Origin: Ceratodon purpureus
Taxonomy: Eukaryota > Streptophyta > Bryopsida > Pseudoditrichales > Ditrichaceae
Length of the DNA stretch: 64,000 nt
NCBI GenBank assembly: GCA_014871385.1
Contig: CM026428.1
Location: 6,799,471 to 6,863,470 of the forward strand
Direction of reading: 5' to 3'
Each line of letters starts with the position of its first letter. Within the stretch, counting starts at the first letter, position 1. Of the stretch, positions 1 through 64,000 are shown piece after piece. The notes under the pieces were generated by a model that was not told the origin of the DNA, ran no database searches, and was given only the letters and a program-made list of their open reading frames with translations. The translations under genes and the position numbers were made by a program.

Positions 1-50
1 ATGTATATATATATACATATATATAATATATATATATATATATGAATTTA
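1..50. repeat. AT-rich dinucleotide microsatellite
   Basis: The first 50 bases are almost pure alternating A and T, with two interruptions. This is simple sequence with no coding content. Confidence 0.8.
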
Positions 51-3000
51 TAAAATGATTACTAGTTTCTTTGAAAAACTTTCCAAATATTGCATGAAAA
101 TATTGTCGAATTTCATAGTTTCTTTCTAGATCGCTAAAAACAAATAATGAATGGAATTTGAGTAATATTATATTTTCATCATCTATATTTTCTTAAGCAA
201 ATAGAATATAAATATGCCGAAATTGATTTTATTCTACCTTTTTTACAGATGAGTAATGCAGACTCTCATTTCAAATTTGAGCGAGTGAAAATACCGAAAT
301 ACATTATTGTTGGCATGCGACGCTATTATTTAAATTAACTATTATCGATTAAGACAAAAAGTAAGGCATCGCTTTGAGCACCAACAAACTATAGTCTGAA
401 ACTTATGCCTGCCTTTTTTACAGGAGATCTCTGAAGTTTTTATCCCTTTGTCACACTAACCCCGAAGTCGAAGTAGACTGGTGGAGATAGTCTGTGTACT
501 CGCATTCTGTGACTCAACGCTTCCACTATGCATGGACTGCGAGCCAAACAATATTGTCTTAGAACTAGAGAAATTTTCCATCTAACGATATGTAATTTGC
601 TTTTGTCGGGTCATTAAGCACAATGTGTGTCTCGATTAAATTATTTGGGATTTTGATGATTGATTTTATTGAAGGAACTGAATGGAATGTCGTGCACTTC
701 GAAACGTAGCTCACATTCTTTAACATTTGGCACATTTCACTCAACATTACATACATTAGGAATCCTCGAGCATGCAAACTGCGAGTTTTGTCCGGAGTAG
801 GCATCTATTTGGATCATGTTGAGTTCTGCAATATGGCAATGCAAGGGAATCTGCTACAATGGACATTTGCGAAGTAAGCGCTCTTAGTAAAGAATGGGAG
901 CGGTGCTCTCCCCTCAGCAAAGAAGTTTATATGGGCTCTCTATTTCTTGAAATGTAGGGCGCTTAGAGGGATTCTGATGCCAACATCTGTTCATCCAAGG
1001 CCTTGATTCACTGTGGAGTCTGACTTGTTCATTGAGTCAAAATTCTTTCACTTCACGTGGAATTGATCCTATAAAGATTTCATAGCAAGTCATCCCGTAA
1101 CTATACAATTATGATGCTTTGTTGTCAAACTAAGGTGAGAAACTCCAATCTAGTTGTTGACTCTTGTCAGCAGGGAATATCTCTAGTGCCTCTTGTGTCT
1201 ATAGGGAAATGGAGGGTTAATCTTGTGGCCATCACACATAAAATGATGCTGCAAGCATAAGCTTTACTGATCGAAGTTAAGAGAATATATACAAAGACTC
1301 CAAGTTGATGAACACAAGATTGAAGGAACAGTAGAAGAATAGTAACAACAGTCGAGGGCAACATTCAACACATTCTAAGTTAGAATCACATTCAGTTACT
1401 ACTTTTCAAAACTGCAAGTCTTTCATTGCCCGAGCAATTTGGAGCATGCACCGTCATGTGTCATACCTCAATAGGTCTTCCAAGTAAATATGAGAAGCAC
1501 GATGGACCTATGTTGTTCAATTCAAAAGGAATTGAACAATGTCTTCTATGGATTCATTCTCTACGTTTTCAAGCTCTTCCAGGGGCTCATGTTCATTCAA
1601 GATCTCTATAATGCCTCGCGGTGGAGTTGACATTGTTCGTCCGAAAGTTGATGGTGCTCGTCTCGAAGTTGATTTTGCTTCTACCAAAGTTGATGACCCT
1701 CGTCCCAAATAAAGTTGAACTGCCTTTTTCATGAGTTGCAATTCCTTAGCTTGAAGCCGATGTTTCTCTTCAAAGAGTAGTTTATTCTCTTCATCACTAG
1801 AAGATATGATGATCTCCTCTTCCACTCTTCCTATCATCACTCTTACTTGTCTAATATGTTCTTTCTTTCTTTCTTTCTCTCTCGTCATTTATTCTAATTA
1901 GCTCATCTTCTATTCTATTTCTCCTCTCCATGAAGTGTTGGTACCTTCCACCGTCATCCATTCTTCTCGACAACTCAATTCAATAGGCAATGAACGATGA
2001 GAGCCTGGTCCAAAGCACACAACCTCTTAAACCTTCATGATCAATAGGAAGTAAACAAAGTCACCACCTATCAAATTGTAGATCTCCCTAAATCCAACTT
2101 CAAATTCTACTGCTTCTTCACCACAATAGATTACTTCCACGATGAGAATATAATTTTGGACATGTGCAAATCAAAGCCTTATATATAAATTTAATATTGC
2201 AATTTTCTGATATACTTTGAAATTACTATGTACAAACTTCTAGATTGACACATTTGTATAATATTAAAAAAAAAGACTGCAAAATATGAAATGTTTATGT
2301 AATTTTTTTGAAGATTACATCTTCGAAATTTTACATATGTTTTATTTTGTTGAACGTGAAGTTTGTCAGCTTTAATTGTTTATGCTTTCTTTGCAACACA
2401 AAACATCGTTTCTAAAAGTTCTCAATGCAAGGTTTAACATAAGTTTATTAGAGATTTGTAAACAAAAATAAAAAACATAATTGAGTGTGAATCAATAGGC
2501 CAATTTAATCATGCTACAAACATCTTTTGAAAGGAGATTATTCTATGTTACCTTCTTATTTCCTTTCAATATGACATATATGCCAAATTTATGAAAATAT
2601 TTGTTTTAAATTTTTAGCTACTCTAATCCATCACTTTCCATTCAATCATATCATAATTGATTAGAAACTACAATTCAATACATTTATCTCATCCATTGCT
2701 AAAAGAATCTTCTCACCTTTCAATCTATTTTATAAATATTTTGTAAAAAACTTGTTTTTCAACTTTATATTATTTTTCAGTTTAAAAATAAAGCTTTGAC
2801 ATTTATTTTTTATAATCTAATTATTGGAATCAGGATAAAGTTGAAGATATAATTAAGATTTTTTCCATTCAAAATAAAAACTCATAGATACTTAATAGTG
2901 GACATGGATTTTGATGCAGTGGCTACACATCCAAAGCCGCAGTAGATCCCGATCCTTATGGACGCCAACCCCAAGGATAGTGCACACCATCCAATGCGGT

Positions 3001-3807
3001 CTGGCCCCCCTATCTCCACTCCTCCACTCTCGATGCAAATCGCTATTTGAGGTGCAAGAATCACTCCAACATAAAGAATTCTCATAAGAATCATTGCAAG
3101 AATCACTCCTTTTAGAATTCTTTATTGCAGGGCAGCATGCCGCTGTGATAATTGTGTGAAGCATGAAAACTCTTTATCTAATTGGTACACTTACTAACAT
3201 CAACATTGGTCTATGCATGTATGAAATTTTTTAATCAAATTTTACATTGTGAAAAACTTAATTTATAATTCAGCTTGTATATGAAACCCAAAGTTTCTTG
3301 CGGTGCAATTTCTTATCATTGTAATCAACGTCTATGTAGGTTGAAATGCTCGAATGGGCAGCAAACCCAAATCAAATAAAATATTGCACAAAATTATAGA
3401 AAATAGTAGAATTTCTATCAAAAAATAAAAAAATAAAAAAATAGTATTGATGACTATAGGCTAATGTCAACATTCACGCTTAATGCCAGACATTCATAAT
3501 ACTCTTCTTCAAATAACTTATCATCAAAAATATAAATTCCAAGAATCCGCTACATCCAATCACTACTATCAACCTTGTGGCTTTTTAATCAAAACCTATC
3601 ACTTTTTACAACTTGAAAACATAGAAAGTGAACTTCTTCTACGTTGTCACCATTGAACCCATCATATCCCTTTCTTCCCAATATAATAAGTAAGAAGCGG
3701 CAAATTTACAAGTAGCCCATCGGAAATTCTCCATGAAACAAAATTCTCCCAAACTTCCCAAATGAGTTCCACAATCCGATCAATTAAATACAATCCAATG
3801 CAAATTA
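51..3807. other. AT-rich stretch without a recognised gene
   Basis: No homology-bearing frame was recognised here. The only frame that stands out is on the minus strand at 1517-1888: it starts with a true ATG, has 123 codons, is rich in Glu and Lys, and could form a short coiled coil around residues 20-60. It resembles no family I know and could be chance or a mobile-element remnant. The rest is AT-rich, with many A and T runs, especially 2160-2880 and 3360-3480. Confidence 0.5.
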
Positions 3808-4034
3808 TCTTAAATCTCCAATTTAATATTTAAGGTTCGAGTAAATGAATCAAAACCTCTGATTAAATGAGCCAATTTAATATTTAAGGTTCGAGTTTGA
3901 TTATATTATCTTAAATCTCCAATTTAGTACTTAAGGTTTGAGTAAATGAATCAAAACCTCTGATTAAATTAGATTAAATCTCTGATTTATCATTTAATGT
4001 TGAAGTAAATTAAAAAAAATCCCTGATCAAATTA
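3808..4034. repeat. Degenerate tandem repeat, about 60-100 bp units
   Basis: A block reading roughly 'ttaaatctccaatttaat', then 'aaggttcgagtaaatgaatc', then 'aaaacctctgattaaat' occurs at 3808-3871 and again at 3908-3971. A partial copy lies between them (3873-3896) and a more diverged copy follows (3972-4034). It sits directly downstream of the F-box gene's 3' end. Confidence 0.7.
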
Positions 4035-4160
4035 GATTGAATCTGATCTGATTAAACTCTTAAACCTTAAAGGAAAGATTTCCTGGAATCTGATCAGGTC
4101 CGGAGCGAGAGAAGGCGACTCAGATGCCAAAACTGGAGAAGTAGAAGAAGGTTGCTTCGT

Positions 4161-5694
4161 CTAGACGGAGGCGTCGAGGCGGGGCTCGAAGGAGAAGCCG
4201 TCGACCATGCGGTGCTCGGCCATGGGGCAGCGCGGCAGGCGACGCCACACGCGCCGCGCCAGATCATACAGCAGCTGCGGCATGTTGCGCCCGCACATGC
4301 TGATCAGCACCAGATCGCTGTGACCGATGCACCGGAAGTAGGCGTCGTTGGCGGCGTCTTTCAGGAACTCCTCCAGTAGGCCGGGCGGCATGCGATCGAC
4401 TTCCTCCCAGACCAGTCTGGGCTGGTGGAGCTTCAGGATGCTGATGCTCTTGGCGGCGGTGGGATCCTCCAGGCGGCCGATGACGAAGATGGTGCCGCGC
4501 GACTGCACCAGGCCGTAGCTTTCGAAGGAGGAGGGGAGCGGGGCGTGGAGCTGAGACCAGGAGTGGGAGCGGAGGTCGTAGGTGGTGAGGCCGTGGGGCT
4601 CGTGGCAGCGCCAGTAGAGGGTGTCGTTGCAGAGGATGCCGGGCGGGTGGAGGGGGAAGTTGGGGGGCGTGTTGGACGTGATGGTCCAGGTGTTGGTGGA
4701 GGAGTCGAAGACTTCGGCGGTCGGGTAGCAGGCGCCGTAGGTGGCCCAGATGCCGGCGACCACGACTTTGTACTGTTGGGTGGCGCGGTCGATCACCATG
4801 CCGACTGGTTGGAAGAACTGGATGCGGAGCGTGGGAGGGAGCTTGCGCCAGCAGCGGGTGAGCGGGTTGCACACCACGACGCTGTCGCACTCGGCGGCGT
4901 AGTAGCACAGGAGCCCCCCGGCTGCTGCGACGTGGAAGCTGATTTGGCCCGGGGCGGAGGCGATCAGGAGCGGGATCGGGTGCCAGCAGTCCAGGGATGG
5001 GTTGTATGTGGCGGCCTCCCGGTAGTGGTCGTTCTTGAACATGAGGAACCATGGGCCTTGCGAGGGTACGTCGTAGCATTCGCGGAGGAACCCCGGGGAT
5101 TGCAGTAATTTGTTCCAGGTTTTGCAGACCGTGCGGAAGCGCAGGAAGCTTGGGATCGGCAGCCATGCCAGGATCTGCGCATTCAATTGTCCACTGTTTT
5201 CAGTCTGGGTACGTGGGTGATCAACATCTTCAGTTCGATATCAGAGCTTGTCGAAGCAGACGTCAAATGAAACTCAGGTTTTATATATGAAACATGAACT
5301 TAATTATTTAACCTAAACGCATTATTTCAAGCACACATGAATCCAATTCAGTAATTTGCAGAATGTATATGTGATGCAATGGCCAGAAACATGATAAGAG
5401 TTGAAGGACCCAGCCGTTTAGCAACAGTATTGGACTGTGATAAATTCCTCGGTGATGTTTTGTACCGGTCAGGGTTTTACGCCTCAGTAGTTTGGATGTT
5501 TTTTTATGAATGACGGCGGCATTTGCGGTTACGAGTGCTCATTCTGTACATACCTTTTCGATCAAGTGCGGCGGGAGGCTGCTCCACCGATCGGCATCCA
5601 AGTCGTCGTATTCATCAGGGGGGAGAGGTGAAGTGGTGTCCAACTCGTAGCTTGAACCACCCTCTCCTGCCTCGAACCTCTCGGAATTATCCAT
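4161..5694 (-). CDS. F-box/kelch-type protein, substrate adaptor of an SCF ubiquitin ligase
   Basis: Two coding exons were assembled: 5694-5554 (47 codons, ATG to a GTATGT donor) and 5174-4161 (after a TGCGCAG acceptor). Phase 0 is kept and the product is 384 aa. The F-box spans the junction, about residues 40-82: a WSSLPPHLIEK stretch from exon 1 continues into ILAWLPIPSFLRFRTVCKTW from exon 2. After it comes a beta-propeller-like region with spaced YNPS, CNPLTRCW and VFDSSTNTW blade motifs, and a VWEEVDRMP segment. This arrangement is typical of the plant FBX6/LEAF CURLING RESPONSIVENESS group, whose members bind SKP1 through the F-box and target proteins through the propeller. The large exon is strongly GC-rich compared with its AT-rich flanks. 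A start inside exon 2 would cut the F-box, so the two-exon model is preferred. Substrate unknown. Confidence 0.88.
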
Positions 5695-7800
5695 TGCAGC
5701 TGCTGTGGTGAGCCTTGCAGGCTACAATCAATGTCATCTTTCGGTGCTCTAGTAGCTGTGATGTGTGTTCGTTCGTTCTACCATCATGGGCGCTGAAAGA
5801 AATTCACTTCATTTTGATGATCATCACACGCTCTTGCAGCAGTTTAAGTAGTCCGACACGTGAACATTTTCTGGTTAATCCTGCGATGGCATTTCGAATC
5901 TGCAGGCACAATTGACTGTGTACTGTAGTTGCAAGCCTCAACCCTGCTTGCATAAACCCATCCAACCCCAGGTGCACATCCCGGAAACATGGATTCCAAA
6001 CTCGCCATTCGTGTTCAGTCCACAACCCGAACTCAGAATATCGCCCACCTTCGGAATTTCGATTCCTCTCTCTCAAACCCAGCACTAATCTCTGACACTC
6101 CAGAAAGAAAAAAACACGAGAGAGGACGAAGGGACGCAGCCTTTGGCAATTTGTAACCTCATATAGAAAAGCCCTTGAGAGGAACTTCTTCCACTTCCAA
6201 AGGAAACCGATGAAAGCCTGGACGGTTCGTGTAAGCTTAGCGCCCACCCTGCCGCCATGGCCCATCAACCCATGTCTGCAGCCAAGCACCAGTAGTCTTT
6301 CTCTTTCAACCCTTGTCTCTCAAATGAGAACTACCTTCCACGACATCAAACAACCTCGCAGACATTCTTTTGCAAGACAACTGTTTCAACCTTGTGTGCA
6401 ACCCATCGTCATTTCCATTTCGCACATCTGACAAAGCTCTCACAACGAGAACGCCGTGAACGCGCCCAGGAACATTGTCGTCGGAGGGCTCATGATCAGG
6501 GGTTCAGGGTTTATGGGTTTCGCATTCGCAACTTTGGAGGTCGTAGCGCCAGCAATTACTCCGTCGTAGCGAGATTGTAAGTGTTTTAACCGGATCATTC
6601 ATGTGATTTCAGATTGGGTTCCTCTTATTTCGTTTGAATTTGGTCTGTGAAGGCACTTCATTTTCCTTTCCTCGTGTTCGGAATGTCTCATATGTTGGCA
6701 AATTATCGTTCTCTAGACCGCGTGTACTTGAGTTTCTTCTTTCACATCGATCATTGTTATGTTGTTTCTGTTTTAATATTACGACATTCGTTAGCGATTT
6801 TGTTGAGTGATTGGGTTTGGGAATGTGGGTAATTAGGTCGTTTGTTTCAGAAACTCTGTTTAGTCTGTCGTGGTAGCGGGCGCACGGCTGAAGCGCTCCT
6901 GTGGAATCTGTTGGGTTGGGAGGAGTTTAAGGCTGATGACAAGAAGTTCAAAAGAGAGTGCTAGGTTGATAGGGCAGAAACGAGGTCGAAGAATGTGAGA
7001 GGAGCGTTGATAATTATCTGTGCTGGTGAACATTGAGTTTTAGTTATGCGATGTGCACGGGTAAATTGGGGTGAGTGCTGCGGTGGTTTGGTTCAAATTT
7101 GTGTAACCCAGTTCCAGTTCTGTGAGAAAATTTTGAAATTGTCCAAAACTTTGTATCTGGTACGATAGTCCGTGACGAAGGTTTCGGGTGCCGACCTCTC
7201 ATTCGGATTGAGCAGTCTTTGGTAGCTTCTCCAAGGTTTTGAGATACTTTGGACTCCCTCCTGATGAGAACACGATGATGTAGCTTGTCTACAACTCAAA
7301 GCGATTAGGTTACATACCAGGAATGCTACTTTTGATATCTATCCAGAGGTGTCTATTGTATTTAAGCTTGTCAGGAACTCACTTGTGGTCTAATCTCTTT
7401 ATTCAACTTGTAATCTACGTTATTGGCGAATTCTGTGATGGAAAGCCTATTCGTGTCACGCATTTGCTTGAATTTAAAGGGAGTTCTGAGTTGTCGTAAT
7501 TCTTGTTAGTCTATTCTCAACAGACCTGCCTGATAATTCTGGTGTGCATTCGGACTCCTGCTATTTTTGTGTCTACTTAAGCAGCCGAATATCATAGGTT
7601 TGTGTGGTGCCATCTTTTTGAGTTTATTAATTTCATTACCCTTCTTTCAATTTTGCATCGTGCTTTTGATGTTTTACGTGCAAGTTATTAATTTTGTTCT
7701 AGAGGGGTTTGGTAGCTTGGTCATTGTCTGTATTTCAATTTATTCAATGTATCAATCTTCTGTTTGCTGGCAAAAAGCAGGTACGACCGAAGCAAGCCTG
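5695..7800 (+). promoter_or_regulatory. Intergenic region and leader intron upstream of the LYRM1 gene
   Basis: The space between the divergent F-box and LYRM1 genes holds no recognised protein. A good donor (gattgtaagt, GT at 6577) and an acceptor (aaaaagcag, ending 7780) frame a probable 1.2-kb 5'-UTR intron. The start codon then lies 20 bases into the next exon. The promoter itself probably lies between about 5.7 and 6.5 kb; no clear TATA box was found. Confidence 0.45.
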
Positions 7801-8844
7801 ATGGCGGATCCAGCATTAAGGATGAGAGCTCTGTCATTATACCGGTCGCTCATGAGATCATGTCGAACATGGCCTGGTCCACCTAAAGAAAAGCAGTATA
7901 TCTACGTGAGTTCATTCAATTCTTAGGTGCCATACTTGAATGAGAGTGCTATATTTCCGTGTACGGTGGAGGGCGAACTTTCACATCTTGTTATTGAGGA
8001 TCCATGGACGATCTCTAATTTGATGAACTTGTTTTTAGCGGTTATGCCACTTGATTTACACCTCTTGAAATAAGCGTCTGAACCAAGTCCAGTGGAAGTA
8101 TTCTTGACGGTCGATCCTAGTAAAATCTCTCAGAGTTCTACTAATACTGAAATCGTTATAACTAGCAGGAGGAGGCAACGGTTCTATTTAGGCAAGACCG
8201 CCATCTCAGCGATCCTGAAGAAATTGCTAAGAAGGTAATCAGCCATCGAAAGCACCCTCTTCTAAGTGAATCTCCTTCTGATGACTATATCCTTTAAGTT
8301 TACCCCCTTCTCCCACCGTCAGAGACCAGTTGCTCCCGGGAGGACGTTAGATTATTGTCGCAAAAATCGGCTCGTCCATTTGATCTCTTAGACATTTACT
8401 TCACAAGTGATCCAGGCAAGCCCCCTGCTCCGAGTCCAAGTCGATGTGCCCACCATGTGACTCGTCTTGTGCTGGCCGACTTTTGCAGATAGATGAGGGC
8501 GAGAAGAGATACCAGATTGCGTGGCATTACAAGATCCCGTATCCACGCGTCTTCAACCTTCCGTTGGGGACCTTCGCAGAGAAGCCTGAAGCCGAGTACC
8601 AGGTGGGTATCAATCTCCAACCATCTGTGACTCGGAGAGATGTACCCACAGCTGCTTGCTCCATTCCCTACTGATTAAGAAGAACAATAGGGTCATGCAA
8701 GTAAATCTGCACGGAAGTCATGTGTTGCACAACGCTTCCCTGTGGCCGTAACCTTACACTTTGCTGCAGATTCCGTCCCAAGAGATGGGCAGCTTGGATG
8801 ACGACTTAGACGATCTTCCAGGACTAAGCAAATCGAGGAGATGA
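7801..8844 (+). CDS. LYRM1: LYR-motif protein, LYRM1 type (Complex1_LYR family)
   Basis: Four coding exons with consistent phase: 7801-7905, 8169-8234, 8489-8602 and 8770-8844, giving 119 aa. The N-terminus carries the LYR signature (ALSLYRSLMR, residues 10-19). It is followed by KEKQYIYEEA, LFRQDRHLSDPEEI and the diagnostic HYKIPYPR segment near residue 72, which matches animal LYRM1 in order and spacing. LYR proteins are small, mostly mitochondrial adaptors that bind acyl carrier protein and help Fe-S cluster supply or respiratory-complex assembly; the exact client of LYRM1 is not settled. The C-terminus is short, acidic and then basic (SKSRR). The 3' half of this gene is copied in inverted orientation near 29 kb; this copy has all four exons and is probably the source. 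Confidence 0.88.
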
Positions 8845-9684
8845 TCATTGCGAGCCGTGTAGGTGCGGATTCCTGATTTTCATGGGCCCGGCTCCACGAA
8901 TTCTCCCATTGACTCCGGTGGCTAGTTCCATCTTAGCCCAGAGGTCAACCCGGGTTCCATATCCAATGAGCTACTAGGAGTTGTGAGGTTTGTCAATGCA
9001 GGGGACTTATTCTGTCCGTAGGTTGGACATTACAGTTTTTTCTGCCTTCCTGAAGGCTCTGTTGCAGACAGTGCCCTTGCTGTGGATACTCAGAAAGTGA
9101 AGTCTAGGTTGAATAAAATCGTTTGAGGCGACGTAGATGTTCATGAGTTCTTGGGGACACTTGAGCTAATAATTCTCAGGGTTAATTGCAGACGCAGTCA
9201 GTTGTGAATGGATCCCTCTACCCCTTGTGTACCATGATCTAAGTTATTGAAATCAGCTGGGATGGTTTGTTCGGATCATAGACCGTGGAGAACATCCGTC
9301 GACCAGCACAGTTTTCTTCCAAGTTGGTTTCATACCTCAATCTTGCTGCACGATTGGGTGCTCCCGCATCGAAATTGAACCTCGAAATTTGTGCTCCGTC
9401 GCACCACCGATCAAAAACGGGAAAACTGCGTTGGCGTTTCTGATTCTCGCAGGCCCCACCGAGATTCGAACTCGGGTTTTTGGATTCAAAGTCCAAAGTC
9501 GTAACCACTGGACTATGGGGCCGCAGCGAATGTCACCTTGAGAGTGGTCGACATCGGTGAAGATCAGCGCCCTGCCTCGTGCTGACGTGGCGGTAGAGCA
9601 GAAATACATCCTATTCGTCGTGATTACTATTAGGTCACATGCACATGGGATTATGTTTTAGGGTTCCTAGGGGCCAGCGCACTC
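8340..9684 (+). repeat. Arm A of a 1.3-kb inverted duplication (partner 28371-29710)
   Basis: The sequence from intron 2 of the LYRM1 gene through its last two exons, about 600 bp of 3' flank and the tRNA-Gln reappears in reverse complement at 28371-29710. The right boundary is sharp: 'acatgggattatgttttagg' and the following 'gttcctaggggccagcgcact' have a near-identical partner, and the match then stops. The left boundary fades out within intron 2 near 8340-8365. This arm holds the complete gene. Confidence 0.9.
9451..9522 (-). tRNA. tRNA-Gln (anticodon UUG)
   Basis: On the minus strand a 72-nt cloverleaf is readable: the acceptor stem GGCCCCA pairs perfectly with TGGGGCC, the anticodon loop is CTTTGAA inside a TTGGA/TCCAA stem, and the T arm is GAGTTCGAATCTC with U as discriminator. 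A run of T follows about 30 bases downstream (gttttcccgtttttg) and could serve as the Pol III terminator. It has no intron. Confidence 0.93.
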
Positions 9685-10443
9685 CTACGAACTGGTCTTG
9701 GTGGTTCTTCCTTTGTGATGTAGGTGGAGACGACGGTGGAGGAAGTTTGTTTGTCGAGACTGACGGTAGCAACTTGAAGATACTCAAGTAACCATGCGCC
9801 GATGGTACTCAACATAAATATGTTGTGAAGATGGCACCGTGAGATCTTCTGCCAAATACCGTCATCATTTGGCTTGATCATCTACTGTTTGTTGAATTAT
9901 TGTACTACAGTACAAAATTGGACGTCCGTTTGGTAAATAGTTTTGATGACATGGTACTATCGTTTGAATGCTGCAAAATCATTATGGAGAAAGTTTTCCA
10001 AATGAATCCTCCGCTAGTAAGCAAATCAATTAGATTCTTTTTTGGTTAAGGAACTACCCAATAACTCCAGTTGTACAAAAGGTCGAGATTCACCAATAAG
10101 CGGAATAGCAGACTTAAATTCGCAACAGTGGTATTTGGAAACACCTACTTTGTATTTTGAGTGTAGTACGGCTTTCCTTGAAGTGAGCGTGAAACGACTT
10201 GGTGGGGGCTTGGTAGGATAAAATAACCTTACATAAGGTTGAAACGGCAGGGTCGGTAATACTGGGTTGGATAGCCGCCGAAGGGGTGGTTGATTTAGAC
10301 AACAAGCAATGCAGGGTTGGTTAGTATTTCCTAGAGCTACTATATCGCTTGAATCTGATCTTGCTAGAGCTGAGTCTGATCTGTTTAGGACCGGCTTTCG
10401 ACAAAGTTTACCATGTGGCTTGGGAGGGATGAGTGATTGTACC
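9685..10443. other. Gene-free spacer between tRNA-Gln and the methyltransferase gene
   Basis: No protein family was recognised. The part next to 10443 is probably the 3' UTR of the minus-strand methyltransferase gene. The frame at 10026-10502 on the minus strand overlaps the last exon in another phase and is a shadow. Confidence 0.5.
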
Positions 10444-13400
10444 CTAGTTATGCCAGAGGGGTTTTTGGCATGAGAGGAGCTTGTCCTTGCCAAAAGGACC
10501 ACTCTCTGTTTCTAGAATGCGCGTCTTCCATCGCATGGACTTGGCCAACGCTTGCACGCGATCGGCCATTTCGTTCGACTCCCGGATCAGCACCCAGCCG
10601 CCTGGTCGCAGAATGCGGTCCATCTCCAACACAATATGTGCGATGTTGCACCTGGATATCAAGAAAATCAATGCGCTACGTGAGCCTCTCAGCAATTGCT
10701 TCCAACCATCTTTCCTTTGATAGCACTATGTGTGCACTCCAGCAGCGAACCCATCTGGAAAAAGTTCAATGAAAGACTGGAATTGATGAAAACAAGAGGA
10801 CCTTGGTTGCTCGTGAGTGAAGAGCCCAACAGCATGCAGTAAATCATACGTTCTCGGGTAAGTGTCAAAAGGTTCACACCTGAACACGAAGCAACCAAAG
10901 CTCAGGGAAAGAATTAGTTATCTTGCAAACTTCTGGAAGGAGTATTCAAAATACACAAATAACCAAATAAAATGAGAAGCGGACAAAATTTTGAATATTT
11001 TGAACAACGAATACTAGACAGTCTCACCAATCGTGTGAGACGCCAAGGAGTCCCCGGTCGTAAATAGCAGGTAGAGTATTCGGTCCACTGAGCGGAACAA
11101 CGTTCATGACCCACCAGTCTACTTTCTGGCTCACCAACGCTGCTGCGAAACTGCAGAAGCGGTTACAGGAAAAAATCTTAGATCACAGAGATCACGAATG
11201 CTTTATTTGAAATGATTCTAAGAAAACAATAACTGTGTGAGTCATTTCTTTGAGTAAGTGGGATCCTTACCCTCCATACATAGCGCGCATGTCCATGATA
11301 TTTCGGAACTCTTCTTGGTGAAGGCCTAGACCTCGAAGGTAGCTCTCCACTATAGCATGCCAATATCTATGATCTGATTTGAACACCTGTGGCTTTGCTA
11401 TTCCAGCATCCATGACAACAGTCTCCAGCCTTCGAGGGGGAGTCGACAATCTTGTGGGCCATTCCAGAAGGTATCCACCAAGGCCATTCTCAGGGAGCAG
11501 TGTTATACATGGTTGCAGTGGAACATACCTATAGAGTTTTAGCATGATCAGGACTAGGCGTTAATTTTGAGCATGAACACCTAAGAACTCCTCACAACAT
11601 TGCAGATAATCGCTACTCTGCTTTAAAAAACGTAAAAAATCTATCGCATACAGTAAAAAAACGCCAGAAAAACAAACTTACCAGGTTTTATCAGGATCAA
11701 CGGTTGTATCACATAGTGGAGGGCCTATGTCCGAAGGTCGACTCTTTAAGCACACATTATTTACAGACTTACGCCAGATAGCAAGATGTCCATCATTCCC
11801 AACCTGTTCCCAACAAAGACGTTTTGCCAGCTCCTCCATATCTGCAGATTATGAAGATATTCCTGTAAATTATCTTTTAAACACAAGGGGCATGGCACAA
11901 GATTGAAAACTTATGTAAAAAACAGCGAGCAAATTGTCAAAGGCCGGGTACCTGTACGAACGATATCCTGATCGTCTTGGGGCGACCACACGAAGTATGC
12001 ACCAGCTCTGAGTACACGATCCACCTCTACCAGCAAAATTCCATCTGGTTGCACCAGCACAAACAACTTCAGAATAAACAGCAAAACCTTTGAACTTATA
12101 CAGGCTCCTCAAGCTCTGAAATAACATGCAAGAAAAGCAGGAAACTCTTGTACAGTAACTTGGTACGGTTGCCTCTAAAACTCACTCTGCGGAGAAATCA
12201 GAATCCACGGTGGCGATTATAACTGAAAAGGAAATGCTTTCTCACTATCAGCCCCTCTTACTCTAAGAAACATGACATGAGTAAAGAATGCCATACCATC
12301 GCGAGTCCAGGCAACCTGGCAGCGAGAGCAATGGATCAGATCAAAAGCTTGGCTGGGAAACAGAAGTCGGCGAGTTGCCAGAACAGCAACAAGAGCTGGA
12401 ACACCTCGCTCCAGTGCAAATTGACTTTCATGGCCATCCTTTGGAGCTATAGAAAGGGTGATGACATCTCGATCGAACAAGTAGGCTCCAAAACTTGCTA
12501 CACCACAGCCAATATCAAGTGCAACGCGTGTACGACTTCCATAGCCAATGCCGGGTAGCATCTGCAGCACAATGACCATTTTCGCTCAAGATACCAAAAC
12601 AAAAAAGGAGAGAAGAAAAACACTGATTCATGTGAATAAAAATTTGACAATCGTCTAGTTCTTACTTCACCAATACGGTCAAGGTATCGATGAACACCAA
12701 GAGTTGATTGAATGTCGCCGCAAGGAAATTTCAGCGTGTTTCCCACTTGCTTGATCCAATTCTCTCCGCCCTTGTCTGCCAAAAATTGTATGTACGGGAC
12801 ATTGCTGTAATGAATCTGCACCAAAAGGTATCGACATTGTGAACTCAAAAGCTAAAAACTACCAAACCAACGGAAATGAATACGATAGTTATAGAATAAG
12901 GAAGGCTGACCTCATCACGGCTTTTCGGCCACCTGATTGGGAGTTTATAATTACGCGGCGCAGCAATCAAACAGCACATGGTCCCTCTTCGAGGACAATG
13001 CCGTTCCCAGATTTCTCCCCGAGTACTTGCTCTTAGCTTGGCAAGTGCACCAGCGTTATCAAGACAAGGAATATGATCCTTCCACCTAGGAGCGCACACT
13101 TCAATATTGTATTTCTTTAAGGTCTCGTTAGCTCCTGAGCTCCAAGATGAATAATAGTCTGACACATCTCTAACGTCCTGCAAAAGACAATCAGACACAT
13201 AAAAAAATCTAAACTGCCTGGCAGCATCTAATTCCTTCAACACTCTCCTTCCGAATGCTCTAGTTAAACTACAAACCCTAATTAACAAGAAAGTGGCTGC
13301 GTGACTCACACAGGACTACGAAATTCATGAGCTGTCTTCTAACCTAATATAAAATTATCTTCAAATCACTGTAAACCCCTGTTCCAAAAGCACAGCGTTA

Positions 13401-14128
13401 TCAATCTTACAGAGAGACTATTCAAGGTTGACAAACAATCGTAACGAACCTTGAAGGTGTCTTGGCACTAGAATTCTTTTCACGACACTAACAAACTCTA
13501 TTGTAGGACGAGAATGAATTACCAGATCCAAGTCATTATCAGCTTCATCTCCGACTGCAACAATGTCACACAGAAATCCCCCATTGAAGTCTAAAACCCC
13601 CAGAGATTCCAGGTTGGAACTATTAAAACCTGCAACGCAAGAAGCAAAGGAAGAGAGATCAGCATATGGAAATTTGAGGTCTCTCAACGAGGGTTTAACC
13701 TAATACAATTGCCAAAAACGTGTAAAATGGTGAAGAGCAACTGACCGAGCAGTCCATCCAAGAAGAAAAACTTCAACCGACAATTGATTGGCTACATCTG
13801 CAGGCATGCCATTAAAAAAGGGCAGACTTGACGCGAGGACCACAACAGATACCAGATGCAGAAATTGAGAAGCTCCAACTTTCGAATTCCTGTGTAACTC
13901 ACCCGGAATCTGGACCTCGAATAGCCTCCTGCTACTTCTTAAACTCTGCCCCAGCCGCTCGCCATTTTCAACGTAGTCACAAGGACGCAGAACGCTCTCA
14001 ACATCTCCGCTTCCTGAATCAAATCGACTCCGACCCGCCGAGGACGATTCAATTTCAACCAAAAGCACAACCCAGAGCACCACACCCGCAACTCGCCGGC
14101 CGTGCAATGATCTTCTCCGCGGCTCCAT
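10444..14128 (-). CDS. PMT-type SAM-dependent methyltransferase (DUF248/Methyltransf_29), Golgi pectin methyltransferase family
   Basis: Eleven coding exons with GT-AG borders and matching phases: 14128-13903, 13629-13523, 13177-12911, 12815-12666, 12561-12297, 12044-11952, 11841-11682, 11528-11271, 11150-11028, 10879-10802 and 10651-10444, for 644 aa. Residues 13-25 form a signal anchor ([13 protein letters not shown]), as expected of a type II Golgi protein. Family landmarks appear in order: HIPCLDN, ERHCP, the [12 protein letters not shown] stretch, FPCGDIQ, the SAM-binding [15 protein letters not shown] (about 264-278), [56 protein letters not shown], and [17 protein letters not shown]. 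The family is linked to homogalacturonan methylation (QUA2 and relatives). In the usual DRVLRPGG motif the first copy reads RAGA. The N-terminal spacer (residues 30-115) is unlike members I remember. Confidence 0.9.
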
Positions 14129-15045
14129 TCAAACTGCCCCGCTTCAACAGCAGGAACCCCCAGAACTGCCACTCCTTCAAATCCTCAACCCGTCAAAATA
14201 CATCGAAACCCTCAACCTAGAATTGTCCAACCTACAGTTTCGTATTTTAGTAAACGTGAACACTCATTTCATTTTCCGTTCCTGTAGCTCGTGCAGCTCC
14301 AGAATCTAGGGAAGATGCCCGCCGGGGCAGAACTTGTTGAGCAGCGCCAATGCTACAGGGTACACAACTTGAATTTAATGTAGTGTAACTTATACAATGA
14401 TGTCTGATGCTGCGGTGATCGTTTAGAATAGGCGCTGCGGCTGCCGGATTTCTGAGTTTGTTCGGCGTTGCTTGATTGCGGTGGTGAGTGGAAGCAGCTC
14501 AGTTGGGCTGGTGGGGAAGAATCCGTGGCAGAGTTGAGAGCACCTGCCGGGTCGTGAAGGGTCTGCAACTAAGCATCTTATCTGTTCGTCAAGCGTGGCT
14601 GCGCATGTGCTTATGAGTTGTTGCCTGGCCCAATAATGGCCTTAAATCTGGGTGCGAACATCTTAACTCCTTTGAAGCTTTACTCCCCTTCGTGCACTTA
14701 CGATTGTAGATTTTCATCTCTTTGCACTTAGCCGTTGTGTGCCCGCGCGGTCATCTGAAATTCGTTCTTCGGAGTTGATCCATGTTTCAATGTTTCAATC
14801 TAACAAGGAACATTGTGAACTTATACTTCCACTTACTAGAATCCCGTTGAGCTAAGAGGTTTCATGTGACAGTATAGTATGGAAGGATAGTGGTGAAAAT
14901 CCTAATATGGTTCGAGTATTGGTTGGTATGCTTCCTGTATACTAATTGTGACGATGGAAGTTGATAGGTGGGATCCATTTTATCTGTACCAATATGATCG
15001 GAGCAGTGATGGTGTGTAGTTTCATGACCTGCAGGAGCGAATATC
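14129..15045. promoter_or_regulatory. Intergenic region between divergent methyltransferase and HNL-type genes
   Basis: About 0.9 kb between two divergent start codons. No protein was recognised and no clear TATA box was seen. It presumably holds both promoters and 5' leaders. Confidence 0.4.
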
Positions 15046-17283
15046 ATGGACCGACGTGGCACTAAAAGAACTCTGGATGATGCAGCGAGTTCTTCCAGTG
15101 CAGAAGGAAAAATGGTACTCATATTTTATTTTATTTTACTTTTCTTCCAGCTCATATTTTGAAAATTGTTGTCACTGTGCATTCTTGTCTTTGCTGATCA
15201 TTACAGACGTTGCTGCAGTTGTGTGATGGGGTATATTCACTCCATGAACCTGAAGGAAAACCAGAAGTGGAGATCATCTTTATTAACGGACAGAGTAAAC
15301 AGGGAATTAGCACTCCGTATGAAAAAGCTTACTGGACGACTTGGTTGGCAAGAGATGGGTCTTCTGATAACTGTTGGCCTAAGACATGGTTAGCGGAGGA
15401 GTTTCCGAGGGCAAGGATTCTCTCAGTTTCATATGATGTTAACCTTGCATTGAAATCGTCCGAATCAGGGACTATGGATCTCTACCCTGTGGGAGAGACT
15501 CTAGTGCAAGAAATGGTTTTCCCTGGAGTTGATATTGGCCAAAATGGATGCCCGGTGGTGTTCGTGTGTCATGATGTTGGAGGTCTGATTGCCAAGCAGA
15601 TTGTGGTTATGGCCCATGACAAATTCAAGATAAACATGGAGATTCAGAAATTATCTTATAGTATAAAAGGGTTTTTCTTTTATGCAACACCTCATGGGGG
15701 TTCAAAATTTGTGACGATGGATTCTGAGATTGGACGACTGAATAGTCGGTTTGAACGTATCCAACGGGAGGTATTCCACAACAGATGGAAGTTTATGGTT
15801 GTTGCAGAAGCTCATGCTACAGCACATGTAAGTTGTGTTCCATTGTTGTTTTTTTTTATTTTGGTTGTTAGTAGGGGCTTGTTAGAATTGAACAATTTGA
15901 TTTTGAATTGATTGTTTTTTATACTCTTATTTGGTGATTTATTTTCTTCAGAATTGGACTCTATTTGGTTCAAAGATTGTTGAGGAGCATTCAGGAAGAT
16001 ATGTTGGATATGACAATGTCCTCCATGTAAGTGCTGATCACTTTGATGTTTGTAGGCCAGAGAGCACAAGGAGTTCAAGTTTCTTGTTTTTGACCCAGTT
16101 TAGTTTATTTCTGAGGATGTTCATGAACTTGAGACACAAAACAAAATTCTCATTCTTCCTCTTGGTTTGGCAAAGGTTGATGACACTTTGTCATCACTTA
16201 GCAAGAAGTTGGAGAACTCTATAGTTGGTTTGGTTGGAATGGGAGGGATTGGAAAGACCACCTTGAGTAAAGTCATATTCAATTCAGAATTGAAGCATTA
16301 TGATGGGTCATCTTATTTGGACAATGTGAAAGAGCATGATGGAAATTTGATTAGGTTCCACAAGCAATTATTTCGAGATCTTTGCAACGGAATATGGGAT
16401 GACATGAAGGGCTTGAAGTATCATCTAGGGAAGATTCAAGAGCAAATTCGAAAGAAGAAGGTTTTGGTTGTAATTGATGACATTGGCACAAGGAAGAACC
16501 TTGAAGAATTGCTCGGAGTGCTATGTGCATTTAAGGAGGAAAGCAATGGCAGTAAAGCGATTATTACTTCTTGTGAATGGGACATTTTGAGAGAAGCTAT
16601 GCCTAACAAAGGAATCCAAGAGGTGGTTGGGTAGAACGAGGATGAGGCTATGAAATTATTCTCTAACTATGCCTTCCAAGATTTTAATGGTGAAGAAGAG
16701 AGAAGTGAATTTGATGATCAAGCTTTGAAAATTGTCACGGCTTGTAGGAGACTACCATTAAGTTTGGAGATTATTGGCTAGCATTTGCAAAGACAAAACC
16801 ATCTTTGTAGAGAAGAGCGGATAGAAATGTGGATAGGTGCACTGAAGAGGCTAAAGGCAGCTAAAGCTCTAGAAGGTTGCCAAAACAATGATGAGAAGCT
16901 TTGGTCTCAATTAAGAATCAGTTATGACGGCTTAAATAAGCGGAAGCAGGAATTATCTCTGGACTTTGCTTACATTTTGAATAATTTGGAAGATACAAAC
17001 AAGAACACCATTGCTTGGATTTGTGGCTGCTTCGATGCTATACAAACTTCCATAGATGTCTCTCTTATCAAAGTGATCAACAAAAAAATTGTTCACAGAA
17101 AAGTCTTTTTTAAGTCTAAATTTTCTACAAGTAGATGGTTTAGTACCATCAAAGACAAACTTACTATGCACGACCAATTACACGAACTTGGTCAACGGCT
17201 TGTGCAGGAGGAGGCATTCAAAAATATTTCCAAAATATATTTGAGACAAGAATGAAATTCAAGAACTATTTGAGATAAAAGAG
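15046..17283 (+). pseudogene. Broken hydrolase-NBS (HNL-type) resistance-gene homologue, LRR missing
   Basis: Exon 1 is 15046-15114 (23 codons) and exon 2 is 15207-15827. Exon 2 encodes an alpha/beta-hydrolase-like domain of the SERAC1/lipase type (VEIIFING, TTWLARDGS, CWPKTWL, VVFVCHDVGGLIAKQ, FFYATPHGGS). A further exon starts near 15952 and continues it (SADHFDVCRPES). An NB-ARC domain follows with P-loop GMGGIGKTT (about 16237), kinase-2 VLVVIDDIG, RNBS-B GSKAIITS, GLPL-like CRRLPLSLEIIG and MHD-type MHDQLHEL. This hydrolase-NBS fusion matches the HNL class described from bryophytes. Damage: one frame change near 16105, TAG stops at 16632 and 16780, another frame change near 17250, and the LRR is absent because unrelated repeats begin after 17284. 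The nucleophile position of the hydrolase reads HDVGG where active relatives have HSxGG. Confidence 0.82.
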
Positions 17284-17339
17284 GTAAATTTTATGACTTG
17301 TATGTACTGTATATTTCTATTTTACTTTTTATTATGTAT

Positions 17340-17623
17340 TAATATGGTTTATCCTGTGATCACATTCGGGAGCGATTCTCACCATCTTTCACAGACACGC
17401 CTCCTCCATCAAACTGAACACGCACTTGCAAAAATCCAACCACAGAATCACTCCCTGCTCTCTCAATTACACCACAACCCATCTATAGCGCGACGAAATC
17501 CACAATTCTAATCAGCCAAACCCCGGAACTATCTTAAAATACCAGCAGAACACCGAAAGAATGCCCCTGAGAAAGTACCGTGGCGCCAGCGTCCATTGTC
17601 TCGCAGGATAGTTTAGAACCTGT
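17340..17623. repeat. 284-bp direct repeat, copy 1
   Basis: This stretch is nearly identical to 18969-19252, in the same orientation. It runs from 'tatggtttatcctgtgatca' to 'gcaggatagtttagaacctg'. It joins directly to the minus-strand frame ending at 17613, so the two may belong to one mobile unit. Confidence 0.9.
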
Positions 17624-17981
17624 TCACGACCTCATGCTGAGGCATCTGGATTACCAGTTGATTCAAAACAAAACCCCTCAATATAAACCTCACGATGAGC
17701 GGCACACGGTGACGCCTGCAGAAAACAGAATAGACCAGTGCAATCTGTAACACAACAGCCAATAGATTAGTCTCCAAACCAGAAAGCTCATAGACGTGAT
17801 CTAAAACATACGCATAAGCCCGTGTGAGCCTGCTAGCTTCTAAACTAAGACCCTGATACCTCTCAAAAAACGTCACTGCTGAGCTAATATCTCGAATAAT
17901 CACTTGATGGTCACGGAAAATACGAGCCCACTCTGCTGGGCTTACGGAGCTCTCACTGTACCCTAAAGAACGGAACTCCAT
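17613..17981 (-). other. Unrecognised minus-strand frame within a repeat, probably element-borne
   Basis: A 122-codon frame opens with an ATG at 17981 (MEFRSLGYSESSV) and contains a hydrophobic C-terminal half (LLAVVLQIALVYSVF). The opening dozen codons and the upstream flank recur at 21164-21291, where the frame soon diverges into other sequence. I recognise no family. Because both ends are repeated elsewhere in the window, it is more likely a captured gene piece or transposon part than a host gene. Confidence 0.35.
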
Positions 17982-18065
17982 GTCATCGTCGTAGAGAATG
18001 GCGAGAGCCGATGAGAGCTGATGCGCGATGCGAGATGCGAGATGAGAATGGCGTGGTGAGGGAGT
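17942..18065. repeat. 124-bp repeat, copy 1 (partner 21164-21291)
   Basis: The segment beginning 'ttacggagctctcactgtac' recurs in the same orientation at 21164 with only a few substitutions, including the short duplication-prone string of 'gcgagatgcgagatgagaatg'-like words. It ends near 'gtggtgagggagtc' in both copies. Confidence 0.88.
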
Positions 18066-18112
18066 CAGCTGAAGTTTTGGAATATCATATTTGTTTTTCC
18101 TTTATTTTGCAG

Positions 18113-20544
18113 ATTGAGATCCAGAGGATACGATTACAGACATCAGTCATGTTGAAGAATCAGTGCGGCGATGTTAGTATGTAGATTTCATTATTTTGTT
18201 TTTCTTATCTTGAGTCTTTTTTTTCTGTTGGGTTGTTAGGATTTCTGTCTTCACTCTGTTAGTTTAGTTTTTGAAGATTAGAAGTTAATCGAAGATGTAG
18301 GGGCCATGCCCGGCCGAAGGCCGCCGAAGCCGCGCGGCAGCGCGGCAGCGCATTTGTTGTTGTTCTAGTTTTTTAACTGTTTCGTTTTTTATTTATTTTC
18401 TCGGTTCAGGAGTTGCGTTGGATAATTCTGCCCCTGGTAAGTCTCTCGTTGATGATGGATTGGTGTTGCGATCAATCACTCGTCCTATTCAGGAGGCTTC
18501 CCTGAGCGGTGTGTTTTTTGTTACTGTTTTTGGTTATATATTTTATGTGTTTTAATTCTGTTGTTCTTTTGATTTTCTTTTTCTTAAATTTTTTTAAGTT
18601 TGTCTTAGTATAAATCATGTTTTGTAGGTTTGGATGTTGGGTTTGATATTAACGATCCATCAATGTACGAGCCGCTGGCTGAAAACGATACCGAGTTTGA
18701 AAATATGCAATCAGGTATTTATTTGGATTTTGTATTTAAATATATTGTTATTTTTTTGTGAGTTTCAATCCTGTCGTATTTTTATTTTATCTGATAGTTT
18801 CTCACTCTCCTTGTGTTAATCCCTTTGCAGGTTTTCTGGGAGCGGCAGATGTTGTTGCGGGGTCCGATGGTCCTGGTATTTTAAGGGAAGGAGGGTCAGG
18901 CTATGTAGATGCTGGTAAGTTTATATTAGCGGCTGATGGCCGCACTAGATTTAACGAAATGGTTTTACTAATATGGTTTATTCTGTGATCACATTCGGGA
19001 GCGATTCTCACCATCTTTCACAGACACGCCTCCTCCATCAAACTGAACACGCACTTGCAAAAATCCAACCACAGAATCACTCCCTGCTCTCTCAATTACA
19101 CCACAACCCATCTATAGCGCGACGAAATCCACAATTCTAATCAGCCAAACCCCGGAACTATCTTAAAATACCAGCAGAACACCGAAAGAATGCCCCTGAG
19201 AAAGTACCGTGGCGCCAGCGTCCATCGTCTCGCAGGATAGTTTAGAACCTGAGCTATCTGTTGTACCATATTCTATTGAACTGAATATCATGGCTCTTTC
19301 TACCAACAGATTGGTGGCATTACTTGTCTAAGTATGGCAATTGAATTTGGAGTTTAACTTGGAGTTTGATTATATATGTTTTGATTTTGCTTTGTTTTTT
19401 TCTGTTTCTATTTTTATGCTAAATTTTGATTATGTGAGTTTATGTTTATGTAGATGTTGTAATTGGCGACAGAAAATTCACAAATAAAACTCCGAGAAGA
19501 ATGGGAATCTTGGAATGGCGGAGGCAAATATCCCTACCGACAAGGCAATGCTGATCACTGGTCATCGTGATGTAAAATCTTTCAATGAGTACAACAACAA
19601 TCCGATGAAGCTGAATATTGATACTTGTTAGCGCATAATCTCTGGAGAAGGAAAGAAATACTTGGAGGTTTTATCACAAGAAGTAAAGAAGGCAAATTCT
19701 GTTAAGGTAACATTTCTAATCACTTGTTCTTTTTAATTTTGAAATTCTTTAGTTTCTGTTTGGTTTGATATTCTGATCTTTGTATATTCTGATACTAACA
19801 ATTTTTAATTGCTAGGTTGAGGAAGAGAGAAAAGCGACTGAAATAATGAATAATGCGAAATTTAATGGAACAGTATCGGTTTCGCGCAAGGTTTCTATCA
19901 ACAGCGATGCCGCTGCCTTGAAGGTTGAACAACCTGTTCAAGACTCTAAGGTATCTGTTATTCTGATAACAGTTTTAATTTGCTCTAGCTTGTTGTTTCT
20001 GACTTGTGTTTTTAATTCGTTTTCACTCTGATTTTAACATATCTGTGTTTGGTTATTTTTCTACAAGATCCTACTAAAGATGTAAGAATGTTATGAAGAT
20101 CAGTCCCTATGTTTGTGAAGAGGTAAGTTGATAATCAATCATGTGATGTTAGTTTTTTCTGTCGTTTGTTTTTTCATATCTTTTTTCTAATGATATGATT
20201 TCGCTTCTTTTTAGTGTTTTGTGAAGCAGGGATCGTCACCTGGAGGATTTGTGTTCGGGTCTGCTTCTGGATGCAACTTTTTCAACTTTAACTGTCCGTT
20301 TGATCCAAGCTTCATGACAAGTTTTATGACCAAGCTTCCTAAGGTAATTCATATTCTTATTCGAAATTGTTGATCTATTATTTTTTCGTTTATCTGAATT
20401 GGCTTGATTATTTGAAATATCTGACTTGGTTTAAATAGTTTCTGTCTTCTTGGTTTGAAGGTGAATCTCAAGCCGGAGCCCCCGTTAGTTCTCTGTAGTT
20501 TTTCAAATGAACTTGAAGGGATCTGTATAGGCTTAGCAAACTGA
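18113..20544 (+). pseudogene. Multi-exon gene relic ending in a tyrosine-recombinase-like motif (Crypton/DIRS style)
   Basis: Several small open segments lie between GT-AG borders, for example DPEDTITDISHVEE (18118 on), LVDDGLVLRSITRPIQEASL (18439 on), LDVGFDINDPSMYEPLAEN, and FLGAADVVAGSDGPGIL (18832 on). After a nested 284-bp repeat at 18969-19252 comes an exon from 19454 that reads KFTNKTPRRMG. It changes frame by one base near 19510 and continues MAEANIPTDKAMLITGHRD, then VKSFNEYNN. The R...GHR...Y spacing resembles the RxxR/HxxR-Y core of tyrosine recombinases found in Cryptons and DUF3504 proteins. A TAG follows at 19629. Later exons (19816-19950, 20215-20343, 20461-20544) stay open to a TGA at 20544. 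The frameshift, the stop and the inserted repeat make it non-functional. Family assignment is an inference from the motif. Confidence 0.45.
18969..19252. repeat. 284-bp direct repeat, copy 2
   Basis: Near-identical to 17340-17623. Here it interrupts the recombinase-like gene relic between two of its exons and is followed by unrelated sequence. Confidence 0.9.
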
Positions 20545-21000
20545 TGTATATAGGTTTATAGTTTTGTAAATAGTTCAGGAATTGGTAGAGTGTTGTGGAT
20601 TTTTGTGAAGCCTTTTAACACAAGATGTTAAAAAGGAAACTTCTGCAATGTAATTTTCGAGAAGGACGCTTTGACGTGCAAATTTGAACAATTGTAAATC
20701 TCTGTCTATGATATGTGTGAATTGTATGTAAATGATGTGTGTGAATTGTATGTAAATGATGTTTGTATACAGTTTGATAATTGTATGGTTTTTTGTATAT
20801 TTTTGTTAGAAGCTTGCATTTCTAAGAACATGTCTAAGTAATTTTTTATCAGTTTTTAACTGCTCTCTTTATACAGTAAATTCGAGACTTAACTATTTGA
20901 TAAAATGAAGTATATGTTCTTCAATATTCAATCTAAAAATCCCTGAATAGAAATTTTCGTACTTCAAGTTCGTATAACGGAAATTTCAAAATTAAAAAAA

Positions 21001-21035
<35 letters not shown>

Positions 21036-21163
21036 CGAAAAAAAAAATTCACTTGCCCGGGCCCCGCGGGCTTTCCGTGCCCACAAACCCGGGAGGCGAA
21101 ACGTCGCGGGTGTAGTGACGCAAGAGGTTCGTTTATTTCCCATAGAAAAAATCCCAAAAGGGG
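20545..21163. other. Gene-free spacer with poly(A) tract and GC-rich island
   Basis: It contains the 3' flank of the recombinase-like relic, including a short tandem 'tgtgtgaattgtatgtaaatgatg' twice at 20713-20762 (each unit slightly over 20 bases). It also has an A run at 20994-21032, immediately followed by a GC-rich 70-bp patch (gcccgggccccgcgggc near 21055). No coding region was recognised. Confidence 0.6.
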
Positions 21164-21291
21164 GTTACGGAGCTCTCACTGTACCCTAAAGAACGGAACT
21201 CCATGTCATCGTCGTGGAGAATGGCGAGAGCTGATGAGAGCTGATGCGCGATGCAAGATGCGAGATGAGAATGGCGTGGTGAGGGAGTCTG
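21164..21291. repeat. Copy 2 of the 124-bp repeat, followed by unrecognised sequence
   Basis: Matches 17942-18065 in the same orientation. Minus-strand frames that cross it (21133-21466) are Arg- and Ser-rich and resemble no family I know. This copy continues into different flanking sequence at both ends. Confidence 0.85.
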
Positions 21292-21778
21292 CTGAAGGCC
21301 TCCCGTGCATCCTCGCCGAAGCCTCCCGGACGTTCCAGAACTGGACACTCTCGCAACGACGATGACGAGCTTCCGCTTCCTTTGGAAGGAGGCACTTAAA
21401 CAAGTTACCAAACCCTAAAATAACATTATCTACTAATCTCTTACTTTTCACAATCTTAAATATCACCCCATGTAGATAGTGTTTCTTTTACGTACAACAT
21501 TGCTTTTGTGTATCTGCTCTCTCATATCCGGTTGTCAACTGATCACAACTCAAATGCATACATAAAACTGTCACTGTACGCAAGGGGATAAATATCTACA
21601 ACGTTTTGGATGTGAAGCACTGAAATGTACGCATTGGGAATTATTGTGTCATATACGAGTGCAGTGACGCATTTAGGCGCATCTATCCACGTGCTGCTAC
21701 TTCCTGGGTATTGGAAGTTGTTGATTAAAATTTATCGGGTAAGCTGGGAAGGAGGCAGGGCGAGAGAATGGTTATAAA

Positions 21779-21992
21779 CAAACAAACAAACAAACATAAC
21801 AAAACAAAACACCAATTTAAAGTATAGATAGATAGATGACACTTTGATGTACATTGGTGGCACTTTGGATGAAGTAAAAATCATTGGTGGTATATTAATG
21901 TGATAATCTATTTCAATTAAAATATCACTTTTATATTAAAGTAAAAAATCATTTTTTACATTAAAGTAAAATATCACTTTCACATTAAAGTA
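21779..21992. repeat. Simple repeats: (AAAC)n, (GATA)n and a short 'attaaagtaaaa' array
   Basis: Tetranucleotide runs 'acaaacaaacaaacaaac' (21779-21799) and 'atagatagatagatg' (21824-21838) are followed by three spaced copies of 'tatcacttt' with 'attaaagtaaaa' between 21920 and 21992, just upstream of the U2AF65 retrocopy. Confidence 0.75.
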
Positions 21993-22013
21993 AAAGCACA
22001 CAATCACCATACT

Positions 22014-22021
22014 ATTATATA
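22014..22021 (+). promoter_or_regulatory. Candidate TATA box for the U2AF65 retrogene
   Basis: 'ttatataa' lies about 213 bases upstream of the U2AF65 start codon, which would give a leader of roughly 180 bases. This is the only good TATA-like element found in the adjacent 250 bases. Function is inferred. Confidence 0.4.
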
Positions 22022-22233
22022 AACTGAGCTTCAGATGATGGAAGACTATCTTGTACCTTATTCTACTTTCTTCTATTCGTTGAAAGGAACAAGTTACAAC
22101 TCTTATGTTAGAGCCTTGTAGTTAATCTTTCATTATTATATTTAGTTTAATTCATGATTTGGCTTCTTTATATTGTAGCACAATCAAATCTTTGAAGAAG
22201 TGTAGTGTTGGAACTGAATAAAAGTTAGAGATT

Positions 22234-23898
22234 ATGACAAACGTGAAGGAGTTGTACGAGGACTATAATTCTCCTCCACCCCGTTTGCACTTGCATTTGC
22301 ACGTCAATAGAGACCTTAATTATGACTTTGATGACCGTCACAAAAATGGCAATCAAGGGAGGAAGCGCAAGAGTTGTTCTCACAAATCTAGCAGAGATAG
22401 AGGAAGAAGTTGGATGAAAGATAAAGATAGAGAAAAAGATCAATGCCATATGGATGATCGAGATTGTGATAGAGACAAAGGTGACAAAATAGACGAAGGG
22501 GACTGCAGAAAACAAAAGTGGGTTGAGCGAAGAAGCCGTGAATATGGTGGCCAAAATAAAAGGCGCAAACATCGATCTTATTCCACATCTCTTTCAAGAT
22601 CCCCTTCTCGCACACAAAGGAGATCCCGCTCAAAGTCTCCTTCGCGTAGCCATAGAAAGAAAACTAGTGGATTTGATGTGGCTCCCCCAAATGCTACAAT
22701 ATTGAATCAAATTCCTGGAATGCCTCCAGCCATGTTCCCATTTGGTGGTACACAGTTTGGAGGTCTTCTTGGAATGCCAACACAAGCTATGACTCAACAA
22801 GCAACTAGGCATGCCCGTCGTGTTTATGTTGGTGGTCTCCCTCCAATGGCTAATGAACAAAGAATTGCAACATACTTTAGTCAAATGATGGCATCTATGG
22901 GAGGGAACACTGCTGGACCAGGTGACGCTGTTATAAATGTGTACATTAACCAAGAAAAAAAATCTGCGTTTGTTGAGATGCGTACTGTTGAAGAAGCTAG
23001 CAATGCTATGGCTCTGAATGGCATAATTTTTGAAGGAGTCTCTGTGAAAGTGAAAAGACCAAGTGATTATAATCCATTAATGGCTGCACCACTAGGTCCA
23101 AGTCAACCTAGTCCGCACCTCAACTTGGGTGCAGTCGGATTAACGCTTGGAAGTGTTGTCGGAGGGGCTAATGGACTTGACCGCATTTTTATTGGAGGTT
23201 TACCTTACCACCTAAGAGAGCTTCAAATCAAAGAATTGCTTGAGTCATTTGGACCCTTGCAAGGGTTTGATCTTGTTAAGGACCATGATACGGGGAATTC
23301 CAAAGGTTACGGCTTCTGTGTTTATCAGGACCCGTCTTTTAGTACAGACCTTGCCATTGAAAATCTTAATGGTTTGAAAATAGGCAATAGGACTCTAAGC
23401 ATGCGTCGGGCATCTGCAAGTGGAAAACTAAAGTCTGATCAAGAAAATGTTTTGGCACATGCACAACAACATATCGCCATGCAAAAACTTGGATTGCAAG
23501 CTAGTGAGGCCGGTGCATTCACTTTGGATGCCATGTCAATGTTTCCAATGATGGCCGGAATGAGAAATGACCTTTCATTAGAAAATCCTACCAAAGTTGT
23601 TGCTTTGACTAAGGTTGTAACACCCAACCACTTGAAAAATAACAAAGAGTACCAAGAGATCCTTGAAGACATGAAGTTTGAGTGCGAAAAGTATGGAAAC
23701 TTGGTGAATGTTGTTATTCCAAGACCTAGAGGTGGTGAAGAAGTTTTTGGCTTAGGCAAGGTCTTTCTTCAGTATTCTGATATTGTTGGTGCTGCAAATG
23801 CCAAGGCTTTGCTTCATGGGCAAAGATTCGATGGAAATTTGGTTGTTGCTAAATACTACCCAGAGGATAAGTTTGAAGTGAGGGATTTTGGAGGTTAA
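22234..23898 (+). CDS. U2AF65: U2AF large subunit (U2AF65) homologue, intronless retrocopy
   Basis: One uninterrupted frame of 554 codons starts at ATG 22234. The order is that of U2AF65: a charged Arg/Asp-rich N-terminus, an RS stretch (SRSPSRTQRRSRSKSPSRSH, about residues 120-140), RRM1 with RNP2 VYVGGLP (about 198), RRM2 with IFIGGLP (about 319) and RNP1 KGYGFCVY (about 357), and a C-terminal UHM (about 462-554). The UHM keeps the RxF-type loop (QRF near 530) and ends KYYPEDKFEVRDFGG. U2AF65 binds the polypyrimidine tract and, with U2AF35 and SF1, marks 3' splice sites. Plant U2AF65 genes normally have many introns, so the complete lack of introns, together with an A-rich stretch after an 'aataaa' near 24083, points to retroposition. 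An intact frame over 1.6 kb argues that it is expressed or young. The usual GFD-APP segment before RRM1 is present (SGFDVAPP). Confidence 0.92.
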   Translation: MTNVKELYEDYNSPPPRLHLHLHVNRDLNYDFDDRHKNGNQGRKRKSCSHKSSRDRGRSWMKDKDREKDQCHMDDRDCDRDKGDKIDEGDCRKQKWVERRSREYGGQNKRRKHRSYSTSLSRSPSRTQRRSRSKSPSRSHRKKTSGFDVAPPNATILNQIPGMPPAMFPFGGTQFGGLLGMPTQAMTQQATRHARRVYVGGLPPMANEQRIATYFSQMMASMGGNTAGPGDAVINVYINQEKKSAFVEMRTVEEASNAMALNGIIFEGVSVKVKRPSDYNPLMAAPLGPSQPSPHLNLGAVGLTLGSVVGGANGLDRIFIGGLPYHLRELQIKELLESFGPLQGFDLVKDHDTGNSKGYGFCVYQDPSFSTDLAIENLNGLKIGNRTLSMRRASASGKLKSDQENVLAHAQQHIAMQKLGLQASEAGAFTLDAMSMFPMMAGMRNDLSLENPTKVVALTKVVTPNHLKNNKEYQEILEDMKFECEKYGNLVNVVIPRPRGGEEVFGLGKVFLQYSDIVGAANAKALLHGQRFDGNLVVAKYYPEDKFEVRDFGG

Positions 23899-26800
23899 TC
23901 AAGCATAAGTAGTGGCATTCATTGTCTCCCTTGAGAAAGAACGTCTATTGTATAATAATAGTATCTTCATCTCTCCGTAGTACCTTCTACCACCTATAAA
24001 AAGAGTAGTTTTCTTCTGGGTTTGCAGGCTTGGTTGTAATCATCTTTGCAATGATACTTTCATGTGTTTCCAGAAAGAAAGAATAAATTAAAAAAAGGAA
24101 AAAACGTCTATATAAAAAGAAACATGGTACTAATTGAGTTGGTAATGTTGAATGTCCAGATTGTAACCAACTTCTAAAATCTCAACAAACTACTAAGCAA
24201 CTCCTAGTGACGCTATCATGTGTCGGTTTTTGGATACAATGACGGTTTTGGAGTACAGTGACGGTTTTGGGTGTGCATTGACTGGTCTCCTAGGACCGTG
24301 GAGTTGGGACCTCATTTACGTTTTGGTATGTCGGGACTGATGTGGAGGTTGGGGTTTGCATTGGTGTGGGGTTTGATCTTTTGTATTGCTTAGACTTTAC
24401 AGCTTCCTGTGAGGGTCACTTGATTGGGTTTTTTATGTGCCTGCCGTTGCTGTGGCGAACTTCTCTTCTGGTTTATTTGTAATTGTTGTCTTCGTTGGGC
24501 ATTGTAATGCTTTACGATGCTGAGAGCCGATCGCTTATGTACTGGACTTTGTCGGCGAACAGGAGCTAGGTTTTTTCGTAAGATCATGTGTCTGTGTATG
24601 GCGCTTGTTCACTAGTGCGTTTTCGAGGCTGAACTTGGACTTGTGATGTATTGGCTTGCTATGGTCACGCCTTGATATGAATTGGAATTAAATTACTCTT
24701 TGCTTTGGAATGGAGTTAGAAAGGTGATCTGGGTTCATGTGCAAATGATCGATGACACGGATTTGGGCTTCTTCGCCAACTTTTTGGGCATTACGATATT
24801 TGTTTTACTGGTAGCCTACCACTATGTGGTGGCAGAGCCCAAGGTTAAGGCATAGTGACGTAGCGGGTTTGCACCCGGCATGAAACATGGAGGACTGGTG
24901 GCGTCCTGGCAGGGAAGTCACTACGTGAAGGAAAAAAATTAACATCTTAGATGTGGGAGAGCAGTCATAATGTGCCATCTCTGTACCTGGCTGAAAGAAA
25001 AGTTCACAAGACATTTGATGTCTGCCTGGCGCAGCTTTAGTTGTATCGCTTAGCCAGGACATGAGCTACTGGTTAATGAATGTGTGCGTGACTGAGACTT
25101 TCCTTTATAATATCCTAAGTGATTTTTGACTTCTAGCAAAAAATCTCTGCATAATTTTATTGAAGATTCCTTGGTCTCTGTATCTTGAAGTGTCTTTTAT
25201 CGGATCAAGGTGTTGTGGATGCGTGCTTTCGGCAACTCTGTGGTACTATGGAACTGTGATAGATGTTTATTGTAAATACAGGAAGAGCTTTCAACTTTGG
25301 TGTGTAAGCAGGATTTCTTCACTTGGTCATATACAATGCATGTTCCAGTAGATGCTGATCTTACTAACCTACAGCAGCTAGGATGGTAATTCTTCCTGTG
25401 TATTTCTCATATGTAGGCAATGGATCAGAGCTACAGTTCGGTAATATGCGAAATCGTGGAAACATGGTTTGTTAGGCTGTTGCATTTAAGAACACAAATG
25501 TAGAGAAACTGAAGTGCCAAATATACAGTGACTGCCATAACTGAGTACAAGTTTGAAAACAATTGTATTCAAACATGTATACCATGAGCATGAATGGATA
25601 CAATGTTGAAGTAAAAATATGAAAGTTGTAGTGTAGGAGGTACTACACAATCCTATCAAAATAGAGAGCATAGAGCAAGTGCGGTTTACAAGTAAATAAA
25701 TCTCAAAGTGAAGCCACTTAAATACTTGGTTTTGTTGGCCTATTTATCAATACTCTTAAAAAATTCTCCAAAATTATTTTAAAAGCCATAACATCTAGAA
25801 TGTATTTTGTCATGTTATTATACATTACTCGGGTGCCACGAATCTCGGCGAACCAAGTTTGCACAAGCTATGAATTGTCAACAAAGACAATATTGTATTT
25901 CTACATTTAGGTGAAGAAACTATGATTACCATTGGCATTGCTTAAATTCACAGCCAATTCCTAGTCACCTAGGATACTTTGGAGTTCATCATCAATTATT
26001 GTTGAAGGGAATCCAATATGGAAGGAATTGGAGGGAATTAAGGACGAAGATTCAAAGGTGTGCTGGCCACTTTTGAAGAATGTTATGAATGTGCGGTGCC
26101 TCGAAAGTAAATGTTGAATTTTGGAAGTTGGGGTGCAATGTGCAGAAACTTGCCCCGGTAACCTCTTCTGCATGTCAAACAGTACACTCCTGGCCAGCTT
26201 TACGATGTCTAGGCTTCACTGCACTCCCAGCTTTGCACTTGTAAGCTGCACTGCACATGTTTCCAGCCGTAGTTGAGTAGACAAATTCATGGTTGCACTC
26301 CAAGATACACAGAGAATACACACTCCACAATTGTTGTGTGTGTGCAGTAAACCTTACTGGTAGTTTTTGTCTACAATTATTAGAAGGATCAACTAAGATC
26401 ACATACAAGACTCAGCTCGTAAAATGATGATCATACCATTCTTGTCAAATGTCAGAGACACACTTCCTACCAAGTGTCATACAGATGTGCATTCCTTGTC
26501 AATTATCACTTGCTCAGTTGCTATCAACCTGTAGTCGAGAATCGTGCTTCTAATTTTGTTGGGGGAAGATGGATATTAGGATTTGGACCATCAGTGCCCA
26601 ATTCTATTTGTAAAAATCTAGTGGACAGTTCCTGAAAAAGAGGAGTAAGAGATGAGTAAACCAGGACTGATTGTAAATGCCAAGGTCCTAAACCTCCTGC
26701 AACTACTGAGTTAGAATGGTGTTGTAGATACACTACAGTGTTGGTGTCTTTGTGTAGAAGAATTTCTAAATTCAACTTCGCAATGGCTAACCCCGTCGTT

Positions 26801-28370
26801 TCCGATTTGCATCTTTGTAAGTACCTTCGAATGATGCTGTCACAATTGGTGGCCGTGATCTTTGATGTGGAGAGAATGCAAATGCAGAGTAAGGTCAGGG
26901 TTTTGGATGAGAGCTCGAGGTTACTCATATATCTCTCACCAATTTCGAGTGCTCTGATTTGTTTCGTTCTAATTGAACTCATCTTCCATGTGCTGTCGCT
27001 GCCTACATTCTATTGCCTTCAGATCAGCTGAGAAGGAACGGCATGTGAAACAAGGTGTATTTGTTTGAATGAGGAGACGATGCTTGCAGATGGTAAGCTA
27101 AGTTCCAGCTATGAGTAATTTGATGATGCCCAATGTTCGATGTTCAGGGAACATTGTTACCATGTGAGTTTCAGATGTCTGCAACATGCAAATACTTCGT
27201 ATAAACACTATCATTCCACTCATGAGCAGACTTGGGCAACTAACTTGAAAGTTACATTTCAAGCTCAGGTAGTAAATTGGATGTACAAGTTGATGGTCAA
27301 AATTCATATCCATATATCAATCGTGAAAGTTGATGCTCGTATTATGTCAGTTTGGGTGCCAGTCATTGAATTAAGAGCGAGTCTTGTAGAAGAGCACCGA
27401 CATAACTGTGGAGATTTGCAGTAGTTTCATGAAGACACTGGTTGATTGAACCCTAGTTGCAACTTTACCCTAATCGGACTCATTAACAACAGCTGTGTTT
27501 CCATCTTCACGGCACTTCGCATTGTTTACATTGCACTCTTGAAATCAGGCTTGCTATGATTGCATCCGGGCTCCCCATTGTTGTTGGCTGAATTGCAGAA
27601 GCTTTTGGTTGCGTAGCAGATTGTAGAGTTTAGTGCGAGGAGATTGTCGGACTACGTGGTAACCAGGCAAGTGGAGGAGTCGTGATCATGAAGAATGCAC
27701 AACCGATTTTCTTGTGAGCCAAAGTTATGCGCGAGTTGAGGTGAATGGTTGATAGTCATCGTTGGCATGCGCTACAGATGCGAGGTTTCATTCGATAACC
27801 TTTGTGATGTAGAATTTTATCTGCCTTCTTTTACACTTTCTCTGCTCCTCACAAATGATTAAGTGACTTACGCAACCAATTGACCACACAAGCCGTAAGG
27901 AAATAAGAATTTGAAAGTTAGCTTCGGAATCTGTTCAGAGATTTACAGGTTGTAGTGATTCACACTCTTCTCACCAAAGCACGCGACAAGTTTTAGGTTA
28001 GAATGTCATCAAAGGGGAAGTCAGTGGCTTGAAAACAAAGGTTCAGGGGAGAATGCTCGAATGTTAAAGCAGGGAAAGCGTGTTCGGACCATGATCATGG
28101 TAGCTCAAGAACAAGTCAGAACGAGATCGAAGACAACCACGAGCTGGATGTGGACGACATAGGTTTGTTGAAACCCTCTATGTGACACTAGTTTTTTTGT
28201 TTGAATTTCTTTAGCGTGTATAAGTGCTCAATTTGTTTGATTTTCCCAGTCATATGGGTCCATTTCATCCTCTTGATGAGCATGCCAAGGTCATGTTTTT
28301 GTTGGTTGTGTTCTGGTTAATGTATTGTTGAACCTCATGATATTCATGTTCGCGTTCGTTTTGTTGTTAG
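23899..28370. other. 4.5-kb stretch without a recognised gene
   Basis: Short frames on both strands (for example 24805-25062 minus, 26524-26982 minus, 26738-27031 plus) carry no motif I recognise and overlap one another. The first 200 bases are probably the 3' flank of the U2AF65 retrocopy. No RNA gene or long repeat was found. Confidence 0.45.
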
Positions 28371-28531
28371 AGTGCACTGACCCCTAGGAACCCTAAAACA
28401 TAATCCCATGTGCAGATGAGCTATTAATAATCACAACGAATAGGATGTGTTTCTGCTCTAACGCCACATCAACACAAGGGAGGGCGCTGATCTTTGCCGA
28501 TGCCGACCATGCGCAAGGTGACATTAGCTGC

Positions 28532-28603
28532 GGCCCCATAGTCTAGTGGTTACGACTTTGGACTTTGAATCCAAAAACCCGAGTTCGAATCTCGGTGGGT
28601 CCT
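28532..28603 (+). tRNA. Second tRNA-Gln (UUG) copy, acceptor stem weakened
   Basis: Same 72-nt layout as the copy at 9451-9522, with identical anticodon stem, loop and T arm. Two changes are visible: C to T in the D arm (gtctag for gtccag) and G to T in the 3' acceptor strand (TGGGTCC against 5' GGCCCCA), which creates a C-U mismatch at the third pair. It may be a decaying duplicate. Confidence 0.85.
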
Positions 28604-29188
28604 GCGAGAATCAGAAACGTCGATACATTTCTCCCATTTTTGATCGGTGGTGCGACGGAGCACAAACTCCGAGGTTTCATTTCGGTGCGGGAGCACCCAA
28701 TCGTGCAGCAAGATTGAGGTATGAAATGAACTTGGAAGAAAACTGTGCTGGACGACGGATGTTCTCCACGGTCTATGATCCGAACAAACCATCCCAGCTG
28801 CTTTCAATAACTTAGATCATGGTACACAAGGGGTAGAGGGATCCATTCACAACTGACTGCATCTGCAATTAACCCTGAGAATTATTAGCTCAAGTGTCCC
28901 CAAGAACTCATGAACATCTACGTCGCCTCAAACGATTTTATTCAACCTAGACTTCACTTTCTGAGTATCCACAGCAAGGGCAGTGTCTGCAACAGAGCCT
29001 TCAAGGCGGCAGAGAAAACTGTAATGTCCCCTGCATCGACAAATCTCACAACTTCTAGTAGCTCATTGGATATGGAACCCGGGTTGACCTCTGAGGCTAA
29101 GATGAAACTGGCCGCCAGAGTCGATGAGAGAATTTGTGGAGCCGGGCCCATGGAAATCAGGAATCCGCACCTACACGGCTCGGAATGC

Positions 29189-29562
29189 TCATATCCTCGA
29201 TTTGCTTAGTCCTGGAAGGTCGTCTAAGTCGTCATCCAAGCTGCCCATCTCTTGGGACGGAATCTGCAGCAAAGTGTGAGGTTACGGTCACAAGGAAGCG
29301 ACGTTGTCCAACACATGGCTCCCGTGCAGATTTGCTTGCATGACCCTATTGTTAATCAGTAGGGAATGGAGCAAGTAGCTATGAGAACAGCTTTCTTCGA
29401 GTCAGAGATCACAATTTCTTTTCGTAAGAGGAGATTGTTTATACCCACCTGGTACTCGGCTTCAGGCTTCTCTGCAAAGGTCCTCAACGGAAGGTTGAAG
29501 ACGCGTGGATACGGGATCTTGTAATGCCACGCAATCTGGTGTCTCTTCTCGCCCTCATCTAT
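29189..29562 (-). pseudogene. Truncated LYRM1 copy (exons 3 and 4 only)
   Basis: Reverse-complement counterparts of LYRM1 exon 3 (29562-29449, 114 nt, same length, GTGGGT donor kept) and exon 4 (29263-29189, 75 nt, ending TGA). Both exons remain open, with a few replacements (for example Tyr to His and Gly to Arg in exon 3, Arg to Ile before the stop). Exons 1 and 2 with the LYR motif are absent because the duplication begins in intron 2, so no full protein can be made from this copy alone. Confidence 0.9.
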
Positions 29563-29710
29563 CTGCAACAGTCCAACGGACGACGAGTCACATGGTGGGC
29601 ACATCGACTTGGACTCAGAGCAAGGAACTTGGACTAGATCACTTGTGAAGTAATTGAACCAAAGGGATCAAATGGACGAGCTGGTTTTTTAGACAGTAAT
29701 TTAACCCCTC

Positions 29711-30724
29711 ACTGGAAGATAACCTGTGGTTATTGACCCCGTTTTTGACTCTTTAGTGACAAACCCAACCAACAATGCTCACTATCCTCCCTCTTAGATC
29801 ACAATTGTCACAGATGAAGCATTTCTTTAGGTTTTATAGGGCGTATGAGGGTAAAAAGTTCAAGGACATATTCTTAACCCAACTAAGAACAAGAATTTGG
29901 AGAGCCTTAAGCCAAAATTCATTTTGAAATTGGTTTATTTTGGCACACAAAACACTTCAATGGTGAAAGTCAACTCCAAAGGCTGGTCTTTGATAGTAAG
30001 AAAGGGCTTATGGAGCAATATTGGATTGAAAATCCATGCGGTGATATCATGCCTCAAAATTTTATTCACATGTGCAAAATACAAAAAAAAATTTAAAAAA
30101 AATTAAAAAAAAATTAAAAAAAATCTTGATTTTTGGTGAATTTTTGAAATTTTTGAGGTCTTATTAATTTTGGGCAGATTTTGAGGATAAATGAGCATAT
30201 ATATTGTTTTGGCAGATTGAGCATGCCTTTATAGTGTTTTCAAATTTTGATTGTGAATATCTCCCAACGCATGAGGAATTTTGAAGCATGAATGGTCTTG
30301 TTGAAAAGGTATGGAAAAACTCCACGATATGAAAAAAGAATTCACTTCATACTATCTATTTTTAGTAATTGAGAGCCTAACCAGAGTCAAATTGACCTTG
30401 TTATGGCTCATTTCAATTTTAGGGGCTAACATTCTCCCTGAAGCAACTGGTCTCTAAGAGTGGGAGAAGGTGGTGAAGAAATGTATCCAGTCATGACAAG
30501 GACTTATACAAGAAGATCATAGAAGGTTTAACGGCTGCTTCATGAAAAATTATTTTTGGAAAAATAAATGGTTGATTCTTAGAAAATGAATATCTTGGTT
30601 TTTTGTTGTTTTAGTAGAATTGAACCAATGATAACTTCAAATGGCCTATAGATGGTATTCTATTACTGTATAGAGGATGATTTATTCTCTTTTTGTTTTT
30701 TGCTTTTCCTAGTTTGACACTAAA
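29711..30724. other. Spacer without a recognised gene
   Basis: AT-rich sequence with A runs separated by TT at 30081-30121. The plus frame at 29897-30106 ends in this low-complexity tract and is not convincing. Confidence 0.5.
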
Positions 30725-30905
30725 CTCCTACAATTGAAGTCCGGGGCCAAAGACTGTATAAAACCAGAGTAGTATGGGTGTTACTCTATTTGGAGGTGAA
30801 AAGAAGCTTGATTACTTCTAGGATTGGAATAGAGCTTCAAGAGAGGTGGAGTGTCCTCACAAGATTAGTTAGAAATGAGCACATGTTCATTTTTGCTTTA
30901 TATAT
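30725..30905 (+). repeat. Dispersed repeat, copy 1 (partner 37765-37945)
   Basis: Shares with 37765-37945 the ordered words 'gaagtcc', 'gttactcta', 'ggaggt', 'cttga', 'gagagaggtgga' or close variants, 'cctcacaa' plus 'attag', 'aaatga' and a final 'gctttatata'. Similarity is moderate, as between old copies of one element family. The final 'tttatata' could be an element-borne TATA box. Confidence 0.6.
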
Positions 30906-32040
30906 CCATACCTTGGTTTAGATAAATGAGTTTGAAGTTGTTTCTGGACATAAGCAATGTAAAAAGTAAATATATCAAATTTATGTAGTTTTGGTATGAG
31001 AGATATTTTTCAATTGAATATATGGGTTTTTAATCACATTCTTTTTAACCTTTGTCATTTTTCTTTAATTGCCATCATTGTTATTTTAAGTGTGTATTGT
31101 AGAAGTTTAATATACAACATTGTATTGTATGATGTTCTATTATATACATAAAATTTTATTTTATTATGAATAATAAATCAACATGAAATTAGTGGAAATA
31201 AAAGATGAGATATTTAAAGAAGACAATCTTTAATGAGTTTAATTGCTTCCAAACATATTGTTGGGATTTTATTTGATTGAATATCATATTTTTAAAAGCA
31301 ATGTTGATTAATTTTTATAAGGATAAAGTTTTGAATGTAATAGAATAATCAAAACACATGTCAATGTTTTGTAACAATTGATGAAATGTGGAGTGGTTTC
31401 AATGCTATCAAATGGATATTTGATTATTTGCATAAATCAACCAACGTATGGAATGTAGAAACTGGAAGAATAGTTTTTATACTTGGATAATTATTTACAA
31501 TGAAACCATGCATTTATAGTTTGGATTCAAAATTTTTTATTTTCTGTTTACTTATTTGTTGAAACACGCGGCAAAGTGGATGGGTGGCTTTTGCAACCCA
31601 TTGCCGAGGTTTTCCATCTGACAAGTGAGATTTACAGCCAATCGGAATCAAACCACAAACCCTTGGGAACCCCAACAACAACCAAAGGATACCCCCAAGG
31701 TCCTACCAATTCCATCATCTGGTAGTTTAAAATCATTTCAAACCAGTTAAAAATATTTTAAATTAGTAATAAGAATGAATGATAATGTTTCTACAGTGAA
31801 AGTATAAATTTGACACAATCGAAATGTTCTAAGGGCAAAGATAAAAAAAAAAAAAAAAAAAAAAAAACTGAAACCTGATATCAAAATTTAAGAATCCAGG
31901 TCATACGCCTACAGATTCGAACAAGAGTCAAATGCTTTCAATTAAACATTTAAATTTCAAAACTGAATGCTCAGTTTCCGTTATTTCAAAACAACATCCC
32001 GATGAAAAGCAAACAGATTGAAAGCCAAAAATCACACTCA
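30906..32040. other. AT-rich spacer with a poly(A) tract
   Basis: No gene recognised. It contains a 22-base A run at 31845-31866 and long AT-rich stretches around 30950-31550. Confidence 0.5.
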
Positions 32041-34151
32041 CCCAGGCAACATCAGAAATGATCCCACAGATCTTTGGTCGCAAGCTCCAACGCATTGAAA
32101 TCACAACTCACCCATCCGACAGCCATGTAGCCCCCATCGAACATCCCACGGCGACAGAGACCTCCAGGGCCCGAGAAGCGTGTGCAACCACCTCACCGCC
32201 CCCGGCCCCGCCCACGTCAGCGCCCTTATCGAAGCCACCATTGCCCTTGAACCCACACCTCCAGAACAAAGCCCCGTCACACGCCCAAAGCAGCACCTCT
32301 CCAAACCCTCACAGGACCCATAACCGTCACCATATCCCAAAACCACCATCATCTACGAAAAACTTCACATCCAAAACCAATATCCACGTTTTCTGTAGAT
32401 TTTACCTGTTTTGGGATCCTGTGACGGTTTTTAGGATGGGGCGTTGGGGGTTTGATTGGAGTGAGTGTTGGTGCCAGTTGCGGAGGAGGGAGGCAGAGGG
32501 GAGGAAAAACGGAGAGAAGCGCGTTGGACCGCCTTGGGCTGGCTTCTAGGGTTTGTGGTGCTGCTGAGGAGGGGATGGTGTGTTGCGGGGAGCTTACTGG
32601 CGTGCTATAACCCTCGTGGCGATGGTGGACTAGGAGTACTTTGTGGTGGCGCTGGATTGCTAAACTGGAGGCGCTTCTCAATTCGTTGTTTGGACCTCGG
32701 GCGGTTTGGTTTTCAGGTATGTTGCTCTGTTTTTTTGCTGTGATGGAGTTGCATGGTGGGAGGGATGGTGTGAGGGCTAAGTTATGGTGGTAGGGGATTA
32801 GGTGGAATGGAGGTGATTTTGAATTCGTGATTTGCAGCTCGGGCGTTTTTCTCCTTGGTTTGTTGCTCTGTGATTGAGCCTCGGTTTCGGGATGTTGCGA
32901 GGAGGGGGTTCGAGGTTGGCGTGAAATTGGTGCATGGGAGGGGTTAATTGCCGGTGCTAGGGGCATTAGTGGAGAAGAGATGGTTCTGAATTTCTCGTTT
33001 AGAGCTCGGGCAGTTTTGCTGTCGGGTTTGTTGCTCTGATTGAGTTGCGGATTCGGGACGGTGTGAGGTTGGAGGGGTTAGTCCGTGGCGGCAGGGGGTT
33101 AGTGGGATGGAGGCGCTTCTGAATTCATTGTTTGGAAATTGCCCGGTTTCTTGTTTGGTTTTGTTCCTCCTATGATTGAGTTGCGGGTTCGTGGACGTGT
33201 GAGGGTGGCGTGAAATTAACGCATGTGAGGATTGATTTCGTGGTGGTAGAGAGATTAGTGGAGCGGGGTGGCCTCTGGAATCACGATTTGGATATTTTCG
33301 CTTTTTTCCCTAGGTTTCCTTCTGCCCGATTAGGTTGGAGTTTCAGGATGGTGTGAGGTGGGAATTGGCGATTCGGAGCGACTAGAATGGGTTACTTCAT
33401 GATAAGATTTGATGATAGTAGCATAGTGTCTTGTAAATTGTGCTGTCTGGATGTAGACATTATGGCAGTGTGTCATGGGGATGTTGTGGCAAAGACCTGG
33501 TTAGGCGGTTCAATTTGTTGTGGTTTGGTAGGGTTGTTGACGTATTCCGGTGGACTTTATCATGCGGGCTTTATGTGGGTTTTCTGTTACATCATCCTCG
33601 GTGAAATAGTGTACTCTTGGGAGAAACTGTGTACATGCAGGATTACTTCACGTATGTTTCTTGATCGCTTGCTGAAAATTACGTGTGCATATTATCCTTC
33701 TAGTGTACGAATGATTTGCAGTGTAATTGCCCAGTCCGGTTATCTCGTTTGTATTTGGTTCTTTGTGATTATCTTTCTTGTCGTGTTTTCCAGTGTGTCT
33801 TATATGGCTCATCAACTTCTGTTGCAGGCACCAAAACTCGTATTGCTACAACGTTGATCTCAGCTGCAAATCCTACCAATCGTTTGTTGCTGCGCCAAGA
33901 TGGGTCGGTGTGATGGGGTTACCGGGCTGAGGAGTGTTTAGAGCATCTTCGCATATTGATCTGGAAGGTCTTTGTGTCTAGATGTGGCGGGATGGATTTC
34001 AGTGTGTAAAAGCACTAATGAGATGATGTGTTTTTTTGGCATTTGAAGTGTGAAAGAAGTTTTGGTAACGAGTGGAAAGAGCCGACACTCTCCAGTTATT
34101 TAGAAGTGGTAAATTGAACTGCTAGAGCTCGAGTATGTAACAGCAGCAATA
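32041..34151 (+). promoter_or_regulatory. Leader region with a probable 1.1-kb 5'-UTR intron
   Basis: A GTATGT donor after 'ggttttcag' near 32715 and a 'ttctgttgcag' acceptor ending near 33827 suggest a spliced leader for the gene starting at 34152. Plus frames at 32058-32549 and 33387-33857 are not conserved-looking and lie in the promoter, first exon or intron. The intron body is occupied mostly by a degenerate tandem repeat. Confidence 0.5.
32669..33370 (+). repeat. Five degenerate tandem units of about 130-165 bp
   Basis: Each unit opens with a variant of 'ggcgcttctgaattc', followed by 'gtttgga', 'ctcgggcggttt', then 'ttgttgctctg', 'attgagttgcgg', 'ttcgggacggtgtgagg' and 'gggttagtgg'. 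Unit starts are near 32669, 32811, 32978, 33111 and 33270. The units diverge noticeably, so the array is old. Confidence 0.7.
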
Positions 34152-35756
34152 ATGGAGATTGAGCGGCATTACCTCGGAGCATGGGATGGTGTGCAGAGGC
34201 AAGGACAAGGTGTTTTGGAATGCTTCTCATCAGTAGCCCAAGGTCTGGGAGGCATTCTTCAAAGTCATATACCTCAGCATATTCCCCCCCTACCTGCGTT
34301 TCCTTTCCCATCTGATTTGTCTTTCCCATCGATTCCCATACCCTCCCCTCAGATACAACTTTCATCTTTTCCAAGTCAATGGCCATGGTCCTCTTCAATC
34401 GACAATCTTACTCACCTGGCTGGCTCTGGATTCGGTTCAGATATGAAACTTGCACAACCATTGAGCATTGGTGCAGGGTTTCCTGAATCCTTGTCGATTC
34501 ATCATTTGGGTCAAGATGTGAGCACCCATGTTGGACAAGCCGGAGCTTCTATAGGAGCCTATTTGTCTGATCTGGCGGGAGGTTTAATGCAACGATTTCC
34601 TGGCCCCTCTGAGAAGGCAGAAAACTCCCTGCTGCATTCTTTTGGGGCATCGACTTTGATGCCACCATTAAATGCACATACTGGTTCTACACGTGTGTTT
34701 CCTGAGGGCAAGCAACAGGATGTTCGTCCACGGACGGAGGAAGGCATTGGCGCAAGAGCTACATGCAGAAAGGAAAGCAATGGTGAAACTGAAGACGGTT
34801 TTTATGACGATTTGTTGACATTTCAGAAAGATCAGGACTTGGAAGAGATTGCCGACAAGGAGGTTATGTCAATGCTTGCCAAGAATGCTGGTCCTTCTGG
34901 CAACCGTAGCAGTGCCTTTGTGAGCACTACCTTCTCAAGCCGTACACAAGACATTGAAACTTCTGTTGTTGCTCGTGGTGACCTTTGGCGGGTGGAAGCT
35001 ACACAGGGTGGATCATCGACACCACTCTTTCTTTTGCAATTGGGACCAATCCTCTTCGTCCGAGCTTCAACTCTTTTGTTACCAATCCACCTGTCTAAAC
35101 GACATTGCTTGTGGTATGGGTTTGATCGAAAGGAGGGACTACACTCCCTTTGTCCAGCAGTGTGGTCAAAGCATCGGCGATGGTTGGCCATGGCTATGCT
35201 CTCACTCAACCCCGTTTCCTGCTCCTTTTTAGATCTGCAGTTTCCAAATGGTCAGATGACCTACGTGGCTGGTGATGGCCTAACTGGCAGCGCCTTCACC
35301 ACAACAATGGGTGGGCTTCTTCAGGTGCAAGGGAGATTTCCTGGAGATACAAAGATTAGTTATTCATATAAGAACAAGTGGGGGACGCGATTCACTCCAG
35401 CGGTACTATTGCCTGAAAAATCAGCCTCATTTGAGGTGGTACAGCCGCTGGCATGGCAACCCCTTGGTGTCCTGGTTCGGCCAACAGTAGAACTTAGTGT
35501 TACCCCCAGCATTGGTGGCAGGCATCCAGGTACCAAGGTGGAGTTATTACACTCGCCGATGGAGAAGTTCAGTTGGGGATGTGGTTGTGTGCAGTCAGTG
35601 GATTCGAAAGCTTTTGCTTCTGTTTCAGTGGGCCGGTCGAAACGAAATGGAGAACATGTTGGCAGCTGCGGGTTGACAGTGCAAGTGGAGTCCCCAGTAT
35701 CTAATATCAGGCGCACCTCTTTCACTGTCCAGCTTAACAGTGGTGTAGAGATCTAA
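34152..35756 (+). CDS. Plant-conserved protein of unassigned function, beta-rich C-terminal half
   Basis: A single frame of 534 codons begins ATGGAGATTGAG. Residues 1-45 look like a conserved opening (YLGAWDGVQRQGQGVLECF), followed by a Pro/Ser-rich segment (HIPPLPAFPFP) and a long variable middle that includes DGFYDDLLTFQKDQDLEEIA. From about residue 355 the sequence becomes a run of alternating strands: LDLQFPNGQMTYVAGDGLTG, GGLLQVQGRFPGDTKISYSY, NKWGTRFTP, PLGVLVRPTVELSVTPSIGG, AFASVSVGRSKRNGE, SFTVQLNSGVEI. I have a memory of similar unnamed plant proteins with this C-terminus but cannot give a name. The amphipathic strands and a C-terminal aromatic/aliphatic strand are compatible with an outer-membrane beta barrel of an organelle; that is only a guess. 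No signal peptide is seen. Confidence 0.75.
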   Translation: MEIERHYLGAWDGVQRQGQGVLECFSSVAQGLGGILQSHIPQHIPPLPAFPFPSDLSFPSIPIPSPQIQLSSFPSQWPWSSSIDNLTHLAGSGFGSDMKLAQPLSIGAGFPESLSIHHLGQDVSTHVGQAGASIGAYLSDLAGGLMQRFPGPSEKAENSLLHSFGASTLMPPLNAHTGSTRVFPEGKQQDVRPRTEEGIGARATCRKESNGETEDGFYDDLLTFQKDQDLEEIADKEVMSMLAKNAGPSGNRSSAFVSTTFSSRTQDIETSVVARGDLWRVEATQGGSSTPLFLLQLGPILFVRASTLLLPIHLSKRHCLWYGFDRKEGLHSLCPAVWSKHRRWLAMAMLSLNPVSCSFLDLQFPNGQMTYVAGDGLTGSAFTTTMGGLLQVQGRFPGDTKISYSYKNKWGTRFTPAVLLPEKSASFEVVQPLAWQPLGVLVRPTVELSVTPSIGGRHPGTKVELLHSPMEKFSWGCGCVQSVDSKAFASVSVGRSKRNGEHVGSCGLTVQVESPVSNIRRTSFTVQLNSGVEI

Positions 35757-37087
35757 GTTGGGTTTTATTTTTATATCTGCAAATCTAGGATATATTTTTG
35801 CAAAATCTGAATTGTTTTTTTTACTGGTGGACGGAATTGTGATAAACAAGAATCACATTCTAGCCTCTGAATAGGGCGGCATGGTTTGAACCAGCGGATA
35901 TGCTCACTGTTCCAAATTAGAGGCTAGTGCCAAGTAGGTTTGAGACTTTTATATCCGCTTGTGATATACACTACATATTTGGACTGAAGTGTGTAGACTT
36001 ACTGTACATTATGTGAGGCAATAGATTTTGACGAGCTTTTTAAGCATTTTACTGTAATATACACGCCCTTTATTCACTGACTAGTTTTGAATCCTAGTCC
36101 TGTGAATTCTCTTGGAATATTGTCAATGCCTGATGTTTCTCCATTTCTGATCACTGTTTACCATGTGATTCGTGCCAATGGTCTTTTGGTCTAATGCTAA
36201 TGATTGTGTGTTCACTTTCTGAACCGCATCCAGGCAATTTTACACAAACAACGCTTAAACGGGCCTGACAGACCACAAATCATCTAACCTTCTAGGGCAT
36301 CAAAATTACGATATCTCTCGTGCTCGATGCATTATCCTCCTCACAGACTACTCATAGAGAATTTATCTTCCGTGTACATAGACTCTTCGATGTTCCACCT
36401 TCAATTGGCAAATGACTTCAGATGAGCTGAATTGTGCTTGTCGGATGACTATTCAGGCAATATCACCTTAGGTGTCAATGTTACGAAATATTTTTGAGTC
36501 GGATTCATAGGCAACATTTTTGAGTCGGATTCATAGGCAACATTTTTGAGTCGGATTCATAGGCAACATTTTTGAGTCGGATTCATAGGCAACATTTTTG
36601 AGTCGGATTCATAGGCAACATTTTTGAGTCGGATTCATACGCAAACCTCAAAGTGAGTTACAACACACATTAGGGGTGGTCAAAATCCTCTATATACTAG
36701 CATAACTTTACTTGTGACGAAGAGTTACAAGGTGAGTTAACATGCTCTCTCCAGGGATTGGGCTAAATTTTCCACCCTCTCCCGTAACACACCCCATAAC
36801 ACAGTTGCTAACACCAACTGTCACCCCCTTTTGCACATCTCAATCTTAGTTGAAAATATGCCTTCATCATTTTATCAAGGAATTGCAATGTCAGCAATAT
36901 ATACAACAATGAACTTGCTTTTATTTTTTAGAGCAGAGTCCCTAAATTCTAATTACTGCAATATCACACATGCAACCTCTGTCAATCAACTCCACCAATT
37001 TCCAGGGAATGCTCCAGTGTCCCAATCTATTGAACACATTTCACAGTTTTCCGTGTTCAAATCAGCTAGCCCATCAAAACAGGAAGA
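35757..37087. other. Spacer between two convergent genes
   Basis: It holds the 3' flank of the gene ending at 35756, a 26-bp tandem array at 36490-36645, and the 3' flank of the minus-strand gene ending at 37088. The plus frame 36831-37202 runs antisense into that gene and is a shadow. Confidence 0.5.
36490..36645. repeat. Minisatellite: six copies of a 26-bp unit
   Basis: The unit 'atttttgagtcggattcata' plus 'ggcaac' is repeated six times with almost no variation; the last copy changes ggc to cgc. The near-identity implies recent expansion. Confidence 0.95.
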
Positions 37088-38933
37088 TTACTTCTTGATA
37101 CTCCCCGATTTCGCTCGAGCAAGAACAGAAGCTCTGACCGCATCGTGGGCAGCTGGGTTCTTCATGGCATCTGCTGCAATGGCATCTTTCTTGGCCGTTT
37201 GAGCAGCTGTAGCAGGCGGTGCAGCAGCCTCCTTCACAGGTTCCTCTTTTATGGGCACCCCTTTGTCACAACCACAAGGATTGTAATCAACCGATAAAGA
37301 CTGTCCTTCTTCATCAAAGATTTCTTCTGGTATGGTGAAGCCGCATGGAGGCTCAGGCCTGCACCCAATTGATGGCAAATTCTCATCAAAAGCACAAGAA
37401 AATGATGCTCATCACATCAGCGACTTTGTTATGATAGGACCGCTCATCAGGGGTTGAATTTTGCACACTCCTCATTAGGATTTTGACACTGAAGATGGCA
37501 TCATGAAGTGTGGAGTTGGGACTAAAGATTGCACTAAATGCACTTGCTCCTTTCTTCTGTTATTTGTGATTTCCTTTCACTAGCATGAGAGCTATCCAAT
37601 GCTGAGGACCAACTTGGAAGTGCTTGACAGTAGCCTGAATTCATGCTTACCCTTTAGGTTTCGGTGCATATTCATCTGGATAAGTGTCTTTGAGGGGATT
37701 GTACTTCAGCAGATGGTCCGAGATAAATTCACATTGTGCCTTAATGGTGCTTGGCCTGCACGATAGTATGTTTAAAGCGGAAGTCCAGACTGCAGATAAG
37801 GAGTTACTTTGAGTTACTCTAATCGGAGGTCAAAAAAAACTTGACAACTCTTGTGATTGAAAGAGAGCTCTGAGAGAGGTGGAGAAGCCTCACAAAATTA
37901 GGGCTACAAATGACACAAGCCCATTACCGCTTTATATACCCGTATCCGATTTCAGATTCCACACATATTTCGTGATCACTTGGATACTCCTAAACTGCAA
38001 AGATTTTGTGAATAGCTCTAAGAAAGCAGAGTGGTTACCTGCGCAACAATATCACTGAATGAAGGTTCTAGTTTTGCACAAACTCTGGAGATCTGTAGCT
38101 TTTACAGGTTACACATGACAAGATTATTTTCCATTGGTAACTCTCACTTACTGTTCATAGCTTACACACCTCTTTGCTACAAGGGCATTTAATGCTTGCA
38201 TTAGAAGCGGCACAATATTCTTTTCCTGCATGTCATGAGTATGTAAAACACCATGGACAAGAGATTAGAAAATATATATATTAGCAAATTTGACAATTTA
38301 GCACATTTCAAGGTTTGGGTAAAGTAATGTTGAATAATGGCTAGTTTTAGGTTTTCAAATAGTCTTATAGATAATGAAGTCTTTTGTGTGGTGAAAGTAG
38401 AATCTTCTAAATCAAGTACTGTGGAAGTTTTCAATTCTTTAGTTTTGAAATTTTTAAAAGTAAGCAAATAAATTTCAAATATAATCTTTAGATGTAAAAC
38501 TCATAATGCAAAGTAGGATTGTTCATATGCTTCAACATTGGTTTTGTAATCTAATAAATATAACCGTGTTTTTCAATGGTGTTATAAATATTCAATTATC
38601 TTACCAACCATGATCGAATTGGTATTGATTTTTCTTCAATTTTATGTTGGAGCGCTTGAGCAGCTGCAATTGCTTCTTCTCCCTATATTCCAGCAGTTGC
38701 AAAGAGAATATCATTATTACAAATATTTTGACTTAATAAAACTTTGTTGTCTTTTATATGAGGATTTAAATATTTTTGAATAAATTTTTTGACTATAAAA
38801 TCACAATAAAGTGCAAGGATTAAGGACCAAAAGCTCACTTCAATTGGATCGTCATACCACATATCGTCATATTTTACTATATCTTTAAACTTTGTGAAGA
38901 ATGGTTCAGGTGGCATAGGTTCAATGACTGATA
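37088..38933 (-). CDS. DPY-30-domain protein, 3' exons only (possible flagellar protein)
   Basis: Five exons join in phase: 38933-38839, 38682-38605, 38225-38170, 37755-37651 and 37358-37088 (stop). They give about 200 residues. The N-terminal part reads EPMPPEPFFTKFKDIVKYDD. A DPY-30/RIIa-like helix pair follows, spread over three exons: IPIRSWLEKNIVPLLMQALN, then ALVAKRPSTIKAQCEF, then ISDHLLKYNP. This fits the family pattern of YL...V.P.L..GL...RP......YLLK.NP. The C-terminus is Ala/Lys-rich with a CGCDKG patch and a basic tail (RAKSGSIKK). DPY-30 motifs dimerise and dock onto amphipathic helices in histone methyltransferase complexes and in flagellar radial-spoke or adenylate-kinase-type proteins; the latter would fit a plant with motile sperm. 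The first exon(s) upstream of 38933 were not found in the AT-rich sequence. A dispersed repeat sits in the intron at 37765-37945. Confidence 0.6.
37765..37945 (+). repeat. Dispersed repeat, copy 2 (partner 30725-30905)
   Basis: Same ordered words as the copy at 30.7 kb, in the same orientation on the plus strand. It lies inside an intron of the minus-strand DPY-30 gene. Confidence 0.6.
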
Positions 38934-40334
38934 CTAGAATACATTTGAAAGTAAGTTAGTGGATAAAAATTTGAAGTGGATAAAAATTTGAAATAATACA
39001 AAAGAATTATCTGAAAGCATTTTAATTATCTCCATAACGGCTTAACCACACAATGTTTTTGGAAAAAAAAAAAACTATTCAAACACGATATGTTGCCAAG
39101 TCAATCAATATTTACAAATTATTATAAAATGGATATCAATAATATTATTTTTTTAAGCACAAAGTTTTAGGATTATGAAATTCAAGTTACATTTTCTTTC
39201 CATGATAAAATCCACAAATTTTTACATTGCTACTAAAGGTTTGTCAATGGTGCATCATGAAGTAAGACATAATTTCTTGTCATTGTAGTCATTTTACAAC
39301 ATGCCTAAAATTCAAATACATGATTATTTTTAAGTTGTAAGCTTTTTATTTGAATATCTTGAATCAATATTTATCCTTTAGCCAATGCATTCTCAACAAA
39401 TTAATTATGCTTTAAACCATATTTTTGTGAAACTAATAATTATGGATTCTTTAATCCCTAAAGTGTTTTTAGAATTAAAACTGCCAAAAAGAAACCCTTT
39501 GTTATAGTATGCTATTAATTTCTAAAATTAGTGAGTATGAAATTTGTAACCGCACAATTTTCTTTTTACCTTAAATACAAAGGTGTGTACTAATTTTGAG
39601 AGTACTCCTCATATAGATTGTAAAATTATAAGATTCAAAGTCACTATTAAAAATTTAAATCTCAAAGTAGAATTTGGTCTCAAAAAACTATTTCATATCT
39701 TCCACACCTCTTGATGCCAAATTTTGTAAAAAGAGATCAAAAGATCAAATCTTGATCCGCAATTTAATACGTTAACATCTACGGTCTTTAAAAAATAAAT
39801 TACAATGTCTAAATAATTAATTCATAATGTATAAAATTCTCAATTATTAATTATTGTAGAATGCAACAGAATATATTCTAAAAATAAACCACATCATTAA
39901 ACAAAAAGTCCAACAACAATTTGGAAATGATATTATTTCACCTAAAACCATTTCTATGTGTTGTTATTTTATTGGTAATTTATTTCTATCAATATTAAAA
40001 TCTATTTCATTTTTAAGAACATGTATGTCCATGTGATCGACGGCTGATATGACACGAAGAAGAGCTTCGGCCGATACACGTCCCAACAAGTCCTGGACAT
40101 CGAAGCCGACTGTCGCGACAATCGATCCGAGCTTCTTCCGAGCTCAGATTGTGTGCAGATTGGACTCGATTTCATCTCTTCGGAAACCATTTCATTTCTT
40201 CGGGGATCATTTCATTGCAGGTGGAGCTCGCCACCGAGAAATTCCAAGCACGGGGCGCAAACAGAGCTCTCTCTGGCTGAAACCCTACCCACCGAGCTTG
40301 TCGCTCTTCTTCGCAGGGCGCACCCGGGGCCATC
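38934..40334. other. AT-rich spacer, upstream region of the CWF19L2 gene
   Basis: 39000-40000 is very AT-rich and has no recognised gene; missing 5' exons of the DPY-30 gene may hide here. From about 40020 base composition rises sharply towards GC, marking the promoter and leader of the plus-strand CWF19L2 gene. The plus frame at 40049-40429 overlaps its first exon in another phase. Confidence 0.45.
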
Positions 40335-43300
40335 ATGTTAGGCGCAGTGCGCTTCGTCCCGCGGGAGGAGTTACCTGCTGCCGACGTCGAGGTATGTCGA
40401 CGCTCTCTCCCCGCTGCGTGAATTTTTGATTGTAGGTTTATGAGATTTTGTGCCTTTTTGTGGAATTAGGGTTTTGAACGTTTGAGTGGTTGTGCAGGGG
40501 AGCGATGGGGAGCGGAAGAGTGGGAAGAAGCGGAAGCACGGGTCGAAGGAGGAGAGGGCTGATCGGAAGGGGAAGTCGAAGCATAGAGACGAGAAGCGGA
40601 AGCATGGAGGCAAGGAGAGGCGATCGAAGCATAAGCGTAGTGATGAGGAGGAGGTAGGGAAGGAGTATAGTAGTGACGAGGCGTCTGAGGATTCAGGTAA
40701 TTTGGTAGGGTTGAGTTGTTTGTGGTTAATGGCTTAAAACCCTGGCTGTATGTAGCGTGCTCTGGATTCTTGTGATGGAATTTAGTGGAATTTGAATTTG
40801 TGTTGGGGTTGCGTGCTTGGATTTCGAGGTTTTTGCGTAGTTTTTATCTTCGAGTTTACATGGAATTAGCTTGTGGTTGATGATTTCGAGGTGATTAGCA
40901 GTTGTGACTTGTAGTAGTGAATTTAGTGGTTTGGTATTGATATTTTTTAACATTGTAATGCAGAGGGTCTTGCCAGTAGGAAGATAAACCGTGGATTGCA
41001 AGAGAGTAAGAGAAAAGAAGCGGGTTTAGAATGGATGAATCTTGCACCAGAACGGCCACCCGCTCCTAAACAAGATGATGCGCTACGTCTTGAACCTGAG
41101 GTATGGTGTCCACTTTCAAGCTGAATAATGGTGTCCGCTGTACTAGTTTGAGGTTTTGAGGTATAGATTATCGACGTGAGTTTTACTGTGGCGTAGTTGC
41201 TGAAATGTCTCTACTGTTTCTATTTTCTTCAGAAACCGGTTAGCAATGTTAAGGAACTCAATCCATACTGGAAAAACGATGGTATAGGACTGCCCACAGA
41301 AGCAGAGAAAGGGGGTTTGAGTGGAGGGGGTCGTGGGAGATTGCCACCTCCTCCAGGTGTTGGTGACGGAGGCGCAAGTTGGCGGATGAAAGCATTGAAA
41401 AGGGCACAAGAGCAAGCTGCACGAGAAGGCAAGCAGTTGGATGAGGTATGTATTCTGGAGTTTTGTGATGATGATGGGGTGTTGAAATGAAGTTTGGATC
41501 CGACAAGTACTACTTGTTTATCGTTGCTGTGGCAGCCTGATTGTTTTTGACATTTTCTGGAATGAATTGAGAAATGTTGTATTGTTCAGGTTGTTGAGGA
41601 GCGATGGGGGTCGTTAGCCTCACTGACCAACAGCGTTGCAGTCCAAAGGGCAGCACATGCAAATGCACATATGCATGCCAAAAGAGACAGAACGAGAAAA
41701 GCAGACGATCGAGTCTCTGATGCTCCTCAAGCCGTGGAAGGCAAGAAAGGAGAGGAAGCCAACGTACCAGAGGACGAAGATGATAGGAGAATAAGAACGG
41801 GGAGTAGGGATTATTTGAAAGACGTTAAAGCAAAAGATAATCGCATGAGACAACCTCAGGTAGATCGAAAACTATCATGGAGAAACAAAGGGAGCATCAG
41901 ACCTGAAGATGCTGCTGTGTTAAGGGCTGCCGCTCAAACGTACAACAAGTTTAGTGACGATGGAGATTTCTTGAAGAGTTTTGGATCCTCTAAGCCTCAG
42001 GAGGAGCCGAAAACATCAACTCGTGTCTCTACTGTGACGAGTACTACTAGGGTAGAGAGCATTAGGACTGTGAAGGAAATCGGATCTCGTGATGTCAAAG
42101 CCGACACTGGTGCTCATGTGGCTACTGTTTCTAAGTCAGTCACAAGAGTGGAAACTCTCAGCGTGGCCAAGGATGCTAGCGCAAGCAATGTAAAACCTTC
42201 ACATGATGTCAAAAGTGTTGCAAGTACTGAGCCTACTGCAAGAGTGGATGCCCATCAGGCGGGTAAGAACAGTGACATGGAACCATCATCTTCGAGGGTC
42301 GTTGATACTGAACGAAAGGCCGAAGGCAGTGGCGTACAGGTACATAACCTGAGTAGTAATCAAATTGCAGCGAAAGTGATGCAGTTGCGTCTACGGGGCA
42401 AACATAAAGAAGCAGACGAGCTCCAGGTACGAAATCGGTTTGTTTGCAAGGCATTTTAGGTGTATGGATGAATACAATGTAGTTCTGGAATAGAAGATTA
42501 TGTTTTATGTTGTATGGTAGCAAGACCTCACATTGAATACATTTTTGGAATCATGAGTGAACCATTTGGAAGTGTTTGGAAGAATAATTCTCATTTCAGT
42601 TGGATGTCTGCGCTTTTGAAATGCTATAATTTTTCGTTGAAACACTTATTTTGCAAATATTTATGATCTGACAGAAGCAAGGCGAAGCTGCTGCAAATGT
42701 GGCGATGGAGCGACCTCCTGAAGAAGAAAAGCAGTCCGCACCTGGACCATTGCAAGTTCTAGCTAGGCTTGAGGCTTTGGGGAAGAAGACTTTAGAATTA
42801 CGGAGAGAGAGCGCAGACAAAGCAATGGCAGGGATGATAGGTCAAAACAAGATGTATAAAGCAGATGACGAGTATGATGACTTAGGTCCTCATGCAGAGA
42901 AGAAGAAGAAGAAACCTGCACAGGGTGCAAATCAACGCCCTACAGTACAAAATTACAACCGTATTCAAACACAAGCGGAGCGGTGTCAATTATGCTTTGA
43001 CAACGTAAATAGGCCCAAGCACCTCACGATGGCTATTGCTAACTTCACGTATTTAACTTTACCTCCAAGAAGACCTCTCGTGAACGGCCATTGCTACATA
43101 GTACCTATGCAACACGAGGGAGCTACTTGTAATGTTGATGATGACACCTGGGAGGAGCTTCGTAATTTCAAGAAGTGTCTGGTGCGTATGTTTGATGAGC
43201 AGAACAAGGAAGCTATATTTTTGGAGACAGCCATGCACCTTACACGTCAAAAGCGCCATTGTGTGGTGGAATGTATACCCATTCCAAGCTCCTTCGCAAA

Positions 43301-43777
43301 GGATGCACCTCTTTACTTCAAAAAGGTCAGCCTTTACTTTATAATAGTCTGTTTGATGTTGTCGCTCTCGGGAAGCATATCATTTTGAAAGTTAGGCCCT
43401 GTTTTAACTATATCCTGTTTAAATTCCAATTTGATGTTGCAAACGTGATGCAGGCTATTGATGAAGCAGAGAGTGAATGGAGTCAACATAATGCGAAGAG
43501 GCTTATCGACACCAGGATTAAAGGCTTGCGTTCCTCTGTTCCCAAAAATTTCCCCTATTTTCACGTGGAGTTTGGCATGAATGGAGGATATGCCCACGTC
43601 ATTGATGACGAGAGTAAATTCAAGCCGGAGTTTGGGAGGGCTGTACTGGAAGGGATGTTACAAATTGAAGAAGAGGACTTCCACATGCAGACTTTGTCAA
43701 GGAAGGACCAAGAAAAGTTTGCTAAGGATTTCGCTAAGATGTGGGAACCTCATGACTGGACTAAAATGCTGGAGTGA
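40335..43777 (+). CDS. CWF19L2: CWF19L2/CwfJ-family spliceosome-associated protein
   Basis: Seven coding exons, all with GT-AG borders and agreeing phases: 40335-40391, 40498-40696, 40964-41100, 41233-41445, 41590-42426, 42675-43325 and 43454-43777. The product is 805 aa. The N-terminal 90 residues are a Lys/Arg/Glu-rich basic region (KRKHGSKEERADRKGKSKHR). Family landmarks follow: EAGLEWMNLAP, ELNPYWKNDGIGLP, SWRMKALKRAQEQAAREG, EERWGSLASL and RPEDAAVLRAAAQTYNKFSD. The CwfJ C-terminal domains 1 and 2 make up the last 220 residues: CQLCFDNVNRPKHL (about 586 on), GHCYIVPMQHEGATCNVDDD with the HIT-like core, then YFHVEFGMNGGYAHVIDDES and FAKMWEPHDWTKML. CwfJ/Drn1-type proteins act with the debranching enzyme on lariat introns in late spliceosomes, in the nucleus. 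Length and order are normal for the family; nothing appears broken. Confidence 0.95.
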
Positions 43778-44190
43778 TGGAAATTGGCACTACCACTTTT
43801 TGTCTGGGAATTTGTTGCTTTGCAGATTAGCGTTTAATTGATCCCTAATTACTCAAGTCTTTCTCAGAAGATCACTTCTTGTATTTTAAAATTTGTAGAA
43901 ATTTCATGTTGCAGACAAGTTTTACTTAACTTTCAAGTTTAGGGGAAGTTTATCTCTTTTATGCGCAGCGTTGCATGATCGGAGTCCCTTTTATTTATCG
44001 ATTTGTTGAGCACTGGTTCTTTAATCTATGCTTGACTACTGTGTTCCACTACCATGATAGTGCAGATTAGTCACTAGTGACATGTGAATCTAGAGTCTAA
44101 CGTGCTGTCTCTTGTGTATCATGGCACCTTTTCCCACTACACAATGTAAATTGGGAATCTACATATTTGTTTGAAATTATGAGTTACTCC

Positions 44191-44318
44191 TAACTAAATC
44201 CTGGTTGAATTCTAACTTGATTTTGCAAACGTGATGTTTGCTAGTGATAGAGCAGAAAGTGAAATTGGAGTCGACATGCTTATTGACACCAGGGTCAAAG
44301 GCTTACGTTCCTCTGTGC
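44191..44318 (+). pseudogene. Tandem fragment of CWF19L2 (end of intron 6 and start of exon 7)
   Basis: The sequence parallels 43405-43543: the intron tail, 'ttgcaaacgtgatg', and the exon words encoding a diverged AEDR/SEWS-like start and DTRIKGLRSSV. The splice acceptor 'gatgcag' has become 'gatgtttg', about 10 bases are lost in the middle, and similarity ends near 44318. It is a decayed partial tandem duplication about 0.8 kb downstream of its source. Confidence 0.85.
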
Positions 44319-44498
44319 TCGAGGATACCAAAAGAAAACACGAATTAGAAACAACCGAGCAGTCAAAACTTGTCCCGTGCAAACAAGTTAAGACGATGAA
44401 GTGATTAATCAATATAAAATAAGAATGCATTGACATGAAAATCACAAGAAAAGAGCATTTCAAATAGTTTTTGTCTTCCTTCGCGCTGTGGCATACGA

Positions 44499-45911
44499 TC
44501 AGGGTTTCCCTCCAGTCATGAGATCTCTTTTCACCTTTAAGAAGGTGATATCCTGAAGAGTGCCGCCTGGTTTTAGGAAGTCATTGAATTTCAAACTTTT
44601 CAAAAGCTCACCATCCGTTTGGTGCACAGGGAGCATTTGCATATCCTCCATGACCTGAAGCAAGTCTAGAAAGTCCTCTTCGCAACTGTAATACTCATCT
44701 GCTACTTCGGTTGGTATGTACCACGTTCCAAAATGCAAATGCTGCTTGTTTATGAAATTGTAGAAGCCACCACCTTCAATAAACATTGTTTCAATCTTTG
44801 AGCCCCGGACTTCGTGAGTAATAATATGCGTACCTTCTGCAGGAAAATCCTTCAGTATTTCTCCGTTGGCATTTTCGTATGTACCAACCATTTCTGCAGT
44901 GGATGGTTCCTCCTTCTTTCTGTGCTTCCTCTCAAATGGATTCTTGACAATCTCAAAATCGGCGCCATTGAACGGTGACATCGTGTACACTATATCGCCC
45001 TTTTTCAGTCGTATGAAGTTCAAGCACACTTCGTCGCTGAACATCATTCTGTCACCAATGGTCGAGAAGAATGTGCAAATTGTCTTTCTTGTCTGTGGTT
45101 GGAACCGACTCTTAATCATGAACATATGGAACAGGTAAAACATGTACTCCTTGAAGCGTTGCCACAGCCAATTAAACGGCAGGGAAGCCTGGTCGATGGC
45201 AATGATAGCAAGACTTATCCACACAGATTCGTCATTGAATCCTTTGGCTTGCGCCATCAAAGGAATGCTGGCCAACATTCGCATGAAGTTCTGGTTCAGC
45301 TCCCTCTCTCTGTCTGGCACCGCTAAGAACCGTCCCTTCCTAGCAACCGGAATGTAATCCCCTTGGCAAATTTTCTTGAGTCCGTCCAAATGACTGACTC
45401 GATCCAGAATTTCAAATGTAGGGACGATCAAATCTGCAGACCTGGCGAAACAATCTGGATCATCTCTCAGATAATTCCACACGAATGAGTCTCGGAGCAT
45501 CCTACTGCAGAACTGGTAATCTAAACCTTCATCTTTCAGAGTCAAGCGATGAAGTTCGTACATCAGTGGACGCAAATCAATAGGGATCAGGGTCCCAGTT
45601 GCGGCTGCTTCAAGGTCACCATCTGGGACAACTATGTCTAAGATACACTTTCGACCGGGCTTATTTTCATTCTCGGACCAACCCTTTATTAAATCCCCTA
45701 CTAAGACGTCAGGATTTACGAAATACCTTTGACGTGCTGGATCAAGAACAATATAGTTTCTCACCGTGAAAGGGCGACCCCATCTGCCGATAATCCACAT
45801 GAAAGTGTGCACCAGGGTTGCATATGGCAACCGACAGAACTTCGCCACCCTCACAAACTGCCATATCGCATATGCAAACTGGAACCACAAAACCACTCCT
45901 GCAACCGCCAT
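44499..45911 (-). CDS. Membrane-associated protein of unknown family, paralogue 1
   Basis: Intact single frame of 470 codons starting with ATG at 45911. The N-terminus is hydrophobic (VVLWFQFAYAIWQFVRV, residues 6-22; TLVHTFMWIIGRW, 32-44). A second hydrophobic stretch lies near residues 230-260 (VWISLAIIAIDQASLPFNWL). Other notable segments are DSFVWNYLRDDPDCFARSAD, DRERELNQNFMRMLASIPLM, FRPQTR-like FQPQTRKTI, LKKGDIVYTMSPFNGADFE and LLQVMEDMQMLP. I do not recognise a family. A homologue, damaged, lies 2.2 kb upstream on the same strand (48111-49613). The two share every segment listed, so the family is real even though its job is unknown. Confidence 0.75.
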   Translation of the reverse strand: MAVAGVVLWFQFAYAIWQFVRVAKFCRLPYATLVHTFMWIIGRWGRPFTVRNYIVLDPARQRYFVNPDVLVGDLIKGWSENENKPGRKCILDIVVPDGDLEAAATGTLIPIDLRPLMYELHRLTLKDEGLDYQFCSRMLRDSFVWNYLRDDPDCFARSADLIVPTFEILDRVSHLDGLKKICQGDYIPVARKGRFLAVPDRERELNQNFMRMLASIPLMAQAKGFNDESVWISLAIIAIDQASLPFNWLWQRFKEYMFYLFHMFMIKSRFQPQTRKTICTFFSTIGDRMMFSDEVCLNFIRLKKGDIVYTMSPFNGADFEIVKNPFERKHRKKEEPSTAEMVGTYENANGEILKDFPAEGTHIITHEVRGSKIETMFIEGGGFYNFINKQHLHFGTWYIPTEVADEYYSCEEDFLDLLQVMEDMQMLPVHQTDGELLKSLKFNDFLKPGGTLQDITFLKVKRDLMTGGKP

Positions 45912-47045
45912 AGCAGTTCAATGGCGAAAATCCAGGGGATGCATTGCCATTCTAGCTTAGACGGCCACTAATGTGCTCGTCGTCCTTGTCTTGACTCTGT
46001 CACGCGCTTGATCTAGAGCTTGATAAACCTGGTGTAGCGAAGAAGAGCGCTCAGGGGTCTTCCAAATCCCAGCTGGTCTGCACATCCACAAGTACAAATA
46101 CACGAAGAGGTCACGCCCGTTGTACGTCGACGACGCAACTTGCTACAATGCCATGTACCCTCCACTATCCCAACCCATTTGACGCTCTGACTGCATCCTC
46201 AAGCAATGTCGTCAACAGCGCCATAACAGACCAGCAAGCAGCTGAGCATGTACCGAGCATGTACCTCAGCAAGGAACCTCCGAAATCCAAGGTAGCAACA
46301 GAGAGCGTGTGTGTCGCTAACTCGGAGCAAGCAAGAACGAGAACCCGGCGATAAACCTCGCCACCGGAACCAGGGCGGGACTATCGGCTCCACGGTGGGG
46401 CGCCGACGCCCCACCTGCCCGGCCCCCAAATTTCCACCCGCTGCCCCCTGTGAGCATCTCGTTTTTCTATATTGAGGTAAGGGCGCCACTAACTATCAGG
46501 GATAATAACACTTGTTGGAAGAGTAAAGACAATCTAAATGAGCTAAGAATTAGACAAGGCGGGACCAACTTGATTGCCACTATGTTAGCTTTAGGGAACC
46601 ATACAACCAAGAAGCATTGGATAATACCAAGAATCAATAGATCCCATGTTTGGAAAATCCACCCTTCGAAGTCATTTCCATGAAAATTAATAAAGGGAGC
46701 ATTTAACAAGACACACAGTTGTAATATACAAAAAACCATCCATCTGAAAAAAATCGGCCAAAACTAAAAGTGGCATTAAGAATTCAAGACAATTTTCAAC
46801 TTCTTTATGAACTTAACGAGAAAAAATTTCCGAGACTAATCTCTAAAATTCTTCTACTATGTTTCTCAAAACACCTCTTCACTGCCATTTTTAATGCAAA
46901 GGCAAACCAAATTCAAGTGAAGCACTTTTATTAGGTCAACTTGCAACTACAAGATATTGTCACATTTAATAAGATGTATGTTTACATTTTTATGATTTTA
47001 TTTATTTCCATACCAGTCTAGGATTAATTATGAACAAACCTACTA
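45912..47045. other. Spacer between the two paralogues, left part
   Basis: Contains the 5' flank of paralogue 1 and AT-rich sequence. Plus frame 46148-46354 has no recognised motif. A perfect hairpin lies at 46394-46415. Confidence 0.45.
46394..46415. repeat. Perfect GC-rich hairpin
   Basis: GGTGGGGCG, a four-base loop CCGA, then CGCCCCACC: a nine-base-pair stem with no mismatch, in the GC-rich upstream flank of paralogue 1. Role unknown. Confidence 0.8.
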
Positions 47046-48061
47046 CTTAGAGCATCCCCAGTAGTACTGTAAACCTGAAAGCAAAAAGCGGAAAGATGTG
47101 GAAAGTCGTGAATTGCGGTTTAGGCCAGCAGGGGATTCAAGCCTGTAAGCCTGTAATTTACAGGTTGGGTGAGAGCACAATAAAGTGGACCACGAAGTGC
47201 AACATGTGATCACTAGGAAGTGAATATGAAGTCTGCTGTTTTTTAAAGCTCAAAGCTGATTTTGAGCATTTTGGTGTAGTTTTTGAACATTTTAGTCACT
47301 TTTTAGGGTGTCACAAAGTGTCTTATATACATCTTCATAAAAAAAACATCTTCAATTGAAACTTATTTTGACCCCTAGTTCTATTTCATAAAAATGAACT
47401 TTTTCAAAGTCTTAATTTCTTCATTTGGAGACCTCTATTGTCTTTAGAGGATGTTTTTTTCAATTTAAAAAACAATGTTCGGTGAAAAAAAACTCCTCAA
47501 AAGTTTCACGGAAAATAGCGTCTTAAAAACGTGTTTTAGACACTTTTGGCCAATCTAGAATTCCAACCACAGCTATCCAGATCATTTCTACAAGCGTAGT
47601 GTACAAACGGAGGTCCCCGCAAAGTCAAAAGTGATTTTTGTCGTAAATACAATGTAAAATGATCACTTTTCCAAATGACAGCTTTCACTTTGTCTGACTT
47701 TATGGTGTTCGTAGAGGTGTGTAAACTCAACATCTTCTTCCGCAAATTTGGGAAGTTGTAGAACATCAAGTCTAAATTCCGTATCCCAAACTTAATTTTC
47801 AATCAAGAAGTCCTACATGCCACTTTCTCTACCGTTTACACATAGGGCTGAAATTGTCAAATAGTTAACCACTTTTTTGGTACACTTTATTATGCTTCCC
47901 TCCGGTTGAAACCTGGTTTTGGAAGGTTTTTTAGGGGCAAACCTGTAAACGTGTAAACGGTTTTGGAATGTTTTGCTTCGGAAAGTCACTCAGGTTTGGG
48001 AGAACGATGTTCTCACGATTACAGGCTTACAGGTTTACAATACTACTGGGGATGCTCTAAG
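47046..48061. mobile_element. Non-autonomous DNA transposon with terminal inverted repeats
   Basis: The left end CTTAGAGCATCCCCAGTAGT, continuing actgtaaacct, is mirrored at the right end (aggtttacaatactactgg, then ggatgctctaag) with one mismatch over about 31 bases. The 1016-bp element is flanked on both sides by TACTA (47041-47045 and 48062-48066), a five-base target-site duplication. The ends also carry related subterminal words (aagcctgtaagcctgtaat on the left, acaggcttacaggtttac on the right). No transposase frame is present. The GAGCATC opening is common in plant MITE-like elements; a five-base duplication does not fit the three-base duplication expected of PIF/Harbinger, so the superfamily is left open. 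Confidence 0.85.
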
Positions 48062-48110
48062 TACTAAACAACGGTAGTAGTTTCAATACAACTCTAACAC
48101 ATGCTACACC

Positions 48111-49613
48111 TCATCCTCCAATAATGGCAGACTTCTTCGCAACCAAGAAGGTGAGATCCTTCAGACTCCTGCCAGGAAGCACGAATTCATTGAAATCCAA
48201 GCTTCGAAATCTATGCTTACAGTCTGCATCTTCTGTTTGGATGAAGGGAAGCATCTGCATCTCCTCCATAATCTGCAGCAGGTCTTGGAAGTTGTTGAAG
48301 TTGACTTCAGGATCATCGTCTGTGTCGTCGGAGTCAAGTTTCTTCCCTTCCGATTGTTCCGAGGACTTGGTCACCTCGGTCTCTTCAGAGTCTTCAGTCT
48401 CTCTCGACTCTTCAGATACTAAATTAGTGTCTTCAGGGACGCCCTTCGAGTCATCAGCATCTTCATCGTCTTCAGTGTCGTCTTTGGCCCTCTTCCATAT
48501 TCCGAAGTGTAGATGCTCGTTGTTCCTGAAGTTATAAAAGCTTCCATCGTCCTTGAATATCGAGTCGATTCTTGAACCGGCGATGTAGTGCGTTAGCACT
48601 GAAGCTCCTTCCTCAAATTCCATTTCCTCTCCGCAGAATGTGAACTTCCCGAATTTCTCCTCACTGTATGGTTCGGGTGTTTTCCTCTCTCTTTTGAAGC
48701 GACGATCGATTATCTGCTCGAAGTCAGCAAGATTGAACGGTGCCGTGGTGTAGACCACGTCCCCCTTCCTAACTAGAATCAAGCTCTTCCTCACTTGGTC
48801 ACTGTACTTCATCCGCTTGCTGACGATCGAGGATAAGGTGGACAGCAATTCTCTTGTCTGAGGCCGAAAGTAGGTGCTCGTCATGGGCACCGTGAACAGA
48901 TAGACGAGGGAGCTGACGACCGATTCCCATACCCAACTGAAAAACTGAGAGAATTGGTCAATCACAATAACAGCAACGCTTATCCATACCGAATCTTTTT
49001 CGTATCCCAGCGCATGCGCCATCAAAGGGATGGTTGACAACAACCTCATGAAATTCTGGTTCAGCTCGCGCTCCCTGTCCACCAGTGCCAAGACCCTCTC
49101 CTTTCTCTTGTGCGGAATGAAATCACCCTGACATGTCATCTTCAGCCCTTCCAAGTCGCTAACTCGGTCCAAAATTGCCAAACTAGGCAGAAGCAACTCT
49201 GCGTCCCGTGCAAAGCATTGCGGTTTATCCCTCAGATAATTCCACACAAATGACTCATTTATTCTAGACTCTCGGAGACAAAGCTCGTAATTTACAGAAG
49301 GGATGGATATCACAGCAAGATCGGAGCCTGACTATTTGTCCGGACGCCTCGATTCCACTTTGAACTCATCAGTGCGATCGAGACATTCTTTCAAAACTTG
49401 ATTCGCACCTTCCCGGCCCACATAAAACTTCGCCCTCCCTGTCTCAAGCACAAGGTAGGAGCGCAACGAAAAGGGAGGGCACCACTCACCGGTGACCCAC
49501 ATGAATGTGTGCACAAGGATAGCATACGGTATCCGACAATACTTGTTAACTCTCACGAATTGCCACACCAAGTAAGCAAATTGGAGCCATAGCACAGTCG
49601 AGCTATTGACCAT
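48111..49613 (-). pseudogene. Membrane-associated protein of unknown family, paralogue 2, interrupted by one stop
   Basis: The frame from ATG 49613 (MVNSSTVLWLQFAYLVWQFV) runs to a TAG at 49334-49332. The same frame then continues without any shift to a stop at 48111. The two halves align along their length with paralogue 1 (VLVHTFMW, ESFVWNYLRD, DRERELNQNFMRLLSTIPLM, FRPQTRELL, VRKGDVVYTTAPFNLADFE, LLQIMEEMQMLP). Relative to paralogue 1 about 20 residues are missing just after the stop. An acidic insert (EDDEDADDSK and following, about 60 residues rich in Asp, Glu and Ser) is present before the C-terminus. A single amber codon in an otherwise open frame means either a young pseudogene or a recently gained truncation; stop-codon readthrough is less likely. 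An upstream in-frame ATG at 49650 also exists but lies outside the aligned region. Confidence 0.7.
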
Positions 49614-50392
49614 CTCAAAAAAAGGTGGGATTGGGAATCGAGTGTCGACCATCTCAAAGCATTTCATAAAGCTTCATGAAAGTAAGATCCAGAACCAAAC
49701 TTCTACGCTCTCAAACCCATCAGCAAAAGAAGTGAAAAGAGTCTGCAAGCATGATTAGAAGAGGAACCATGCCGAGGGTCAAAATCCATGGAATAAGCCA
49801 CCGTCTCAAGGTCCTCATGTTAGTTAAGCATCCTGGTTCAGCTCCAAGTTGGCTCTGGGTATATGAGCCCCGCAGATTTTTCCGGCTGTGCAATCTCGAT
49901 TCGGGGTTATGCAAATTTCAATAAACGTGCTGCTCTCTATTCAGCCGGCTTTGTTCGCAAGTTGACAAAGTCACCAATTTAAGTCCAGAGATAATAGAAT
50001 AATGCCCATTTATCCAGTGTCCCAAGGATTGGCATTCTACTTGGTTCATTTTTCAACCAATGAGCTGCGCATGGCGTCATACGCTACGGAACCAAGACTT
50101 CACTATTCCAGTTTCTATTGTTTCGCTGTACAAACAACCTCTTCCGTCACTACCGCGAACCCGTCAACACTTTTACTTTCCCACGACTTCCTGCTATTCA
50201 AACTTTTCTGATGACTTTCTCACGCTTCCGTGTTCCAACACACGGCCGTTGAACCCTGACGACGTTGAACCGCCATGGACGGACTCACTCCAAGCCTCAA
50301 AGAGACTGGAGACTAGTTCTCTGTGTGAGTTCAAGCAGCCCGCGTTCCGCCGCCATGCACGCTTTCCTCCAGCAGGTCGCCATTGCAGCTCC
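49614..50392. other. Intergenic region between paralogue 2 and the carrier gene
   Basis: Divergent promoters presumably lie here. The plus frames around 50002-50680 span a TATA box and the carrier gene's leader and show no recognised motif, so they are not taken as genes. Confidence 0.45.
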
Positions 50393-50400
50393 TATAAAAG
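50393..50400 (+). promoter_or_regulatory. TATA box of the dicarboxylate carrier gene
   Basis: A textbook TATAAAAG preceded by 'gcagctcc' lies 414 bases upstream of the start codon, implying a transcription start near 50425 and a leader of about 390 bases without an obvious intron. Confidence 0.6.
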
Positions 50401-50813
50401 ACGACAGTGTCACATTCTCCTCTCATCAGTGTTTCAAGCATACTTGCATTTGAGCACACTTATAGTGCCCACTACTAGTGTTGGATTAGCGCTGCGGCAT
50501 TCAGAGTTACAATTCAGTTCGGCTCCTGACTTGAAGCTTGGTGGTGAAGAACGTCTTGCCTTTCATGGTTCAAACAGATCTGCATCGTTGGACACTCTGC
50601 CTTCCTGCACCAGTGAACATAGAGGGTTGCAAGGTGGACTTGCTGCTGCTGTCTGGAGTGCGTTTGCTGCACGACTGTAGTGCCTGTAGTCTGGAGTTTG
50701 CCGTGGATTAAGAGCGCGCTGACGAGCTTTAGGCTGTGTAATCAGCTAAAGAAGATCGACTTGCAGTGTTCAGTGGAGTTATCTAGCAGCTTGGAGAGAA
50801 TCTGTTATCAGCT

Positions 50814-51746
50814 ATGGAGTGGAAGGGGTTTGCCGAGGGCGGTCTGGCGTCGATGATCGCCGGCTTCGCCACGCACCCACTCGACTTGATCAAGGTGCGC
50901 ATGCAGTTGCAAGGCGAGGCTGTCGCCGCGCCCGCTCTTGCCTTCGCACTCGACGGCCGACATGCTCCTGTGGCAGCTGTGGCTCGGCCGGGCCCGTTGG
51001 GCGTGGGATTGAATGTCGCACGATCTGAGGGCGTGCAGGCGCTCTACTCCGGTGTCTCTGCCACGCTGCTGAGGCAGTGCCTGTACTCATCGACTCGCAT
51101 GGGGCTGTACGAGTATCTGAAGCAGCAGTGGCGGGACGACACAGTGCACGGAGCCTCCGGGCTCCCCCTGCACAAGAAAGTCACCGCGGCGTTGGTCGCC
51201 GGCGCTGCAGGCGCCATTGTGGGCAACCCCGCCGACCTGGCCATGGTCAGGATGCAGGCGGACGGCAGGCTGCCCATGGCGGAGCGGCGGAACTACACAG
51301 GAGTCGGAAACGCACTGTCCCGGATGGTGAAGCAGGACGGTGTGTTGTCATTGTGGACAGGATCGGCTCCCACCGTAACGCGAGCCATGCTGGTGACGGC
51401 CGCGCAGCTGGCGACGTACGACCAGATCAAGGACACCATCACGGAGAATCGCCTGGTGCCCGAGGGGCTTGCGACGCAGGTGGTGGCGAGCTGCGGTGCT
51501 GGAGTGTTGGCTTCAGTGGCTTCGAACCCGATCGATGTGGTGAAGACGAGGGTGATGAACATGAAGGCCGCGGCCGGCGAAGCTCCAGCGTACCGAGGCG
51601 CTCTGGACTGCGCGGTGAAGACGGTGCGAGCTGAGGGGCCGATGGCTCTGTACAAGGGGTTCATTCCGACGGTGACTCGTCAAGGCCCGTTCGCCATCGT
51701 TCTGTTCCTGTCGTTGGAACAGATCAAGAAGGTCCTCGAGGGCTAA
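50814..51746 (+). CDS. DIC: Mitochondrial dicarboxylate carrier (DIC/UCP4-6 group of the SLC25 family)
   Basis: Single GC-rich exon, 310 aa, typical length for the family. Three repeats of about 100 residues each carry the carrier signature: HPLDLIKVRMQ (about 21-31), NPADLAMVRMQ (about 139-149) and NPIDVVKTRVMNM (about 238-250). Each is followed by a LYSG, LWTGSAPT or LYKGFIPT element. The second signature has Met in place of the usual Lys/Arg, as in other plant DICs. Plant DIC proteins exchange malate, oxaloacetate, succinate, phosphate and sulfate across the inner mitochondrial membrane. The start was chosen at the ATG that opens directly into the first helix (MEWKGFAEGGLASMIAGFA). Arabidopsis DIC genes are also intronless, so a lack of introns here need not mean retroposition. 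Confidence 0.93.
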   Translation: MEWKGFAEGGLASMIAGFATHPLDLIKVRMQLQGEAVAAPALAFALDGRHAPVAAVARPGPLGVGLNVARSEGVQALYSGVSATLLRQCLYSSTRMGLYEYLKQQWRDDTVHGASGLPLHKKVTAALVAGAAGAIVGNPADLAMVRMQADGRLPMAERRNYTGVGNALSRMVKQDGVLSLWTGSAPTVTRAMLVTAAQLATYDQIKDTITENRLVPEGLATQVVASCGAGVLASVASNPIDVVKTRVMNMKAAAGEAPAYRGALDCAVKTVRAEGPMALYKGFIPTVTRQGPFAIVLFLSLEQIKKVLEG

Positions 51747-52554
51747 GGTGTGATGGAAGGGAGGTCCAGTAATATGAATTTGAGTATTAGTGAGAAAGAG
51801 CTGAGCATCGATACGTGAAGGGTATTGATGGTGTGAGAACACATTGTTCTTACGAGATTTGGATGACTTGGACCTTTGGGCACCTCGAGACAGTTTTTCA
51901 GATATTTAGTGTTGAGTAGTACACTGTGCTAGACCATTTTAATGTACTGTACACTTGCCACAGATTGTGGTGATTTGAAGCATGGAATTCCGATTTGTCA
52001 CTCCTATTGTTGTACATGCTCGTACTCTTGTGGGCTTGCTGCTCATCACGATATTCATCTCCTGTAGGAATGGTCAATTCGAGACTGTTCACCCATCTGC
52101 AAACAAGTCAGTCACCCAAGTATGTTTGGACTTCGCCTGCAAGTGTATCCTCTTAACTTCTATATAGTAACTGCATCTCCCGTTCATTTGTCATATCATG
52201 CTTGTTATCCCGGTGGTCCCGTATCTCCAACTGAAGGTCATGGTATGGTTTGAAATTCGGATCCTACATTCACTCGAGAATTGCAGGTGGAGGTACAATT
52301 GAACCAAGGAGGTGAACGGAAGAGACCCACTGCAGAGTCATATACCTTACCAAGCATCTGTCTAATGTCACCGGACTGAAGAGCAGTGAAGGGGTAGTAC
52401 AGCAGAGTACGTTGTCGGTCGTGACATGTTCCAACCAAGTTTCTATGTCAAACTGTTCCTCACGTGATTCCACTTCCACTATCACCGCAATCCAATCCAG
52501 TCCACGTCGGCATCAGTTAATCTCCTTTCTATGAAAATGCAATCCGTCACTGAG
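51747..52554. other. 3' flank of the carrier gene and spacer
   Basis: No gene recognised; short frames on both strands lack motifs. Confidence 0.5.
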
Positions 52555-52972
52555 GCCCTCTTTACACTAGAAACGAGAAGACCATGAGAAAATTAGCCAA
52601 GGGCCACAGCCCATTCTTGAAAAGACCAACTCTAAATTTGATGTCCTTTGGATATAGTGTAAAGTGAGAAGGGGCCTACAAACATGTGCTGAAATTTTTA
52701 ATACATTTTCTAATGTAGGGTTATGAAAAAATATTTTAAAAACGGAAATGATTGGCTATAAGAATTTTGGCCAAAATCCGGGGGTCTTCAAAAATGTGCC
52801 TTTTTGTTGCCACCAAGGACAAAAGTGCTGTCCATGTCATTTTTTCCTCTCCTTATCCCTTGGGCTGAAATTTTAGGTGTAAAGTGGCATTTCTTCCTCC
52901 TCTCAATTCCTACGCATGTGATTGGCTAAAATTTCTTTTATGACGGCCTCTCGCCTCTAGTGTAAAGGGGCC
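52555..52972. mobile_element. MITE of about 418 bp with terminal inverted repeats
   Basis: Left end gccctctttacactagaaac pairs with right end 'cctctagtgtaaaggggcc' in reverse complement with a few mismatches, and the similarity extends inwards (gagaa.acc versus gcctctcg; 'aaaattagcc' against 'ggctaaaattt'). The sequence CTGAG flanks both ends (52550-52554 and 52973-52977), a likely five-base target duplication. The interior repeats 'gtgtaaagtg' twice. No coding capacity. Confidence 0.7.
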
Positions 52973-54888
52973 CTGAGCCTACAAACCAAAATGTAGACAC
53001 TGTTTGTTTCCCAAGTCATAGAAATATCCATCGTCCTTAAGAAGTCTTTGATTATTACGGGTGTTAGAGCTGGCGTTACCCATTGCGCTATGAGGAGGGG
53101 ATAAAATTTTGTGCAATCAGAGGAATGGGCATGCTAGTTGAACTTGTATCCCTCCTCTACAACTAGAGTTATCATTTATAATGCCTGAACGAGGAAAATA
53201 GGGAGTTTTCCAAAATTTTAGTATGTTGTATCTGCCCCTCTCGTGGATCAATTGAGTTAATACTTGATTCATGTAAACAATGTATTAGAGCAACAGATAT
53301 TTTCTCAATTTATATTTGATTCTCTATATATTATATACTTCCTATAACTTTATTTTTTAAAGAGTATGAGGGTTTTTCCCTCTTTTAAAGAGACAAATTG
53401 AGTCACCTTACCAATAAATTAATCTAAATGCTTATTGATATGTGATCACTAAATTTAATTATTTTCTATCACATTTTCATTTAATTTCCATCTTCAAAAA
53501 TCATATGTGAAAGTCACTTTAGGAAAAAAAGAATTTGCTACATATTGAATGATTCTTTGAAAAATTGTTAGTTTTATTTTCAAAATTTTAACTAGAATAT
53601 TTTTAGAGTACCAGTACTACTCCATATGTCAAGATGTTTGTGTGCACATGAAGTAATTGAAAAGGAAAAAGAATTACACATCATCATTCATTGACTATTT
53701 TTCATTCAAAGTAAAATAAGATCTTCATTAAAGAAGAAAATGCATAAAATCTTTAGATATCTCTGGAGTTTCCTTCCTTGGCCACAAGATTTTTTTCACA
53801 TTTTTAGGCAAATGGGTATTTTATTTCCATTATGAAGCCAATACAACGAGGTCAGCTAATGTCGTGGCCTTCTTTGTCACGGATCTCAGATCCTTGAGGT
53901 CTTAGAGGCGAGGTCTCTTACTATACGGTTGGAGGTGTGTGTGAAAGTTTGTTTTAGAAATGGAAAGAAGTTTGGAAGTATATTCATTCATGCAAGTGCG
54001 GATTTTTCCAGTCTCTACTCACAAGGAGTCTACCCACCTATGGTGGGTGTCTTAAGACCTTGTTGTATGGGTACCCAAAAAAACCTTTGGGGATTACATG
54101 TCGGTTGTCTTTAAGGCGCTTAGTGTAAAAAAGTGTTTACCTTCGAAAGGTAGAAGTGCTCTAGATTCATTATTTTTTGTCTAGTGGCCATCAGATTAGT
54201 GAATAGAATAAACAAACACTATATTCATACCAGCCGCAAGGTTGGAGTTCTTTTTCTTCTTTCTGCTCACAATGATCATGTGGTTTGGTGTGTGAATGCT
54301 TCTATGAAGCTTATGTTGACAGTATTGTAGATCTAGAAGGTGGGATCCTGCACCTATTTTCCTGTAGGTTTGCAATGGAAAGAGTTAACTAACACGCGAG
54401 GTGGAGAATTGGCTGAAACATCTGTATAATTGAAAACAAGTCTGAGATCCACATAATTATGGGATTCGGTTACGTTCTTATCTATTCAAGATCAGGCACT
54501 GAATTATTTGAAACCGACGAAATTTGGAAAAATTGTTGGCAAAGAAGGGTTTGGACTGCACCTACAGCGCTGGAATCATTTTCATGCTCTTGCGAAAACA
54601 CTCAAAGAAATTCTGCGAAACCTTACAGTGAGATGTGATGCTTTTCGTTCAACACCCACTCATCGCACCCATTTTCAGCCGAATTTTATGATGAGTATAC
54701 TTCAAAAATTAACAGAATTCCAAACAAAATAGATCTTGAACCATACCTTGAACAAGTTGTAAATGTCAGTAATTTTCGGGCTTCATGGCTCCAGCTCAAA
54801 TTAAATAGTATTCACACTTTACATGCTTCTGAGAATCATTTGAAGGCTATACAGTCAAAAACATTCTAGTCTGTTTCGATATCATCAA
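52973..54888. other. AT-rich stretch without a recognised gene
   Basis: Very AT-rich at 53230-53760. Frames at 53929-54114 and 54508-54732 have no recognised motif. The last few hundred bases are probably the 3' flank of the TSSC4-like gene. Confidence 0.5.
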
Positions 54889-55218
54889 TCATTCTGATTC
54901 CATGTCACCAGTCATTCTATTTCGATAGCGTCTCATAACCCGACCAGACTTCCCTTGCCCACTCAAATCACTTGGTGCCCTGAGGTCCTGATCATCCTCC
55001 ATGGTGATTGTGCCTCCTATGATACTATCCATATCAAAATTGGCTGCAATATTGACAACCCCGTTACTAAGAACTCCTGTCGACGCATGTGTACCCACTC
55101 CTCTGCCTGACTCCTTGGAGCTTCTCTTCGATAAGCTCACTAGAGGGTTGAAACTAATTTTGGTAGACCCAGAAGGGCCATGAGATTCTAAAGGCGCCTC
55201 TTCTGTAACCATATCCTG

Positions 55219-55261
<43 letters not shown>

Positions 55262-56514
55262 ACTGCCCTGGCAGCGTGGAACGCCGCCACATTTGCCTTC
55301 TCCTCATCCTCGTCTGACCAATCTAAAGTGTAGTGAATATACTTGGATGGATTCTTTACATAATCTGGAACCCTACTGTATCTATTTGGTGTGGAATGAA
55401 GGGCAGTTCTAGTAATCGCAGTTGATGGCATCTCATCCGTACCTCCGTGCAATAACGGCGCGGCCATCTTTGGCGTTTGATCAGATCTTCCAGCATCGGG
55501 CTCAGCTCCTGCGATCTCATCCATTGAAAATCGCACTCTTTTACCAGGTTTACGTGGTTTGCCCTCACGGTCTAAGTTCCCAGCTACAGATTTTTGTGTT
55601 TCATTTCTGGATTCTGCGATGGGCTCATCCTTAGGTCCATCACCATCGATGTCCATGGCTTCTTCTCCATTGCCCTGTCTGACCGGCAGATTTTCAACCA
55701 TCTTAGGCTCCTCTACAGTTTCCAACTTTCCTACTTTAGATTCTTCAGTGGCTTGTAATAATTTTTTGGCAGCCCTGGTTGCAGCTTCACGATCATCCTC
55801 CTCTAGACGTGCCAGTGCCGCCTTATGATTGGCACGCCTATCACGGCTTGCTTGACGCATTTCAATAAAAGTGGTTGGAAGAGGATTCAACTGCTGGCGA
55901 TTGGCCCCAAAATTTCTGACTCGACTCAGAAACAGTCGATCATCAGTTCCATCTGCTCCTACGGCTACTTTATCGAACTCATCTTCCTCTTCCTCAAAAT
56001 CAAGCGTATCGTCCATGCCCACCATTTCACGCACTTCCCGTACTTCTTCATCATCGTCGTCGTCCTCTTCTCGTTTAGGAGGCTCTGATGAACCTGCTCC
56101 CCCTCCCTCGTCACTTGCCCTATTGACTAATTCTATTCCACTTTGTTCTCCAGCTCCCTTCTTCTTCTTCCCAACCCTCATTTGTTCTTCCACGTCGTCC
56201 TCGTCGTCATCATCATCATCATCATCCTCACCGCCACTGTCCAACTCCTTTAGAGCTTCCGCTCCAAAAAACCTTGCATCTAATCTCTCTCCTTTACCTT
56301 CGCGACGCTTTCCACTTCCAGATTTCAGAAAGTCTGCATCGGCAGACGCTTCATCATCATCACAGTCGCCCTCTCGTGCTCTACGCGACAGCCCCATATT
56401 CTTCTGAGACGCAGCTCTTTCTTCCACATTCCACAAATGAGTTTCACCGTCGCTTTTAGCATCGTTAAGAAAACCAAATGTCCGATCTATCCGGGACCTA
56501 AATGAGGCCTCCAT
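54889..56514 (-). CDS. TSSC4-like protein (U5 snRNP assembly factor family)
   Basis: Single exon, 541 aa from the ATG at 56514 (MEASFRSRIDRTFGFL). The N-terminal FRSRIDRTFGFL block resembles the conserved opening of TSSC4. A C-terminal block at about residues 379-398 (RYSRVPDYVKNPSKYIHYTL) matches the VPDY-type motif of the same family. Between them lie acidic tracts (poly-Asp near residues 97-107 and 153-160; EEEEDE near 180), a VRNFGANRQQLNPLP segment and a KRVRFSMDEI nuclear-type basic patch. A run of 14 or more Ser (about 418-433) is encoded by a trinucleotide repeat. Human TSSC4 helps form the U5 and U4/U6.U5 snRNPs; the plant protein is inferred to be nuclear and to act likewise. The assignment rests on two short motifs, so a different acidic nuclear protein remains possible. 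Confidence 0.6.
55219..55260. repeat. (TGA)14 microsatellite inside the TSSC4-like frame
   Basis: Fourteen perfect TGA units, read on the minus strand as TCA serine codons. Length changes here would alter the poly-Ser run without shifting the frame. Confidence 0.95.
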
Positions 56515-57659
56515 GTTCTCTGTGCGCACCGACTCCGAACTAGCTCAAAAACTAAAGCAAGTCCTGCAATTCAAACAAAACGAGACATCCTTCAGTCACA
56601 TCACAACCTCAACCCAGGGAATCACCCCTCAGCATCAACTGAAGGCTGAACCACCGTTTAAAACCTCACCTAACACCAATATATCTAAAACCTGCTCATC
56701 GTCTACAAACAACTCAAATCACACAAACCGCACGTCCGCGCAAAGACCTCAATCCTACACAACTTCAAGAACAGAGCAATTTAACTCCGAAAAAGCCTCA
56801 CTCTCCTAGAACTCCAGAGCGTGTCCAGAAACAACATTAAAACCCGATCTCCAACAAAACCCTCCGAAACCCTAACCCTAGAAAACTAAGAAAATCCAAA
56901 ACCAAGACTCTCAAATTAAAACCCCAGAACACAGCAGCAAGAAAAACCTCACTACAACATCCAAAACAGTTAGGAACCCCCAATACATGCACCAAGCTCT
57001 CCAATCGAACGGACACAGTAATACAACAACAGCTGATCCCCCACTTCAGCAAGATTTTGCCAAAAATGCGAACGCACCATTAACCCCTGAAAACAAACGA
57101 AAACAACACAACCTAAACCCCGGCAACCATCACACCACCACAACGAAGAAACTCTTACCACGTCCGCGACGGAAAAATACGATTAGTTCCAGAAACTCCG
57201 CTTCCGGCCAGCCAACAAACCTCTCACTCAATCCACACAAACAACGCTTGCGCCTGCCCTATGGAGAAACTCTACATCACACCGGCGCAACCGAGCCAGC
57301 CACCAAACCCCGAACCCCGGACGCGAATCCCAATTGTCTCCACCAGGCTTGAAACGCTCACAGCAACCTCATCTCTGCACCGTTTTCCCTCCCGTTTGAG
57401 CCAGATGGTCCAGAATGGCATGCGCAGTGGAGCGGAGCGCGGCAAGTGCAACAAGGAGCCTCGAAGTTAGGTTGACAAAAGTTATGGATCGAAAGTGCAG
57501 AAGAGCGACAGCAATGCAATGCAATGCACAGACAACTTAACCTCCACGCAATCATTCATCGTCAGGCTGCAGCTCCGGAAACCGCCTCACTCCGAGCCTC
57601 TCTACTGGTCATAAGTTATGACACTATTGGTGTGAATAACAAAATACACAAATATGGTA
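56515..57659. other. 5' flank of the TSSC4-like gene
   Basis: CA- and A-rich sequence on the plus strand. Frames such as 56987-57352 carry no recognised motif. It presumably contains the promoter and leader of the minus-strand gene, possibly with a leader intron. Confidence 0.45.
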
Positions 57660-57758
57660 TTAGTGGGACCCGTGCCGTTGAGCACATTTTTCTAATAAAA
57701 AATAAAGAGAAATATAATAAATATATATAGTAAAAATAATAAAAATATGCGTATATAC

Positions 57759-57832
<74 letters not shown>

Positions 57833-57905
57833 CTCGGTTTGTCTCCTTGACGGATTCCAATGCTGAACGGTCGAGTGAGACAAATTGAGCTGTATTGTAA
57901 TATAG
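57660..57905 (-). mobile_element. Short non-autonomous Helitron (246 bp) abutting the large one
   Basis: Read on the minus strand it starts TCTATATTACAATA at 57905, the TC-type 5' end usual for plant Helitrons. It ends with GTGC TCAACG GCAC, then GGGTCCCACTAA and a host T at 57659. The last 24 bases are almost the same as those of the large Helitron. The interior is mainly an AT microsatellite (57764-57831). No coding capacity. Confidence 0.65.
57764..57831. repeat. (AT)n microsatellite, about 68 bp
   Basis: Uninterrupted alternating T and A within the short Helitron. Confidence 0.95.
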
Positions 57906-57932
57906 ACTAGTGGGACCCGTGCCGTTGAGCAC
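57906..57932 (-). terminator. Helitron 3' replication-terminus hairpin
   Basis: Five-base-pair stem with a six-base loop, 7 bases before the terminal CTAG. In rolling-circle transposition this structure is thought to signal the end of strand transfer. This is not a transcription terminator. Confidence 0.8.
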
Positions 57933-58094
57933 GTTGTCATTAGATTAATATTAAGGACTTTTAGAAACTCCAAAAAAGTTTATTAAAAAAAAATTAAAAT
58001 TAAATTGAATAGTATATATTTTTGGAATCGTAAATGGAAAAAAAGAAAAAAATCGTAAATTGAAATTTTGAAAAAAAAAAAAAAGATGAAATTT

Positions 58095-61000
58095 TCATTG
58101 CAACAGAACTTCTGGGTAAACAACATTAACAGTGTTGGACACCGTACTGTTTTGTGGAAGCAATGCTGAAATATGATTTGGAGAAGTTGCTCTTGAAAGC
58201 GCAACATATAACTGTCCATGACTAAAAACTGGGATTCTAATATCTAATCCTACATACTTTACAGATTGGCCTTGGGACTTGTTAATTGTCATGGCAAATG
58301 CCAATCGCACTGGAAACTGCCGCCTACTGAAATGGAATGGCAATGCAGTAGAAGAAGGAGTCAAAGAAATCCGTGGTATAAAAACATGCTCGCCTGCATG
58401 CGGACCGAAAAGTAAACGTGCTTCTAAAACACGGTGCGAAAACCGTGTGAGAACCATTCTAGCTCCATTGCAAAGTCCTTGTTTTGGAGCAAGGTTTCGC
58501 AATAAAATGATAGGACATCCAATTTTCAAATCAAGTTTTGACAATGGAATGCCAGACAAATCCAATGAGTTCAAATACTCAGATGGATATGCAGCATGAT
58601 TGTCTGCACCAGCTTCAACAGTATTCGAATCAGCGCTCCTAAAAGTTTCGAGATTGCCAGGAAAAGATTGCAAAATCTCCTTGTTGATTAAATCAACATC
58701 TGTATTGCGAGCACTTAATATTGTTCGATCTCGAAAATACTGATCTTCATGTAAAGACATGTCGTCAATGTTGTTGTAGATGTTGTCGATAAGACATCGA
58801 ATAGAGGAAACAATGTTAATCCAATTATGCAATTGAATCATATTGCAATTTGCGTCATCAAAATTAGAGCCATCGCCTACTTGTAATAGCCATTGAGCAA
58901 ATTCCCTATTTGCAAGAGATGCGTTTTGCAAACGCATATTGATGGAAAGGTTCATGATTCTAACATGTTGCCATATTGTAGATCGGCGAAGACACGCTCC
59001 AACAATTTGAGGTCTGGAACCTCTTGGAATAACCGGCAGGATCTGTCGAAAGTCACCTCCAAACACAACGGTAACACCCCCAAAAGGAGAATTTGAATCA
59101 CGAATGTCTCGCAGTGATCGATCCACTGCTTCTGCACAATGTCGGTGTTGCATAGGAACTTCATCCCAAATAATCAAAGAAGCCTCACGAAACACATCCG
59201 CATATTCAGAGTTTTTGTTAATAGTGCACATGGAAAATTCATCAACTTCAAAAGGAATTTTGAAAGTTGAATGAGCAGTGCGGCCTCCATGAAGAAGGAG
59301 AGCAGCAATTCCAGAAGAAGCAACACATAAAACAATTTTTCCTCTGCTTCGTACATTTGCAGTCACGATGTTGTAGAGGAATGTCTTCCCTGTACCAGCA
59401 GGACCATTAACAAAAAAAACCACACCAGACCGGTCTTCAATGGAACTGAGTATGGCATCATAACAATACCGTTGCTCTCCATTGAGTTGTGGTTCATGCT
59501 CCTGAACATAAAGTTCGAGGTCCTCACGATTCCATTGTAGTTGTTCATTGATGAATCGATTACCACGATGATGGGACCAATTTAGAGTTGGTATTGGCAT
59601 TGGGGGAAACAAAGAAAGGTTTCTGTTTGACTGCTCACGTAATATTTCATCAATGAGAAAAAGGCCAAAATCGTATACTTCTTCTTCACTCGGTTCAGAT
59701 AATCCATAGTGTTGGCGAAGACGATGACGTAAGTCATCACACAGATGAGGACGAAATCGCTGCCATAATAACTCAGGATGAGAAGGGTTGCATTCGGAGA
59801 GTATAACCACAAACAAATTGCGCAATGATGCACCGGTATGCATAATAGATGCTTCTTCTAAGCAATGAATCCACTCTCCATCATCTTGTAATAAGCCTAG
59901 AGCATTACAAGCATCTTTGAAGGTTCCATGTACAACTCCATTCACCGTTCGTAGATCTTCAAATGAGCGAGGCCCAGCAATAGTCGTTAGTAGAAGTCGC
60001 AGATAGAAACGTTCGCCTTCAGCTGGTCTTGCAAAATACAACCTACCGATAGCAAAGCCTCTTTCACGAATCTTCCATGTACTCTCCTGTTGTTTCCAAA
60101 CATAATGTTGGGGAAACTCTTGATATGTCAACCGACGGGCATTTTCATCTGTAGCACACATCCTAAAGAACTCTGTCAATCTGGTTCTTTGAACTTGGCC
60201 ACGATTCAAGACAGTGAGAGGGTCTTCGCGAGTATTAAAAATCACACGATGCATCCCTGGCAAATGTAAATGTAGCCTAACAACATTGGGATCTTCATCG
60301 TGCATCGTCATTTTGAGTAAACGTCGCACAGCCTCCGATGCTCCAATGTAACGTGCATCTAGGTATTGCTTGATCTCATCTTGTTCCTCCCCAATCCTCA
60401 AAGTAGCCCTATCATGACCTTTATAGATGTATTTATGGATATATTTAACTGCATGAACAGATGCACAAACTTCAATGTTAATATGGCAGTCATACTTTCG
60501 TGTCAAATCAGGGTTATAGGGAACAACATGGCTGTTGTTGAAGAAAAATCCGTGTTTTTCAAAATTGCGTCCATCATTGCGTCGACGATAAAGAGGGTAA
60601 CCATCTTGGTCCATTGCAGTTTGATCTTGGAAAGATTTAGGAAAGCGTTTTGTGCATTGTCCAGTCTCGTCAAGACACCGATCACGAGTACATGGTCCAT
60701 GGACCATGTGCTTTAGGACCATACCAAAAAGTTCAGGGTCCTCTTGTTCATTAGGGAACTCTGCACATACTATTCTATCAACTTGGCAAGGTTCTCTTAT
60801 CTTGTCTTCATTAGCAAGAAAGATCAGAAAGTGCATATGAGGCAAAGTCCGCTTTTGGAACTCAATGACAAAAACGTGGGCAACAGATTTTCCAAAAAAA
60901 TGCATCTTTCTGATATCAGCCATGAGTGCATTGCGCTTGAGTTCAAATACGCGCGCTACGATATCAGGCCGATCTGCTGCAGTTTGTCCAGGCAAAAGTG

Positions 61001-61832
61001 CTTCTTGTATCTCACGCCAATTGGGATTTGCCGTCATGGTTCCAAAAACATCTGGATGTTGAAAAAATTTGGTTATGGCCATGGAATCCTGAAACAATTC
61101 AAACATGTTCCGAGCACTACCAATGTGACTTGATGGAAGAATAATACGACGCCCCAAGTTTTCAAGATTCATGTTTCTTTCTCCATCATCTTGTAGTGCA
61201 TCAGCAAGGCCTTGATACAGATCGGCACGCAAATCCGATTGATTCATTCGGATATAGTTCAATCTATTTTGTTCGGTCGCAGCCCAAGCATCGACAATGA
61301 ATTGCTGAAATAACTTCCCACCACAAAGAATGGTAGAAAACTCTGAATTCCGTGGGAATAACCGAAAAGCAAAGTATTCTCTTTGGGTCAGCCGACCTTC
61401 ACCATTAGAATGGGTTAGACCTTCATGCCATCCAAGCTCCCCAAATGGAAATAACAGCACATAGTGCAATGGCAAGTAAGCAGGATGACACTCATTAATA
61501 CGTTCCAAGAAATGACCTTCCCCTCTTAGTCGAAGCACAATATCTCGTGTTCCTTGTGGTCGATCTTCCTCTCCAGGTATTAAAACAGCTATCTCACTGC
61601 CTGCCGGAAGATTGTAGCGTCTTCGATCCATTTCACCTTCAAAATGCAAATGCGCAACAACATTTGGAATTCTTCTACCACATTGTTGTTGTTCTTGTTG
61701 TTGTTCTTGTTGTTGTTGTTCTTGTTGTTGTTCGAACTCCATCATGATTTCATATGCTTGTTTGTAGTGTCTATGAAACGCATGATGAGTTTGTAATAAT
61801 GATTGAATCTCCAGCATAGTAGTTGAGTACAC
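58095..61832 (-). CDS. Helitron Rep/helicase (HUH endonuclease plus PIF1-like helicase), main frame
   Basis: Open for 1245 codons without a stop; the listed first codon is GTG and no host-type ATG context is evident, because the true protein begins in the adjacent upstream frame. Near residue 40 is a Gln/Glu-rich run coded by a triplet repeat (61680-61735). The Rep domain has the HUH motif LPHMHFLIF (about residue 330) and the two-tyrosine motif KYIHKYIYKG (about 464), the active site of rolling-circle nucleases. The helicase has Walker A GPAGTGKTFLYN (about 809), Walker B LIIWDEVPM, motif GGDFRQILPVI, and motifs V-VI TINKSQGQS and YVALSRA near the C-terminus. All catalytic residues looked for are present. 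Role: cuts and joins DNA during rolling-circle transposition, in the nucleus. Confidence 0.93.
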   Translation of the reverse strand: MYSTTMLEIQSLLQTHHAFHRHYKQAYEIMMEFEQQQEQQQQEQQQEQQQCGRRIPNVVAHLHFEGEMDRRRYNLPAGSEIAVLIPGEEDRPQGTRDIVLRLRGEGHFLERINECHPAYLPLHYVLLFPFGELGWHEGLTHSNGEGRLTQREYFAFRLFPRNSEFSTILCGGKLFQQFIVDAWAATEQNRLNYIRMNQSDLRADLYQGLADALQDDGERNMNLENLGRRIILPSSHIGSARNMFELFQDSMAITKFFQHPDVFGTMTANPNWREIQEALLPGQTAADRPDIVARVFELKRNALMADIRKMHFFGKSVAHVFVIEFQKRTLPHMHFLIFLANEDKIREPCQVDRIVCAEFPNEQEDPELFGMVLKHMVHGPCTRDRCLDETGQCTKRFPKSFQDQTAMDQDGYPLYRRRNDGRNFEKHGFFFNNSHVVPYNPDLTRKYDCHINIEVCASVHAVKYIHKYIYKGHDRATLRIGEEQDEIKQYLDARYIGASEAVRRLLKMTMHDEDPNVVRLHLHLPGMHRVIFNTREDPLTVLNRGQVQRTRLTEFFRMCATDENARRLTYQEFPQHYVWKQQESTWKIRERGFAIGRLYFARPAEGERFYLRLLLTTIAGPRSFEDLRTVNGVVHGTFKDACNALGLLQDDGEWIHCLEEASIMHTGASLRNLFVVILSECNPSHPELLWQRFRPHLCDDLRHRLRQHYGLSEPSEEEVYDFGLFLIDEILREQSNRNLSLFPPMPIPTLNWSHHRGNRFINEQLQWNREDLELYVQEHEPQLNGEQRYCYDAILSSIEDRSGVVFFVNGPAGTGKTFLYNIVTANVRSRGKIVLCVASSGIAALLLHGGRTAHSTFKIPFEVDEFSMCTINKNSEYADVFREASLIIWDEVPMQHRHCAEAVDRSLRDIRDSNSPFGGVTVVFGGDFRQILPVIPRGSRPQIVGACLRRSTIWQHVRIMNLSINMRLQNASLANREFAQWLLQVGDGSNFDDANCNMIQLHNWINIVSSIRCLIDNIYNNIDDMSLHEDQYFRDRTILSARNTDVDLINKEILQSFPGNLETFRSADSNTVEAGADNHAAYPSEYLNSLDLSGIPLSKLDLKIGCPIILLRNLAPKQGLCNGARMVLTRFSHRVLEARLLFGPHAGEHVFIPRISLTPSSTALPFHFSRRQFPVRLAFAMTINKSQGQSVKYVGLDIRIPVFSHGQLYVALSRATSPNHISALLPQNSTVSNTVNVVYPEVLLQ

Positions 61833-62476
61833 TCTGGATTACGCTCCATTCGAATGTTAGTTGCCTCAGTAGTATCAATAAAATAAAGTTGAGCATATTT
61901 GGGTGTTTCACCAACAGTAGGCAACAACGATCCACTCAGATGTCTTAATTCTCCTTGGAATTTAAAAACATAGGGACCATTTCCTGCAACGTATGTATTG
62001 GAAGTTGAAGTCCCAACAGAAGTAAACGCAAAGGCAGCATTGTATCTCCGGATATTTGTACGAAATTCTTTAGCTTGTTCGTTGTCACCTTCAAATAACT
62101 GGTGCAACCGTTGTGGAGGATATCGCAATAAAGGAAGGCTCACCTTGCCTTTTAGACAACAAGATCCAAATTGTGGATTTAGAGTACTTGAGGTTGTCAA
62201 TCTTTCATCACTCCAATGTAGTCCACGACAGTAAGTACAAACTCGATCCATGCGACCCAAATAATGAGGAGTCAAATCCATCCGCCCGCGTCTTCCTAAT
62301 CGTAACCTCTCCAAACGTACTTCATGTGCACCGCCATCTTCTCTGGCTCTGCTAGTTCTTCGTGCTGCACGTCGCCTCAATAACTGCTCATACATACTTT
62401 GACTTTGCACCTCGGCAACACCTCCAGCTCTATGGCTGTAAGGCAAAGTATCTTCTTCTACCAATGAATTGTCCAT
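61742..62476 (-). CDS. N-terminal part of the Helitron Rep protein, separated by a frame change
   Basis: Starts at a true ATG (62476) and reads into a C-x2-C...CC zinc-finger-like block (VCTYCRGLHWSDE... SCCLKGKVSLP), then RRYNAAFAFTSVG, YVFKFQGELRHLSGSLLP and YAQLYFIDTTEATN. These are the conserved N-terminal segments of Helitron Rep proteins. Near 61832 the expected continuation lies in the next frame (the 58095-61832 frame), so this frame's last 30 residues are out-of-frame readthrough. A one-base indel, a frameshift during translation, or a sequencing error would all explain it. Confidence 0.85.
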   Translation of the reverse strand: MDNSLVEEDTLPYSHRAGGVAEVQSQSMYEQLLRRRAARRTSRAREDGGAHEVRLERLRLGRRGRMDLTPHYLGRMDRVCTYCRGLHWSDERLTTSSTLNPQFGSCCLKGKVSLPLLRYPPQRLHQLFEGDNEQAKEFRTNIRRYNAAFAFTSVGTSTSNTYVAGNGPYVFKFQGELRHLSGSLLPTVGETPKYAQLYFIDTTEATNIRMERNPECTQLLCWRFNHYYKLIMRFIDTTNKHMKS

Positions 62477-63018
62477 TTTTCATGGACAAAATATATATAT
62501 ATATATATCACATAATCACCTGCATCATGTCAAATGTAATAATAAATAATATGAGCTAAAGGTATCAAATATATTTTTTTAATATTTATTTATAATAAAA
62601 ATTCTTAAAATACATCTAAACATTAGAAAAAAAATGAGGAATGTGACATACAGATACTTTTCAAGATATTTGGATAAATGTTATTGAATATCAAAATCTT
62701 TATTATCATTAATTCTTCAAGGTTATTTGAAGTTCAAAGAAAATGTGATGCTTATAATATGTATACATTGAGCTCAAAAACAATAAAATTAAAGGCATGC
62801 ATAATTTTCACTTCTAACATTCAAAACAACAATTTCAAAAATGATTTTCATCATTGGGATTGAAAAGACACAAATTCCAAAAAACCTTGCAATAGAATAT
62901 TGAGTTGATAGTCTAATAATTTATAGCAAAAAACAACAATATTTTATTTAAAACAAACGCTATACTATATAATAAACAGAAGGAAATAAACATGTAAAAG
63001 TCTTTTCAAACTACAACG
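62477..63018. other. AT-rich gap between two Helitron frames
   Basis: Contains an AT microsatellite at 62490-62508 and no recognised gene. It may be an intron or the promoter region of the Rep gene. Confidence 0.5.
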
Positions 63019-63642
63019 TCAAACAGTAATATCTTCTTCATCTGATTCTGGAACACGATCTAGCGATTGCGGCAACAAAGCTATAGCTTCTCGTACAGCA
63101 CGGCGATCCAATGGTATATTTCTATTCTGCAACGACCTAGCACGTTGTTCATCTTCAAGCCTTTGTCTACGAATATTAAGAGCAATAGCCCTATTTCGTT
63201 CTGATCGAGCTTGTTGCTCAATTCTGATTCTCTCCCTTGTTGCACGAATTGCCAATGCCGCATCTCTGTTTCGAATCATCCGTTGACGTTGAGAGTTTGC
63301 ACGTCGAACCAAAGCCTCTTGTCTGTTCATTTCCGACCGTAACAAAGCAAAATTTGGAATGGTCACCACATCACTCGAGGGAATTCCTTGATCCAACGGT
63401 GCAAGAAATGGCCCAATGGCGGAAAGATCTACATGATTTTGGGAGGGTTCAACTCCTCTGCCAACATCTAAGGCTGTAGATGAAGGAATAGAGTTTGGAA
63501 TCTCCAGGAACTCTGAAGCTAACAATGACCCTTGAGGTGACATAATCACGGACATTTGAGATGGTTGTTGTCGTTGTACTCGATCTCTAACCATAGAACG
63601 TAGAGCACGCACACTCATAGCTTCACGACGAAATCGATTCAT
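63019..63642 (-). CDS. Arg-rich Helitron-associated protein of unknown function
   Basis: From the ATG at 63642 the frame has 207 codons. It is strongly basic and built of imperfect repeats such as RRANSQRQRMIRNRDAALAI, then RATRERIRIEQQARSERNRA and IALNIRRQRLEDEQRARS. Similar Arg-rich repeat regions precede the Rep domain in some Helitron proteins, so this may be an upstream exon of Rep or a separate gene; no clear splice link was established. It ends acidic (ESDEEDITV). Confidence 0.55.
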   Translation of the reverse strand: MNRFRREAMSVRALRSMVRDRVQRQQPSQMSVIMSPQGSLLASEFLEIPNSIPSSTALDVGRGVEPSQNHVDLSAIGPFLAPLDQGIPSSDVVTIPNFALLRSEMNRQEALVRRANSQRQRMIRNRDAALAIRATRERIRIEQQARSERNRAIALNIRRQRLEDEQRARSLQNRNIPLDRRAVREAIALLPQSLDRVPESDEEDITV

Positions 63643-64000
63643 ATTGGTAAATGATATGAAAAAATGTCTTCTAAATATTCTGTAATTGAAAATGAAATCA
63701 GATAAAATTATCAATCTCAAATAAAATATTCAAAATCAAATCTCCAATAAATGTTTTACAATATTATATTAAAATGAAGTAAAAGTTTGTAAAGCGGTCG
63801 TTCGCAATCGTCCAAAGGTTTAAATACCTTCGGTCTATCCAACAACGTCCGTACAACCCACTCCCGGTACCATCCAAGAACTCAAATGCAATATGCACGA
63901 GTCCTAAAGACTAACCAGGAGTGGATTATAGTAAGAAATAAATAAAATGGTCCCAACTTCACACCAATTCGTAGAACTCCACAAAGGTCTGCAATGCCCT
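63643..64000. other. Right edge, probably inside the Helitron
   Basis: No gene recognised. The sequence from 63780 on is less AT-rich and may be leader sequence of the Helitron transcript. The Helitron 5' terminus was not seen. Confidence 0.4.

Follow-up and report, generated by a model that had tools for sequence, protein, structure and literature searches.

The question raised by this locus is how two Helitrons came to be joined head to tail, and whether the target choice of their family favours such joints. The stretch analysed (the window, 64,000 bp) corresponds to C8:6799471–6863470 of the Ceratodon purpureus genome, and further copies were searched for over the 362-Mb assembly. The larger Helitron is 10,300 bp long and runs from C8:6867676 down to 6857377, its TC end at C8:6867676 lying 4.2 kb past the window. 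The features of the two elements are the following.

57907..64000, minus strand: 3′ 6,094 bp of the 10,300-bp Helitron (window and genome coordinates)
63019..63720, minus strand: arginine-rich open frame of 233 aa, within the large Helitron and upstream of RepHel (no match in Pfam)
61742..62476, minus strand: RepHel gene, N-terminal portion lying in a different frame (comparison with the annotated P0001 and P0002)
58095..61832, minus strand: RepHel coding region with Helitron_like_N and PIF1 helicase (Pfam; 91% identity to C. purpureus P0001)
57907..57932, minus strand: 3′ terminus of the large Helitron, stem-loop GTGC/GCAC followed by CTAG (sequence, terminus search, folding)
57660..57906, minus strand: 247-bp non-autonomous Helitron, TC...CTAA with T behind (sequence, folding)
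57893..57906, minus strand: left end of the 247-bp unit, TCTATATTACAATA, TACA at offset 7 from the first T (14-mer search, target profile)
57832..57890, minus strand: 5′ subterminal hairpin common to the family (folding)
57759..57831, minus strand: (AT)n stretch with approximate limits, missing from the 106–111 bp minis (sequence, blastn)
57660..57685, minus strand: 3′ terminus of the small unit with CTAA end (terminus search, folding)

The large element is a canonical Helitron (Helitron1), having TC/CTRR ends, a 3′ hairpin approximately 10–12 nt from the end, an A|T insertion site and RepHel. The latter matched Helitron_like_N (E 6e-59) and PIF1 (E 2e-81) in Pfam, and the HMH motif and the two-tyrosine stretch were recognized by eye. 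RepHel of the window copy looks frameshifted near 61823–61832, because P0001 and P0002 continue as a single protein; annotated relatives represent copies of the family without this frameshift. Elsewhere in the window, Pfam identified an F-box/Kelch protein (4161–5186, minus strand) and a mitochondrial carrier (50814–51746, plus strand).

Direct reading of the window placed the last base of the large Helitron, which ends with GTGCTCAACGGCACGGGTCCCACTAG, at 57907 on the minus strand, and the small unit starts with the next base (TCTATATTACAATACAGC...). The minus strand thus reads ...CACTAG at 57907, then 57906 opens TCTATATTAC...CACTAA, which closes at 57660 and is followed by T. An earlier note on this DNA had described two Helitrons joined exactly head to tail, which proved right, as did its CTAA before T at 57660, while the CTAG end lies at 57907 instead of 57906, the TC start at 57906 instead of 57905, and the unit is 247 bp rather than 246 bp long. 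The matching termini it reported were also found: the 26-base ends of the unit and the large element differ only in the last base, and both 3′ stem-loops fold. With up to three mismatches allowed, this terminus occurred twice in the 64-kb window and never in 100 shuffles. The 14-mer of the unit's TC end had one exact occurrence in the window and 16 places at up to three mismatches, thus a loose match by itself has little meaning. That the TC end at 57906 arose by chance was ruled out by the larger copies and minis with the same TC start. The note had regarded a lack of other copies with the same TC and CTRR ends, or of larger family Helitrons with this TC start, as evidence against its reading; both were found in the genome, so neither of these results occurred. 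The 3′ terminus had no match among viral contigs, a set from which its own or near records may be absent.

Helitron families are delimited by 80% identity over the last 30 bases and subfamilies by 80% over the first 30. The unit and the large element agree in 27 of their last 30 bases, which places them in one family, and their first 30 bases (the left end of the large element being outside the window) agree in 23 of 33 aligned columns, below the subfamily level; compared with a mini of locus L026, the unit agrees in 23/30 and the large element in 27/31 positions. Nine further non-autonomous copies of 0.6–4 kb carry the first 93 bases of the large element at 89–95% identity and its last 61–323 columns at 86–100%. 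Sixteen minis found in 10-kb loci are 106–111 bp long and keep the left end, the 5′ hairpin and the 3′ terminus (their listing had 20 rows, including six non-minis, L010-7226, L011+7018, L014+2833, L019+2839, L021-1011 and L027+1602; two true rows were 2 bases too long and one too short). The window unit is, to judge from its sequence, a diverged mini with an AT-rich stretch in place of the short spacer. As the family minis are 106–111 bp, the 247-bp unit exceeds the minimal sequence set of the family, which the earlier note had thought it could show, and its AT microsatellite is extra. The proposed search for other such units returned no second one among 63 matches (40 of 395 candidates scored). 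Helitrons as small as 96 bp are described from silkworm in the part of PMC3789558 relevant here.

An A preceded all 23 free 5′ ends tabulated and, among 36 non-abutted minis, the start of 34, the other two being one altered end after G and one unreadable end. T followed 65 of 66 single sites (four termini were re-framed by eye). The exceptions to A|T are G|T at the joints and a decayed terminus with C behind (L021). Some copies have worn 3′ ends (TTAG in L010, CTGG in L050, CAAG in L051 and CTAC in L022). Hairpin strength, used as an age test, revealed no general difference between abutted and free copies (means −30.2 and −28.8).

Joints like that in the window recur. Forty left ends from genome loci and the window passed the pattern, of which 23 were free, all after A, and 17 were abutted, all directly after CTAG with no spare A between. 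These represent 14 joints once copies of one composite are merged, or 13 if L020, which resembles L015–L017 across the joint (195 bp at 92%), is not independent. Since the loci behind them were found with a joint-bearing query, they give no joint rate. The rate was taken from two flank-blind sets, one with 40 3′ ends from large or medium elements, for which 40 of 138 candidates were scored, and the other with 40 mini matches out of 45, the five omitted being array partners and a fragment (scored: 40 of 439 candidates). The 80 fetched 3′ ends yielded 79 flanks (L119 had no flank, L112 had no left end, and L114, with a doubtful terminus, was kept), among them seven joints and 66 independent single sites. 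Hence, 7 of 79 unselected 3′ ends run into another left end, five of 40 for large or medium elements and two of 39 for minis; CTAG stood directly before four of 40 blind minis, two of these from one composite. The genome contains approximately 65 million A|T sites (extrapolated from 53,430 counted on the two strands of about 298 kb), and the random expectation for insertion at a left boundary is the number of copies divided by 65 million.

Adjacent minis are 77% (L022), 85% (L023) and 80% (L024) identical, and the L026 array has a 99.1% identical pair followed by an 81% neighbour. As most measured neighbours are unlike, most of these joints look like successive insertions, apparently into the A|T formed by a host A and the first T of the resident copy, and the earlier note's suggestion of insertion at another copy's end is borne out as a route. 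Near-identical neighbours are what a rolling-circle tandem array would leave. Helraiser circles do have exact head-to-tail ends (PMC5876387, in part), and the 99.1% pair of L026 fits a rolling-circle dimer. The partners in the window, however, have only their ends in common, a 35-bp match at the termini in the window part compared by blastn, simple AT repeats aside, so that a concatemer of one element is a very improbable origin for this pair.

Insertion in front of a resident copy uses a canonical A|T site, whereas insertion behind CTAG needs G|T, an argument made for maize as well (PMC2267711, in the part on adjacent elements). The order in which the 247-bp unit inserted second, at a non-canonical G|T behind the CTAG of the large element, was considered there too, and since non-A|T insertions occur with Helraiser (46 of 1,751, as given in PMC4778049), the small unit could be the later arrival. 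The A in front of nearly all free 5′ ends of the moss family speaks against this order, which we regard as unlikely.

We consider it probable instead that two A|T Helitrons of one family with TACA-biased targeting met here, the 247-bp copy being the resident and the 10.3-kb copy having inserted at its start. The family transposase favours A|T sites in which TACA(AT) starts 6–7 bases behind the cut, a pattern present in its own left end. The 247-bp copy would have been in place first, the host A, its first T and TATTACAAT together making up a favoured site, and the 10.3-kb copy would later have landed precisely at this point, which produced the order host-A|TC...CTAG|TC...CTAA|T-host.

The pair may also have arrived together, as a composite joined elsewhere and transposed whole past the inner CTAG. 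Such moves did occur in the family: two composites transposed as single units, bypassing the inner terminus. One, of 425 bp, is present in both L010 and L011 (98.4% over a 429-bp match) with an inner CTAG|TC, outer TTAG and CTAG ends, respectively, and unrelated flanks. The other is the pair in L015, L016 and L017 (8.0, 8.0 and 8.9 kb), where L016 and L017 are 98.7% identical from the outer TC on through an intact CTAG|TC, and all three stop at the next terminus (CTAG, CTGG and CAAG in L049, L050 and L051) before differing flanks. Terminus bypass is thus directly visible in this family as joined pairs that kept both outer boundaries at several sites, and read-through past the inner terminus, the second route named in the earlier note, holds as well. 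For the window pair, no other place matched through the joint into the AT-rich part of the unit; the joint-bearing matches ended by base 129 of the 321-base query, and two longer ones (1–233 at 76%, 1–217 at 74%) were 3′ ends backed by (AT)n in L013 and L014 (40 of 395 candidates scored). Joint arrival is accordingly rather unlikely here, though slightly less so than the reverse order.

A decayed terminus lies 79–80 bases before the working one in the second partner in L049–L051 and in the element ending in L052, and the coordinates of L021 agree with this pattern, which has the appearance of an earlier replacement of the terminus. The stretch between the decayed and working termini (L049 196–301, L050, L051 minus strand, L052 minus strand 2141–2220) opens with TCTACTACAATG, which is left-end-like or target-site-like.

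The targeting part of the preferred reading was examined on the 66 single sites. The TACA motif had been set from earlier flanks before the blind test, and because some blind loci had been seen earlier, never-seen loci were counted separately. TACA stood at offset 5–7, that is, 6–8 bases into the target, in 31 of 66 sites (47%) versus 1.6% of A|T sites, at offset 6 in 23, at 7 in seven and at 5 in one case; among never-seen loci, 15 of the 33 minis and 7 of the 15 large elements had it. TACAA occurred in 18 of 66 flanks (45-fold over A|T sites) and TACAAT in eight (0.2% of A|T sites, 61-fold). TATAA at the offset of TACAA appeared as a second target form (11/66 versus 0.8% of A|T sites, 22-fold). 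The motif could be a by-product of a preference for AT-rich DNA that melts easily, left ends then resembling the targets only through their own AT-richness. Helraiser prefers AT-rich flanks, chiefly on the 3′ side (PMC4778049, in the section on target sites), and (AT)n is found at several moss flanks. Nevertheless, TACA was also the best 4-mer de novo, its 31 occurrences exceeding the maxima of 13 in 500 A|T-site draws and 15 in 500 own-composition shuffles; moreover, it includes a C and at any other offset occurs in at most one of the 66 sites, which makes such an origin improbable.

The early sets of 13, 16 and 17 flanks, in which the motif was partly noticed, are suggestive only. ACAA was present in 6 of 16, a level reached by none of 1000 draws, and in 6 of 17, equalled by 9 of 2000 A|T draws and 225 of 2000 own-composition shuffles; further tests on the 17 gave p values from 0.0003 to 0.07. 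Twenty flanks (L029–L048; ACAA at offset 6–8 in 8/20) were left unused because the query contained the left end of the unit, and five flanks of the L013, L014, L027 and L028 matches were omitted for a like reason.

The left end TCTATNNTACAAT carries TACA too, and family left ends have TACAA at offset 7, so the TACA peak in targets (offset 6) is one base nearer. Scored against the target profile, three left ends fell within the best 0.06%, 0.6% and 2.5% of A|T sites, respectively, the last being that of the window unit. Permuted left ends matched the flanks equally well with p 0.01–0.03 (31 large-element flanks) and 0.026–0.07 (the earlier 17), modest values that make the match to the left end specifically weaker than the motif itself. 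With TACA in both targets and left end, resident copies are good targets. We lean toward the view that the transposase reads the target (A|T with TACAAT about 6–7 bases in, as in TCTATNNTACAAT) by its left-end contacts, target and left end being bound by the same part of the protein, and that the family would thereby home onto its own starts. If so, resident copies would rank among the best targets of the genome, leading to head-to-tail chains by which the family could add or swap 3′ termini and move composites. If targets and the nicking end of the element have a motif in common, recognition of the target and of the origin would be linked, and clustering, nesting and head-to-tail joints would have a simple explanation. 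The motif alone is probably not enough for all joints: unless the copy number is very high, a 30- to 60-fold preference seems too low to yield joints at about 9% of 3′ ends, and local insertion, the 5′ hairpin or more extended matches may contribute.

Head-to-tail Helitrons are already known. In maize AF466202, unlike adjacent Helitrons meet as CTAG then TC with a G/T junction, and two order models were put forward (Du et al., 2008, PMC2267711). The moss pair is alike in all these points, but the maize case is one pair, whereas the moss family has recurrent joints and a left-end-like target motif. The tandem Helitrons of Myotis (Pritham and Feschotte, 2007, via PMC2267711 and PMC5876387) share the perfect head-to-tail form with no host A between; they were interpreted as rolling-circle repeats, while most measured moss neighbours differ. 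Nesting, self-insertion and inner-terminus bypass are found, as in the moss, in multi-terminus Helitrons of maize (PMC3288121, which cites a preference for landing near or in other Helitrons) and in Fusarium FoHelis (PMC5148889), although the parts of these two papers considered describe no left-end-like target motif. Helraiser/Helibat (PMC4778049, PMC5876387) and wheat Xuan-Feng (PMC13286980) have the TC...CTRR ends, 3′ hairpin and A|T target of the moss family, and Helraiser reads through its own right end (PMC4778049, PMC5876387); the target is A|T with AT-rich flanks for Helraiser and A|T for Xuan-Feng, neither with a fixed TACA in the relevant sections. Target choice of Helitrons is usually given as A|T in AT-rich DNA. 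Literature searches combining Helitron, moss and Ceratodon purpureus found no paper, and those on Helitron target choice and nesting found no left-end-like motif in titles or opening lines of abstracts, and the term TACAA is absent from three papers on the subject; a motif common to targets and the element's own left end is not described in the literature so covered.

Other arrangements were also seen in the family. In L013 (3358–3539), two Helitrons stand tail to tail, separated by 180 bp of mostly (AT)n. Identical 3′ flanks were found behind L033 and L034 (C6:83.98 and 83.84 Mb; C6 being the V chromosome to judge by a locus tag) and behind L066 and L068 (C7:18.62 and 18.53 Mb), and these are therefore probably local duplications.
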